From Bacteroidia bacterium (GTDB lineage Bacteria > Bacteroidota > Bacteroidia > J057): a DNA stretch of 42,630 bases. Location: positions 1-42,630 of the forward strand of contig JAUIGE010000049.1 in assembly GCA_030430205.1 (NCBI GenBank), written 5' to 3'. Positions 1-42,630 of the stretch are shown piece by piece. Each line of letters starts with the position of its first letter. Within the stretch, counting starts at the first letter, position 1. The notes below the pieces were generated by a model. It was not told where the DNA came from. It worked only from the letters and a program-made list of their open reading frames with translations, and did no database searches. Position numbers and translations under genes: made by a program.

Positions 1-2
1 TT

Positions 3-70
3 CGAGGAGAAATCTCCTGAGTTATTGATAATCAAGCTTTTAATACATGGGGTCAGGAGATTTCTCCTCG
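3..70. repeat. REP-like inverted repeat (18-bp arms)
   Basis: Positions 3-20 (CGAGGAGAAATCTCCTGA) and 53-70 are perfect reverse complements separated by a 32-nt loop. The sequence continues to about position 90 with a CAAAGCCTCGTCGAAATGAC tail. From general knowledge, GTCATTTCGACGAGG...GAGAAATCTC motifs are a common dispersed intergenic repeat in Bacteroidota genomes, and I take this to be one copy. It may be cut by the window edge. Confidence 0.8.
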
Positions 71-90
71 CAAAGCCTCGTCGAAATGAC

Positions 91-409
91 AAACTACTTG
101 AAACAAACTGATGGTTTATTTTATCGCTATCCCTAAAAAAGAATACAAAGAAAAGAATGGAAGAAGATTTATGCTGATTGTTATGAAAAAATTATGTTTG
201 GACCTTAAAGAGGCTACATATTTGTGACGGGGCCATTTCTTAGAACATAAAAAATCATACAGATCTGTGTAAATCAGCGTCAACTCTTCCTCTTCAAATT
301 GGAGATAAGATATTTTTGAAACAACCCCAAACCAGGCGCTAACAAGTTTAAACGGTATTAAAACAACTGCCCAGCAGCACCCATCCATACACATGTAAAA
401 TACAAAAAA
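91..409. other. Gene-free stretch upstream of the DUF2200 gene
   Basis: No convincing coding region is seen here. An open frame on the minus strand (116-523) has a Phe/Cys-rich, low-plausibility product and lies largely antisense to the DUF2200 gene, so I do not call it. The phrase at about 260-280 (ATCTGTGTAAATCAGCGT) resembles phrases that recur in intergenic DNA of environmental Bacteroidota. No clear promoter was found. Confidence 0.4.
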
Positions 410-802
410 ATGAAAATTACACCGGAACACAACGAAAGAATTGCAAAAATGAAATTTGCATCCGTTTACCCTCACTACCTGACCAAAGTAGAAAAGAAAG
501 GAAGAACAAAGGAAGAACTGCACCAGGTTATAGAGTGGTTAACAGGGTTTGATGAAAAAAAATTACAAGAATTAATGGATGAAAAAGCAACATTTGAGAC
601 CTTCTTTCAGCTGGCAGAGTTGCATCCCAATGCTCACCTGATTAAAGGAGTAATATGCGGGTACCGAATTGAGGAAATAGATAATCCGCTAACCCAACAA
701 GCAAGATATTTAGACAAATTAGTAGATGAATTAGCCAAAGGACGAAAAATGGAGAAGATCTTACGTGAAGAAAAAGCAAGCGCCCCAAAAGGTAAGGAAT
801 AG
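410..802 (+). CDS. DUF2200 domain-containing protein
   Basis: This 130-residue protein begins MKITPEHNERIAKMKFASVY and matches the DUF2200 family along its whole length. The family hallmarks seen are an N-terminal KxxFASVYPHYLxKVEKKGR stretch, the HQVIEWLTGFDEKKLQ segment, and NPLTQQxRYLDKLVDELAKGRKMEKILR near the C-terminus. It is a small soluble, highly charged protein with no signal peptide or membrane segment. The function of the family is unknown; the N-terminal part reads like a small helical nucleic-acid or protein-binding module, but that is only a guess. It stands alone, followed by a REP-like repeat element rather than by a co-directional operon partner. Confidence 0.9.
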   Translation: MKITPEHNERIAKMKFASVYPHYLTKVEKKGRTKEELHQVIEWLTGFDEKKLQELMDEKATFETFFQLAELHPNAHLIKGVICGYRIEEIDNPLTQQARYLDKLVDELAKGRKMEKILREEKASAPKGKE

Positions 803-864
803 CGATAAAGGAAACTATCAGTTTGATTCAAGGAAATTGTCATTACTACGGCCTGCCCTGAACC

Positions 865-971
865 CGGTCAAACCCCTCCTGTTCAGTCTTTTAATGGAAG
901 CAGCAGTAAAAGCATCGGCCAACACAGCGTAGGGTCAGATTATAATCTGACCCTACAGGGCGGTTCATACC
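865..971. repeat. 107-bp direct repeat, copy 1, with palindrome
   Basis: This copy is nearly identical (two mismatches in 107 bp) to 1984-2090. It contains a perfect 28-bp palindrome at 929-956, half-site GTAGGGTCAGATTA. The two copies bracket two orphan small genes. The element fills most of the 803-1099 spacer, where nothing else was recognised. It could be a REP/MITE-like element. A frame through it is open (beginning near 842 and ending with a stop near 1037) but has no start codon of its own, so a decayed coding fragment is also possible. Confidence 0.9.
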
Positions 972-1099
972 AGGATGGCTCCATCCATACCCGACACCCA
1001 CAAAATGCTTTTCCAGCTGGCAATTTTTGTAGATATTAGTGCTTCATAGCCTAGCCTTATGCCAGAACTCATGCTATTTATTATACTCAATTAAAAAAA

Positions 1100-1516
1100 A
1101 TGGAACAAGTTGAGACCACAATTGCCAGCACCTACTGTTCGAGTTACTCTAGAGTAACTTGTAGGGGCAAAATAGAGGTCTCCTTTGAAGCTAAAGGCGA
1201 ATGTGGCATGGACGGACCAACACAAGGCACTCTATCAATCGTTGGGTTTTGTACCGTTAATCAAGCATTTGGTCCTGTAATTTATAATGCGGGCACGAAT
1301 GAATTGGGTTTCGTCACTTGGTATCCTGTTGACGGAGGTGCAAGAAATAGAATTCATATCATGAACATCAACTCACAAAAAAAAGACACTTTTGATGTTG
1401 ATTTTGGAGCCTACTTAATCACATTTCTCAGTGAGGATCTTATTGTGCTAACGGACTCGTATGACAATAAAACGAGGTCGGTAAAAAGAATACAACATAG
1501 CCAACACCCTTTATGA
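1100..1516 (+). CDS. Hypothetical protein between direct repeats
   Basis: This 138-residue protein is not recognised. It has no obvious signal peptide. The N-terminal third is Cys-containing (TYCSSYSRVTCRG, then GECGMD and GFCTVN), followed by beta-rich text with WYPVDGG and NRIHIMNIN segments that would suit a small beta-sandwich or propeller blade. The start is an ATG preceded by an A-rich tract. It is 13 bp upstream of the next small gene and both lie between two copies of a 107-bp repeat, so the pair looks like an accessory cassette. A role such as an immunity or phage-defence accessory protein is conceivable from context only; nothing in the sequence proves it. Confidence 0.6.
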   Translation: MEQVETTIASTYCSSYSRVTCRGKIEVSFEAKGECGMDGPTQGTLSIVGFCTVNQAFGPVIYNAGTNELGFVTWYPVDGGARNRIHIMNINSQKKDTFDVDFGAYLITFLSEDLIVLTDSYDNKTRSVKRIQHSQHPL

Positions 1517-1529
1517 GCATTATAAAATA

Positions 1530-1976
1530 ATGAACAATTCAATAAATAACGGAGGAAAAACCCATGTGAAATATGATCATTTTCACTACCCAAGAGTGAT
1601 AGAACTTCATTGCCCAAAATGTAATGCTCAAGCACTCGCATCAAACAAAGATGCACCTCCTGGAATTGAACATTTTATTGAAATAGCCGAATTCGAAAAA
1701 TGCTGGAATATCAAATGCTTGACTTGCGATTTTCGAACAACAAAAAAGTGGGAGGAAATGAAAATTTTTAAATTGTGGTTGAAAAGAGAGATAAGGGATG
1801 TTGAATTTTGGGCGTGGAATAGAAATCACTTACACATGATTTTGAAGAGGTTAAAAAATGAAAATTTAGAATCCGATAGGTGGAGTTTTTTTGAAACTTA
1901 TATTCCCGGTATTTGGCTCACACAACTGCGTGGAAAAAGAGAATTAAAAAAAATTGAACACTTAATGATAAAATAA
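1530..1976 (+). CDS. Hypothetical zinc-ribbon-like protein
   Basis: This 148-residue protein contains two spaced cysteine pairs, CPKC at about residue 28 and CLTC at about residue 63, which would form a zinc ribbon of the CxxC-x(~30)-CxxC type. The C-terminal half is rich in Trp, Lys and Arg (FWAWNRNHLHMILKRLKNENLESDRWSFF is split by charged helices). No signal peptide or membrane segment is seen. The family is not recognised. It starts 13 bp after the preceding orphan gene, probably co-transcribed, and ends 8 bp before the second copy of the 107-bp repeat. A nucleic-acid-binding or protein-interaction role is only suggested by the ribbon. Confidence 0.6.
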   Translation: MNNSINNGGKTHVKYDHFHYPRVIELHCPKCNAQALASNKDAPPGIEHFIEIAEFEKCWNIKCLTCDFRTTKKWEEMKIFKLWLKREIRDVEFWAWNRNHLHMILKRLKNENLESDRWSFFETYIPGIWLTQLRGKRELKKIEHLMIK

Positions 1977-1983
1977 CTTACCT

Positions 1984-2090
1984 CGGTCAAACCCCTTCTG
2001 TTCAGTCTTTTAATGGAAGCAGCAGTAAAAGCATCGGCCAACACAGTGTAGGGTCAGATTATAATCTGACCCTACAGGGCGGTTCATACC
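1984..2090. repeat. 107-bp direct repeat, copy 2, with palindrome
   Basis: This is the second copy of the element at 865-971, in the same orientation. Its perfect 28-bp palindrome lies at 2048-2075. Compared with copy 1 there is one C/T change near the left end and one C/T change just before the palindrome. It ends 23 bp upstream of the dioxygenase start codon, so it forms most of that gene's upstream region. Confidence 0.9.
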
Positions 2091-2113
2091 CTACACCTAC
2101 AAATTAATGAAAA

Positions 2114-2998
2114 ATGAACAGGAAACAATTTCTAAAATCACTGGCAGTGTTGCCATTAGCAGGAGCAGGCATGAAACTACATGAATTGAGTAAAATGGCA
2201 GAATCTTTGGGCAGCACGGCCAAAATGCCGGTACTGTTTTTGGGCCATGGCAGCCCGATGAATGCCATTGAAGAAAATGAATTTGTCGCAGGATTTCGAA
2301 ATATAGCTAAGCAATTAGAAAAACCCCAGGCAATCCTCTGTATTTCGGCACATTGGGAAACGAAGGGTACTTTTGTAACCGCTATGGAAAGGCCCAGAAC
2401 GATTCACGATTTTGGCGGTTTTCCTCAGGAATTGTTTCAGGTACAATACCCTGCTTTGGGAAGTCCTGAATTGGCGAAAGAAACAAAACGCCTTATTACC
2501 AAAACAGAAATCGGTTTAGATGATAAATGGGGACTGGACCACGGTGCGTGGAGTGTCATTAAGCATCTGTATCCGGAAGCAGATGTTCCTGTGATCCAAA
2601 TGAGTTTGGATTATACCCAATCACCCCGATTTCATTATGAATTGGCAAAAGAGTTGGCCTCACTTCGCCAGAAAGGAGTTCTGATAGTGGGTAGTGGAAA
2701 TATGGTGCATAACCTCGGAAAGGTGGCCTGGAATAAATTAAATGAAGTTGATTATGCCTTTGATTGGGCGAAAGAAGCCAGTGAAAAGATGAAGGGATTC
2801 ATAGCCAAAGGAGACCACCAAGCCCTTATCAATTATGCCTCACAAGGCAGGGCATTTGAGCTTGCGATTCCCACTCCTGAGCATTACCTCCCTTTGCTAT
2901 ATGCCTTAGCGCTAAAAGGACAAAAGGAAGAAGTGACTTTGTTTAATGATAAAGCCATTGGAGGCTCATTGACGATGACTTCATTGAAAATCGCATAA
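2114..2998 (+). CDS. ygiD: 4,5-DOPA dioxygenase extradiol-like protein (YgiD/LigB family)
   Basis: This 294-residue protein belongs to the LigB-type class III extradiol dioxygenases. Residues from about 38 read MPVLFLGHGSPMNAI with the metal-binding His of GHGSP. ILCISAHW carries a second conserved His, and GLDHGAWSVIKHLYP and GSGNMVHNL are further family signatures. Members open catechol-type rings such as 4,5-DOPA in vitro; the natural substrate of bacterial YgiD is uncertain. The N-terminus (MNRKQFLKSLAVLPLAGAGM) looks like an export or lipoprotein-type leader lacking the twin Arg, a common form in Bacteroidota homologues. It is directly abutted by the downstream methyltransferase. Confidence 0.9.
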   Translation: MNRKQFLKSLAVLPLAGAGMKLHELSKMAESLGSTAKMPVLFLGHGSPMNAIEENEFVAGFRNIAKQLEKPQAILCISAHWETKGTFVTAMERPRTIHDFGGFPQELFQVQYPALGSPELAKETKRLITKTEIGLDDKWGLDHGAWSVIKHLYPEADVPVIQMSLDYTQSPRFHYELAKELASLRQKGVLIVGSGNMVHNLGKVAWNKLNEVDYAFDWAKEASEKMKGFIAKGDHQALINYASQGRAFELAIPTPEHYLPLLYALALKGQKEEVTLFNDKAIGGSLTMTSLKIA

Positions 2999-3682
2999 AT
3001 GAGCGGATTCTTCACTGAATTCAAAAAAGACAGAGAGAAGATGAATAACCAGCATATAGTCATAAAATATTACGACAAATTTTCAAGGGTATATGATTGG
3101 GTCTCCCCAAAAAGATATTATCATAAACCAAGAGAATTTGCTATTACAGAAATGAACCTAAATAAAGGCCAAACCATCCTCAATATTCCTTGTGGGACGG
3201 GTCAAAATTTTGAATACTTTCAAAAGTATATGGCAAATACAGGAAGAATAGTTGGAATTGATTTGTCAGAAGGGATGCTGCTACAAGCAACCGAAAAAGT
3301 AAAAAAGAATCTCTGGGATAATATCGAATTATTCAAAGGAGACGCAACGCAAATAAATTCAGAATGGATCGATAAAGAAATAGAAAGAGAATTGAAGTTC
3401 GATTCAATTTTATGTGATTTAGGTTTGTCGGGATTTCCAAAGTGGGAGATGATAATTGATAATCTTCTTTCCCTATTAAGGCCAAATGGAAAATTGGTAA
3501 TTATGGATTGGTTTATTGAAAAGCGAAGTATCAGAGGAGAATTTATAAAATGGATTGGAAAAGGAGAGGTAAATAGGCCACTTTGGCAATACATGGAAAA
3601 TAAAGTGGCCCATTTTACCTTAGATAATTCATTTAAAGGAGGAGACATGTTTGTTGCATCGGGAAATAAGAAGCCCTTTTAG
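2999..3682 (+). CDS. Class I SAM-dependent methyltransferase
   Basis: This 227-residue protein shows a Rossmann-fold methyltransferase motif I (LNIPCGTGQNFEYF, about residues 60-73), an acidic motif II region (GRIVGIDLSEGML), and a later GKLVIMDWFIEK strand. The UbiE-like N-terminus IKYYDKFSRVYDW suggests a small-molecule substrate. The ATG at 2999 abuts the stop of the upstream dioxygenase, which suggests translational coupling. A second ATG at 3041 follows a purine-rich AGAGAGAAG and would give an N-terminus starting right at the conserved region, so the true start could be there. The substrate cannot be told from sequence. Confidence 0.85.
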   Translation: MSGFFTEFKKDREKMNNQHIVIKYYDKFSRVYDWVSPKRYYHKPREFAITEMNLNKGQTILNIPCGTGQNFEYFQKYMANTGRIVGIDLSEGMLLQATEKVKKNLWDNIELFKGDATQINSEWIDKEIERELKFDSILCDLGLSGFPKWEMIIDNLLSLLRPNGKLVIMDWFIEKRSIRGEFIKWIGKGEVNRPLWQYMENKVAHFTLDNSFKGGDMFVASGNKKPF

Positions 3683-3691
3683 CCCATCCCC

Positions 3692-5362
3692 TTACTCCAG
3701 AACAATCATCATAGAGACCTGGCTATCTTTTCCTCCATTCAGAACCAGGTAGTACAAACCCTGGAGATGGTCTTCAAACTGGATTTCCAGTTGATTTGTC
3801 CCTGCCGGATAATAGCCCAAATTCAGGCTCTCCTGGGCAGAATGGCCCATGAGGTCAAACAACTGCGCATGTATTTCCGCGCCTTTAGCCAACTTGATGG
3901 CTGCATGGAGGGACATGCCATCAGGCAAAGGGTTGGGATAAGGGAGTTGTGCGACTGAAATCTCGTCATCAGAGAGGGCGGTGGTGCCGGGCAGACCGAG
4001 ATAAAATGGCTCACGTCCATATACGGGATCGCTTGCAGCGAAATATAGCCGGTTATTGAATTCGAAGAAATTTCCGGGATTGGATCCACCTGCCCCGGGA
4101 ACATGATCGCTGATCAACTGCGTGCCCGCTGCTGTGCCGTCGCTTACAAAGAGTTCGAAAATAAACTCACCATCAGCATGCACGCTGTCAGCACCAGCGA
4201 AATACACCAGCGAATCATTCCACACATAAAAGCTTTCGCCGGGTAGCCCCGTACCAAAAACTCCATCCTTCACACCCGGGTAAAGGTCGATGATCATCTG
4301 TGTCCCTGCCAGCGTTCCATCCGATCTCCACAGTTCACGTCCGTTATCCTTTTCTGCATGGAAGATGACTTCCCCATTTCCAAAGGGCATCAGCGCCCGT
4401 GGAAAAATATCATCATTTGGTATATCAATGTGCGTGGGATTGCCTACATGGTTATAGACCATTAACTCAAAACCAGCAGGGGCACCTGCATCCGCGACAT
4501 AATAAAGGGTACCATCAGAATCTACAAACTGACTGGGCCAGCTGGAATCCGTGGTTCCTCTTTCTCCAATAATCTCAATATTTCCCTGCTGCCCATTGGT
4601 TCTCCTTACTTCAAATCCTGTATCTGTACCCAGCCCAGAGAAGTAAATATATCCTCCGGAAGCGGTAAATCCGGATGGACTTCCATCGGCCGTGCCATCG
4701 TTGAGATCGGCTATCATATAGGTTCCTGCGGCCGTGCCATCGCTACGCCAGGCTTCTACCCCATGTGTAGCAGTAAAACCCGCAAAGTAAGCCACATCAT
4801 CTATGACAGCCAATTCTCCGGCATACCCGCTTGCCGTACCGGTTGCAATATCTGCAACCATGTAGGTTCCGGCTACCGTTCCATTGCTACGCCAAAGCTC
4901 AAAGCCTTCATTGGGCGTATGTCCCGAAAAGAAGAACAGGCTATCGCCAGCTACGATATCTTCAATGCCTAAAGATAGCCCACCTGGAGTGAGGTCGAAG
5001 AAAAACTGAGTGCCGGCTACTGTGCCATCCGAAACATAGAGGGAAGTACAACTATCAGCACCCAATACAGGTAGACAGCCTCCAAAATAAGCCTTATTCC
5101 CAAAACGGATAATATCAGTATCCAGCAGATAACTGCCCAAACCGATGGTTCCGGCCTCCGTGCCATCACTGGCAAACAGAAACTGACTCTGTAGCAGGCT
5201 CATACCCTCAAAAATGAACAATTCATTGGAAACCGCCGACCAATTGTGTGGGGAGGAACCCGAGCCGGGTGCCAGGTCTTCCACATTTTTTAACAGGGTC
5301 TGCCCACTCAGATTGGCAGTGAACATAAATAGGACAAAGTAGGTCAATAGGTTGGATTTCAT
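3692..5362 (-). CDS. Secreted ELWxxDGT-repeat protein with T9SS sorting domain
   Basis: This 556-residue protein starts with a signal peptide (MKSNLLTYFVLFMFTANLSG). Its body carries about seven ELWxxDGTxxGT-type units, for example ELWRSDGTLAGTQMI, EAWRSDGTAAGTYMI and ELFVSDGTAAGTQLI, roughly 45-65 residues apart; one unit is degenerate (EVRRTNGQQGN). Such repeats are expected to form a beta-propeller. From about residue 480 it has a type A T9SS C-terminal domain with the PYPNPL motif and a final YYLVLNGG segment, so it should be exported through the type IX system and attached to or released from the cell surface. The ligand is unknown. It is monocistronic and convergent with the methyltransferase (9 bp between stops). 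Confidence 0.9.
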   Translation of the reverse strand: MKSNLLTYFVLFMFTANLSGQTLLKNVEDLAPGSGSSPHNWSAVSNELFIFEGMSLLQSQFLFASDGTEAGTIGLGSYLLDTDIIRFGNKAYFGGCLPVLGADSCTSLYVSDGTVAGTQFFFDLTPGGLSLGIEDIVAGDSLFFFSGHTPNEGFELWRSNGTVAGTYMVADIATGTASGYAGELAVIDDVAYFAGFTATHGVEAWRSDGTAAGTYMIADLNDGTADGSPSGFTASGGYIYFSGLGTDTGFEVRRTNGQQGNIEIIGERGTTDSSWPSQFVDSDGTLYYVADAGAPAGFELMVYNHVGNPTHIDIPNDDIFPRALMPFGNGEVIFHAEKDNGRELWRSDGTLAGTQMIIDLYPGVKDGVFGTGLPGESFYVWNDSLVYFAGADSVHADGEFIFELFVSDGTAAGTQLISDHVPGAGGSNPGNFFEFNNRLYFAASDPVYGREPFYLGLPGTTALSDDEISVAQLPYPNPLPDGMSLHAAIKLAKGAEIHAQLFDLMGHSAQESLNLGYYPAGTNQLEIQFEDHLQGLYYLVLNGGKDSQVSMMIVLE

Positions 5363-5561
5363 GGATTTTGATTGTTAAGATTTCAAAAACAGTATAGGTT
5401 GGTACAATACTATTGGAAATCGGATTAGCAATCCATGACCCATATGGGTAATTTTTTATACCTTTAAACTACTCAGGAGCGCATGTTTACATAAATCCAC
5501 TCCCACACAGCTGGGGTTGGTAACACCTATTCAGAAACACTGAAAATAATATTTCGGAATA

Positions 5562-5936
5562 ATGGAAATGAAAGATGGCAAACAGGCAGTTTATTTCAAG
5601 ACCAGAGAAGGGTGGCGAAATTGGTTGAGCGAAAATTGTGAAACAGAAAAATCTGTCTGGTTAATTCTTCATAAAAAGAAAAGCCAAACAGAATGTGTAA
5701 ATCTAATTGAAGCAACTGAAGAAGCTGTATGCTTTGGTTGGATTGACAGCTTGTGCAAAAGGCGAAATGAGGAAAGTTATTATTTGACTTTTACCCCTCG
5801 AAATCCCAAAAGAAGTAATTGGAGTAAAAGCAATATTGAACGTGCCGAACGAATGATTGAGCAGGGATTAATGACCCAACACGGACTGAAATTTATAGAA
5901 ATCGCAAAAGAAAAAGGGAAGTGGTTAAAAGAATAA
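5562..5936 (+). pseudogene. YdeI/OmpD-associated family protein, C-terminally short
   Basis: This 124-residue product matches the N-terminal two thirds of YdeI-like proteins: WLSENCETEKSVWLILHKKK, EAVCFGWIDSLCKR and TPRNPKRSNWSKSNIERAERM. Family members are usually about 180-200 residues and continue with a helical DUF1905/OmdA-type C-terminus, which is missing. The frame stops at 5936 shortly after GLKFIEIAKEKGKWLKE, and no continuation is seen in other frames before the next gene. It is therefore probably a truncated, possibly still expressed, gene. Two in-frame ATGs (5562, 5568) can start it. The natural function of the family is not established. Confidence 0.7.
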
Positions 5937-5970
5937 TTTCAGAAAATTCATTTCCAACCTAAAAATACTT

Positions 5971-6402
5971 ATGGATACATATTTCGAATCAGCAAAGAGT
6001 CTCGTCCTGGGAATTTTTTTATGGGGAATTCTATTATCAAGCTTAGGGCTGGGATTCTACTCTATACCCAAAGATGCCTCTATAAATGAATTCATTTTGC
6101 TTGGCAGCATCTCATTTATTGTAATACTTTTTGTTGGAGTAATATGGTTCAGAACAGGCTACCTGGTTTCCAGGGACCTTATCATTGTTAAGATTGGTCC
6201 GGTAATCATCTCAAAAATCAAAATTTCCAGGATCTCTAAAATAGAAAGGTCAAATAGCTTGCTCGCTTCGCCAGCCAATTCGCTTAATAGATTGGCAATC
6301 AAATCTGGCCAAACAGTTTTGGGGCAAATATCCCCAAAGGATGAAGAATCATTCCTTCAGTTGATAACTGAAATGAATCCAAAAATTCATATCGATCTTT
6401 AG
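5971..6402 (+). CDS. PH-domain membrane protein (YyaB-like, bPH_4 type)
   Basis: This 143-residue protein has two N-terminal membrane segments (about residues 10-31 and 40-61) followed by a small beta-rich domain. The end of that domain reads SLLASPANSLNRLAIKSG...ISPKDEESFLQLI...NPKIHID, the signature of the bacterial PH domain group formerly DUF1200 (YyaB-like). The fold is expected on the cytoplasmic side. The function is unknown. It lies 34 bp after the truncated YdeI-like gene and is convergent with rfbB. Base composition is AT-rich like its upstream neighbour, unlike the rfbB side. Confidence 0.75.
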   Translation: MDTYFESAKSLVLGIFLWGILLSSLGLGFYSIPKDASINEFILLGSISFIVILFVGVIWFRTGYLVSRDLIIVKIGPVIISKIKISRISKIERSNSLLASPANSLNRLAIKSGQTVLGQISPKDEESFLQLITEMNPKIHIDL

Positions 6403-6434
6403 GAACGATAAAGAAACTCCTCAGGAAGATATCA

Positions 6435-7496
6435 TCAACTCCCCAATCGCTCCCCATACTGCGCCGCGTAGTATTTCTGGTAATCCCCGGATTGCACGCG
6501 GCTAACCCATGCCTGATTGGCGAGGTACCAATCAATCGTCTTTTCAAGACCTTCTTCAAATTGCAGGCTGGGTTCCCAGCCGAGTTCGTTTTCGAGCTTG
6601 GTAGGGTCTATGGCGTAGCGCAGGTCGTGACCGGCACGGTCGGTGACATAGGTGATGAGCTTTTCGGCGCTGCCCTCAGGCCGATTCAATTTCTGATCCA
6701 TGATGCGACACATCACCCGGATGAGGTCAATATTGCGCCATTCGTTTTTGCCGCCTATATTATAGGTTTCGCCATTTTTTCCTTTGTGAAAAATGACGTC
6801 TATAGCCCGGGCGTGGTCTACCACCCACAGCCAGTCGCGCACATTGATGCCTTGCCCATAAACCGGTAGCGGTTTTTCGTTGACGATATTGGAGATGAAA
6901 AGCGGGATGAGCTTTTCGGGAAATTGGAAGGAGCCGTAATTGTTGGAACAATTGCTGATCACAAAGGGCAATTTGTAGGTATTGCCGTAGGCGCGCACGA
7001 AGTGATCGGAGCTGGCTTTGGAAGCCGAATAGGGGCTTTGTGGATCGTAGGGCGTTGTTTCCAAAAAGAATTCCCCATCATATACAGAACCATAGACTTC
7101 GTCGGTGGAGACGTGGTAAAAGCGCACATCGTCGCGTCCTTTCCACTGGCTTTTGGCCACATTCAGCAAGGTCACCGTCCCTATCACATTGGTAGTTACA
7201 AACTCCAGGGGGTTGCTAATCGAGCGATCAACATGGCTCTCGGCAGCCAGATGAATGACGCTGTCGATCTGGTATTTTTCAAAAATAGCCTGGACAGCCG
7301 CCGCATCGCAGATATCTGCTTTGACAAAAGTGTAATTGGGTTTATCTTCTACATCTTTCAGGTTCTCCAGATTGCCTGCATAGGTCAGCAGGTCCATATT
7401 GATGATGTGATAGTCAGGGTAGCTCTGGAGCATGTGGCGCACAAGGTGGGAGCCTATAAATCCGGCACCGCCGGTAATCAGGATATTTTTTTGCAT
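6435..7496 (-). CDS. rfbB: dTDP-glucose 4,6-dehydratase
   Basis: This 353-residue enzyme converts dTDP-glucose to dTDP-4-keto-6-deoxyglucose in deoxysugar (for example dTDP-rhamnose) synthesis for surface polysaccharide. The extended SDR features are clear: NAD-binding GGAGFIG at residues 9-15, the catalytic TDE of STDEVYGS at 131-133, and YSASK (Tyr156, Lys160). HLAAESHVDRSI and NCSNNYGxxQFPEKLIP are RfbB-specific signatures. Length is normal for the family. No rfbA, rfbC or rfbD lies nearby, so the pathway partners must be elsewhere. It is divergent from the SprB-repeat protein gene. Confidence 0.96.
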   Translation of the reverse strand: MQKNILITGGAGFIGSHLVRHMLQSYPDYHIINMDLLTYAGNLENLKDVEDKPNYTFVKADICDAAAVQAIFEKYQIDSVIHLAAESHVDRSISNPLEFVTTNVIGTVTLLNVAKSQWKGRDDVRFYHVSTDEVYGSVYDGEFFLETTPYDPQSPYSASKASSDHFVRAYGNTYKLPFVISNCSNNYGSFQFPEKLIPLFISNIVNEKPLPVYGQGINVRDWLWVVDHARAIDVIFHKGKNGETYNIGGKNEWRNIDLIRVMCRIMDQKLNRPEGSAEKLITYVTDRAGHDLRYAIDPTKLENELGWEPSLQFEEGLEKTIDWYLANQAWVSRVQSGDYQKYYAAQYGERLGS

Positions 7497-7649
7497 GTAT
7501 TTTTCTTTGGTCTTCTTCCAAGCAAAAATAGGGCAATTTTTCAGAAATATATGTGAAGGAGGTGTTAAGTTGTGAATCCTGTAATTTATGCCTAATTTGA
7601 TTTTACTCGAAAAGCTACACTTTACTTACTTAACAAACTTTCCTTTCTT

Positions 7650-10600
7650 ATGAAAAAAACAACTACCCTTTTGTTTTTCCTTTTTCTTGGCAGCTGGCTA
7701 TTTGCACAGATTCAATCCCAGCAGATAGGCTCAGCAGGAAATGCTTACAGCACCTATTTTAGCGGTGCCCATTCTCTTTCGTTCCTCCCCGGCACGGGTA
7801 CCAATGGTGGTTCTCTTTCTTTCGTTCATCGCGAAAATCCCGCTATCCATACAGGCGGTACCACGGGAAGTATTCGTTTTTCTGTCTCCAAAGATGGGGG
7901 CCAAACCTGGCGCTTAGAGCAGGGGCCAGCCACGCCTTTACTATCACGTCTTTCCCGCTATCCCCAATGCTTACTGTTTAATCCTGATAGCGCCAACACC
8001 GACACCAACAATGTGGAAATGCTGGTGGTAAATCCCACCTTGAATGCGACAGGAGCGGGATTTGACGGTCATGTTCATATTCTGGTGGACAGTGTTTTGA
8101 CCCTCGACTCCAGGGTAGTTCAGGAGGATTATTTATACCAAATTGGCCAGACCGATCCGAGTGCCCGCCTGCCCAAAAGCCTGGTAGAGCGTGTTCCCAA
8201 TGAATTTTGGTACGTCACAGACGGGACCAATGCGCGCACTCCGACCCTATACAAGGGAGTGTATAACCCTGGCACCAACCAGATTTCCTGGCAAACACCC
8301 AGCATCCTACCCTTAGCATATAGAGCCGCTGCTCTTCAGGCTCAAGGGATTCAACTGGCTTTTAGTCCTGACGGACAGATAGGCTACATCGCTATGGTTG
8401 GTGACCTGACAGGTGGACCTGATATGACTTACAACCCGGTTTTTATGAAATCTACAGACGGTGGACAGACCTGGGGGCCGGGAGAAGAAGTTGACATGAG
8501 AAAATGGCCAGATCTGGTCGACACCTTAAATAATGTCGCAGGCGCTAGTGGCAGGCCTGTGATAGGTTCTGCATTTTCAGGCACAGTCGTTCCCAACGTA
8601 ACAGACCTTACAGTAGATGCAAATGGTGTCCCTCACTTTTTTGTGCTCGTCGGCAATGAGCTTTCTGCCAGTTTTCCCAATTATCAAATGTCTGAGGAAA
8701 AATTATTGGTGGTGGATATCACCCAGGATACAGCCGGAAATTGGGAAGGTATTTATATTGGCCCCAAATCCACCCGGAGGGCAACCATTGGTGATCCTAG
8801 TGTCGTCAGCGGCTTCCTCGTATTCGAGTCCTGGTTGCAGGTGACCCGCAACCAAACCGGAACCAAGATTTTTTATTCATGGAATGATACAGACACTTCC
8901 AGGGCTGGATGGAGCATAGCCCAGGGCAACAATGCGCCCGATTTATTCGGCAGAGGTTGGGATGTAAATAGCCGTTTGTTAACTCCAATCCAAAATTGGA
9001 CAGGAAACGACACGACCTGGAATGGCCGTATTCTCACCCCTACCGTGACCAATACTGTCATCCAGCAGGGAGGCAACTTCAAGGTACCTACCATGGTTAT
9101 GCGCCTCGATTCCAATACGGCAAGCCTACTCAATCCTGTTACCTATTGGTACTTTTCGAATATCCAATACAACAATTCGCAGTTTCAGATAACACCCAAG
9201 CTTTTCCGCCTTTTTTGTGGAGCAAATCCTTTGGTTGCGCAGATCAGTGGAAATGATGCTGTTTGTGGACAAAGGAATGGCTTTGTGAAAGTCAATATTT
9301 CTTCCAATTCACCGGGGCCCATTAACTATGCCTGGAATAATGGCGCAACCGCCGATAGTGTTGGCGGCTTGCTTGCGGGCACCTATTCGGTTGTCGTAAC
9401 CGATGATAGCGCCTGTACCCAAAGCCTGAGCATCAGCATTACTGATTTTCCCGGTCCAGCGATCAACAGCCTGACTTCCACAGATGTAAGCTGTAATGGC
9501 GGCAATGATGGCTCCGCCCTCGTCACTGCCGGTGGCGGCAGCCCTCCCTACCAGCTAAGCTGGGTCACAGGAGATACCACCTTCGGTGTCAGCAACTTAC
9601 AGGCAGGAAGTTATCTCTTTACCCTGACAGATTCCCTCGGCTGTGTAGCCGATACGAGCGTATTGATCAGTGAGCCAAGCTTCATCAACATCCTTGTTGC
9701 TGAAACTCCAACCCTTTGTTTTGGCAGTTCAGACGGCAGCGCCGCTGCGTTCGCTTCAGGAGGCACTCCTGGCTTTACCTATAGCTGGTCAAATGGAGAT
9801 ACAGGCCAAAATACCAGCAGTACCCTCTCTGCCGGTGTATATACCGTCACTGTAACCGATGCAAATATGTGTAGCGCCGAAGAGCAGGTTACGGTCACGC
9901 AGCCTGCAGCCCTGCTACTCTTACCTTCTCCCGTAGATGCCCGCTGTAACGGAGCCATAGATGGTTCTATTTCTCTCAATGTCACAGGAGGTACCCCTGG
10001 CTATCGCTACCTTTGGTCCAATAATGTCACCATCCAAAACCTGGTGAATGTGGGCGCAGGCACCTACACCGTCACGGTGACAGATGCCAATAACTGTACC
10101 TCTTCCATCAGCACTGTGGTAAATCAACCAACCCCTGTTACGGTTTCCCTCACAGGCATGGACATTAGCTGTTTTGGGCAGAAAGATGGCAGTATTCAAT
10201 TGACGCCCGGTGGAGGTACACCTTCTTATACCTTCAGTTGGACAAATGGCGCTACCACCCAAAACCTCAGCAATCTGTCAGCCGGCATTTATGCTGTTAC
10301 TGTTTTTGATGCGAATAATTGTACGGGCTCCGATGTGCTGCGCATTTCAGAACCGCCTCAAATATCTATCAACCTAAGCTCCAGCCCGGATAACGGAACT
10401 GGAAATGGGCAAGCCTCAGCGATGGTTACAGGTGGCAACCCCCCTTTCACCTATAGCTGGAATACCGGGCAGTCTAGCGCTACGATCAAGAATCTGTTCT
10501 CAGGAAACTATATCCTGACCGTAACTGATGCCAACAATTGCAGGCATATTGATACCATCATGGTAGGCAGCAATGTCAGCATAGATGATTTGCTTGCTTC

Positions 10601-10853
10601 AGGCATCCAGAACCTGAAAGTATACCCCAATCCGACCAGCGGGCAATTTCAGATTGACATGAGTCTGGACCATGTCCAGGATGCGGAATTGCAAATCATG
10701 GATTTGACAGGTAGGGTAGTATGGAAGCATACTGCCAGAAATGCTTTCTATGTGCGGGAAACAGTCATGCTGGAGCATGTAGCCAGGGGAACCTATCTGC
10801 TGCGTATTACGACAGCAAAGGGATCTGCAAGTATGAAGATTATGATAAAATAA
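7650..10853 (+). CDS. Large secreted SprB-repeat protein with T9SS sorting domain
   Basis: This 1067-residue protein has a signal peptide (MKKTTTLLFFLFLGSWLFAQ). An N-terminal region of about 500 residues contains Asp-box motifs (SKDGGQTW and STDGGQTWG), pointing to a sialidase-like beta-propeller. It is followed by six consecutive modules of about 70 residues, each of the form C-x-G-x-x-DGS...GGxPPYxYxWSNG...LxAGxYxVTVTDANNC, which are SprB repeats known from gliding adhesins and other Bacteroidota surface proteins. The last 80 residues (NLKVYPNPTSGQFQIDMS...RGTYLLRIT) are a type A T9SS sorting domain. It is probably a surface or released adhesin-like protein; sialidase activity is not claimed because the catalytic residues were not identified. 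Convergent with putA. Confidence 0.93.
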   Translation: MKKTTTLLFFLFLGSWLFAQIQSQQIGSAGNAYSTYFSGAHSLSFLPGTGTNGGSLSFVHRENPAIHTGGTTGSIRFSVSKDGGQTWRLEQGPATPLLSRLSRYPQCLLFNPDSANTDTNNVEMLVVNPTLNATGAGFDGHVHILVDSVLTLDSRVVQEDYLYQIGQTDPSARLPKSLVERVPNEFWYVTDGTNARTPTLYKGVYNPGTNQISWQTPSILPLAYRAAALQAQGIQLAFSPDGQIGYIAMVGDLTGGPDMTYNPVFMKSTDGGQTWGPGEEVDMRKWPDLVDTLNNVAGASGRPVIGSAFSGTVVPNVTDLTVDANGVPHFFVLVGNELSASFPNYQMSEEKLLVVDITQDTAGNWEGIYIGPKSTRRATIGDPSVVSGFLVFESWLQVTRNQTGTKIFYSWNDTDTSRAGWSIAQGNNAPDLFGRGWDVNSRLLTPIQNWTGNDTTWNGRILTPTVTNTVIQQGGNFKVPTMVMRLDSNTASLLNPVTYWYFSNIQYNNSQFQITPKLFRLFCGANPLVAQISGNDAVCGQRNGFVKVNISSNSPGPINYAWNNGATADSVGGLLAGTYSVVVTDDSACTQSLSISITDFPGPAINSLTSTDVSCNGGNDGSALVTAGGGSPPYQLSWVTGDTTFGVSNLQAGSYLFTLTDSLGCVADTSVLISEPSFINILVAETPTLCFGSSDGSAAAFASGGTPGFTYSWSNGDTGQNTSSTLSAGVYTVTVTDANMCSAEEQVTVTQPAALLLLPSPVDARCNGAIDGSISLNVTGGTPGYRYLWSNNVTIQNLVNVGAGTYTVTVTDANNCTSSISTVVNQPTPVTVSLTGMDISCFGQKDGSIQLTPGGGTPSYTFSWTNGATTQNLSNLSAGIYAVTVFDANNCTGSDVLRISEPPQISINLSSSPDNGTGNGQASAMVTGGNPPFTYSWNTGQSSATIKNLFSGNYILTVTDANNCRHIDTIMVGSNVSIDDLLASGIQNLKVYPNPTSGQFQIDMSLDHVQDAELQIMDLTGRVVWKHTARNAFYVRETVMLEHVARGTYLLRITTAKGSASMKIMIK

Positions 10854-10862
10854 GCTTATTTT
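10847..10862. terminator. Palindrome at the junction of convergent genes
   Basis: AAAATAAGCTTATTTT is a perfect 16-bp palindrome spanning the stop codons of the SprB-repeat gene and putA. A second small inverted repeat (TTCCGGC with GCCGGAA, 10866-10882) lies inside the putA 3' end. Either could help end transcription from both sides, but there is no textbook GC stem plus T-run here. Confidence 0.35.
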
Positions 10863-12067
10863 TCCTTCCGGCGACGCCGGAACTCTGTGCGGAGCAGTTG
10901 TAGCTCCCGGCTGGATTGACCAGCTACAGAAGTATTTTCATTTGCCCTGCGGATCAAATAAGGCATCACAGCCTTGACCGGTCCGTAGGGCAAATACTTT
11001 GCCGCATTATAGCCGGCATGGCCGAGGTTGAAAGAAATATGGTCAGACATGCCGAGAAGTTGGGCAAAGAGAATATGAGAATGGTCATTGGGAAGGCCTT
11101 TCTCCTTCATCAATTCCGTCAAAAGCAGGCTGCTTTTTTCATTATGCGTCCCGGCGCAGATATGCACATGATCGATATTTTCAATACACAGACGCAGAGC
11201 CGCATCAAAATCCCGGTCAGTAGCTTCTTTACCAGGCTGCATGGGATTTTTATAGCCCATCTCTTCTGCACGATCCGTTTCTTTTTCCAGGTATGCGCCA
11301 CGCACTACTTTTACCCCTAATTGATAGCCTTTCGCTTTGCTTTTTTGAATCAAACCTTTCAAATAATCCAGCCGATCCCATCTGTACATCTGCACTGTGG
11401 TGGCTACCCAGGCATTTTCTCCATTGTATTTTTCCATCATTTCTTCCGCCAACATATCAATGGTGTCCTGCATCCAGCTTTCTTCTGCATCTATAAAAAC
11501 AGGAGTTTTTTGGGCTACTGCGGTCTTGCAGATTTCATCGATACGACCTCTGACGCGCTCAAATGCCGCAAGTTCGGCTTCCCCCAATTCCTCTTCCACT
11601 GTTTTTCCTTCCTGCAACAGGCGTTGGATTTTTTCGAGCAACACAATTTTGGCAAAACCCGTGATTTTACAGGCGCTAAAAGCGACTTCCTCATGGCCTC
11701 CGCCATGCAGCAGCGTATCTACAATTTCATTGGCTGTCTCATCAAAACCCGCCTCATTTCGGTTGCCTTCTACCGAATAATCCAAAATGGTTCGCACATT
11801 GAATTGGAAAAGATACTGCGAAGTCTTCGCGGTTTCTTCCAGAGATTCCCCTCCGCAGAAGACCTCAAAAAGCGTCTTTTTGACAATGCCTTTTACCGGC
11901 AGGCCTGCCTTGAGTGACCAACTCAGCATTTTGGGACCTATGGCATTCAACCACGGAATCCCTATCATCCGAAACAGCCAGAAGGCTTTTCTCAACTGAT
12001 TGTTGGACTTGGCTTGAAAGGCAAGCTGGGTATTGGTGAAGTCGAGTTGCTGCGCGGCTTTTTTCAT
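10856..12067 (-). CDS. putA: Proline dehydrogenase
   Basis: This 403-residue protein is a monofunctional PRODH (FAD-dependent TIM barrel), oxidising proline to pyrroline-5-carboxylate and passing electrons to the quinone pool. Family signatures are VFIDAEESWMQDTIDMLA, GVKVVRGAYLEKETDRA, CAGTHNEKSS, FAQLLGMSDHISFNL and the C-terminal PYGPVKAVMPYLIRRANENTSV with the substrate-binding RR pair. There is no P5C dehydrogenase domain, so this is the short form, not trifunctional PutA. It starts 2 bp downstream of the stop of the membrane-anchored hypothetical gene and is probably co-transcribed with it. Confidence 0.93.
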   Translation of the reverse strand: MKKAAQQLDFTNTQLAFQAKSNNQLRKAFWLFRMIGIPWLNAIGPKMLSWSLKAGLPVKGIVKKTLFEVFCGGESLEETAKTSQYLFQFNVRTILDYSVEGNRNEAGFDETANEIVDTLLHGGGHEEVAFSACKITGFAKIVLLEKIQRLLQEGKTVEEELGEAELAAFERVRGRIDEICKTAVAQKTPVFIDAEESWMQDTIDMLAEEMMEKYNGENAWVATTVQMYRWDRLDYLKGLIQKSKAKGYQLGVKVVRGAYLEKETDRAEEMGYKNPMQPGKEATDRDFDAALRLCIENIDHVHICAGTHNEKSSLLLTELMKEKGLPNDHSHILFAQLLGMSDHISFNLGHAGYNAAKYLPYGPVKAVMPYLIRRANENTSVAGQSSRELQLLRTEFRRRRKEK

Positions 12068-12069
12068 AA

Positions 12070-12672
12070 TTATCGGTTATACTCTTCGCGATACGGCTTA
12101 TCAGAGAGGTCGTGACTGTTGGTAGGAGGATTGAAAGTTACGACTTTAGGATTTTGGGTAAAATAAAAAGTCTCGATGGTCTTCCTTCCGGGATTATAGA
12201 CCCGATCATCTTCCGCATATTTTATCAATCGCGCCCCATCAAACATGATGGTGTCAACCCCTACTGCGAGGGTATCCAACAACTCATAATGGGCAAAATG
12301 ATAAAATTCATGCCGATGCATATAGGTAGCTACTTCTCCATTCACCTCAGCTTTGTTGGGAAGTTGGGTCCAACCCGTATCACTTTTGCGGAAAAATTGA
12401 TTTCGCCCCCATCCCTGTTCCAGGGATGTGCTGGTATATACAATCCCATTTTCAGGTACTTCTACCTGGAGTGCGCCCTCCTTTACTTTTAAAGGAGGAG
12501 CCGAGGGCACATCGTGCACAACCGTGACCCAGCCTTCAAAATGGGCCGGGAGATAATAATCTCTGTTGGTGCGCTTGATGCTCCACACAAAGCCAATGAT
12601 GAAAATGAAGCCTGTGAGGGTTCCAATGATGATAATCTTATCGATGAGTTTCAGTTTGCGGAAAAAATTCAT
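12070..12672 (-). CDS. Membrane-anchored hypothetical protein (DUF6843-like)
   Basis: This 200-residue protein has one N-terminal membrane anchor (about residues 10-30, IIIIGTLTGFIFIIGFVW) and a soluble domain. The domain begins YLPAHFEGWVTVVHDVPSAPPLKVKEG and continues EVPENGIVYTSTSL, and ends with a YFTQNP segment. This matches my memory of DUF6843 proteins, though the name should be checked. The function is unknown. It is followed 2 bp later by putA, so a shared transcript is likely. A TAAGTTTG box lies only about 5 bp upstream of its ATG (12684-12677), which would imply a leaderless message if used. Confidence 0.75.
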   Translation of the reverse strand: MNFFRKLKLIDKIIIIGTLTGFIFIIGFVWSIKRTNRDYYLPAHFEGWVTVVHDVPSAPPLKVKEGALQVEVPENGIVYTSTSLEQGWGRNQFFRKSDTGWTQLPNKAEVNGEVATYMHRHEFYHFAHYELLDTLAVGVDTIMFDGARLIKYAEDDRVYNPGRKTIETFYFTQNPKVVTFNPPTNSHDLSDKPYREEYNR

Positions 12673-12710
12673 GCAACAAACTTAGCAAATTAGCAGAAGT
12701 AAAAAGAAAA

Positions 12711-13194
12711 AATGCGGCAGCCTTGTAAGCCGGATTCTGTACCTGCTGCAAGCAGCAGGTCTTCATCATTTATCTAGGCCCATCGTCACCGAGGGGCTCA
12801 AGCAACCTACCCACTGGCATCGGACGGGTCGCCCTCAAACGCCAGCCTATTTGGTCTTTCAGCTCCTGAGGTTTACCTGGCTGCCGACATCACTGCCAGC
12901 ACCGGTGGGCTCTTACCCCACCCTTTCACCCTTACCTCCTTCCACCTGATGCAGTAGGCAGTAAATAGTCGACACTCGGCAGACAATTCAAGACTTTGAT
13001 TTCAAAAGGCTCAAAGTCTGCATACTGCTAACTACTTCCTGCATACTGCACAGGCGGACGATCGGCGGTCTACTCTCTGCTGCACTTGCTGTCCCGCCCG
13101 GAGGCGGTCCTTCCCGTTAGGAAGCAGGATACCCTACGCTGTCCGGACTTTCCTTCTGCCTTTACAGACAGACGATGAAGCCAGCTGCCGCATT
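12711..13194 (-). ncRNA. rnpB: RNase P RNA, bacterial type A, with extended P12
   Basis: The minus strand carries the universal RNase P RNA blocks: GAAAGTCCGGAC near the 5' end, AGAGAGTAGACCGCC, GGGTAAGAGCCCACCGG, and the 3' block ACAGAATCCGGCTTACA. The 5' end (AATGCGGCAGC) and the 3' end (GCTGCCGCATT) pair as helix P1, which sets the limits within a few bases. At about 484 nt it is long for type A. The excess sits in P12 (about 12945-13054), whose arms are made of inverted heptamer repeats. The RNA is the catalytic component of tRNA 5' maturation. Confidence 0.95.
12945..13054 (-). repeat. Heptamer-repeat arms forming the enlarged P12 of rnpB
   Basis: On the plus strand, 13015-13049 reads as five 7-mers: AGTCTGC ATACTGC TAACTAC TTCCTGC ATACTGC (dashes omitted). 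The opposite arm at 12951-12964 is GCAGTAG GCAGTAA. The arms pair (CCTG with CAGG, GCAGTA with TACTGC, GCAG with CTGC), and the tip carries a separate ACTTTGA/TCAAAGT stem. The arrangement shows a heptamer array absorbed into a structural RNA helix. Confidence 0.75.
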
Positions 13195-13234
13195 TTTCCA
13201 CCCCAAACCATGCAAATGGAATGAGGATAGAAGA

Positions 13235-13242
13235 CAAACTTA
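13235..13242 (-). promoter_or_regulatory. Probable rnpB promoter (-7 box TAAGTTTG)
   Basis: Read on the minus strand, 13242-13235 is TAAGTTTG, matching the Bacteroidota TAnnTTTG -7 element. A TTTG lies 22 bp further upstream (13268-13265), slightly longer than the usual 19-20. Transcription would begin near 13228, about 34 nt before the mature 5' end. The same 13-mer ACAAACTTAGCAA (plus strand) recurs at 12676-12688 in front of the next minus-strand gene. Confidence 0.55.
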
Positions 13243-13374
13243 GCAAGCAATTCGTATTTTATACCAAATACTTCACAGATAATTTGTTTCAAAAAAAACT
13301 GTTGCCTATTTTAGGAAAGCTAGTAGGTTTTTGCTTCAAAACTTCAGCTTAATTCCTTAATGAGATGTTAATCG

Positions 13375-13406
13375 TTTGATATTAATTAACCTTGAAGCTA
13401 TATTTG
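13375..13406 (+). promoter_or_regulatory. Bacteroidota sigma-A-type promoter for the T9SS mini-protein
   Basis: TTTG at 13375-13378 is followed after 20 bp by TATATTTG at 13399-13406, a close match to the TTTG-N19-TAnnTTTG consensus. The predicted start near 13413 leaves a leader of about 70 nt before the ATG at 13483. Confidence 0.7.
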
Positions 13407-13482
13407 CGTACTATTTAGCTACAGTTACTAGCTTAACATAAACAGTTAATAAATTTGATTAAAACATATACCTTTCACGGTC

Positions 13483-13833
13483 ATGAAATATATAGTTACT
13501 TTTCTATTCATTTTCACCCTGGCTCTGGGGACTTCCCTGGCTCAAAACAGCTTCGCACGCTTTAATACAGCAGAAGTTGTTGTCAACCTAAGTGTCTATC
13601 CCAATCCCAGTACGACCGGTGATTTTTCGGTCAAGTTTGATTCAGAAGAATCCAAGCTTATCAATATCAAGGTATATAACCTGATCGGCAGGGAAGTTTA
13701 CAGAGAGCAAATCTCTACCCAGGCCGGTTCACAAAAAACATCCTTCAACCTCCGCAACTTCCCCAAAGGCGTCTATATGCTGGAAGTTTCTGATGGAAAT
13801 CAAAGAGTAACTCGTCGTTTATCTTATATTTAA
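13483..13833 (+). CDS. T9SS mini-protein: signal peptide plus sorting domain only
   Basis: This 116-residue protein consists of a signal peptide (MKYIVTFLFIFTLALGTSLA), about 15 linker residues, and a complete type A T9SS C-terminal domain: LSVYPNPSTTGDFSVKF, then IKVYNLIGREVYREQ, FPKGVYMLEVSDG and a basic end RVTRRLSYI. There is no room for a cargo domain. Normally this domain is about 80 residues at the end of a much longer secreted protein. It has its own well-matched promoter and an intrinsic terminator, so it is a free-standing gene and not the tail of a broken one. Its role, perhaps as a surface protein in itself or a modulator of the sorting machinery, is unknown. Confidence 0.85.
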   Translation: MKYIVTFLFIFTLALGTSLAQNSFARFNTAEVVVNLSVYPNPSTTGDFSVKFDSEESKLINIKVYNLIGREVYREQISTQAGSQKTSFNLRNFPKGVYMLEVSDGNQRVTRRLSYI

Positions 13834-13858
13834 TATAGCTACAGTACTAACGCATTTC

Positions 13859-13892
13859 GGGGCAGTCTTCACAGATTGCCCCTTATTTTTTG
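13859..13892 (+). terminator. Intrinsic terminator after the mini-protein gene
   Basis: GGGGCAGTCT pairs with AGATTGCCCC around a TCAC loop (13859-13882), a 10-bp stem with one G-U pair, followed by TTATTTTTTG. This is a standard rho-independent terminator. Confidence 0.85.
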
Positions 13893-13898
13893 TTTCTA

Positions 13899-13930
13899 TT
13901 TGCCAATAGAAAAAGACTAAGTTAATTTTG
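13899..13930 (+). promoter_or_regulatory. Promoter for the thiolase gene
   Basis: TTTG at 13899-13902, a 20-bp spacer, and TAATTTTG at 13923-13930 match the Bacteroidota consensus. The predicted start near 13937 gives a leader of about 35 nt before the ATG at 13972. It begins directly after the upstream terminator. Confidence 0.7.
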
Positions 13931-13971
13931 AAGAATTGTTTTTAGCTAGCTGCACAAAAATCTAATTATAT

Positions 13972-15150
13972 ATGAAAGAAGTATTTATTGTTTCAGCTGT
14001 CCGCACGCCAATCGGAAGCTTTGGAGGCGTATTCGCCCAGACATCTGCCACTGCTCTGGGGAGCCATGCGATCAAAGGCGCTTTGGAAAAAGCAGGCGTC
14101 AGCCCAGATCAGGTGGAAGAAGTGTTTATGGGAAATGTCGTTTCTGCCAACCTCGGGCAAGCGCCCGCACGCCAGGCGGCCCTCGGGGCCGGAATTCCCC
14201 ACACAGTCCCATGTACTACCGTCAATAAGGTTTGCTCCTCGGGAGCAAAAGCCGTCATGTTTGCCGCCCAAACCATCATGTGCGGCAATGCCGATATCGT
14301 TGTGGCCGGAGGCATGGAAAATATGTCCATGATTCCTTTTTATGTGCCCAACGCACGCTTTGGCTACAAATATGGAAATGCTCAATTGATTGATGGCCTC
14401 GTAAGAGACGGGCTGGAGGATGTTTACAAACAGCAGGCTATGGGCATCTTTGCCGATGCCACTGCCCAAAAATACGGCATCAGCCGCGAAGCTCAGGATG
14501 CCTTCGCCATTACTTCTTACCAGCGAGCAGCCGAGGCTACGCAAAACGGTAGTTTTCAGGGAGAAATCGTGCCGGTAGCCATTCCACAACGCAAGGGCGA
14601 GCCCAAACTGATCAGCGAGGATGAAGAATACAAGAAGGTAATGTTTGAAAAAATCCCTTCTCTCCGTCCTGCTTTCACCAAAGATGGCACCGTCACCGCT
14701 GCCAATGCCTCCACCATCAACGATGGTGCTTCTGCCCTTATCCTTGCAAGCAAGGAAAAAGTGGAAGAACTCGGCCTGACGCCTGTCGCAAAGATCCTTT
14801 CTTTTGCCGATGCCGCTCAGGAGCCTGAGTGGTTTACCACTGCCCCTGCAAAGGCAGCGCCTATCGCGCTGAAGCGCGCGGGATTGGACCTCAGCGATGT
14901 CGATTACTTCGAAGTAAATGAAGCTTTTTCGGTGGTCACCATGGCATTCAGTCAACTGCTGGAGGTCGATCCGGCGAAAGTAAATGTCTTTGGTGGAGCT
15001 GTTTCTCTTGGCCACCCGCTCGGAGCCTCGGGAGCCCGCATCCTCACCACCCTCAATAATGTTCTTCAGCAGAAAAAAGGAAGCATAGGCTTGCTGGCCA
15101 TTTGTAATGGCGGCGGTGGCGCTTCTTCTATTGTGATAGAAAGGGTGTGA
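13972..15150 (+). CDS. Acetyl-CoA C-acetyltransferase (thiolase)
   Basis: This 392-residue thiolase has all catalytic residues in canonical places: acyl-accepting Cys88 in [11 protein letters not shown], His348 in [10 protein letters not shown] and Cys378 in [11 protein letters not shown]. The same positions are catalytic in well-studied PhaA/AtoB biosynthetic thiolases of this length. It should catalyse reversible condensation of acetyl-CoA to acetoacetyl-CoA, or thiolysis in fatty-acid and ketone-body degradation. It is a single gene with its own promoter and a bidirectional terminator behind it. It is distinct from the PaaJ thiolase further right. The long open frame on the opposite strand is a composition shadow. 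Confidence 0.93.
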
Positions 15151-15174
15151 TAAGCCTCCTGAAATTTCAAATAA

Positions 15175-15206
15175 AAGGAACAAGGTTTTTGCCTTGTTCC
15201 TTTTTC
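15175..15206. terminator. Bidirectional intrinsic terminator
   Basis: AAGGAACAAGG (15175-15185) pairs perfectly with CCTTGTTCCTT (15192-15202) around a 6-nt loop, with A residues on the left and a T-run on the right. It serves the thiolase (plus) and the convergent glycosidase-like gene (minus), whose stop codon lies at its right edge. Confidence 0.88.
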
Positions 15207-17350
15207 TATTTAATCAATAGCTTTTGGATTTCTTTCTTTTCCCCAGCCTCAAACATCAGATAATAACAGCCGCCGGGCAAAACGGGCAAACCAAGCTGTA
15301 AATGGTTTTGACCGAGCTTTCCATCAGCCCTTTTCTCCCAAACCAGGCTTCCGTGCATATTCCGAAGGGAAAGCTGAACGGCCGTTTCCAGAGGCAGGGC
15401 AAACTTTAGGCTCAACTCATTATTAGGATCCAAAGGGTTGGGGTATGTTTCCAGGTAAAAAATATGCAAAGGGTCAAAAAACACTTCTACAACTGCTGAG
15501 TAGCTAAAATGCCCATCTATATCCGTTTGCTTCAGGCGATAAAAGTTTTGTCCCTGCAAGGGATTGGAATCAAAGCTTTCGTAAAAAGCGCCTTGCTCAT
15601 TTCCCCTGGCGGAAATTTTCTCCAGGCTTTCAAATATTGCTCCATCCGCTGACCGCTCTATGGTAAAAAAGGCGTTGTCCTTTTCACTGCTTGTTTGCCA
15701 TAACAGCTTATGGCGCTGGTCTTCAGTTACCCTAACCTGAAAATCTACCAGCTCAATAGGCAAGCTAGGGCTTGATTCCAGGAAAATGGGCGTCCCCGTA
15801 AGGGCAATGTTATTAGAGCTAACCTGGCTACTTAGCCCGGTATTTACATAATCCCACTCACAACGCGTGAGTTGAGAAAGGCCCAAATTTGATGGGAAAG
15901 AGTAGGTTGCGCTGGCAGCTTCACTGAAATCTGTGGTGGTCTCAGCCCACAATATATAGGTGTAGGCACCATTCGATCCTTTGAAGGCACCGCCTTTCAC
16001 GCCGGAAGGCAAGCCTAAATTAGCCGTCCGCTCTTTGTCTATGGTCATGCCATAGAGCAGCGTTTGTATCGTTCTGTTTGCCACACCGGCAGAGGTAAGT
16101 GGCTGGCTGTAAGCAGGCTGGTTGGCTATAGCCGTAAATAGCCCCATAAGCTGAAAAGTACTTGTAGCACTTGCCAAGGGCTCCGTTTCTGCCAGACCAT
16201 AGACATAGGCCTGGTCTATCCCCGCCAATTGTTGCGTTACCATGGTTTTTATCTGGTAATTTCGCTGGATGTCTTCCCCCCCTACGGAGGTTCCATAAGG
16301 CCTGCGGCCTATATTATGCTCAGTCAAAATCCACCTTTTTTCAGGAAAGGTGGTGCCATCATAGCCTCGGTTGAAGAGCACCTGCTCAAAGCGTTGCTTT
16401 TTGCCGATGACGCCATTGGCGGCTCCGTCGGAATGACGGTTGTTGACCCATTGGCTTTGGGTCAGTGAATAATGCCTGACCTCAGGCTCAAACTGAGGAT
16501 AAACATGATAACTCAGGCAATCGAAATAGGCTCCGCCTTTCAGAGGATAGGTGGCATTCACGCTCCCATCCACGGGATTATCAGTGTTTCTCAATACCGC
16601 ATCCAAAAATGCCTCATAGCCAATACCACCGGTAGTGATATAGGCATCGGGTTGCATATATTTGATCACTTCCCAGCTAACCCGCAGCAGGCGGATATAG
16701 TCGTAAATGCTGCCATTGAAGCGGACGAGCTCACAGCCAAAATCATCGCGCCCCCACCAGGAGGTGGGATCAGAAGGGCCCCGCCAGCCGTACTGCCCAT
16801 TGTCAAAATCAGGCTCATTCCATACCTCATAAAACCTGACGTAGCTACCGTAGGTGTTTACCATGTTCCAGAGGTAGAGGGCGTATGTATTGTTGTCGTT
16901 AATGGGAGTTCCATTTGCTCCCCCATCCCAGATGGGCAGATACATGTCCTTGAACATGCCCGATTGGGCATTGCGTGCTGGGCAGTAAATCGCTGTCTCC
17001 CGATGGGAACTATGCGGGTAGCCGATAAAGGCGACATTTTCTACCAAACCAATGCTGTGGTAATGTTGCCAGGAACCCAGGTCTACATTGATGCCCCAAT
17101 TGGTGAGGTGATCATCCGGCAAAGCACTGCGGATAGACCGACAGCCCGCGCCATCTACACTGAGAGCGGGATTTCCCGCAGCAAGATTGGCAGTGACATA
17201 ATTGTTATGAGGAGGAAACCAGCCTGCATTGGTACCATATCCAAATGCACCGGTGTAGGGCTTCACACTATCGTTTGCGGTATAGCTGACCTGGGCAAAG
17301 CCAGAAATAGCCACCACAATAGAAATAAATAATACGTAAATGATTTTCAT
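15206..17350 (-). CDS. Secreted GH-A-like glycosidase with T9SS sorting domain
   Basis: This 714-residue protein has a signal peptide (MKIIYVLFISIVVAISGFAQ) and a catalytic-type TIM barrel over about residues 30-440. VWNEPDF carries a probable acid/base Glu179 (Asn-Glu-Pro signature of clan GH-A) and WILTEHNIG a probable nucleophile Glu344. The LSYHVYP segment between them is also typical of GH39/GH5-like barrels. A beta-sandwich domain follows (about 535-620), then a T9SS sorting domain (ETYPNPLDPNNELSLKF to the end). It should be a secreted or surface-attached polysaccharide-degrading enzyme; the substrate and exact GH family cannot be fixed by eye. No SusC/SusD pair lies nearby. Confidence 0.85.
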   Translation of the reverse strand: MKIIYVLFISIVVAISGFAQVSYTANDSVKPYTGAFGYGTNAGWFPPHNNYVTANLAAGNPALSVDGAGCRSIRSALPDDHLTNWGINVDLGSWQHYHSIGLVENVAFIGYPHSSHRETAIYCPARNAQSGMFKDMYLPIWDGGANGTPINDNNTYALYLWNMVNTYGSYVRFYEVWNEPDFDNGQYGWRGPSDPTSWWGRDDFGCELVRFNGSIYDYIRLLRVSWEVIKYMQPDAYITTGGIGYEAFLDAVLRNTDNPVDGSVNATYPLKGGAYFDCLSYHVYPQFEPEVRHYSLTQSQWVNNRHSDGAANGVIGKKQRFEQVLFNRGYDGTTFPEKRWILTEHNIGRRPYGTSVGGEDIQRNYQIKTMVTQQLAGIDQAYVYGLAETEPLASATSTFQLMGLFTAIANQPAYSQPLTSAGVANRTIQTLLYGMTIDKERTANLGLPSGVKGGAFKGSNGAYTYILWAETTTDFSEAASATYSFPSNLGLSQLTRCEWDYVNTGLSSQVSSNNIALTGTPIFLESSPSLPIELVDFQVRVTEDQRHKLLWQTSSEKDNAFFTIERSADGAIFESLEKISARGNEQGAFYESFDSNPLQGQNFYRLKQTDIDGHFSYSAVVEVFFDPLHIFYLETYPNPLDPNNELSLKFALPLETAVQLSLRNMHGSLVWEKRADGKLGQNHLQLGLPVLPGGCYYLMFEAGEKKEIQKLLIK

Positions 17351-17479
17351 TCGTCAAATAGCTAAGGTTGAACAACCTATCTATTTGTCTATTCTACATT
17401 TTCCTTCTACAAAAATACAGGCTATTCCAAGGAATCCTAACTCGAATCAGAATAGATTCTTACAAGCTCAAAATTTTTC

Positions 17480-17487
17480 TATATTTG
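17480..17487 (+). promoter_or_regulatory. Probable -7 promoter box for the lipoprotein gene
   Basis: TATATTTG matches TAnnTTTG and lies 40 bp upstream of the ATG at 17528. No good TTTG is seen at the expected -33 distance, so support rests on this box alone. Confidence 0.45.
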
Positions 17488-17527
17488 GTCTCTCAAATTT
17501 TAGCTGTATTAACTGAAGTATAAGGCG

Positions 17528-19063
17528 ATGAAAAAGCTATTGATTCTACCTTCCATTCTACTCTTTTTTGTTTCTTTCGCGGGTTGCAAGTCCAGCCCAT
17601 CTGCCCCTGAAAATGAGGGAACTACAGATGTAAAAGTAGAAACAAAAACCCCTGCACCTCCACAGGAGAAGCCCAATTACAGGCACCTGCGTCCCTGGAC
17701 TTTCAACAGTGAAAGAGAAGTGCCTACCAAAGCAGATTTTACGGTCAAGGTAGAAGGCAAGACTCCCAAAAAAACGGTCTATCTATATGGGACCTATGCG
17801 GAGCAGAATTTCATTGCCGACTCAGCTCGCTCCGCCTCGGATGGGAGCGTCACTTTCAGGAAAGAAAATGGCTATAAAAGCGGCCTGTATTATGTGGGGA
17901 TTTCTGATAATATTTTTATCCAGATCATCCTCGATAAAGACCAAACTTTTAGCCTGACCACCACAGCAGAACAGCCCTTTGAAAATATGAAGGTCAAAGG
18001 CAATATTGATACAGAGCTTCTCTATGAAGCCAATATGTTTGACAAAAGCCTGCAACCGCAATTTGATATAGTAAACAAAAGGGTAAGTGACGCCAAATTT
18101 GGCTCAGATGAGTGGAAAGCAGCTAAAGTGGAGCAGCGCGCCCTTGTCAAGCAGCGGACAGATAAAATTGAGGAATTTAAAAAGAAGCACCCTGAAGCTT
18201 TTTTCCCATTATTTAAAATAGCAGGACAAAATCCCAACTTTGAGCCTCCCTACCTTCCAGATGGCAGCATTGACCAGGAAAAATTTGTCCCCATATACCG
18301 GGCAGCCTTTTGGGATGGGGTTGACTTTTCGGATATCAGGCTGCTCCATACGCCTGTTTTTCACAACAAACTCAAGCGCTATATGAAGGAGCTGACGCCT
18401 CAGAATCCAGACTCCCTCACCAACTCAGCCATGATTGTCAGTGAAAAGGCCTTGTATGGCCACCCGGAAATATTTAAGCATGTAGTCAATTGGATTGCCG
18501 TCACTTATAATGAAAAAGGCCCTGTTATGGGTGCTGAAAAGGTGTTTGTCAATATTGTGAATGAATATTTCACCAATGACCTCGCTTATTGGAGCGACAC
18601 CCTGGAATTGGAAAAAATCAGAGATAAGGCCATTGAAATGCAAAATAGCCTGCTGGGCATGAAGGGCATGGACGTGACTGCTACAGACTACAATGATGCT
18701 ACCCACTCTTTGTATGACATCAAAGATTCCCTTATTGTCCTTTTCATTTACAGTACTGAGTGCGACCATTGCAGGGAAGCATCTCCCGAAATTGAAAGGC
18801 TGAATAAAAAGTGGAAAGGAACGGGAAAAGTAGGCTTTTTTGGAATTTGCATAGATAAAGACAAAGAGGCATACCGCAAGTTCAACGAAAAATATGGCTT
18901 TACTTTCCCAACCATCTACGATCCCAATTACAAAAGTCAGTATTACCTCAAATACCACATGGACATCACCCCTGAGATATATGTGCTGGACCAAAAGCGC
19001 ATCATCGTAGGCAAAAACCTCCAACCCGGACAAGTTCCGGAAATTCTGGAAAGACACCTATAA
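17528..19063 (+). CDS. Thioredoxin-like lipoprotein (DUF4369/DUF5106/TlpA type)
   Basis: This 511-residue protein has a lipoprotein signal with lipobox FAGC and acylation Cys20. An N-terminal DUF4369-like beta domain (ADFTVKVEGKTPKKTVYLYGTYAEQNF) is followed by a helical DUF5106-like middle. The C-terminal 115 residues form a TlpA-like thioredoxin fold with the redox pair CDHC (Cys412, Cys415) and a cis-Pro in DITPEIYVLD (Pro482). Such proteins are periplasmic or outer-membrane-anchored thiol:disulfide oxidoreductases, presumably acting on proteins exported in this envelope. It stands alone, and its 3' spacer is a heptamer repeat array. Confidence 0.88.
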   Translation: MKKLLILPSILLFFVSFAGCKSSPSAPENEGTTDVKVETKTPAPPQEKPNYRHLRPWTFNSEREVPTKADFTVKVEGKTPKKTVYLYGTYAEQNFIADSARSASDGSVTFRKENGYKSGLYYVGISDNIFIQIILDKDQTFSLTTTAEQPFENMKVKGNIDTELLYEANMFDKSLQPQFDIVNKRVSDAKFGSDEWKAAKVEQRALVKQRTDKIEEFKKKHPEAFFPLFKIAGQNPNFEPPYLPDGSIDQEKFVPIYRAAFWDGVDFSDIRLLHTPVFHNKLKRYMKELTPQNPDSLTNSAMIVSEKALYGHPEIFKHVVNWIAVTYNEKGPVMGAEKVFVNIVNEYFTNDLAYWSDTLELEKIRDKAIEMQNSLLGMKGMDVTATDYNDATHSLYDIKDSLIVLFIYSTECDHCREASPEIERLNKKWKGTGKVGFFGICIDKDKEAYRKFNEKYGFTFPTIYDPNYKSQYYLKYHMDITPEIYVLDQKRIIVGKNLQPGQVPEILERHL

Positions 19064-19065
19064 TA

Positions 19066-19135
19066 CCCGAAACCCAAAACTCGAAACTCGAAACCCGAAA
19101 CTCGAAACCCAAAACTCAAAACCCGAAACCCAAAA
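19066..19135. repeat. Tandem heptamer array (CCCGAAA/CCCAAAA/CTCGAAA)
   Basis: Ten perfect-register 7-mers start 2 bp after the lipoprotein stop codon. The first six are CCCGAAA, CCCAAAA, CTCGAAA, CTCGAAA, CCCGAAA and CTCGAAA, and four similar units follow. Only the positions C/T2 and G/A4 vary. It fills almost the whole spacer to the next gene. Confidence 0.95.
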
Positions 19136-19149
19136 CCACTTTCCTTCTT

Positions 19150-20451
19150 ATGTCAACCCACACTTTTTCCGTTGAAACCCTTACTCCCATCGCGACCAAC
19201 CAGCCTGAGGCTCCTTCCTTTCAGGGAAACAGGCACTATCTGTATGATTCAGATAACCACGAAATCTGCTTTCTGAATCAGGACCTGCTACAGAGTCGGT
19301 TAGACGCGGCCGGCGTGGACGCTGCTTTTTTTAGAGAGGGCGCCAAAGGGAGCCTGCGTGCATTTTTGAAGGAAAGAGTTCACCTCACTGACCTCGACAT
19401 AGAGGAGATCGTGCAGCATCGTCGTCCGGCAAATGGCTATCGCCTGAATACCATAGACCATATTCAGCCAGGGGCTGAGATAGAGGGCGCACCCGCTCTC
19501 CTGGCTTCACAACTCACTGAAGCCATACAGGCAGCGACGCTCTACGACTGGCTGAAAAGCGAAAAAGAAACCGGAGGAAAAGAACAATTGGAAAAATGGG
19601 TACAGGGTATCGAAAGCTGTTATGAGGCTTGTAAAGGCTTTTTTCAGGAATTGAAAGTGCTGCAGGATACCTACAGGCGCAATCCCAGGCGGCTGGGCAA
19701 GCATTCGGTCGATCGCATGCACAACCTCCAGCACCAACTCCAAGAGCAACTTGAGTCAAATTTACAATTGACCGATAGCGTGCTTTTTGGAGAAAAAGGC
19801 GCAGAGCAAATTCAGGTGACCACTTCTCCTACCTTTGACAATTCCAACTGGGAAATCCAGGCCATCGGGAAAATCAACATTGATTCGGGTGACCTCGAAG
19901 ACATAGGTCTTCATGAAGCAGTAGCAAAAGGGGCATCAGCAAAATTTGAATTGAAAGTTGACGGAAAACTCAAACACCCTCATCTGGCAAAATGGAATGA
20001 GGAGCTGGGAGAAGAAGTGCTGGCCATCCTATACAACCATGCCTACGATCTCATTGAGTTTGAGCGGGAGTTTATAGACGAATTGATTCAGGAGAACAAA
20101 TATGGAGAAGGCGATTTTAGCCTGCGTCGCAACCAGCAGGAGAATCTCGAAAACCTTCGCAATCATTACGACAATTTGTTGGAGGAAGAATTGGAAGAGG
20201 CTGGCGAAGACACTGCTTTTCTGCGCCTGAACCGTGATGGCTCGTATATGGCCCGCACCTATGCCTTAGCCCTTTTTCAGCAGGATGAGGAGGCATACAA
20301 CCGCTTTCAAATACTGTACAATATGCTGCCGGGCCAGGAACTTGTGACCGCTACACATACGGATGCGATCGTAAAGCTTGGGCAAAAAAGAGGCAGAAGA
20401 CAGGATGCGAATATTTTATCGCTATCGGGATGGGTGAAGATCAGGGGCTAA
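19150..20451 (+). CDS. Hypothetical charged protein, 433 residues
   Basis: I do not recognise this protein. It has no signal peptide or membrane segment and is strongly acidic, with long predicted helices rich in Glu, Gln and Leu (for example EELEEAGEDTAF and LEQLQEQLESN-type stretches around residues 190-360), so coiled-coil segments are likely. The N-terminal 110 residues are more mixed (LYDSDNHEICFLNQDLL). The C-terminal end RRQDANILSLSGWVKIRG may be a small conserved tail. It lies directly behind a heptamer array and converges with the response-regulator gene, overlapping it by 4 bp at the stops. A cytoplasmic structural or regulatory role is only a guess. Confidence 0.75.
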   Translation: MSTHTFSVETLTPIATNQPEAPSFQGNRHYLYDSDNHEICFLNQDLLQSRLDAAGVDAAFFREGAKGSLRAFLKERVHLTDLDIEEIVQHRRPANGYRLNTIDHIQPGAEIEGAPALLASQLTEAIQAATLYDWLKSEKETGGKEQLEKWVQGIESCYEACKGFFQELKVLQDTYRRNPRRLGKHSVDRMHNLQHQLQEQLESNLQLTDSVLFGEKGAEQIQVTTSPTFDNSNWEIQAIGKINIDSGDLEDIGLHEAVAKGASAKFELKVDGKLKHPHLAKWNEELGEEVLAILYNHAYDLIEFEREFIDELIQENKYGEGDFSLRRNQQENLENLRNHYDNLLEEELEEAGEDTAFLRLNRDGSYMARTYALALFQQDEEAYNRFQILYNMLPGQELVTATHTDAIVKLGQKRGRRQDANILSLSGWVKIRG

Positions 20452-20888
20452 GCTTTGCTGAGCAAATTCCGGCTAAAACCTTGTAATTCTTTGACCAATT
20501 GCTCAAGCCCGTCATAGGCGATGGGCTTCACATAAAATGCCTGAGCGCCGATCCTCAGGCATTTGTCCATTTCTTCCTGTTCTTCGGAAGAGCTAAGGAT
20601 CAAGACGGGCATACCATCAAAAAAAACAGAAGACCTGACTTCCGAAAGTACTTCCATTCCGTTTTTTCCTGGCAAATTCAAATCAAGCAAGACAAAGGCA
20701 GGAAGATTTTTTCTATTCGCTGGCCCTTTTCGGGTATAAGAATTCAAAAAGCGCACAGCGCTTTCTCCATCTATCAGATGACGAAATTGATATGGCAATT
20801 CGAAAAACTCTTTAAAGGCATGACCCAGGAGTTTTACGAAGACAGGGTTATCTTCAACAAGGAGAATTTCCAGTTTTTTACTCAACAT
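20448..20888 (-). CDS. Single-domain response regulator (CheY-like)
   Basis: This 146-residue protein is one receiver domain with no output domain. The acidic pair is Glu12-Asp13 (LLVEDN), the phospho-acceptor is Asp69 (FVLLDLNLPGKNG), the switch Ser is in LILSSSEE (about 99-100), and the invariant Lys is Lys121 (FYVKPI). The long insertion between beta2 and beta3 (SYTRKGPANRKNL) is typical of Bacteroidota and phytochrome-associated (Rcp1-like) regulators. No sensor kinase gene is adjacent, so the partner is unknown. A TAAATTTG box upstream (20919-20912, minus strand) is a plausible promoter. Confidence 0.93.
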   Translation of the reverse strand: MLSKKLEILLVEDNPVFVKLLGHAFKEFFELPYQFRHLIDGESAVRFLNSYTRKGPANRKNLPAFVLLDLNLPGKNGMEVLSEVRSSVFFDGMPVLILSSSEEQEEMDKCLRIGAQAFYVKPIAYDGLEQLVKELQGFSRNLLSKA

Positions 20889-20911
20889 ACATGCTGATTG
20901 CTTATTACTAA

Positions 20912-20919
20912 CAAATTTA
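20912..20919 (-). promoter_or_regulatory. Probable -7 promoter box for the response regulator
   Basis: On the minus strand, 20919-20912 is TAAATTTG, matching TAnnTTTG, 24 bp upstream of the start codon at 20888. No TTTG occurs at the normal -33 spacing (the nearest is 26 bp away). Confidence 0.4.
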
Positions 20920-21023
20920 ATTCTCCCTCCTCTTTAATGATAGAACAAAGTATTCAAAAAAACCCATATTTCAATATCTGAAGGTATTTTTTATATTGAA
21001 TTGTCCAAAAGAAGTGCAAAAAA

Positions 21024-21527
21024 ATGATACGCAAAATTGCCCTTGTGGGCCCTGAGTCCAGTGGTAAAAGCAGCCTTTCGTCTGCCCTTGCAACTCATTT
21101 CCACACCACCTATGTGGAGGAATATGCGCGTACTTTTATTGACAAACTGAACAGACCCTATACAGAAGCAGACCTCCTCTCAATCGCTTTAGGTCAAAAA
21201 AAAAACGAGCAAGCCAAACTTCCACATGCAAAAAAATTCCTTTTTTGTGACACCAACCTGCTCGTAATCAAAATCTGGAGCCAGCTAAAATACGGCCGGG
21301 TGGCACCCGAAATCCTCCAAATCATGGATTTGGAAAGCTACCACCTCCACCTGCTGCTCGCGCCTGACATCCCCTGGGAAGCTGATCCTCAGCGGGAGCA
21401 TCCCCACCTCCGCGAAGAACTCTTCGCCATCTACCTCTCCGAACTCCAACAGGCAAAAGTGCCTTTTCACATCATCTCAGGCGAAAATCGCCTGGAGAAG
21501 GCCGTGAAGAGAATTTGTACATCCTGA
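21024..21527 (+). CDS. NadR/AAA_28-like ATP-binding kinase
   Basis: This 167-residue protein has a Walker A loop GPESSGKSSL (residues 9-18), then TYVEEYART, FCDTNLLVIKIW and LLLAPDIPWEADPQREHP, which are the signatures of the NadR-type ribosylnicotinamide kinase domain (COG3172 / AAA_28). In NadR this domain phosphorylates nicotinamide riboside to NMN. The NadR nucleotidyltransferase and DNA-binding domains are absent. It sits immediately upstream of a TPP riboswitch and a TonB receptor, so a role with thiamine or a related precursor is also possible. No PnuC/PnuT transporter gene is adjacent in this window. The last codons overlap the start of a short repeat region. Confidence 0.88.
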   Translation: MIRKIALVGPESSGKSSLSSALATHFHTTYVEEYARTFIDKLNRPYTEADLLSIALGQKKNEQAKLPHAKKFLFCDTNLLVIKIWSQLKYGRVAPEILQIMDLESYHLHLLLAPDIPWEADPQREHPHLREELFAIYLSELQQAKVPFHIISGENRLEKAVKRICTS

Positions 21528-21532
21528 ACCTG

Positions 21533-21572
21533 CTAATTTGCACATCTGCAAATCCACACATTTGCACATCAA
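21533..21572. repeat. Tandem octamer array (CACATCTG type)
   Basis: Five 8-mers in register: CTAATTTG, CACATCTG, CAAATCCA, CACATTTG, CACATCAA. The related phrase ATTTGTACATC at 21513-21523 is inside the end of the preceding gene. The design is the same as the heptamer arrays elsewhere in the window but with period 8. Confidence 0.75.
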
Positions 21573-21618
21573 TTAACATTTCCCTTACTTCGCGCATCTT
21601 TTACTGACAACAACCAAT

Positions 21619-21730
21619 AAACAGGGGTGCCCCCTAAAAAGGGCTGAGATCATACCCTTCGAACCTGATCCCGATAATGCGGGCGCAGGGAGTTTGATCC
21701 ACCGGATATGTATATCCTTTCCCCTGTTTA
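21619..21730 (+). ncRNA. TPP (THI-box) riboswitch
   Basis: The THI-box core is present: AGGGGTGCC (from 21623), GGGCTGAGATCATACCC (about 21641-21657), GAACCTGATC (21661-21670) and GATAATGCGGGCGCAGGGA (21673-21691). These bind thiamine pyrophosphate and repress when it is abundant. The outer arms AAACAGGGG (21619-21627) and CCCCTGTTT (21721-21729) are perfect complements and are followed by AGTTTTTTG, while a GGATATGTATATCC hairpin (21704-21717) sits between the core and the right arm. This outer stem could act as the terminator or as an extended P1. The controlled gene is the TonB receptor. Confidence 0.95.
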
Positions 21731-21762
21731 GTTTTTTGTTTCACTTTTAACAAAGACTAAAC

Positions 21763-23961
21763 ATGAGATTTTTTGTCCTTTCTTGTACACTCCTTTTAGC
21801 TTTCCTGCTTGCATCGAATTATTCAATCGGGCAAAAGCTGGAAACCAGCGCCGACTCCCTGGAGCTGGAAGAAGTACTGATTCAATCAACCCGTGCCACA
21901 GCACAAACCGCCACCACCTACAGCGACCTAAAGCTGGCGGAAATCCGCAAGCGCAATTTCGGGCAGGATATGCCCTTTGTGATCAATCAGATGCCGTCGG
22001 TGGTCGTCAACTCAGATGCCGGAACGGGCATTGGCTATACCGGCATCCGCGTACGCGGCTCTGATCCCACACGCATCAATGTCACAGTCAACGGCATTCC
22101 GTTGAATGATTCGGAATCACATGGCGTTTTCTGGGTCAATATGCCTGATTTTGCTTCTTCCGTGAATAACATTCAACTGCAAAGAGGCGTGGGAACCTCC
22201 ACCAATGGCGCAGCTGCCTTTGGCGCTTCACTTAACCTTCAAACCAGCAAAATCATCCCAGAGCCTTATGCAGAAATCAATGAAACCGTCGGTTCATTTC
22301 AAACGACGAAGCACACGCTTTCCGCAGGAACGGGCCTACTGAAAGATAAATTTTCCTTCGACCTACGCTTGTCTCAGCTGAATTCAGATGGCTTTGTAGA
22401 CAGGGCGAGTGCCGATTTGCGTTCATTTTATGCTTCTGCGGCTTATTTGGGTAAAAAAAGCTTGCTTAGGTTGATGGCTTTTTCCGGCCATGAAGTTACC
22501 TACCAGAGTTGGTGGGGACTGCCCGAAGCGAAGCTCGATGAGGACCGCACCTACAATTATTACACCTATGAAAATGAGGTGGATGATTATACCCAAAGCC
22601 ATTATCAATTGCATTATAGCCTGCAAGCCATGGAAAACCTGAACCTGAATGCAAGCCTGCACTATACCAAGGGGCAAGGTTTTTTTGAGCAATACCGGGA
22701 AGATGACGCCCTGGCGAATTACAAATTACCGGCGGTTGTTTTGGGAGATACAGCCATCACAAGCACGGACCTGATCCGTCGCCGGTGGCTGGACAATGAC
22801 TTTTATGGAGTCACCTATTCCGTGAATTATGAGCCTGTGACTTTTCTGAAACTTACTCTGGGCGGCGCCTGGAATCAATACGATGGTGATCATTTTGGAG
22901 AAATCATCTGGGCAAGATTTGCCAGCAACAGTGCGATCAGAGATCGCTATTATGAGAGCCGAGGCCTCAAGAATGATTTCAACACCTACCTCAAAAGCCT
23001 GATTGGCTTTTCAGATAAACTGACAGGATACATTGACCTGCAATACCGCAGCATCAACTACCAATATGGAGATAGCAGCCTGGCAGATGCGGGAACGGAT
23101 AATGACCTGAAAGCCATTTTCGGGCAGCATGATTACCATTTTTTCAATCCCAAACTGGGATTGACTTACCAGATCAATCCAGCTCAGCAAGTCTACGCTT
23201 CTTATAGCGTAGGCAATCGCGAACCCGTTCGCTCTGATTTCATAGATGCGCCCGAAGGGCGTACGCCCTTGCACGAAAGCCTCCGCAACCTGGAGGCGGG
23301 CTATCGCTATACCTCCGGCAAGCTGAGCTTGCAGGCCAATTATTACTGGATGGATTATACGAATCAGCTCGTGCTGACAGGGGAGCTAAATGATGTGGGC
23401 GCGCCTATCCGCGTCAATGTGCCCGACAGCTACCGCATGGGCATCGAACTCGATGCGCAAACAGAACTGAACTCCTGGTTTTCGCTGGCTGCCAATGCCA
23501 CCTTCAGTCAAAATAAAATCAAGGATTTTACAGAAGTGATCTATCAGTATGATGCTGCTTTTACCTTTACAGGCGTAAAAAATATCAGCTATTCCGATAC
23601 GGATATTTCCTTTTCCCCGAATGTGATCGCTGGCTTGAGCCTTCACTTTAAGCCTGTTAAAGATTTAGAAATCAGCCTGTTAAACAAATATGTCGGCAGA
23701 CAATACCTCGACAACACCCAACAGAAAAGCCGTTCTCTTGATCCCTTTTTTGTCAATAATCTGCGTTTATTATACACACTCGAAACTAGCTGGGCGAAGG
23801 AAGTCCGCATAGGTCTTCTCATCAATAACCTGCTCAATGAGCAGTATGAGCCCAATGGCTATACCTACAACTATGAATATGACGGAACGCTCTATGTCGA
23901 GAATTTTTATTATCCACAGGCCGGAACGAATTTTATGCTGAACCTTGGCCTCCGCTTCTAA
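21763..23961 (+). CDS. TonB-dependent receptor, probably for thiamine
   Basis: This 732-residue outer-membrane protein has a signal peptide, a plug domain (about residues 40-165, with GIGYTGIRVRGSDPTRINVTVNG and GVGTSTNGAAAFGASLNLQT) and a long beta-barrel that ends NFMLNLGLRF with the terminal aromatic residue expected for outer-membrane insertion. No SusD partner and no CarboxypepD-like N-terminal extension are present, so it is a classical siderophore/vitamin-type receptor. Its 5' leader is a TPP riboswitch, which argues that it imports thiamine or a phosphorylated or precursor form. From known biology, Bacteroidota often carry such TPP-controlled receptors (OMR1 type). Confidence 0.93.
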   Translation: MRFFVLSCTLLLAFLLASNYSIGQKLETSADSLELEEVLIQSTRATAQTATTYSDLKLAEIRKRNFGQDMPFVINQMPSVVVNSDAGTGIGYTGIRVRGSDPTRINVTVNGIPLNDSESHGVFWVNMPDFASSVNNIQLQRGVGTSTNGAAAFGASLNLQTSKIIPEPYAEINETVGSFQTTKHTLSAGTGLLKDKFSFDLRLSQLNSDGFVDRASADLRSFYASAAYLGKKSLLRLMAFSGHEVTYQSWWGLPEAKLDEDRTYNYYTYENEVDDYTQSHYQLHYSLQAMENLNLNASLHYTKGQGFFEQYREDDALANYKLPAVVLGDTAITSTDLIRRRWLDNDFYGVTYSVNYEPVTFLKLTLGGAWNQYDGDHFGEIIWARFASNSAIRDRYYESRGLKNDFNTYLKSLIGFSDKLTGYIDLQYRSINYQYGDSSLADAGTDNDLKAIFGQHDYHFFNPKLGLTYQINPAQQVYASYSVGNREPVRSDFIDAPEGRTPLHESLRNLEAGYRYTSGKLSLQANYYWMDYTNQLVLTGELNDVGAPIRVNVPDSYRMGIELDAQTELNSWFSLAANATFSQNKIKDFTEVIYQYDAAFTFTGVKNISYSDTDISFSPNVIAGLSLHFKPVKDLEISLLNKYVGRQYLDNTQQKSRSLDPFFVNNLRLLYTLETSWAKEVRIGLLINNLLNEQYEPNGYTYNYEYDGTLYVENFYYPQAGTNFMLNLGLRF

Positions 23962-23980
23962 AATTTCGTATTTTGGGATT

Positions 23981-24583
23981 GTGAAAAGAATATTCTACAT
24001 CATCGCTTTAGTCATCCTTTTGGGAGGAACCATGCTGGTCGTTTTGCGCCTCAACTCCTGCCAATTGGTAAAACCCACAGTTGAAACAGTCAGCCATGTG
24101 ATAGTGGTGGAGAAAATTGTCGATTTGGGCAAAATGGAACTTGTCAATTATCAGTTTCATGATAATATGACCCATAAGCTGGAAATTGACTGGTGGCCCG
24201 ATCCTGAAATACTTGTTTCAGTTTATGGAGACGCCGTGGGATGCATTGATTTTAGGCAAATAGACAGCACAGCGCTGACTTTTGTGGGAGACTCTGTGTT
24301 GATCATTCGCCTACCAGAGCCAGAAGTCTGTCAGGTAAAAGTAGACCACCAAAAGTCCAAAGTTCAAAACACTTCTTTTACCTCCATTTCTCCTGATAAG
24401 AGAAATTTGGTGGATGAAGCCTACAAAATAGCTGAACAGGAAATCATGAAAGCTGCGTTGGAGTCCGGCATTTTGGAAAACACCAAAAATAAAGCAAATG
24501 AAATCCTGAAACCAAGCCTGGAGGCTATCAGCCAGCGCAAGGTGATCCTGCAGTTTCCGATTAACGCTCAGCAAGGGGGCTGA
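23981..24583 (+). CDS. DUF4230 domain-containing protein
   Basis: The protein is about 200 residues with one N-terminal membrane anchor (FYIIALVILLGGTMLVV) and a DUF4230 domain: VVEKIVDLGKMELVNYQFHD, GDAVGCIDFRQID, and a C-terminal helix ISPDKRNLVDEAYKIAEQEI. The start is uncertain: GTG at 23981 gives a clean anchor beginning KRIFYIIAL, while TTG at 23945 would overlap the receptor gene by 17 bp. I prefer the GTG. The function of DUF4230 is unknown. It follows the TonB receptor closely and is probably on the same riboswitch-controlled transcript. Confidence 0.85.
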   Translation: MKRIFYIIALVILLGGTMLVVLRLNSCQLVKPTVETVSHVIVVEKIVDLGKMELVNYQFHDNMTHKLEIDWWPDPEILVSVYGDAVGCIDFRQIDSTALTFVGDSVLIIRLPEPEVCQVKVDHQKSKVQNTSFTSISPDKRNLVDEAYKIAEQEIMKAALESGILENTKNKANEILKPSLEAISQRKVILQFPINAQQGG

Positions 24584-24632
24584 GGGTTAAAAGGTTTACT
24601 AAACTTTAAAAGTTTAGTAAACCTTTTAACCC
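24584..24632. terminator. Perfect 23-bp hairpin between convergent genes, overlapping rpe
   Basis: Positions 24584-24606 (starting GGGTTAAAAGGTTTACT) and 24610-24632 are perfect reverse complements with a 3-nt loop. The left arm begins directly after the DUF4230 stop codon, and the right arm encodes the last residues (GLKGLLNF) of rpe on the minus strand. It is probably a bidirectional transcription end. Confidence 0.75.
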
Positions 24633-25265
24633 TTGAATAGTCCCCACCGGATCATCCGAATTAAAGACATAGCTTCCCGCAACCAATACATCAGCTCCGG
24701 CCTCTAAAAGGGCTGGAGCTGTTTTTTCAGCTACGCCTCCATCGATCTCGATAAGGGTTGAGGCCTCCTTTGCGGCGATCAATGCCTTCAGGCGGCGCAC
24801 CCTGTCATAGGTATAGGGAATAAATTTTTGCCCCCCATAACCGGGATTGACGGACATCACACAGACCACATCAATCAGGTGAATCACCTCTGATAGCAAT
24901 TCCACCGGAGTGGAAGGATTGATAGCGACACCCGCTTTCATGCCCAGATCACGGATCGCGTGAAGCGTCCGGTCCAGATGCACACAGGCTTCCAGATGTA
25001 CAGTCAAAATATTTGCCCCAACATCCCGGAATGCTTCCAGATAGCGATCGGGTTTTTCGATCATGAGATGCACATCCATGGGTTTTTTGGCAACTTTTTG
25101 TACTGCTTTGAGGATCGGCATCCCAAAAGAAATATTGGGCACAAAAAGCCCATCCATCACATCGCAATGGATCCAGTCAGCCTCCGAGCGGTTGATCATA
25201 TCAATATCGTGGGCGAGTTGACCGAAGTCAGCTGCCAGAATAGAAGGTGCTACTAAATGTTTCAT
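24606..25265 (-). CDS. rpe: Ribulose-phosphate 3-epimerase
   Basis: The protein is about 219 residues, a TIM-barrel enzyme interconverting ribulose-5-phosphate and xylulose-5-phosphate in the pentose phosphate pathway. Signatures are LVAPSILAADFGQL, WIHCDVMDGLFVPNISFG (metal-binding His and catalytic Asp), PMDVHLMI, VCVMSVNPGYGGQKFIP and the second catalytic Asp in LIEIDGGV. The ATG at 25265 overlaps the upstream stop codon as ATGA, indicating translational coupling. An upstream TTG at 25271 is less likely. The C-terminal eight codons form one arm of a perfect hairpin. Confidence 0.97.
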   Translation of the reverse strand: MKHLVAPSILAADFGQLAHDIDMINRSEADWIHCDVMDGLFVPNISFGMPILKAVQKVAKKPMDVHLMIEKPDRYLEAFRDVGANILTVHLEACVHLDRTLHAIRDLGMKAGVAINPSTPVELLSEVIHLIDVVCVMSVNPGYGGQKFIPYTYDRVRRLKALIAAKEASTLIEIDGGVAEKTAPALLEAGADVLVAGSYVFNSDDPVGTIQGLKGLLNF

Positions 25266-25735
25266 TTCCAATACAGTTTTCTAACCTGAGGGGATAAAAG
25301 GTAAAATATAGTGCCTGCGATGAGGAGCAAAAAACAGCTCTGCAATATGGCCGCCTGAATGTAAATATACTCCATTCCCATCTGCCGCCACTCGGCTTGA
25401 TGCGCAAATAGAGCCATCCCAAATATAAGCGCAAAAATAACCAGAATCACCAGGCTGACTGTCCAGCCCAGGCGGGTAAACAGCTGTAAACCAATACCTA
25501 CAATCAACATACCCAATGGCAAATTGATGGAAATAAAGTCCTGGTTGAGCAGGTTAAGCTCTCCTGACAAGCGGGGAAAAGGAATCAATTGCAGGTTGCA
25601 AAGCGTCCCTCCCCCACCCAGGGTACAAATCAGCGACAAAATCAGCATCACCAGACCTATGCCCGTAAGCATCGCTCCTCCAAAAGAAAGGAAGGCCACA
25701 TCTGAGGCAAAAATGTCGCTGTTATTTTTTTCCAT
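25262..25735 (-). CDS. Small integral membrane protein, unknown
   Basis: This protein of about 157 residues has four membrane segments: around FLSFGGAMLTGIGLVMLILSL, INLPLGMLIVGIGLQLF, TVSLVILVIFALIFGMALF and AAILQSCFLLLIAGTIFYLL. It is not recognised. The ATG at 25735 (MEKNNSDIF) is preferred to a TTG at 25750. Its stop codon overlaps the rpe start by 4 bp, so the two genes are co-translated, but no functional link is known. It is divergent from paaE. Confidence 0.75.
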   Translation of the reverse strand: MEKNNSDIFASDVAFLSFGGAMLTGIGLVMLILSLICTLGGGGTLCNLQLIPFPRLSGELNLLNQDFISINLPLGMLIVGIGLQLFTRLGWTVSLVILVIFALIFGMALFAHQAEWRQMGMEYIYIQAAILQSCFLLLIAGTIFYLLSPQVRKLYWK

Positions 25736-25774
25736 TGATTGAATCCGCAAGGCGCAAAAAAAACAAAAATTTTT

Positions 25775-25800
25775 GTTAGTTTTACCCTAACGAGTGTTAG
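25775..25800 (+). promoter_or_regulatory. paa operon promoter with palindromic operator candidate
   Basis: A near-consensus -7 box TAGTTTTA (25777-25784) overlaps three alternating half-sites: GTTAG (25775-25779), CTAAC (25787-25791) and GTTAG (25796-25800). CTAACGAGTGTTAG is an exact inverted repeat at the expected transcription start. This is a plausible site for a TetR-type repressor of phenylacetate genes; the regulator gene is not in the window. Confidence 0.45.
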
Positions 25801-25832
25801 CCACCCGAAATAGGTGATAGTAATTATAGATC

Positions 25833-26912
25833 ATGACAAGTTTTTATCCTTTAAAGACAAAAAAATTAGTTAAAGAAACGGCTGATTGTACCTCCATCAC
25901 CTTTGAGGTGCCGGAAGAACTGGTCAACAAGTTTCACTTCAAACACGGTCAATATCTGACAATAAAAGCGGAAATTGATGGCAAAGAAGTCCGACGATCT
26001 TATTCACTCTGCAGCAGTCCGCAGGAAAATGAACTGAAAGTCGCCGTGAAGAAAATCCCGCAGGGGACTTTTTCCACCTTCGTCAATGACAGGCTACAGG
26101 AAGGTGATGTACTGCAAGTCATGCCGCCACTCGGCGACTTCAACACGGAGCTCGATTCCCAAAACCGCAAAAACTATATTGCTTTTGCAGCGGGAAGCGG
26201 TATCACCCCCATCATGTCCATCATGAAAACGGTACTAAAAGCTGAGCCACAGAGCACTTTTACGCTTTTTTATGGGAATAAATATGCCAGCACCGTCATC
26301 TTCAAAGAAGAAATTGAAGGCTTGAAAAACCTCTTCCTCAATCGCCTTCGCGTCTTTCACTTCTTCTCAAGAGAGATTTCGGACATCCCCCTTTTCAGCG
26401 GTCGGATGACAGGAGTCAAAGCAAAAGAGGTCCTGGACAAATTGATTGATTTGAAGCAGGAGCATGAATTTTTCCTGTGTGGGCCCCAGGAGATGATTTT
26501 TCCTGTAAAAGAAACCCTTGAAAAAGCTGGCGTACAAACCAAGAATATTCACTTTGAGCTATTCACCCCTGCCGATGGCGGAGAGGCCAAAAAACGTATC
26601 CAGCAAAAGACTGCGAGTCTGGAAAAAGTATGTGAAGTCTTTATCAAAGACGGCGGAAACAGCTTTGGTTTCAACCTGCCTCTGGGAACGGATAGCATAC
26701 TCGATGCCGCAGTAGCGCGTGGGGCAGACCTGCCCTACTCTTGCAAGGGAGGCGTTTGCAGCACTTGCAAAGCCAGACTGATTGAAGGCGAAATAGAGAT
26801 GGCCGTGAATTATGCTCTGGAACCCGAGGAAGTAGAAGCAGGCTATATTTTAACCTGCCAGTCCTACCCTATTTCTGAGAAAGTTGTGGTAGATTACGAT
26901 GAAGCTTTATAA
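25833..26912 (+). CDS. paaE: 1,2-phenylacetyl-CoA epoxidase subunit PaaE (reductase)
   Basis: This 359-residue protein is the electron-transfer subunit of the PaaABC(D)E oxygenase. The order is an FAD domain (RSYS at 55-58), an NADP(H) domain (AAGSGITPIMS from 119, then FFLCGPQEM near 213-221) and a C-terminal plant-type [2Fe-2S] domain with Cys304, Cys309, Cys312 and Cys342 (PYSCKGGVCSTCK and LTCQSYP). It passes electrons from NADPH to the PaaA di-iron centre. Length and domain order are as in E. coli PaaE, but here it is the first gene of the operon, a rearrangement compared with the paaABCDE order of enterobacteria. It is 12 bp upstream of paaA. Confidence 0.96.
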   Translation: MTSFYPLKTKKLVKETADCTSITFEVPEELVNKFHFKHGQYLTIKAEIDGKEVRRSYSLCSSPQENELKVAVKKIPQGTFSTFVNDRLQEGDVLQVMPPLGDFNTELDSQNRKNYIAFAAGSGITPIMSIMKTVLKAEPQSTFTLFYGNKYASTVIFKEEIEGLKNLFLNRLRVFHFFSREISDIPLFSGRMTGVKAKEVLDKLIDLKQEHEFFLCGPQEMIFPVKETLEKAGVQTKNIHFELFTPADGGEAKKRIQQKTASLEKVCEVFIKDGGNSFGFNLPLGTDSILDAAVARGADLPYSCKGGVCSTCKARLIEGEIEMAVNYALEPEEVEAGYILTCQSYPISEKVVVDYDEAL

Positions 26913-26924
26913 AATGAGAATAAA

Positions 26925-27866
26925 ATGAATGCAACAATAGAGAACTTAGCAGATCATTTTCAGGCAAAAGTAGATGCCGAAGTCAAGATCGAGCCTAAAG
27001 ATTGGATGCCGGAGAAGTACCGCAAAACCCTGATCCGCCAGATTTCCCAGCATGCCCACTCCGAAGTGGTAGGTATGTTGCCGGAAGGCAACTGGATCAC
27101 GCGTGCACCTTCTCTCCGCCGCAAAGCGGCGCTGCTCGCCAAAGTCCAGGACGAAGCCGGCCACGGCTTATACCTCTACAGCGCAGCTGAGACCCTGGGT
27201 ATCTCCCGCGATGAGCTGGTAGACCAGCTTCTGGAAGGCAAAGCGAAATACTCCAGTATATTCAATTACCCAACCCTCAGTTGGGCAGACATAGGCTCTA
27301 TCGGCTGGCTCGTAGATGGCGCTGCCATCATGAATCAGGTCATGCTGACCCGCGCCTCTTATGGCCCCTACGCTCGCGCCATGGTGCGCATCTGCAAGGA
27401 AGAAAGCTTCCACCAACGCCAGGGCTACGAGATCCTGCTGACACTCAGCAAAGGAACCGATGAGCAAAAAGCCATGCTCCAGGAATCTGTCAACCGCTGG
27501 TGGTGGCCTGCCCTGATGATGTTTGGCCCCAATGATGCGGAGTCTACGCATAGTGAGCAATCCATGAAATGGAAAATCAAGCGCAAATCCAATGACGAAT
27601 TGCGCCAGCAATTTATTGATGCCTGTGTAGGTCAGGCCGAATTTCTGAATGTCACCCTACCCGATCCCCACCTCAAGTGGAATGAGGAAAGAGGGCATTT
27701 TGACTTTGGGGACATTGACTGGGAGGAGTTTTGGGAAGTCGTAAAGGGCAATGGCCCTTGCAACCGCGACCGGCTGAAAGCGCGCCGTAAGGCGCATGAA
27801 GAAGGCGCATGGGTGCGCGATGCTGCGATGGCTTATGCGGGGAAGAGAGTAGAGAGCAGAGAGTAG
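26925..27866 (+). CDS. paaA: 1,2-phenylacetyl-CoA epoxidase subunit PaaA (catalytic)
   Basis: This 313-residue di-iron oxygenase subunit epoxidises the aromatic ring of phenylacetyl-CoA. Iron-ligand motifs are visible: Glu47, Glu77-x-x-His80 (VQDEAGHG) and Glu160-x-x-His163 (CKEESFHQ). The conserved [13 protein letters not shown] and WVRDAAMAY segments are family-specific. The final residues KRVESRE are encoded by the first units of a GAGAGTA heptamer array, which also supplies the stop codon, so the natural C-terminus appears to have been replaced or extended by repeat DNA. It functions with PaaC as a structural heterodimer core. Confidence 0.96.
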
Positions 27867-27921
27867 AGAGTAGAGAGTAGAGAGTAGAGAGTAGAGAGCA
27901 GAGAGTAGAGAACAGAGAGTA
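27845..27921. repeat. Tandem heptamer array (GAGAGTA)
   Basis: Eleven 7-mers in register: eight are GAGAGTA, two are GAGAGCA and one is GAGAACA. The array starts inside the 3' end of paaA, provides its last codons and stop, and fills most of the spacer to paaB. It is purine-only apart from the T or C, so it cannot form a hairpin with itself. Confidence 0.95.
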
Positions 27922-27955
27922 GATTAAACAATTACTGTATAACGAGTTAGAAATT

Positions 27956-28246
27956 ATGAGTGATAAACAAGGATGGCCGCTTTGGGAAATATTTATTCGA
28001 AGCAAAAATGGCCTCAATCACCGCCATGTGGGCAGCCTGCATGCACCAGATGCAGAGATGGCAATGGAAAATGCCCGCGACGTATACACCCGCAGAAGCG
28101 AAGGCGTGAGCATTTGGGTTGTGGAATCCAGGCATATCACAGCTTCCAATCCTGAAAATAACGGGGAATTCTTTGAACCCGCTCAGGACAAGGTCTATCG
28201 GCATCCTACTTTTTATGAAATGCCGGAAGGGATTAAACATATTTAG
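27956..28246 (+). CDS. paaB: 1,2-phenylacetyl-CoA epoxidase subunit PaaB
   Basis: This 96-residue protein matches PaaB throughout: WPLWEIFIRSKNGLNHRHVGSLHAPDAEMAMENARDVYTRR, then SIWVVESRHI and FYEMPEGIKHI. PaaB is the small bridging subunit needed for a stable, active epoxidase complex; it carries no cofactor. Length is typical. It lies between a heptamer array and paaC (40 bp). Confidence 0.95.
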   Translation: MSDKQGWPLWEIFIRSKNGLNHRHVGSLHAPDAEMAMENARDVYTRRSEGVSIWVVESRHITASNPENNGEFFEPAQDKVYRHPTFYEMPEGIKHI

Positions 28247-28286
28247 CGTAGGCTGAAAAACGATCAGTGAAAAGACAGGACGAACG

Positions 28287-29057
28287 ATGAACGAAAAATC
28301 AAATACGAAAAACGAGTTATTTTCCTACTGCCTTCAATTAGGGGATAACAGCCTGATTTTAGGACAAAGACTGGGCGAATGGTGCGGTCATGGACCGGTT
28401 TTAGAGGTTGATATTGCCCTGACAAATATCGCTCTCGACTTCCTGGGACAGACACGCAGTTACTTCCAGTATGCTGCGGAAGTCGAAGGCCTGGGCCATA
28501 CCGAAGACCAACTCGCCTTCCTGCGCGAAGCGCATGAATACAGAAATTACCTGCTCCTGGAGCAGCCCAATGAAGATTTTGCCTATACCATCATCAGGCA
28601 GTTTTTCTTTGATGCTTTCCACAGGCTTTTTCTCGAAAAACTTTCAGAAAGCACTGATTCCCAGCTCGCAGCGATCGCTGCGAAGTCACTGAAAGAAGTG
28701 AAATATCACTTCAGATTCAGCAGCGACTGGGTCCGTCGCCTGGGCGACGGCACGGCAGTAAGCCACAAAAAAATACAGCAAGCTGTAGATGATCTGTGGA
28801 TGTTCACAGGGGAATTTTTTCAGCCGACTGAGTTGGAAGAAAACATGGCAGCATCCGGTGTCGGCGTGGATGTCACGGCATTGAAAACCCCTTACCTGAC
28901 CGCTATCAAAGATGTACTTTCAGAAGCTACCTTGAAATGGCCTGACTTTGAACCCAACCAACATGGAGGCAAAGAAGGACGCCATTCTGAATATTTGGGG
29001 CATATCCTCTCTGAAATGCAGTGGATGCAGCGTACCTATCCAAACATGAGCTGGTGA
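28287..29057 (+). CDS. paaC: 1,2-phenylacetyl-CoA epoxidase subunit PaaC
   Basis: This 256-residue ferritin-like helical protein is the non-catalytic partner of PaaA. Signatures are GQRLGEWCGHGPVLEVDIAL, NIALDFLGQTRSYF, NYLLLEQPNEDFAYTIIRQFFFDAF, EVKYHFRFSSDWVRRLGDGT and a C-terminal GRHSEYLGHILSEMQWMQR. It is ferritin-like but lacks a functional di-iron site in characterised members. The stop codon overlaps the paaD ATG by one base (TGATG), which couples translation of the two. Confidence 0.95.
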   Translation: MNEKSNTKNELFSYCLQLGDNSLILGQRLGEWCGHGPVLEVDIALTNIALDFLGQTRSYFQYAAEVEGLGHTEDQLAFLREAHEYRNYLLLEQPNEDFAYTIIRQFFFDAFHRLFLEKLSESTDSQLAAIAAKSLKEVKYHFRFSSDWVRRLGDGTAVSHKKIQQAVDDLWMFTGEFFQPTELEENMAASGVGVDVTALKTPYLTAIKDVLSEATLKWPDFEPNQHGGKEGRHSEYLGHILSEMQWMQRTYPNMSW

Positions 29058-29536
29058 TGAAAGATGCCTGGGAAATATTGGAACAAGTGCCGGATCCTGA
29101 AGTTCCGGTGCTTTCCATCGTAGACCTCGGCATAGTGAGGGAGATCAACACCCGCAGTTCCGAGGAAATAGAAGTCGTCATCACACCAACCTATTCAGGT
29201 TGCCCGGCCATGGATGTGATTGGTAGCAATATTCAGACGGTCTTGCGTAAAGCGGGATTTCAAACCGTCCAAATCAAAACCGTGCTTGCGCCCGCCTGGA
29301 CAACTGACTGGCTCAGTGAAAAAGGGAAAGAAAAGCTACTGGCCTACGGCATCGCACCACCCGTAGGTGCCACCACGGATAAACGCGTCCTAACAGGCGA
29401 ATTCGAATCCGTCACATGTCCGCAATGCAATTCCGAAAACACCAAAATGATCAGCCGATTTGGCTCTACAGCCTGCAAAGCACTCTTTCAGTGCCAGGAT
29501 TGTCTGGAGCCTTTTGATTATTTCAAATGCCATTAA
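29057..29536 (+). CDS. paaD: Phenylacetate epoxidase maturation protein PaaD
   Basis: This 159-residue protein has a MIP18/DUF59-type N-terminal domain (DPEVPVLSIVDLGIV, then PTYSGCPAM with Cys49) and a C-terminal zinc-ribbon with Cys121/Cys124 (CPQC) and Cys146/Cys149 (CQDC). PaaD is needed for maturation of the epoxidase, probably for metal or Fe-S assembly, and is not a subunit of the catalytic core. The ATG at 29057, overlapping the paaC stop as TGATG, is chosen over the longer upstream frame from 29021, because homology begins there. Confidence 0.94.
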   Translation: MKDAWEILEQVPDPEVPVLSIVDLGIVREINTRSSEEIEVVITPTYSGCPAMDVIGSNIQTVLRKAGFQTVQIKTVLAPAWTTDWLSEKGKEKLLAYGIAPPVGATTDKRVLTGEFESVTCPQCNSENTKMISRFGSTACKALFQCQDCLEPFDYFKCH

Positions 29537-29547
29537 CTTAAGAATTG

Positions 29548-29627
29548 TTTTGGGTTTTGGGTTTCGGGTTTCGCGTTCCGTGTTTACAGCAACCCGAAAC
29601 TCAAAACTCAAAACCCGAAACTCTCAA
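29548..29627. repeat. Inverted heptamer arrays between paaD and paaG
   Basis: The left arm is TTTTGGG, TTTTGGG, TTTCGGG, TTTCGCG, TTCCGTG in register (29548-29582). The right arm is CCCGAAA, CTCAAAA, CTCAAAA, CCCGAAA (29593-29620). The arms are complementary, so the transcript would fold into a long imperfect hairpin between two translation units of the operon. Confidence 0.9.
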
Positions 29628-29636
29628 ACTCTCCTT

Positions 29637-30416
29637 ATGTCCTCCATTCTCTTCGAAAAACAAAACGGCCTCGCCAAAATCACCCTCAACCGCCCTGAAG
29701 CCTACAACAGCTTCAACCGCGAAATGGCTTTGAGCCTTCAGGAAAAGCTGGAGTTATGTGCTACAGATGCAGAAGTCAGGGCCGTTTACCTCACAGGAAA
29801 TGGCAAAGCCTTTTGTGCCGGACAAGACCTCAAGGAGGTCACCGATCCTGAGCAGCATCCGGGTTTTGAGGCGATACTCAAAGAGCATTATGGTCCCATC
29901 ATCCGGAAGATCCGGAAGCTTCCCAAACCTGTTGTCGCCGCTGTAAACGGCGTCGCAGCTGGCGCAGGCGCCAATATCGCCCTGGCATGTGATGTCGTTG
30001 TAGCGACAGCTTCTGCTAATTTTATTCAGGCTTTTAGCCTGATTGGGCTGGTGCCCGATAGCGGCGGCACATTTTTCCTACCTCGCCTGGTGGGCTTTCA
30101 GAAAGCCCTTGCCCTGGCTATGCTCGGCGACAAAGTCGGCGCCGCAGAAGCAGAACGCATAGGCATGATTTACAAAGTATTTGAAGATGATGCTTTTGCG
30201 GAAAGCAGCCTGGCAATCGCTCAAAAACTTGCCCTCATGCCAACTAAAGGCCTCGCCTACACCAAAAAACTGTTTAACCAATCCATGACAAACGACCTGA
30301 ACGATCAGTTGGATTTGGAAGAAAAATACCAGATACTGGCAAGCGAAACCCATGATTATCAGGAAGGGGTAAATGCTTTCCTCGAAAAAAGAAAACCACA
30401 TTTCAACGGAAACTGA
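29637..30416 (+). CDS. paaG: Ring-epoxide isomerase PaaG (crotonase family)
   Basis: This 259-residue crotonase converts ring-1,2-epoxyphenylacetyl-CoA to the oxepin-CoA. LNRPEAYNSFN, CAGQDLKEV, VNGVAAGAGANIALACDVV and LIGLVPDSGGTFFLPRL match PaaG along its length. Asp141 in VPDSGG corresponds to the catalytic Asp of E. coli PaaG, while the two hydratase Glu residues are absent (GANIA and FSLIG), as expected for PaaG. The ATG at 29637 is chosen. The open frame continues upstream to 29460 only because it reads through the repeat hairpin and paaD. It overlaps paaJ by one base (TGATG). Confidence 0.93.
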   Translation: MSSILFEKQNGLAKITLNRPEAYNSFNREMALSLQEKLELCATDAEVRAVYLTGNGKAFCAGQDLKEVTDPEQHPGFEAILKEHYGPIIRKIRKLPKPVVAAVNGVAAGAGANIALACDVVVATASANFIQAFSLIGLVPDSGGTFFLPRLVGFQKALALAMLGDKVGAAEAERIGMIYKVFEDDAFAESSLAIAQKLALMPTKGLAYTKKLFNQSMTNDLNDQLDLEEKYQILASETHDYQEGVNAFLEKRKPHFNGN

Positions 30417-31630
30417 TGAAAGAAGCATATATCGTAGATGGGGTGCGCACCCCTATCGGAAAATTTACCGGGAGCCTCTCCCCTATTCGCACCGATGACC
30501 TCGGTGCGATTCCCATTAGGGCCCTGATGGAACGCAACCCTCATATTCCACCTCATCTCATAGATGATGTCATCATGGGCTGCGCCAACCAGGCAGGTGA
30601 GGACAACCGCAATGTGGCACGCATGTGCCTGCTCCTTGCAGGCCTGCCCTTCACCGTAGCCGGTGAAACGGTCAACCGCCTCTGCGCCTCCGGCATGTCT
30701 GCCATCATCCAGGCCAATCGTGCCATCAAGGCAGGCGATGGAGATATTTTTATCTGTGGGGGCGTAGAGCACATGACCCGGGGGCCATTTGTCATGTCAA
30801 AAGCCTCCTCTGCCTTTGGGAAAGATGTCAAAATGGAAAACAGCAGCTTTGGCTGGCGCTTTGTCAATCCCAAAATGCACAGCCTCTTTGGTACCGATGA
30901 AATGGGACAAACCGCCGAAAATCTGGCTGAATTATTCAACATAAGCAGAGAAGATCAGGACAAATTTGCCTATCGCTCTCAGATGAAAGCCGCTGAAGCT
31001 CAGCGAAATGGAAGACTGGCACAAGAGATTGTAGCTGTTGAAATTCCCCGCAGAAAACAGGATCCGCTGATTTTTGATAAAGATGAATTTATCAAGGCAT
31101 CTACCTCCATGGAGGTTTTGGCCAAATTGCGCCCCGCTTTCAAAAAGCTGGAAAACGGCGGTACGGTCACCGCAGGCAATGCCTCCGGCCTCAACGACGG
31201 CGCAGCCGCCGTCCTGGTTGCATCTGAAGATGCCGTCAAAAACCACAACATGAAGCCGCTGGCGCGCATTGTCAGTTCAGCTGTAGTCGGCGTGGAGCCG
31301 CGCATCATGGGCATAGGCCCCGTAGAAGCCTCCAACAAAGCCCTGCTCAAAGCCGGCCTCAAAATGTCCGACATGGACATCATCGAGCTCAATGAAGCCT
31401 TTGCCGTGCAAAGCCTGGCATGTATCCGCCAGTGGAATCTCGCCGACGACGACCCCCGCATCAATCCCAATGGCGGCGCCATTGCCATCGGCCATCCCCT
31501 CGGGATGACCGGAGCCCGCATCATGTACAGTGCAGCCCGGGAGCTGCATAAGCAAAACAAGCGCTATGCGCTTGTGACCATGTGTATCGGCGTGGGGCAG
31601 GGATATGCGACTATTATAGAGAAAACTTAG
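30416..31630 (+). CDS. paaJ: 3-oxoadipyl-CoA/3-oxo-5,6-dehydrosuberyl-CoA thiolase PaaJ
   Basis: This 404-residue thiolase carries Cys90 (NRLCASGMSAI), His360 (IAIGHPLGMTGAR) and Cys390 (TMCIGVGQG). The PaaJ/PcaF-specific RTPIGKFTGSLSPIRTDDLGAIPI start, GGVEHMTRGPFVMSK, and NEAFAVQSLACIRQWNL are present. In the pathway it performs both thiolysis steps, releasing acetyl-CoA and finally succinyl-CoA. It is translationally coupled to paaG. It differs from the thiolase at 13972, which lacks these PaaJ signatures. Confidence 0.94.
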   Translation: MKEAYIVDGVRTPIGKFTGSLSPIRTDDLGAIPIRALMERNPHIPPHLIDDVIMGCANQAGEDNRNVARMCLLLAGLPFTVAGETVNRLCASGMSAIIQANRAIKAGDGDIFICGGVEHMTRGPFVMSKASSAFGKDVKMENSSFGWRFVNPKMHSLFGTDEMGQTAENLAELFNISREDQDKFAYRSQMKAAEAQRNGRLAQEIVAVEIPRRKQDPLIFDKDEFIKASTSMEVLAKLRPAFKKLENGGTVTAGNASGLNDGAAAVLVASEDAVKNHNMKPLARIVSSAVVGVEPRIMGIGPVEASNKALLKAGLKMSDMDIIELNEAFAVQSLACIRQWNLADDDPRINPNGGAIAIGHPLGMTGARIMYSAARELHKQNKRYALVTMCIGVGQGYATIIEKT

Positions 31631-31703
31631 TTTGAGTTTTAGTTTGAGTACGGAGGTACAAGACCATTAAAGGCCGTACTAAAACCCGTACGCCAACTCA
31701 AAC
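31630..31703 (+). repeat. Inverted repeat between paaJ and paaZ
   Basis: GTTTGAGT (31630-31637) matches ACTCAAAC (31696-31703), and a GTACGG/CCGTAC pair (about 31648-31653 with 31674-31679) is nested inside, as is a GTTTTAGT-like segment with ACTAAAAC. The transcript could form a stem here. The units are rich in T-G and C-A runs like the heptamer arrays, but the period is less regular. Confidence 0.6.
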
Positions 31704-31728
31704 CCTCATCATTTCAATATCAGTTACC

Positions 31729-33777
31729 ATGAACAAACTTCACAATTATATACAAGGAGCCTGGACTCTGGGCAACGGCCAGGGAAAAGCGCTGCACAAT
31801 GCCGTCACCGGCGACATCATCACCTATGCCACGACAGATGGCCTGGATTTCGCAGAAATCCTTCAATATGGCCGGGACAAAGGTGGGAAAGCCCTTCGGA
31901 AAATGACTTTCCAGGAGCGGGGCCTGATGCTCAAAGCGCTCGCGCTTCATCTCCACGAAAAGAGAAAAAGCTTTTATGAATTGAGCTACAAAACAGGTGC
32001 TACCAAGGTAGACAGCTGGATAGATATAGAAGGAGGCATCGGCAATTTGTTTGCAAATGCCAGTCTGCGCCGTCAGTTTCCTGACCAGCCTTACTATGTA
32101 GATGGCGAGCACGCCCGCCTTTCCAAAGAAGGAACCTTCATCGGTCATCACATCATGGTGCCCAAAAAGGGCGTGGCCGTGCATATCAATGCATTCAACT
32201 TCCCGATCTGGGGGATGTTGGAGAAATGCGCTGTCAACTGGCTGGCGGGTGTACCCGCAGTGGTCAAGCCCGCTACCATCACCAGCTTCCTGACGGAAGC
32301 CATGGCACGCGAGATCATCCAGTCAGGCATCCTGCCTGAAGGCGCGCTACAGCTCATCTGCGGTTCCGCAGGCGATATGCTCGACCATGTCGAGTCGCAG
32401 GATGTCGTCACCTTTACGGGCTCCGCCAGTACAGGCCGTATGCTGAAAGCGCATCCGCGCATCATTCAGGAGGCAGTGCCTTTCAATATGGAAGCGGATT
32501 CGCTGAACTGCGCCATATTGGGCGAAGATGCCGTGCCGGGCACGGATGAGTTTCATTTATTTATCAAAGAAGTGACAAGGGAGATGACGGTGAAATGTGG
32601 ACAAAAGTGTACCGCCATTCGCCGCATCATGGTACCAGAGAAGCTGGTAGAAGACGTTCAAATCGCTTTGGGACAATCCCTCTCAAAAATGACCATTGGC
32701 GACCCCAGCCTCAAAGAGGTGCGCATGGGCGCACTCGCAGGCCAGGAGCAGGTGAAAGAAGTAAAGGAACGGGTAGCAGAACTTACCCGCAACGCGGAAA
32801 TCGTCTATGGCGATTTTGGCGCGATAGAAGTGCTTGGCGCTGATGCCAGCAAAGGGGCTTTCATGAAGCCCATGCTGCTGCGTCAGGACAATCCTTTTGT
32901 GCATACAGAAGCCCATGATATCGAGGCCTTTGGGCCTGTGAGTACGATCATGCCCTACAAAAACCTCGATGAAGCCATCCAATTGGCCAATATGGGCAAA
33001 GGTTCCCTTTGCAGCTCTATCGCAACCTTTGACGATGAAATCGCCAGAGAATATATCCTGGGGGCTGCCAGCCACCATGGCCGCATCCTGGTCCTCAACC
33101 GCGAATCCGCGGTCGAAAGCACCGGACATGGCTCGCCTATGCCGATGCTTGTACATGGCGGCCCGGGCCGCGCAGGAGGGGGCGAAGAGATGGGCGGCGT
33201 ACGTGGCGTCAAGCATTATATGCAGCGCTGCGCCATCCAGGGCACCCCTACTACCCTTTCGCATGTCACCCAGGTATTCCAGCCCGGTGCCAAATACAAG
33301 GAAACACCTGTGCATCCTTTCCGCAAGCACTTTGAAGAATTGGAAATAGGCGAAACCGTTTTCACCCATAAGCATACCGTCACAGAAGCCGATATCGTCA
33401 ACTTTGCCAATGTGAGCGGCGACAATTTCTACGCCCACATGGACGCTACCTCCCTCGATGGGACGATATTTGAACAGCGCGTCGCACACGGATATTTCAT
33501 TTTATCCAAAGCTGCCGGTCTCTTCGTTGATCCGAAAAAAGGACCCGTCCTGCTCAATTACGGCCTGGAAGAATGCCGCTTTATCAAACCGGTTTACCCC
33601 GGTGCCACCATAGGCGTGAAGTTTACCGTCAAGGAAAAGGTCAATCAGGAGAAAAAAGATGAAGAAGATATCGCAAAAGGAATCGTCAAATTTTTTGTCG
33701 ATGTCTATGACGAAACCGGCGAAAGCGTAGCTGTAGCGACGATTTTGACGATGGTAAAGAAAATAAATCAGGAATAA
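31729..33777 (+). CDS. paaZ: Bifunctional oxepin-CoA hydrolase / semialdehyde dehydrogenase PaaZ
   Basis: This 682-residue fusion has an N-terminal aldehyde dehydrogenase domain (catalytic Glu255 and Cys294, in NMEADSLN and CGQKCTA; these match E. coli Glu256 and Cys295) and a C-terminal MaoC-type (R)-hydratase domain from about 530 (Asp565 and His570 in SGDNFYAHMD, corresponding to Asp561/His566). It opens the oxepin-CoA ring and oxidises the aldehyde with NADP. Both active sites are intact, so the two-step reaction is expected to work without a separate dehydrogenase. Confidence 0.96.
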   Translation: MNKLHNYIQGAWTLGNGQGKALHNAVTGDIITYATTDGLDFAEILQYGRDKGGKALRKMTFQERGLMLKALALHLHEKRKSFYELSYKTGATKVDSWIDIEGGIGNLFANASLRRQFPDQPYYVDGEHARLSKEGTFIGHHIMVPKKGVAVHINAFNFPIWGMLEKCAVNWLAGVPAVVKPATITSFLTEAMAREIIQSGILPEGALQLICGSAGDMLDHVESQDVVTFTGSASTGRMLKAHPRIIQEAVPFNMEADSLNCAILGEDAVPGTDEFHLFIKEVTREMTVKCGQKCTAIRRIMVPEKLVEDVQIALGQSLSKMTIGDPSLKEVRMGALAGQEQVKEVKERVAELTRNAEIVYGDFGAIEVLGADASKGAFMKPMLLRQDNPFVHTEAHDIEAFGPVSTIMPYKNLDEAIQLANMGKGSLCSSIATFDDEIAREYILGAASHHGRILVLNRESAVESTGHGSPMPMLVHGGPGRAGGGEEMGGVRGVKHYMQRCAIQGTPTTLSHVTQVFQPGAKYKETPVHPFRKHFEELEIGETVFTHKHTVTEADIVNFANVSGDNFYAHMDATSLDGTIFEQRVAHGYFILSKAAGLFVDPKKGPVLLNYGLEECRFIKPVYPGATIGVKFTVKEKVNQEKKDEEDIAKGIVKFFVDVYDETGESVAVATILTMVKKINQE

Positions 33778-33782
33778 AGTTG

Positions 33783-33883
33783 TTTTGGGTTCTGAGTTTC
33801 GGGTTTCGTGTCCCCAGCACAACTTTACCCGAAACCCAAAACCCAAAACGCGAAACCCAAAACCCGAAACCCGAAACTCTCTT
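33783..33883. repeat. Inverted heptamer arrays between paaZ and the second crotonase
   Basis: The left arm is TTTTGGG, TTCTGAG, TTTCGGG, TTTCGTG (33783-33810). The right arm is CCCGAAA, CCCAAAA, CCCAAAA, CGCGAAA, CCCAAAA, CCCGAAA, CCCGAAA (33828-33876). It has the same units and layout as the paaD-paaG spacer and should form a comparable hairpin. It begins 5 bp after the paaZ stop and ends just before the next ATG. Confidence 0.92.
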
Positions 33884-33886
33884 CAA

Positions 33887-34654
33887 ATGAACAAACTCAA
33901 TCAGGGAGAAGTCTCCCTAGAAATAAAAAACGGCATTGCCACCATCACTTTTTTTCATCCTGCGCACAACTCTTTGCCGGGAGCATTATTGAAAAAACTG
34001 GCTGAGACCATCACAGCCACAGGCAGGCACGAAGACATTCGTGTCATCATCCTCAAAAGCGCCGGAGAGCGCAGCTTCTGTGCAGGTGCCAGCTTTGATG
34101 AGCTGATGAGCATAGAAGATTTTCCGAGCGGAAAACAATTCTTCCTGGGCTTTGCCCAGGTGATCAATGCATGTCGGACATGCCCCAAGCTTATCATTGG
34201 GCGCGTGCAGGGCAAGGCCGTAGGCGGAGGCGTTGGCGTCGCCTCAGCGGTAGATTATTGCTTTGCGACCAAGTACGCCTCGGTCAAGCTGAGTGAACTG
34301 GCCGTTGGCATAGGCCCCTTTGTGGTGGGCCCGGCTGTGGAGCGCAAGATCGGCACAGCCGCCATGTCACAGCTCGCCATCAACGCCACCGAATGGCAGC
34401 CCGCTGCCTGGGCAAAGGAAAAAGGCTTGTATGCCGAAGTCTTTGACTCGGTCGGGGAGATGGATGCAGCCATTGAGCAACTGGCTCAAAAACTGGTCGC
34501 TTCCAATCCCGAAGCCATGCGTCTGCTCAAGCAGATTTTCTGGCAGGGCACAGAGCATTGGGATGAATTGTTGGAAAAAAGGGCCGAAATGAGCGGGCAA
34601 TTGGTGCTTTCGGATTATGCGAAAAATGCGATTGGCAAGTTTAAAGGGAAATAA
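33887..34654 (+). CDS. Crotonase-family protein in the paa operon (PaaF position)
   Basis: This 255-residue protein has the crotonase fold (oxyanion-hole segments SFCAGASFDEL and QGKAVGGGVGVAS). By its place it may supply the missing PaaF hydratase. However, the first hydratase Glu (Glu144 in rat enoyl-CoA hydratase, GGGxEL) is Gly117 here, while the second is kept (Glu137 in KLSELAVGIGP). A standard hydratase needs both; isomerases use one. It therefore may be an isomerase or a divergent enzyme. The ATG at 33887 is chosen; the frame open from 33785 merely reads the heptamer array. I withhold a gene symbol. Confidence 0.85.
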   Translation: MNKLNQGEVSLEIKNGIATITFFHPAHNSLPGALLKKLAETITATGRHEDIRVIILKSAGERSFCAGASFDELMSIEDFPSGKQFFLGFAQVINACRTCPKLIIGRVQGKAVGGGVGVASAVDYCFATKYASVKLSELAVGIGPFVVGPAVERKIGTAAMSQLAINATEWQPAAWAKEKGLYAEVFDSVGEMDAAIEQLAQKLVASNPEAMRLLKQIFWQGTEHWDELLEKRAEMSGQLVLSDYAKNAIGKFKGK

Positions 34655-34690
34655 TAAGCCTTATTTTATGTATATATGAAAGAGTTGGAT

Positions 34691-34716
34691 TAGTTTCGGT
34701 TATCAGTCCGAAACTA
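34691..34716 (+). terminator. Hairpin after the paa operon
   Basis: TAGTTTCGG and CCGAAACTA are perfect complements around an 8-nt loop. It lies 36 bp after the last paa gene. No long T-run follows, so it may be an mRNA-end structure or repeat remnant (it shares the TTTCGG/CCGAAA units of the heptamers). Confidence 0.45.
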
Positions 34717-34816
34717 AAACCCAGAATTGAATAATGATTCGGATTTACCGTCTCAATTGGCTACCTTTCTATTCAAGTTAGCCTATCAATTCCTAGCCAT
34801 TTCATTCCACCAACTC

Positions 34817-37525
34817 ATGAAAAAATTATTAACAAGCCTACTTCTGCTGCTCTTACTCACAGGAAGCTATGGGCAACTTTCGGTTGATTGGCATAGTGAG
34901 ATTCATGGCTCTGATTTAAATAACAATGCCGACAACGTCAAATACGTTGGATCGATTACCGATTCTACAGGCAATATGTATGTAGTATTACAGCCCCATA
35001 TCCCTACCTTTGACACTACCTATTTTATGAAATTCGACCCTGAGGGTATTTTGCAATATAGTGTAGTTATCTCTGACTCTGTAAACGGCATTGGATCTCC
35101 ATTTACTCTTTTTTTTTCAGTAGATAACAATTTAATTCTTGCCTATGAAGAATATGGTCATGGTACAATTACTAAAGTAAATCCTTCCAATGGCTCTATT
35201 TTTTGGTCAACAAAATTGCCTTTCCCAGTGTATGCGGGGCATTATTTCTATGATATTAAATTAGGGCCAGCCAATAATATTTGGGCGCTGGTTGGATTTT
35301 ATCCAGGACCTCAATCACCTTATGAATTTTGGTTTGCAAAAATTGACCAAAATGGAGTAGTCCTGAATACCTTTCTTCCTCCTTCACGTGGCTATTATTC
35401 AGATATTTACAATTTTCATTTTAACTCTGTAGATGATATTATCTACATACAAATTGATGGGGATTCTATATGGCCTCCTGGCCCCTCTTATAGCTCATTG
35501 GTAAAAATTGATTCATCGGGGTCCACTATCAAGGATTCCGTTCTATTTCCTCAAGGCAAAGAAACCTATCTTCATAGTACCTTTGATCATTCTGAAAATA
35601 TCATACTTTCGGGAGGCACTTTGTCTCCAAATGCATTTAGCCTTAAAAAATTTGATTCCAATTTCAATGTCCTTTGGCACAAAACTGAAAACCTGGGATA
35701 CTCGGCATACGGAAAGGCTAAAGTAGATGATAACAACAATATCTATATTTATGGAAGCAGGAATTACAGGGACCTGGGGCCAAATGATGCATTTTTGAGT
35801 AAATATGATTCTGCTGGAAATAAACTATGGCAGTATAATCACCCCGACGTCCACAATGAAGATGAATGGGTCCGGGATTTTTTTATTGGGAAAGACAACA
35901 ATCTTTATCTTTTCTGTTCTATTGATTCTGCCGGATTAACCTATTGGTATTCTGTTATTAAACTGGATACAATGGGAAATGTAAAGGATCATTGGATTGA
36001 AGACCTTGATGGGTATCGGGTTCTCAGCCAAAATAATTCTATTCACTATTTGGAGTCTAATGACTTTATAATTGCGGATAATGGATTTTCTTCCAATCCT
36101 GTTTATTATTATGCATCGATCATAAAACTGTGTACAGATAGCTGTAAATTTAATGTATCTGGTACCGTGTATTTTGATGGTGATGCTAATTGCATGCAAG
36201 GCGGATCAGAGCCTGGCTTAGCGGGCAGAATTCTTAGCATTGATCCTGGAAATCATTATACAGTAAGTGATGCCGATGGCCAATTTCACTTTCGCCTACC
36301 CCATGGCTCATATAATCTAACACAATCTGTACCCCCTAATTGGTCTATTACTTGTCCGACAAATGGCCATTCCTTTTCTCTTAATTCCATCGATACCACT
36401 GAATTAGGGATAATGATGGGTACCTCTATTCCTCCTAATACCAGAGATTTAAGTGTTGGGATCACAGCTACACATTCCTGGCTCAGAAACGATCAGCGTC
36501 ACAGTATCAGGTACAAAAATCAAGGCTCCCAAGTTGAGTCTGGCCAAGTCATTGTCACGTTAGACACCGTATTTGATTATTTGAATGCAGCCCCAAACCC
36601 GGCAACCATTTCTGGAAATCAATATTTCTTCAATTACGCCAATTTGTTACCAGGCGATGATGGGGTGATTAACATTGAAACAAAACTGGACTCTACAGCT
36701 CCTCATTTCTATAGATTCGGCAATTCTGTTGAAATTTTCCCTAACACGAATGATGTCGATATTTCTAATAATAGCGATTTCGATTCGGCACTTGTGATCA
36801 ACTCTATTGTGTTTAGGATGGGATTGCCAGAGTGGCACACACAAACGGTGCAACCTGGTATTTTTGAGGAAAAGCGAGTGATAACTCAAGCGGATAGCAT
36901 CCTTGTATATTCCTTAAAGTTTATCAATCCCTATGATAGGGAGATAGAAGACTTGATCATACGAGACACCATCAGTGAATTCCTTGATTTGACAACCTTA
37001 GATGTCATCAGTTCTAGTCATGCATATCAATTAGACATTCTCCCCAATAGGATTGCCCAGTGGACCTTGAAGGATATTCATTTATCCTCTGCTTATACAG
37101 ACTTTCCAGGAGGATTAGGCTACCTTAAATTTAGGATAAAGCTCTCACCCCAAATTATCTCTGGAGATGAAATCAAAAACCGAGCAGTTTTCTACTATGA
37201 TTATGGGCTTCCACATCACACCAATTCAACAACCCGTGAGTATTTTCAAAGAGGAGCTTCGATTGCAAAAGATATTCAAAATTCAGGCATTAAGATTTAT
37301 CCCAATCCTTCTGATGACATAATTTTTATCCAAACCACAGATCCCTCCATCATCTTACAACAAATTGTTTTATATGATACCCAGGGAAATCAATTGGATG
37401 TCATCAACGGGTCAGCTCAGACCAATTCTATTTCTGTAAAGCACCTGATACCAGGAGTTTACCTATTGAAAATTGAGTTTGACGAGACGTTTTATTTCAG
37501 GAAGTTTATCAAAGTATCCCCCTAA
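34817..37525 (+). CDS. Large secreted protein with DUF7619-like and T9SS sorting domains
   Basis: The protein is about 902 residues from the ATG at 34817, which begins a clear signal peptide (MKKLLTSLLLLLLLTGSYGQ). The frame open from a TTG at 34727 is not a believable start. Residues up to about 430 form a beta-propeller-like, SBBP-type repeat body (KFDPEG, KVNPSNGSI, KIDQNG, KIDSSG, KFDSN, KYDSAGNKLW, KLDTMGN). An SdrD/carboxypeptidase-like module follows (GTVYFDGDANCMQGG...PHGSYNLTQ), then a DUF7619-like beta domain and finally a T9SS sorting domain (IKIYPNPSDDIIFIQT...GVYLLKIEF). Composition is clearly more AT-rich than the flanking paa genes. It is convergent with the desaturase (4-bp overlap of stops). 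Its surface function is unknown. Confidence 0.88.
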   Translation: MKKLLTSLLLLLLLTGSYGQLSVDWHSEIHGSDLNNNADNVKYVGSITDSTGNMYVVLQPHIPTFDTTYFMKFDPEGILQYSVVISDSVNGIGSPFTLFFSVDNNLILAYEEYGHGTITKVNPSNGSIFWSTKLPFPVYAGHYFYDIKLGPANNIWALVGFYPGPQSPYEFWFAKIDQNGVVLNTFLPPSRGYYSDIYNFHFNSVDDIIYIQIDGDSIWPPGPSYSSLVKIDSSGSTIKDSVLFPQGKETYLHSTFDHSENIILSGGTLSPNAFSLKKFDSNFNVLWHKTENLGYSAYGKAKVDDNNNIYIYGSRNYRDLGPNDAFLSKYDSAGNKLWQYNHPDVHNEDEWVRDFFIGKDNNLYLFCSIDSAGLTYWYSVIKLDTMGNVKDHWIEDLDGYRVLSQNNSIHYLESNDFIIADNGFSSNPVYYYASIIKLCTDSCKFNVSGTVYFDGDANCMQGGSEPGLAGRILSIDPGNHYTVSDADGQFHFRLPHGSYNLTQSVPPNWSITCPTNGHSFSLNSIDTTELGIMMGTSIPPNTRDLSVGITATHSWLRNDQRHSIRYKNQGSQVESGQVIVTLDTVFDYLNAAPNPATISGNQYFFNYANLLPGDDGVINIETKLDSTAPHFYRFGNSVEIFPNTNDVDISNNSDFDSALVINSIVFRMGLPEWHTQTVQPGIFEEKRVITQADSILVYSLKFINPYDREIEDLIIRDTISEFLDLTTLDVISSSHAYQLDILPNRIAQWTLKDIHLSSAYTDFPGGLGYLKFRIKLSPQIISGDEIKNRAVFYYDYGLPHHTNSTTREYFQRGASIAKDIQNSGIKIYPNPSDDIIFIQTTDPSIILQQIVLYDTQGNQLDVINGSAQTNSISVKHLIPGVYLLKIEFDETFYFRKFIKVSP

Positions 37526-38640
37526 GCCGCGACGGCTTCTCTTTCCTTTTCAGGCTCTGAAACCGGATTCCCAAATGCTTTCAGCGTGCGGAAGTGAGAA
37601 GCCACTGCCTGTCCCAATTTGGGATGAAGGTGATAAGGCAAGCCGCATTCTTCTGCGGTTTCTTTGACGATTTTGGCGATATGCTTATAGTGCACATGGC
37701 AGATATTGGGGAAGAGGTGGTGTTCGATCTGAAAATTCAATCCTCCCACATACCAGGTGATAAAGCGGTTTTTAGGTGCAAAATCAGCGGTTGTCTTCAG
37801 CTGGTGGATAGCCCAGGTATTCTCCATATCACCGGTTGTTACCGGTGTGAAGTGCTCGGGTCCTTCTACCACATGCGCCAATTGAAAAATAACCGTGATA
37901 TAAATCCCGGCGATCAGGTGCATCAGCAAAAATCCACCAATAACGATGCCTACAGGTACCCCCAGCATCATAGGCAAAGCCAGAACGTAGAAATAATAAA
38001 CCGCCCGGCTGATGATCAGAATGAACATCTCCTTCCTCAGGTTGAAGCCATTCTTTTCGGCCATGCCATTATTTTTATAATCTTTCCACTGCTCAAAGTC
38101 CTTGGTCAAAACCCATGTAATGGTAGCCAAACCATACAGCAGAACAGCATAAATATGCTGAAAACGGTGATGGGGCTTCAGTTTGCCATGTGGCGACAAA
38201 CGCAGGAAAGGCTTGTCCTCTATATCTTCATCCATCTCATAGATATTGGTATAGCTATGGTGAAGGACATTGTGCTGTATTCTCCAGGTGAAAATACTTC
38301 CTCCTACCAGGTTGAGCGTATAGCCCCAAAAGTCATTTACCCATTTTTTGCTTGAGTAAGAGCCATGGTTGGCGTCATGCATAATGGAAAAACCGATTCC
38401 GGCCATTCCAAAACCCATCACGCAGTACAGCAAGATGCCCACCCATGCAGGAAAAACCTGTGCCAGCATCAGCGCATAAGGCACAAAGTAAATGGCCAGC
38501 ATGGCCACCGTTTTCACATACATATGTGTATTTGCTGTTTTATCTATACCGTTATCTTTGAAATAGCCATTGACGCGCTTTCTCAGCGTACGGTAAAAAT
38601 TTTCGGGGTCTTTCGACGCAAATTTTACTGTTGGAATCAT
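37522..38640 (-). CDS. Membrane fatty acid desaturase (paralogue 1)
   Basis: This 372-residue acyl-lipid/acyl-CoA desaturase of the linoleoyl-CoA (FADS/DesA3-like) group carries three His boxes: HDANHGSY, HNVLHHSYTN, and QIEHHLFP, with several membrane segments between. The di-iron centre inserts a cis double bond into fatty acyl chains, adjusting membrane fluidity. The sister gene at 40827-41951 is close in sequence along its length, so the two are likely duplicates. A TACCTTTG box upstream (38691-38684, minus strand) is a likely -7 element. There is no N-terminal cytochrome b5 domain, so it needs an external electron donor. Confidence 0.92.
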   Translation of the reverse strand: MIPTVKFASKDPENFYRTLRKRVNGYFKDNGIDKTANTHMYVKTVAMLAIYFVPYALMLAQVFPAWVGILLYCVMGFGMAGIGFSIMHDANHGSYSSKKWVNDFWGYTLNLVGGSIFTWRIQHNVLHHSYTNIYEMDEDIEDKPFLRLSPHGKLKPHHRFQHIYAVLLYGLATITWVLTKDFEQWKDYKNNGMAEKNGFNLRKEMFILIISRAVYYFYVLALPMMLGVPVGIVIGGFLLMHLIAGIYITVIFQLAHVVEGPEHFTPVTTGDMENTWAIHQLKTTADFAPKNRFITWYVGGLNFQIEHHLFPNICHVHYKHIAKIVKETAEECGLPYHLHPKLGQAVASHFRTLKAFGNPVSEPEKEREAVAA

Positions 38641-38683
38641 AAAGTATACAATAAAATGATTTAATACTTTTCGTTAAACGCGG

Positions 38684-38691
38684 CAAAGGTA
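38684..38691 (-). promoter_or_regulatory. Probable -7 box for desaturase 1
   Basis: On the minus strand, 38691-38684 is TACCTTTG, matching TAnnTTTG, 43 bp upstream of the start codon at 38640. No good TTTG is seen at the usual -33 distance. Confidence 0.45.
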
Positions 38692-38723
38692 CAAATAACT
38701 GAAGCCTTTTACATGATTAATGT

Positions 38724-38758
38724 CAGTCCCCAGTCCCGCCTCTCGCCTCTCAATCCCC
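38724..38758. repeat. Heptamer array overlapping the end of the rlmI-like gene
   Basis: Five 7-mers in register: CAGTCCC, CAGTCCC, GCCTCTC, GCCTCTC, AATCCCC. The methyltransferase stop codon (38750-38752, minus strand) and its last codons lie within these units. Confidence 0.85.
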
Positions 38759-39940
38759 CACATACAACACAAACCCTTTCAAATATTCCCCCTCCGGATG
38801 ATAAATACTGATGGGGTGGTCTGCCGGTTGATGTAACTGATGAAGGATGCGAATGTTGCGATGGGCCAGAGCAGCGGCAGAAAAAACCGTTTCACGGAAA
38901 TCTTTTTTGCTGATCACCTGCGAGCAGGAAAAGGTAAAGACAATGCCTCCATCTGTTATTTTTTCAAATGCACGCTGGTTTATTCGCCTGTATCCTTTCA
39001 GGGCATTGTTTCTTGCTCCCCGGTGCTTGGCAAAGGCCGGAGGGTCCAGTACGATCAGGTCGTACGCATCTTTTTCCATTCCATCGAGAAACCTGAGGGC
39101 ATCCTCAGTCAGCGTCTGATGGGGCGCATCCTCGCCAAAATTGATCGCAATATGCTCATCTATGCTGTCTGCGACACGCTTGGAAATCTCCACGCTGTCT
39201 ACAGACAGCGCGCCTCCCGCCATCGCAAAGACGGAAAATCCGCCTGTATATGCGAAAGTGTTCAGCACTTTCCTTCCCTGGCTATACTGCGCCAGCAGTT
39301 TGCGGTTTTCCCTTTGGTCCACAAAAAAGCCTGTCTTTTGGCCATCCTCAAAATCGACCACAAAGCGGAAGCCGCTTTCCTTCACCTCCACCTTTCCGGC
39401 TTCGCCGTACAAAAAGCCATTTTCATAATCGGGAAATTCCCGAAGGTTGAGCACTGACTTGCTCTTGTCATAAACCGCCTTGAGGCGGCCTCCTAGCACA
39501 GCCAGCAGCGCCTGGGTGATGGCCTCTCGGGCCAGAAACATGCCCACATCGTGGGCCTGAAGCACGACTACGCCTGCGTAGTAGTCCAGGATCAGGCCGG
39601 GAAGGCCGTCGCCTTCACCATGCAGCAGACGAAAACAAGTTGTTTCAGGATGATCGAGGAGCCCAAGAGCGGCCCGCAGGGCCAGGGCATTGGCGATCTT
39701 TTGCTGCCAGAAGGCAGCGTCTATAGCCACATCAGCAAAGCTGATGATGCGGAGAGCGATGGAACCATTTTGGTAATGGCCTGTTCCCAGAAATTCGTTT
39801 TTATTCGAAAAAACGCTTGCAATTTCTCCCTGGCTGAGGCTTCCCTCAATCTCTTTGATTGCCCCTGAAAATACCCAGGGGTGAAAGCGCTTCAAGGAAG
39901 CTTCTTTGCCCGATTTCAGGATTATGCGTGTGTAATTCAT
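38750..39940 (-). CDS. rlmI: RlmI-type 23S rRNA (cytosine) methyltransferase
   Basis: This 396-residue protein has a PUA domain at the N-terminus (LKSGKEASLKRFHPWVFSGAI) and a Rossmann methyltransferase core: VLNTFAYTGGFSVFAMAGGA (SAM binding), VEISKRVADSIDEHIAINF, DLIVLDPPAFAKHR and the catalytic-type Cys in FTFSCSQVISKKDF. In E. coli RlmI makes m5C1962 in 23S rRNA; whether the target base is the same here is inferred. The last codons (VGD and stop) fall inside a heptamer repeat array, so the C-terminus was shaped by the repeat. Confidence 0.9.
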   Translation of the reverse strand: MNYTRIILKSGKEASLKRFHPWVFSGAIKEIEGSLSQGEIASVFSNKNEFLGTGHYQNGSIALRIISFADVAIDAAFWQQKIANALALRAALGLLDHPETTCFRLLHGEGDGLPGLILDYYAGVVVLQAHDVGMFLAREAITQALLAVLGGRLKAVYDKSKSVLNLREFPDYENGFLYGEAGKVEVKESGFRFVVDFEDGQKTGFFVDQRENRKLLAQYSQGRKVLNTFAYTGGFSVFAMAGGALSVDSVEISKRVADSIDEHIAINFGEDAPHQTLTEDALRFLDGMEKDAYDLIVLDPPAFAKHRGARNNALKGYRRINQRAFEKITDGGIVFTFSCSQVISKKDFRETVFSAAALAHRNIRILHQLHQPADHPISIYHPEGEYLKGFVLYVGD

Positions 39941-40213
39941 GCGCGTAAAGAAGCGGAATTATTGATAAAAATCCTTTACTTTGCAGCTAAATAAGAAAAG
40001 AACCCCTCACAGCGTTACTTATTCAGTTTGATGTCTTCTAAGGTTTTTATTTAGTTTTCTTCCTGGAATTTCTCTTGTTATTATTTTTTGTTTATTTATT
40101 TCCTCTGGCTCAATTTTATTCCTTTCTCTTTGATAATCACACTTTTAGAGCTTATCTGCTCATCCGTTCTATAGAGGAAAAGGATCGAAAACAAAGAAAA
40201 AAACTAAACTGAC

Positions 40214-40753
40214 ATGAAACGCTTATCTATTTTGTTAGCAGCTATTAGCCTGCTAATACTTACGGCCTTCAGGCCACATACCCCCACGCAGACTGTCAAC
40301 TATCAACCTGAAAAGTTGGGTCCCTTCTTTGCGAAAAAAGTACAGGGAGATTGCGAAACGGGTAACAATGTTTTTGCAGAAGCAAAACTCAAACTCTACA
40401 TCTCTCAGGACCGAAAAAGCCTGGTTGCAAGGATTTACTTTTTGACCTGGGAGCCTGCCGAGGACATGTCCAAGGGTGTTTATGCGGGTAAAAAAGTCAT
40501 TTACCAAGCCGCCAACGGCTTTAAGATCAAAGCCATCGAAGGAGAAACCTTCTGGAAGGTTTTGGAATACCAGGACATTTCTGAAGATAGCCCCGAGAAA
40601 AAGTACCTTCATCCCAACGATTCCGCCCCCTGGTACGCCCAAATCAATGCGCGTATACATGGAGAAGATATTTGCGAAGAATCCGGCAAGCAGGCTCAAG
40701 TTGAATTTATCCCCAACGGCAAGGCGCTAAAGATTATCCTGGAATACGAATAG
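40214..40753 (+). CDS. Secreted hypothetical protein, 179 residues
   Basis: This protein has an N-terminal signal peptide (MKRLSILLAAISLLILTAF) followed by about 160 residues that I do not recognise. Two Cys (DCETG and DICEE) may form a disulphide. The beta-strand text (KLKLYISQDRKSLVARIYFLTWE, EFIPNGKALKIILEYE) suggests a small beta-barrel or sandwich. It has no T9SS sorting domain and no lipobox. It has a clear terminator immediately behind it and lies between the rlmI-like gene and the second desaturase, on the opposite strand to both. Confidence 0.8.
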   Translation: MKRLSILLAAISLLILTAFRPHTPTQTVNYQPEKLGPFFAKKVQGDCETGNNVFAEAKLKLYISQDRKSLVARIYFLTWEPAEDMSKGVYAGKKVIYQAANGFKIKAIEGETFWKVLEYQDISEDSPEKKYLHPNDSAPWYAQINARIHGEDICEESGKQAQVEFIPNGKALKIILEYE

Positions 40754-40772
40754 GCCAGGATTTAACTCCACA

Positions 40773-40809
40773 AAAAAAAGGGAAGCATGATGAATGCTTC
40801 CCTTTTTTT
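40773..40809. terminator. Bidirectional intrinsic terminator
   Basis: GGGAAGCAT (40780-40788) pairs perfectly with ATGCTTCCC (40794-40802) around a 5-nt loop. It is preceded by seven A and followed by seven T, so it ends transcripts both from the secreted protein gene (plus) and desaturase 2 (minus). Confidence 0.93.
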
Positions 40810-40826
40810 ATTTTATCGATCTTCTA

Positions 40827-41951
40827 TCAGGCATGCTGATGATTCATGATCACTTCTTCTCCACGGCCAAGCTTCTTGAGCAGACGTACATGAGAGGCCA
40901 TGGCTGTTCCCAGCGTATCCTGCTCATTATACACGATGTCAAACTCCTTCGCGGTATCCCTCACAATTTTAGATATTGCCTTGTAGTGCACGTGGCAGAT
41001 ATTAGGAAAGAGGTGATGCTCTACCTGAAAATTGAGCCCTCCACAATACCAGTTCAGGATGGTATTGTCTGTACCGAAGTTAGCAGTGGTCTCCAATTGG
41101 TGGATAGCCCACTGGTTTTCGATTGTACCGGTGCCATGAGGAAAAGGATGATGCTCTGTTTCTTCTATCAGGTGAGCCATCTGGAAGATAACTGCCAGGG
41201 TAAAACCTGCCACCCAATGCATCATGAAAAAGCCGGCAAACCATTGCAGGAAGTTAATATCCAGCAACATCATAGGCAAAACAAGGATATACCCAAAGTA
41301 AAAAGCTTTGCTGATGATCAGATTAGCTACTTCAGCCCAAAAATTAGCTTTAATAACCTTATCAAGGCCACGCTTTCTGTACTCCACCATCTGGCCATAA
41401 TCTTTAAACATAATCCAGGAAAATGTCATTAGGCCATAGAGGAAGAAAGAATAGATATGCTGAAATCTATGGTATTTGGCAAGAGGAGCGTGAGGGGAAA
41501 AACGAAGAACGCCTTTCTCACGAATGTCCTGATCGAGACCATGTACATTGGTATATGTATGGTGCAGGTAGTTGTGTTGAACTTTCCAGTTGAAAGCATG
41601 TCCACCTACCAGGTTCAAAGAGTGTCCTATGAGCGTATTAACCCAGCTTTTGCTGGAGTATGAGCCATGGTTAGCATCATGCATAACGGACATGCCGATA
41701 CCAGCCAGACCAATGCCCATGATAGCAGTAAGTCCCAACATCGCCCAGGGGTTAGTCACGACTTCCGCCAAAATCAGGGCGAAAGGCAAAAAATAGATGG
41801 TAAACATGGCGATGGTTTTTATAACCATCTTAGCATTTCCGTTTTTACTGATTCCATTATCCTGGAAGTAGGCGTTGACACGCTTATTTAAAACAGGGAA
41901 AAACTTTGCCTTGCTTCTGTCGGGTGCTCTGAATGTTACTGTCTGAGTCAT
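40827..41951 (-). CDS. Membrane fatty acid desaturase (paralogue 2)
   Basis: This 374-residue protein has the same family and layout as the protein at 37522-38640. His boxes are HDANHGSY, HNYLHHTYTN and QVEHHLFP, with membrane segments such as TIAMFTIYFLPFALILAEV. Differences from paralogue 1 are mainly in the N-terminus and the region after the second His box, so substrate chain or position may have diverged. It introduces double bonds into fatty acyl chains using a di-iron centre and external electrons. It ends at the shared bidirectional terminator. Confidence 0.92.
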   Translation of the reverse strand: MTQTVTFRAPDRSKAKFFPVLNKRVNAYFQDNGISKNGNAKMVIKTIAMFTIYFLPFALILAEVVTNPWAMLGLTAIMGIGLAGIGMSVMHDANHGSYSSKSWVNTLIGHSLNLVGGHAFNWKVQHNYLHHTYTNVHGLDQDIREKGVLRFSPHAPLAKYHRFQHIYSFFLYGLMTFSWIMFKDYGQMVEYRKRGLDKVIKANFWAEVANLIISKAFYFGYILVLPMMLLDINFLQWFAGFFMMHWVAGFTLAVIFQMAHLIEETEHHPFPHGTGTIENQWAIHQLETTANFGTDNTILNWYCGGLNFQVEHHLFPNICHVHYKAISKIVRDTAKEFDIVYNEQDTLGTAMASHVRLLKKLGRGEEVIMNHQHA

Positions 41952-42228
41952 TTTTGAGAATAAATTTTTGTGAAAAATGAAAATCTATAAATTACATTGG
42001 TCACTTCTGTTAATGGTTAGAAATGGAATAAGATTATCAATTTTGTAGCTTCCACTTCATTAAACCAGCCCGCAATTTAACTTAATTATCTTAATATTAG
42101 AAATGACTATTGTTTGCATGGCTGCAATAGATTTTATCAAATACTGTATAGGTAACAACCATCCCCCTTTTTACCCTCCTCACTCCGCTGTATCTTTTGC
42201 TCATTCCCGCATTATTTTTTTAAAAAAA

Positions 42229-42531
42229 ATGAAAAGATTCAGCATTCTTCTCTGGCTCTTCATCTCCCTGCCAGCCTATACAACTATCAAAGCCCAGGTA
42301 ATTGTTCAACATTTTCAAAAAGATAATTGGATAGTAAAAGTCAGCAGTCATATTGACCTGCGTTCAACAGCAACTCTTTTCCTGGGTGGCAAATATGATT
42401 TCCAGTTGGGTGCCAGCTACCTTGGGGGAGAAAAAGATATTCAATTGAGCGTTTGGGGAGGAAAATTGATAAAGAAAGATGAAAATACTTTTTCCTTTTT
42501 TCCGCTAGCAGCCTGTCGGAGAGAGCTATAA
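42229..42531 (+). pseudogene. Short secreted protein, probably truncated at its 3' end
   Basis: From the ATG at 42229 the product is 100 residues, with a signal peptide (MKRFSILLWLFISLPAYTTI, then KAQ) and a beta-rich segment (VIVQHFQKDNWIVKVSSHID...LFLGGKYDFQLGASYLGG). The frame then ends in ENTFSFFPLAACRREL, whose last residues look unlike the preceding protein. The start of a transposase-like frame lies only 49 bp downstream, so the gene may be interrupted by an insertion sequence. The longer frame beginning at 42103 has no good start context. The family is not recognised. Confidence 0.55.
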
Positions 42532-42579
42532 CTTTCCAAAATAATTCGTAATTTACGAAAATAATAAAATTCCATATAG

Positions 42580-42630
42580 ATGCGGAAATTTATAGAAGCA
42601 GATCGTCGTCAATACAGTTTACTCCCACCC
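42580..42630 (+). mobile_element. Start of an IS transposase (IS1182-like), cut by window edge
   Basis: The last 51 bases encode MRKFIEADRRQYSLLPP, which resembles the N-terminus of IS1182-family transposases (xKFIExDRxQxxLLPPSL). Only 17 residues are visible. A TTCGTAA/TTACGAA inverted repeat (42545-42559) lies upstream. The left end of the element would lie between about 42500 and 42560. The family call rests on a short match and must be confirmed with sequence to the right. Confidence 0.5.

Follow-up and report, generated by a model that had tools for sequence, protein, structure and literature searches.

The heptamers of cyanobacterial rnpB, the gene for RNase P RNA, reportedly lie in helix P12, and the units of STRR1-3 (Mazel, 1990) are said to be CCCCART, TTGGTCA and CAACAGT. 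The heptamers of the locus described here, which read as GCAGTNN, are not STRR1-3 proper, and we claim no common descent with the cyanobacterial repeats. According to its title, as referenced in PMC2858038, a paper by Vioque (1997, NAR 25:3471) deals with such STRR heptamers in the rnpB genes of heterocyst-forming strains. What is shared is that rnpB contains heptamer arrays belonging to a dispersed family. However, the present cases come from other phyla, are built of other units, involve P3 and P9 as well, and include two nearly identical genes that differ by a single unit. Filamentous cyanobacteria also carry hairpin-forming intergenic STRR, tandem units usually of 7 bp located near gene ends, for which a part in the stability, coupling or termination of transcripts has been considered (PMC2670836). 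Our arrays resemble them in unit length, tandem layout, hairpin formation and position near gene ends, but those repeats are cyanobacterial and, in the sections of that text consulted, have no link to RNase P.

Other heptameric repeats include GGGAATC of Xanthomonas and GGGGA(T/C)T of Nostoc (PMC4692102), which are likewise dispersed G-rich 7-nt units, with an inverted pair in Xanthomonas, but RNase P is not mentioned in that text. Direct TAACTGA repeats occur in Beggiatoaceae, some Cyanobacteria and five Bacteroidetes (PMC4679880). They are similar in being intergenic 7-nt arrays that extend to Bacteroidota, and they differ in having one fixed unit in direct orientation, which in the genome mainly studied there usually precedes start codons, and RNase P is again absent from the text. 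A study of RNase P accretion (PMC12974513, 2026) reports that expansion in archaea and eukaryotes commonly takes place at P3 and at the tip of P12; growth at these same sites is the likeness, whereas those expansions are archaeal or eukaryotic and the word “repeat” is absent from that text. We found no report in the open-licence PMC literature of heptamers in rnpB of Bacteroidota, Planctomycetota or other non-cyanobacterial bacteria. Although heptamers in rnpB are already known from cyanobacteria, their breadth across phyla appears to be new.

The window, that is, the whole stretch of 42,630 nucleotides of Bacteroidia DNA analysed here, carries an rnpB gene with the following parts.

12710-13191, minus strand: rnpB, class A RNase P RNA (cmscan, RF00010, 259.3 bits, full model 1-367)
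12934-13066, minus strand: P12 helix, with 127 nt between the closing GCC and GGT
13015-13049, minus strand: 5' arm of the heptamer hairpin (sequence, fold, PWM score)
12985-13014, minus strand: distal hairpin and loop, non-heptameric (fold)
12951-12984, minus strand: 3' arm of complementary heptamers (PWM score of its first two units, pairing in the fold)

The match to RF00010 exceeds the gathering cut-off of 100 bits, and the core and helices of a class A RNA are complete. RNase P RNA is needed by most bacteria, and this match is the only one in the whole 7.24-Mb genome from which the window comes (G000), so the gene should be the working copy if the species needs RNase P RNA. The gene measures 482 nt, its extra length being located in P12 as a large insertion relative to RF00010. 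Por-tail and SprB domains are encoded near rnpB in the window, in keeping with an origin in Bacteroidota, and a TPP riboswitch lies at 21613-21708 on the plus strand.

The 5' arm (13049-13015 on the RNA strand) consists of the units GCAGTAT, GCAGGAA, GTAGTTA, GCAGTAT and GCAGACT, and those of the 3' arm (12984-12951), taken on the other strand beginning at 12951, are GCAGTAG, GCAGTAA and three degenerate units; exact GCAGT is kept in two of the five units of each arm. The predicted fold of P12 has a free energy of -62.2 kcal/mol and 52 pairs and is closed by GCC/GGT (z = -8.4 against 100 shuffles; z = -6.75 for a wider piece against 200 shuffles). In the third unit pair, a U13034-A12966 pair stands where the unit consensus has C-G, so that pairing is kept, this being one case in one sequence. 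The 7-bp units that the original prediction had named in P12, and the pairing it proposed between the two arms, are both found in this hairpin.

The self-match of P12 at lag 7 is 55/124, compared to 30.8±4.8 for dinucleotide shuffles, none of 5000 of which scored as high. The two arm regions taken separately each give P<=0.0002 at lag 7, and P<=0.002 when any lag from 3 to 14 is allowed. P12 therefore shows the 7-bp periodicity that had been anticipated in an autocorrelation and, like an STRR-type repeat, contains tandem 7-bp units within rnpB, with diverged copies. TRF, run on the window at a score of 30, did not report the P12 arrays, and P12 falls under the threshold when 58 rnpBs are scanned for periodic segments with a stricter method. 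Because TRF misses these arrays at that score, we relied on autocorrelation and on a PWM. The PWM drew on 23 other arrays of the same genome, comprising 116 units, with 2000 mononucleotide shuffles of P12 as the control. Over four units, the 5' arm scored 22.0 bits and the 3' arm a poor -0.6 bits (best shuffle, -9.0). Over two units, the 5' arm reached 11.2 bits, which is under the best shuffle of 16.6, and the first two units of the 3' arm reached 20.1 bits, which is above it. Six places in a 400-kb sample of the genome attain the four-unit score of the 5' arm, equal to the number of GCAGT arrays listed there by TRF. In the whole window, GCAGTNNGCAGT with at most one mismatch gave 7 matches (2.0 expected), 4 of them in P12 and 3 scattered.

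The P12 units belong to a GCAGTNN family that is dispersed in the genome, another feature of STRR-type repeats: GCAGTNNGCAGTNNGCAGT has 192+124 = 316 overlapping matches in G000, compared to 0+3 for the reversed control. Among the 13 genomes of the family, it is present only in G000 (316) and G003 (7), with no match in the same-genus genome G009. BLAST of P12 against its own genome (E<=10) gave 55 matches besides itself; 50 of these align to the query's heptamer arms, with a best E of 3.9e-4, and the remaining five are short, weak matches to the loop part (E 0.06-4.8). We read 29 loci, several of which represent the same place, and found heptamer arrays in all except L036 and L050. For the 23 distinct GCAGT arrays in the fetched loci, an opposite-sense arm was present within 70 nt downstream in 12, upstream in none, and on neither side in 11. 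The order in P12 (GCAGT arm, loop, ACTGC arm) thus matches every two-armed copy seen.

Seven is the dominant tandem period in both G000 and G009. In 400 kb of G000 there are 38 lag-7 arrays, and no other lag between 4 and 12 yields more than 4; in 369 kb of G009 the corresponding numbers are 25 and no more than 9. The units are GTTTCGG, GAGAGTA and GCAGTNN in G000, and CATTAAC, GTTTAGG, ATTCAAA and others in G009. Twenty-two of the 38 arrays occupy spacers free of ORFs, and each of the other 16 has more than half of its length within ORFs, which weakens the idea that the arrays are intergenic, the ORF calls being crude. Of the overlapping arrays, 9 are at 5' ends, where starts were perhaps called too early, 2 are at 3' ends and 5 are mid-ORF. 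The original prediction had also placed the same period-7 design in spacers elsewhere in the window. The period was indeed found in the window, in the four arrays below, but not the units. Matching GCAGT arrays occur elsewhere in the genome.

19065-19137: period-7 array of ACCCGAA, in a spacer, unit different from that of P12
27844-27923: period-7 array of AGAGAGT, unit different from that of P12
29547-29631: period-7 inverted pair GTTTCGG ... AACCCGA, unit different from that of P12
33827-33877: period-7 array of ACCCGAA, unit different from that of P12

At four places in the same genome (G000:C14 139346-139497, 156906-156985, 158909-159051 and 187061-187166), the arms come from different heptamer families, a G-rich GTTTCGG arm being followed by a C-rich TCTCGCY- or TCTACTC-like arm with no complementarity.

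P12 is 25 nt or shorter in 8 of the 13 family genomes, G000 included in the count, and long in the remaining five: G000 (127 nt), G009 (46), G003 (87), G004 (114) and G005 (111). Beyond the family, P12 does not exceed about 35 nt in ten rnpBs belonging to 9 other genomes of the order. The check proposed with the original prediction thus comes out in its favour, and the long P12 is not ancestral. The rnpBs of G004 (L010) and G005 (L009) have A+T-rich insertions in P9, P12 and near P16-P17, with no period 7 in P9 or P12.

G009 is a sister species in the same genus. Its rnpB has the same four neighbours as that of G000 (proline dehydrogenase, a DUF6843 protein, a Por-tail protein and a thiolase, 58-78% identical), so the two genes are orthologous. 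The P12 of G009 is built of different, TTAATTA-like heptamers (familywise P 0.010); neither the length nor the sequence of P12 is therefore conserved between the orthologs, which bears out the expectation that the long P12 would not be shared across relatives. The P3 of G009 is a hairpin of about 98 nt with heptamers, although it is a less clean case because lag 4 slightly outscores lag 7 (z 4.6 vs 4.4), as A+T-rich units may. In this genome (G009:C29, about 91125-91010, minus strand), the covariance search begins rnpB about 100 nt late because P3 is a large heptamer hairpin.

To cover other bacteria, we scanned a collection of one genome per species (84,980 species, in which records of the window's genome may be absent) for an rnpB anchor followed within 30 nt by GCAGTNNGCAG. 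The four matches (L145-L148) are all in rnpB according to Rfam, which rules out chance matches. Two of them, L146 and L148, from a Gemmataceae MAG and a Phycisphaerales MAG, carry P12 heptamer hairpins; that of the Gemmataceae MAG is (GCAGTTG)3GCAGTTT ... (CAACTGC)4, with a predicted energy of about -77 kcal/mol. The other two, from Arthrobacter (L145) and Oligoflexales (L147), have an ordinary P12. As the two positives were chosen by carrying the unit, they are uninformative on the frequency of P12 invasion.

P12 is said in a paper of 2004 to vary in length in planctomycetes. To lessen the selection bias of the first scan, we searched 392 Planctomycetota and 395 Bacteroidia genomes for long P12s whatever their sequence (about 61-121 nt, exact anchors only). 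Nineteen of the 59 places listed for Planctomycetota, picked by eye, and one listed for Bacteroidia were fetched, and 16 of these 20 were in rnpB. Fourteen of the fetched Planctomycetota rnpBs have a long P12, which is heptameric in four, representing three independent cases: G586 (TAGGGAG), G542 (TAGGGRT) and the close pair G560/G436 (AAGTTRA). Across the Planctomycetota hairpins the units are GCAGTTG, GCAGTAG, TAGGGNN and AAGTTRA. For Bacteroidia, three long P12s in that length range were recognised by eye and coordinates; they show lag 7 in G393, lag 8 in G203 and no period in G004.

The statistics include 24 long P12s; two sequences were dropped, namely L196 (G746), which does not match RF00010, and L197 (G603), a genuine rnpB whose P12 measures 21 nt. 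Lag 7 is best in ten of them, from Bacteroidota and Planctomycetota, at a familywise P<=0.01 that applies per sequence and is uncorrected for 24 tests. None of 2000 shuffles reached the lag-7 value of G401, G402, G586, G542, G436, G000 or G560, and the remaining three are weaker (G393, 0.002; G003, 0.007; G009, 0.010). The independent case in Bacteroidota that the original prediction had envisaged thus has strong support in G000 and weaker support in G009, G003 and G393, and it extends to Planctomycetota. The P12 of G203 (L195) has period 8 (0/2000 shuffles), with units AACTCACT / AAATCACT. The other 13 show no period at P<=0.01, with nominal P<0.05 in two (G005, lag 4, 0.03; G359, lag 8, 0.04). 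These 13 aperiodic cases, together with G203, indicate that P12 grows by other routes too. The P12 of the G359 rnpB (L087) is a perfect 50-nt palindrome (z = -11.0) without a heptamer period. All 24 long P12s fold with their closing triplets paired, GCC and GGT having been added to each as standard ends, and the fold z is <=-3.0 for all ten lag-7 cases (100 shuffles each).

The stricter segment scan mentioned above, in which 58 of 63 rnpBs could be parsed from a sample partly picked for length, gave at lag 7 seven segments in six genes (G009 twice, G017, G401, G586, G542 and G436), at lag 8 two segments, and at lags 5, 6 and 9 none. The G017 segment lies upstream of or in P1-P3; this genome, with a stated contamination of 4, has two full RF00010 matches (L016 and L023). 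P9 carries heptamers in G003 (NNCAGTN) and G586 (TAGGGNN) by reading, with no statistic; a P9 pattern search returned four genomes and missed these two, and both of their P9s were read directly. P12 is therefore not the exclusive site. However, as the sample was picked for long P12, the helices involved (P12, P3 and P9, all peripheral) cannot be ranked, and a preference for P12, which the original prediction had allowed for, is left undecided by these sequences, with P3 of G009 and P9 of G003 and G586 also invaded.

The P12 unit is clearly dispersed in its own genome in G586 (80+86 matches; control, 0) and G542 (17+18; control, 0). It is abundant in G560 (197+220) and G436 (33+45), where the controls are also high (63+87 and 10+28, respectively), and dispersal is weak in G402 (3+13; control, 7+0). 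All four genome matches of the G401 GCAGTTG hairpin are inside rnpB; this confinement does not fit recruitment from a dispersed family and is a real exception. The rnpBs of G560 and G436 are nearly identical, and their P12s differ by a 7-nt gap, corresponding to one unit of the 3' arm, and three substitutions. Both fold with P12 closed despite the one-unit difference. This gap provides the clearest sign of what would be unit-wise gain or loss within the gene.

Most probably, the P12 of G000 is a diverged member of its own genome's GCAGTNN hairpin family, and 7-bp arrays are tolerated at the tips of peripheral helices. A replication-linked process would keep making and resizing 7-bp arrays across the genome: polymerase slippage at 7 nt may produce the arrays, and inverted copying may produce the second arm. 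Replication slippage favouring 7 nt is a hypothesis of Mrazek et al. 2007, as cited in PMC4679880 and PMC4692102. Selection on RNase P might then let arrays persist only as hairpins at the tips of P12, P3 and P9, because both arms pair there and the core stays undisturbed. Periodic arms would be elastic, as a whole unit could be gained on one arm with most of the pairing kept. The extension is most likely a tolerated passenger, possibly a stabilising one, rather than a new catalytic part. Against this reading, the 3' arm fits the PWM in its first two units only, P12 stays under the stricter scan threshold, five of the BLAST matches fall outside the arms, and 11 of the 23 GCAGT arrays have no recognised second arm.

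Hairpins of one unit family that are both dispersed in the genome and present in rnpB could also be expected if a mobile element of MITE- or REPIN-like type, with a fixed sequence, had transposed into P12. We regard this as improbable, as the loci read vary in unit number, unit order, loop and flanks, the flanks differing in all 29, with no shared non-repeat sequence or borders; the BLAST matches lie almost entirely in the heptamer arms, those in the loop part being few, short and weak; and neither the unrelated units in the similar arrays of G009 nor the one-unit difference between G560 and G436 accords with a fixed element. Alternatively, P12 could have been lengthened adaptively, so as to bind a protein or to regulate RNase P, with the repeats merely serving as building material. 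The closed folds of all 24 long P12s (with the standard ends added), the low z of the ten lag-7 cases and the compensatory U13034-A12966 pair are consistent with this idea, and since archaeal and eukaryotic expansions of P3 and of the P12 tip are described as adding sites for protein binding (PMC12974513), the extension may have a function as well. Nevertheless, the sequence, the length and even the helix used vary among species of one genus and family, and the extension is absent from 8 of the 13 family members, which makes adaptive expansion an unlikely account.

The least credible explanation, to which we give almost no weight, is that a long P12 is ancestral and its periodicity due to chance. 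P12 is at least 46 nt long in five of the 13 family genomes, and two of these, G004 and G005, have no period 7. However, none of the 5000 shuffles reached the lag-7 count, which contradicts chance periodicity, the 5' arm matches the dispersed family of the genome, and most family members have a short P12. The reading preferred here, a diverged family member tolerated at a helix tip, could be widened, tentatively and with somewhat more doubt than belief, to the proposal that the birth of heptamer arrays is a general route to expansion segments in a conserved ribozyme. Different 7-nt families would then have repeatedly colonised the tips of P12, P9 and P3 in at least two phyla besides cyanobacteria, growing unit-wise and being replaced between sister species, and the fixed period with free unit sequence might reflect one shared replication process that counts length.

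The origin of expansion segments of functional RNAs is mostly inferred from structures; here one can see both the material from which they are built and the step of a single unit. A 7-bp repeat process acting across the genome would appear to leave hairpins in an essential ribozyme in several phyla and with different units, including a close pair of genes one unit apart. As the unit sequence varies and the period hardly does, with one case of period 8, the question of why the unit is seven becomes testable. The lengthening of an outer arm of rnpB by a heptamer hairpin of a kind scattered through the genome may be one way in which functional RNAs grow.
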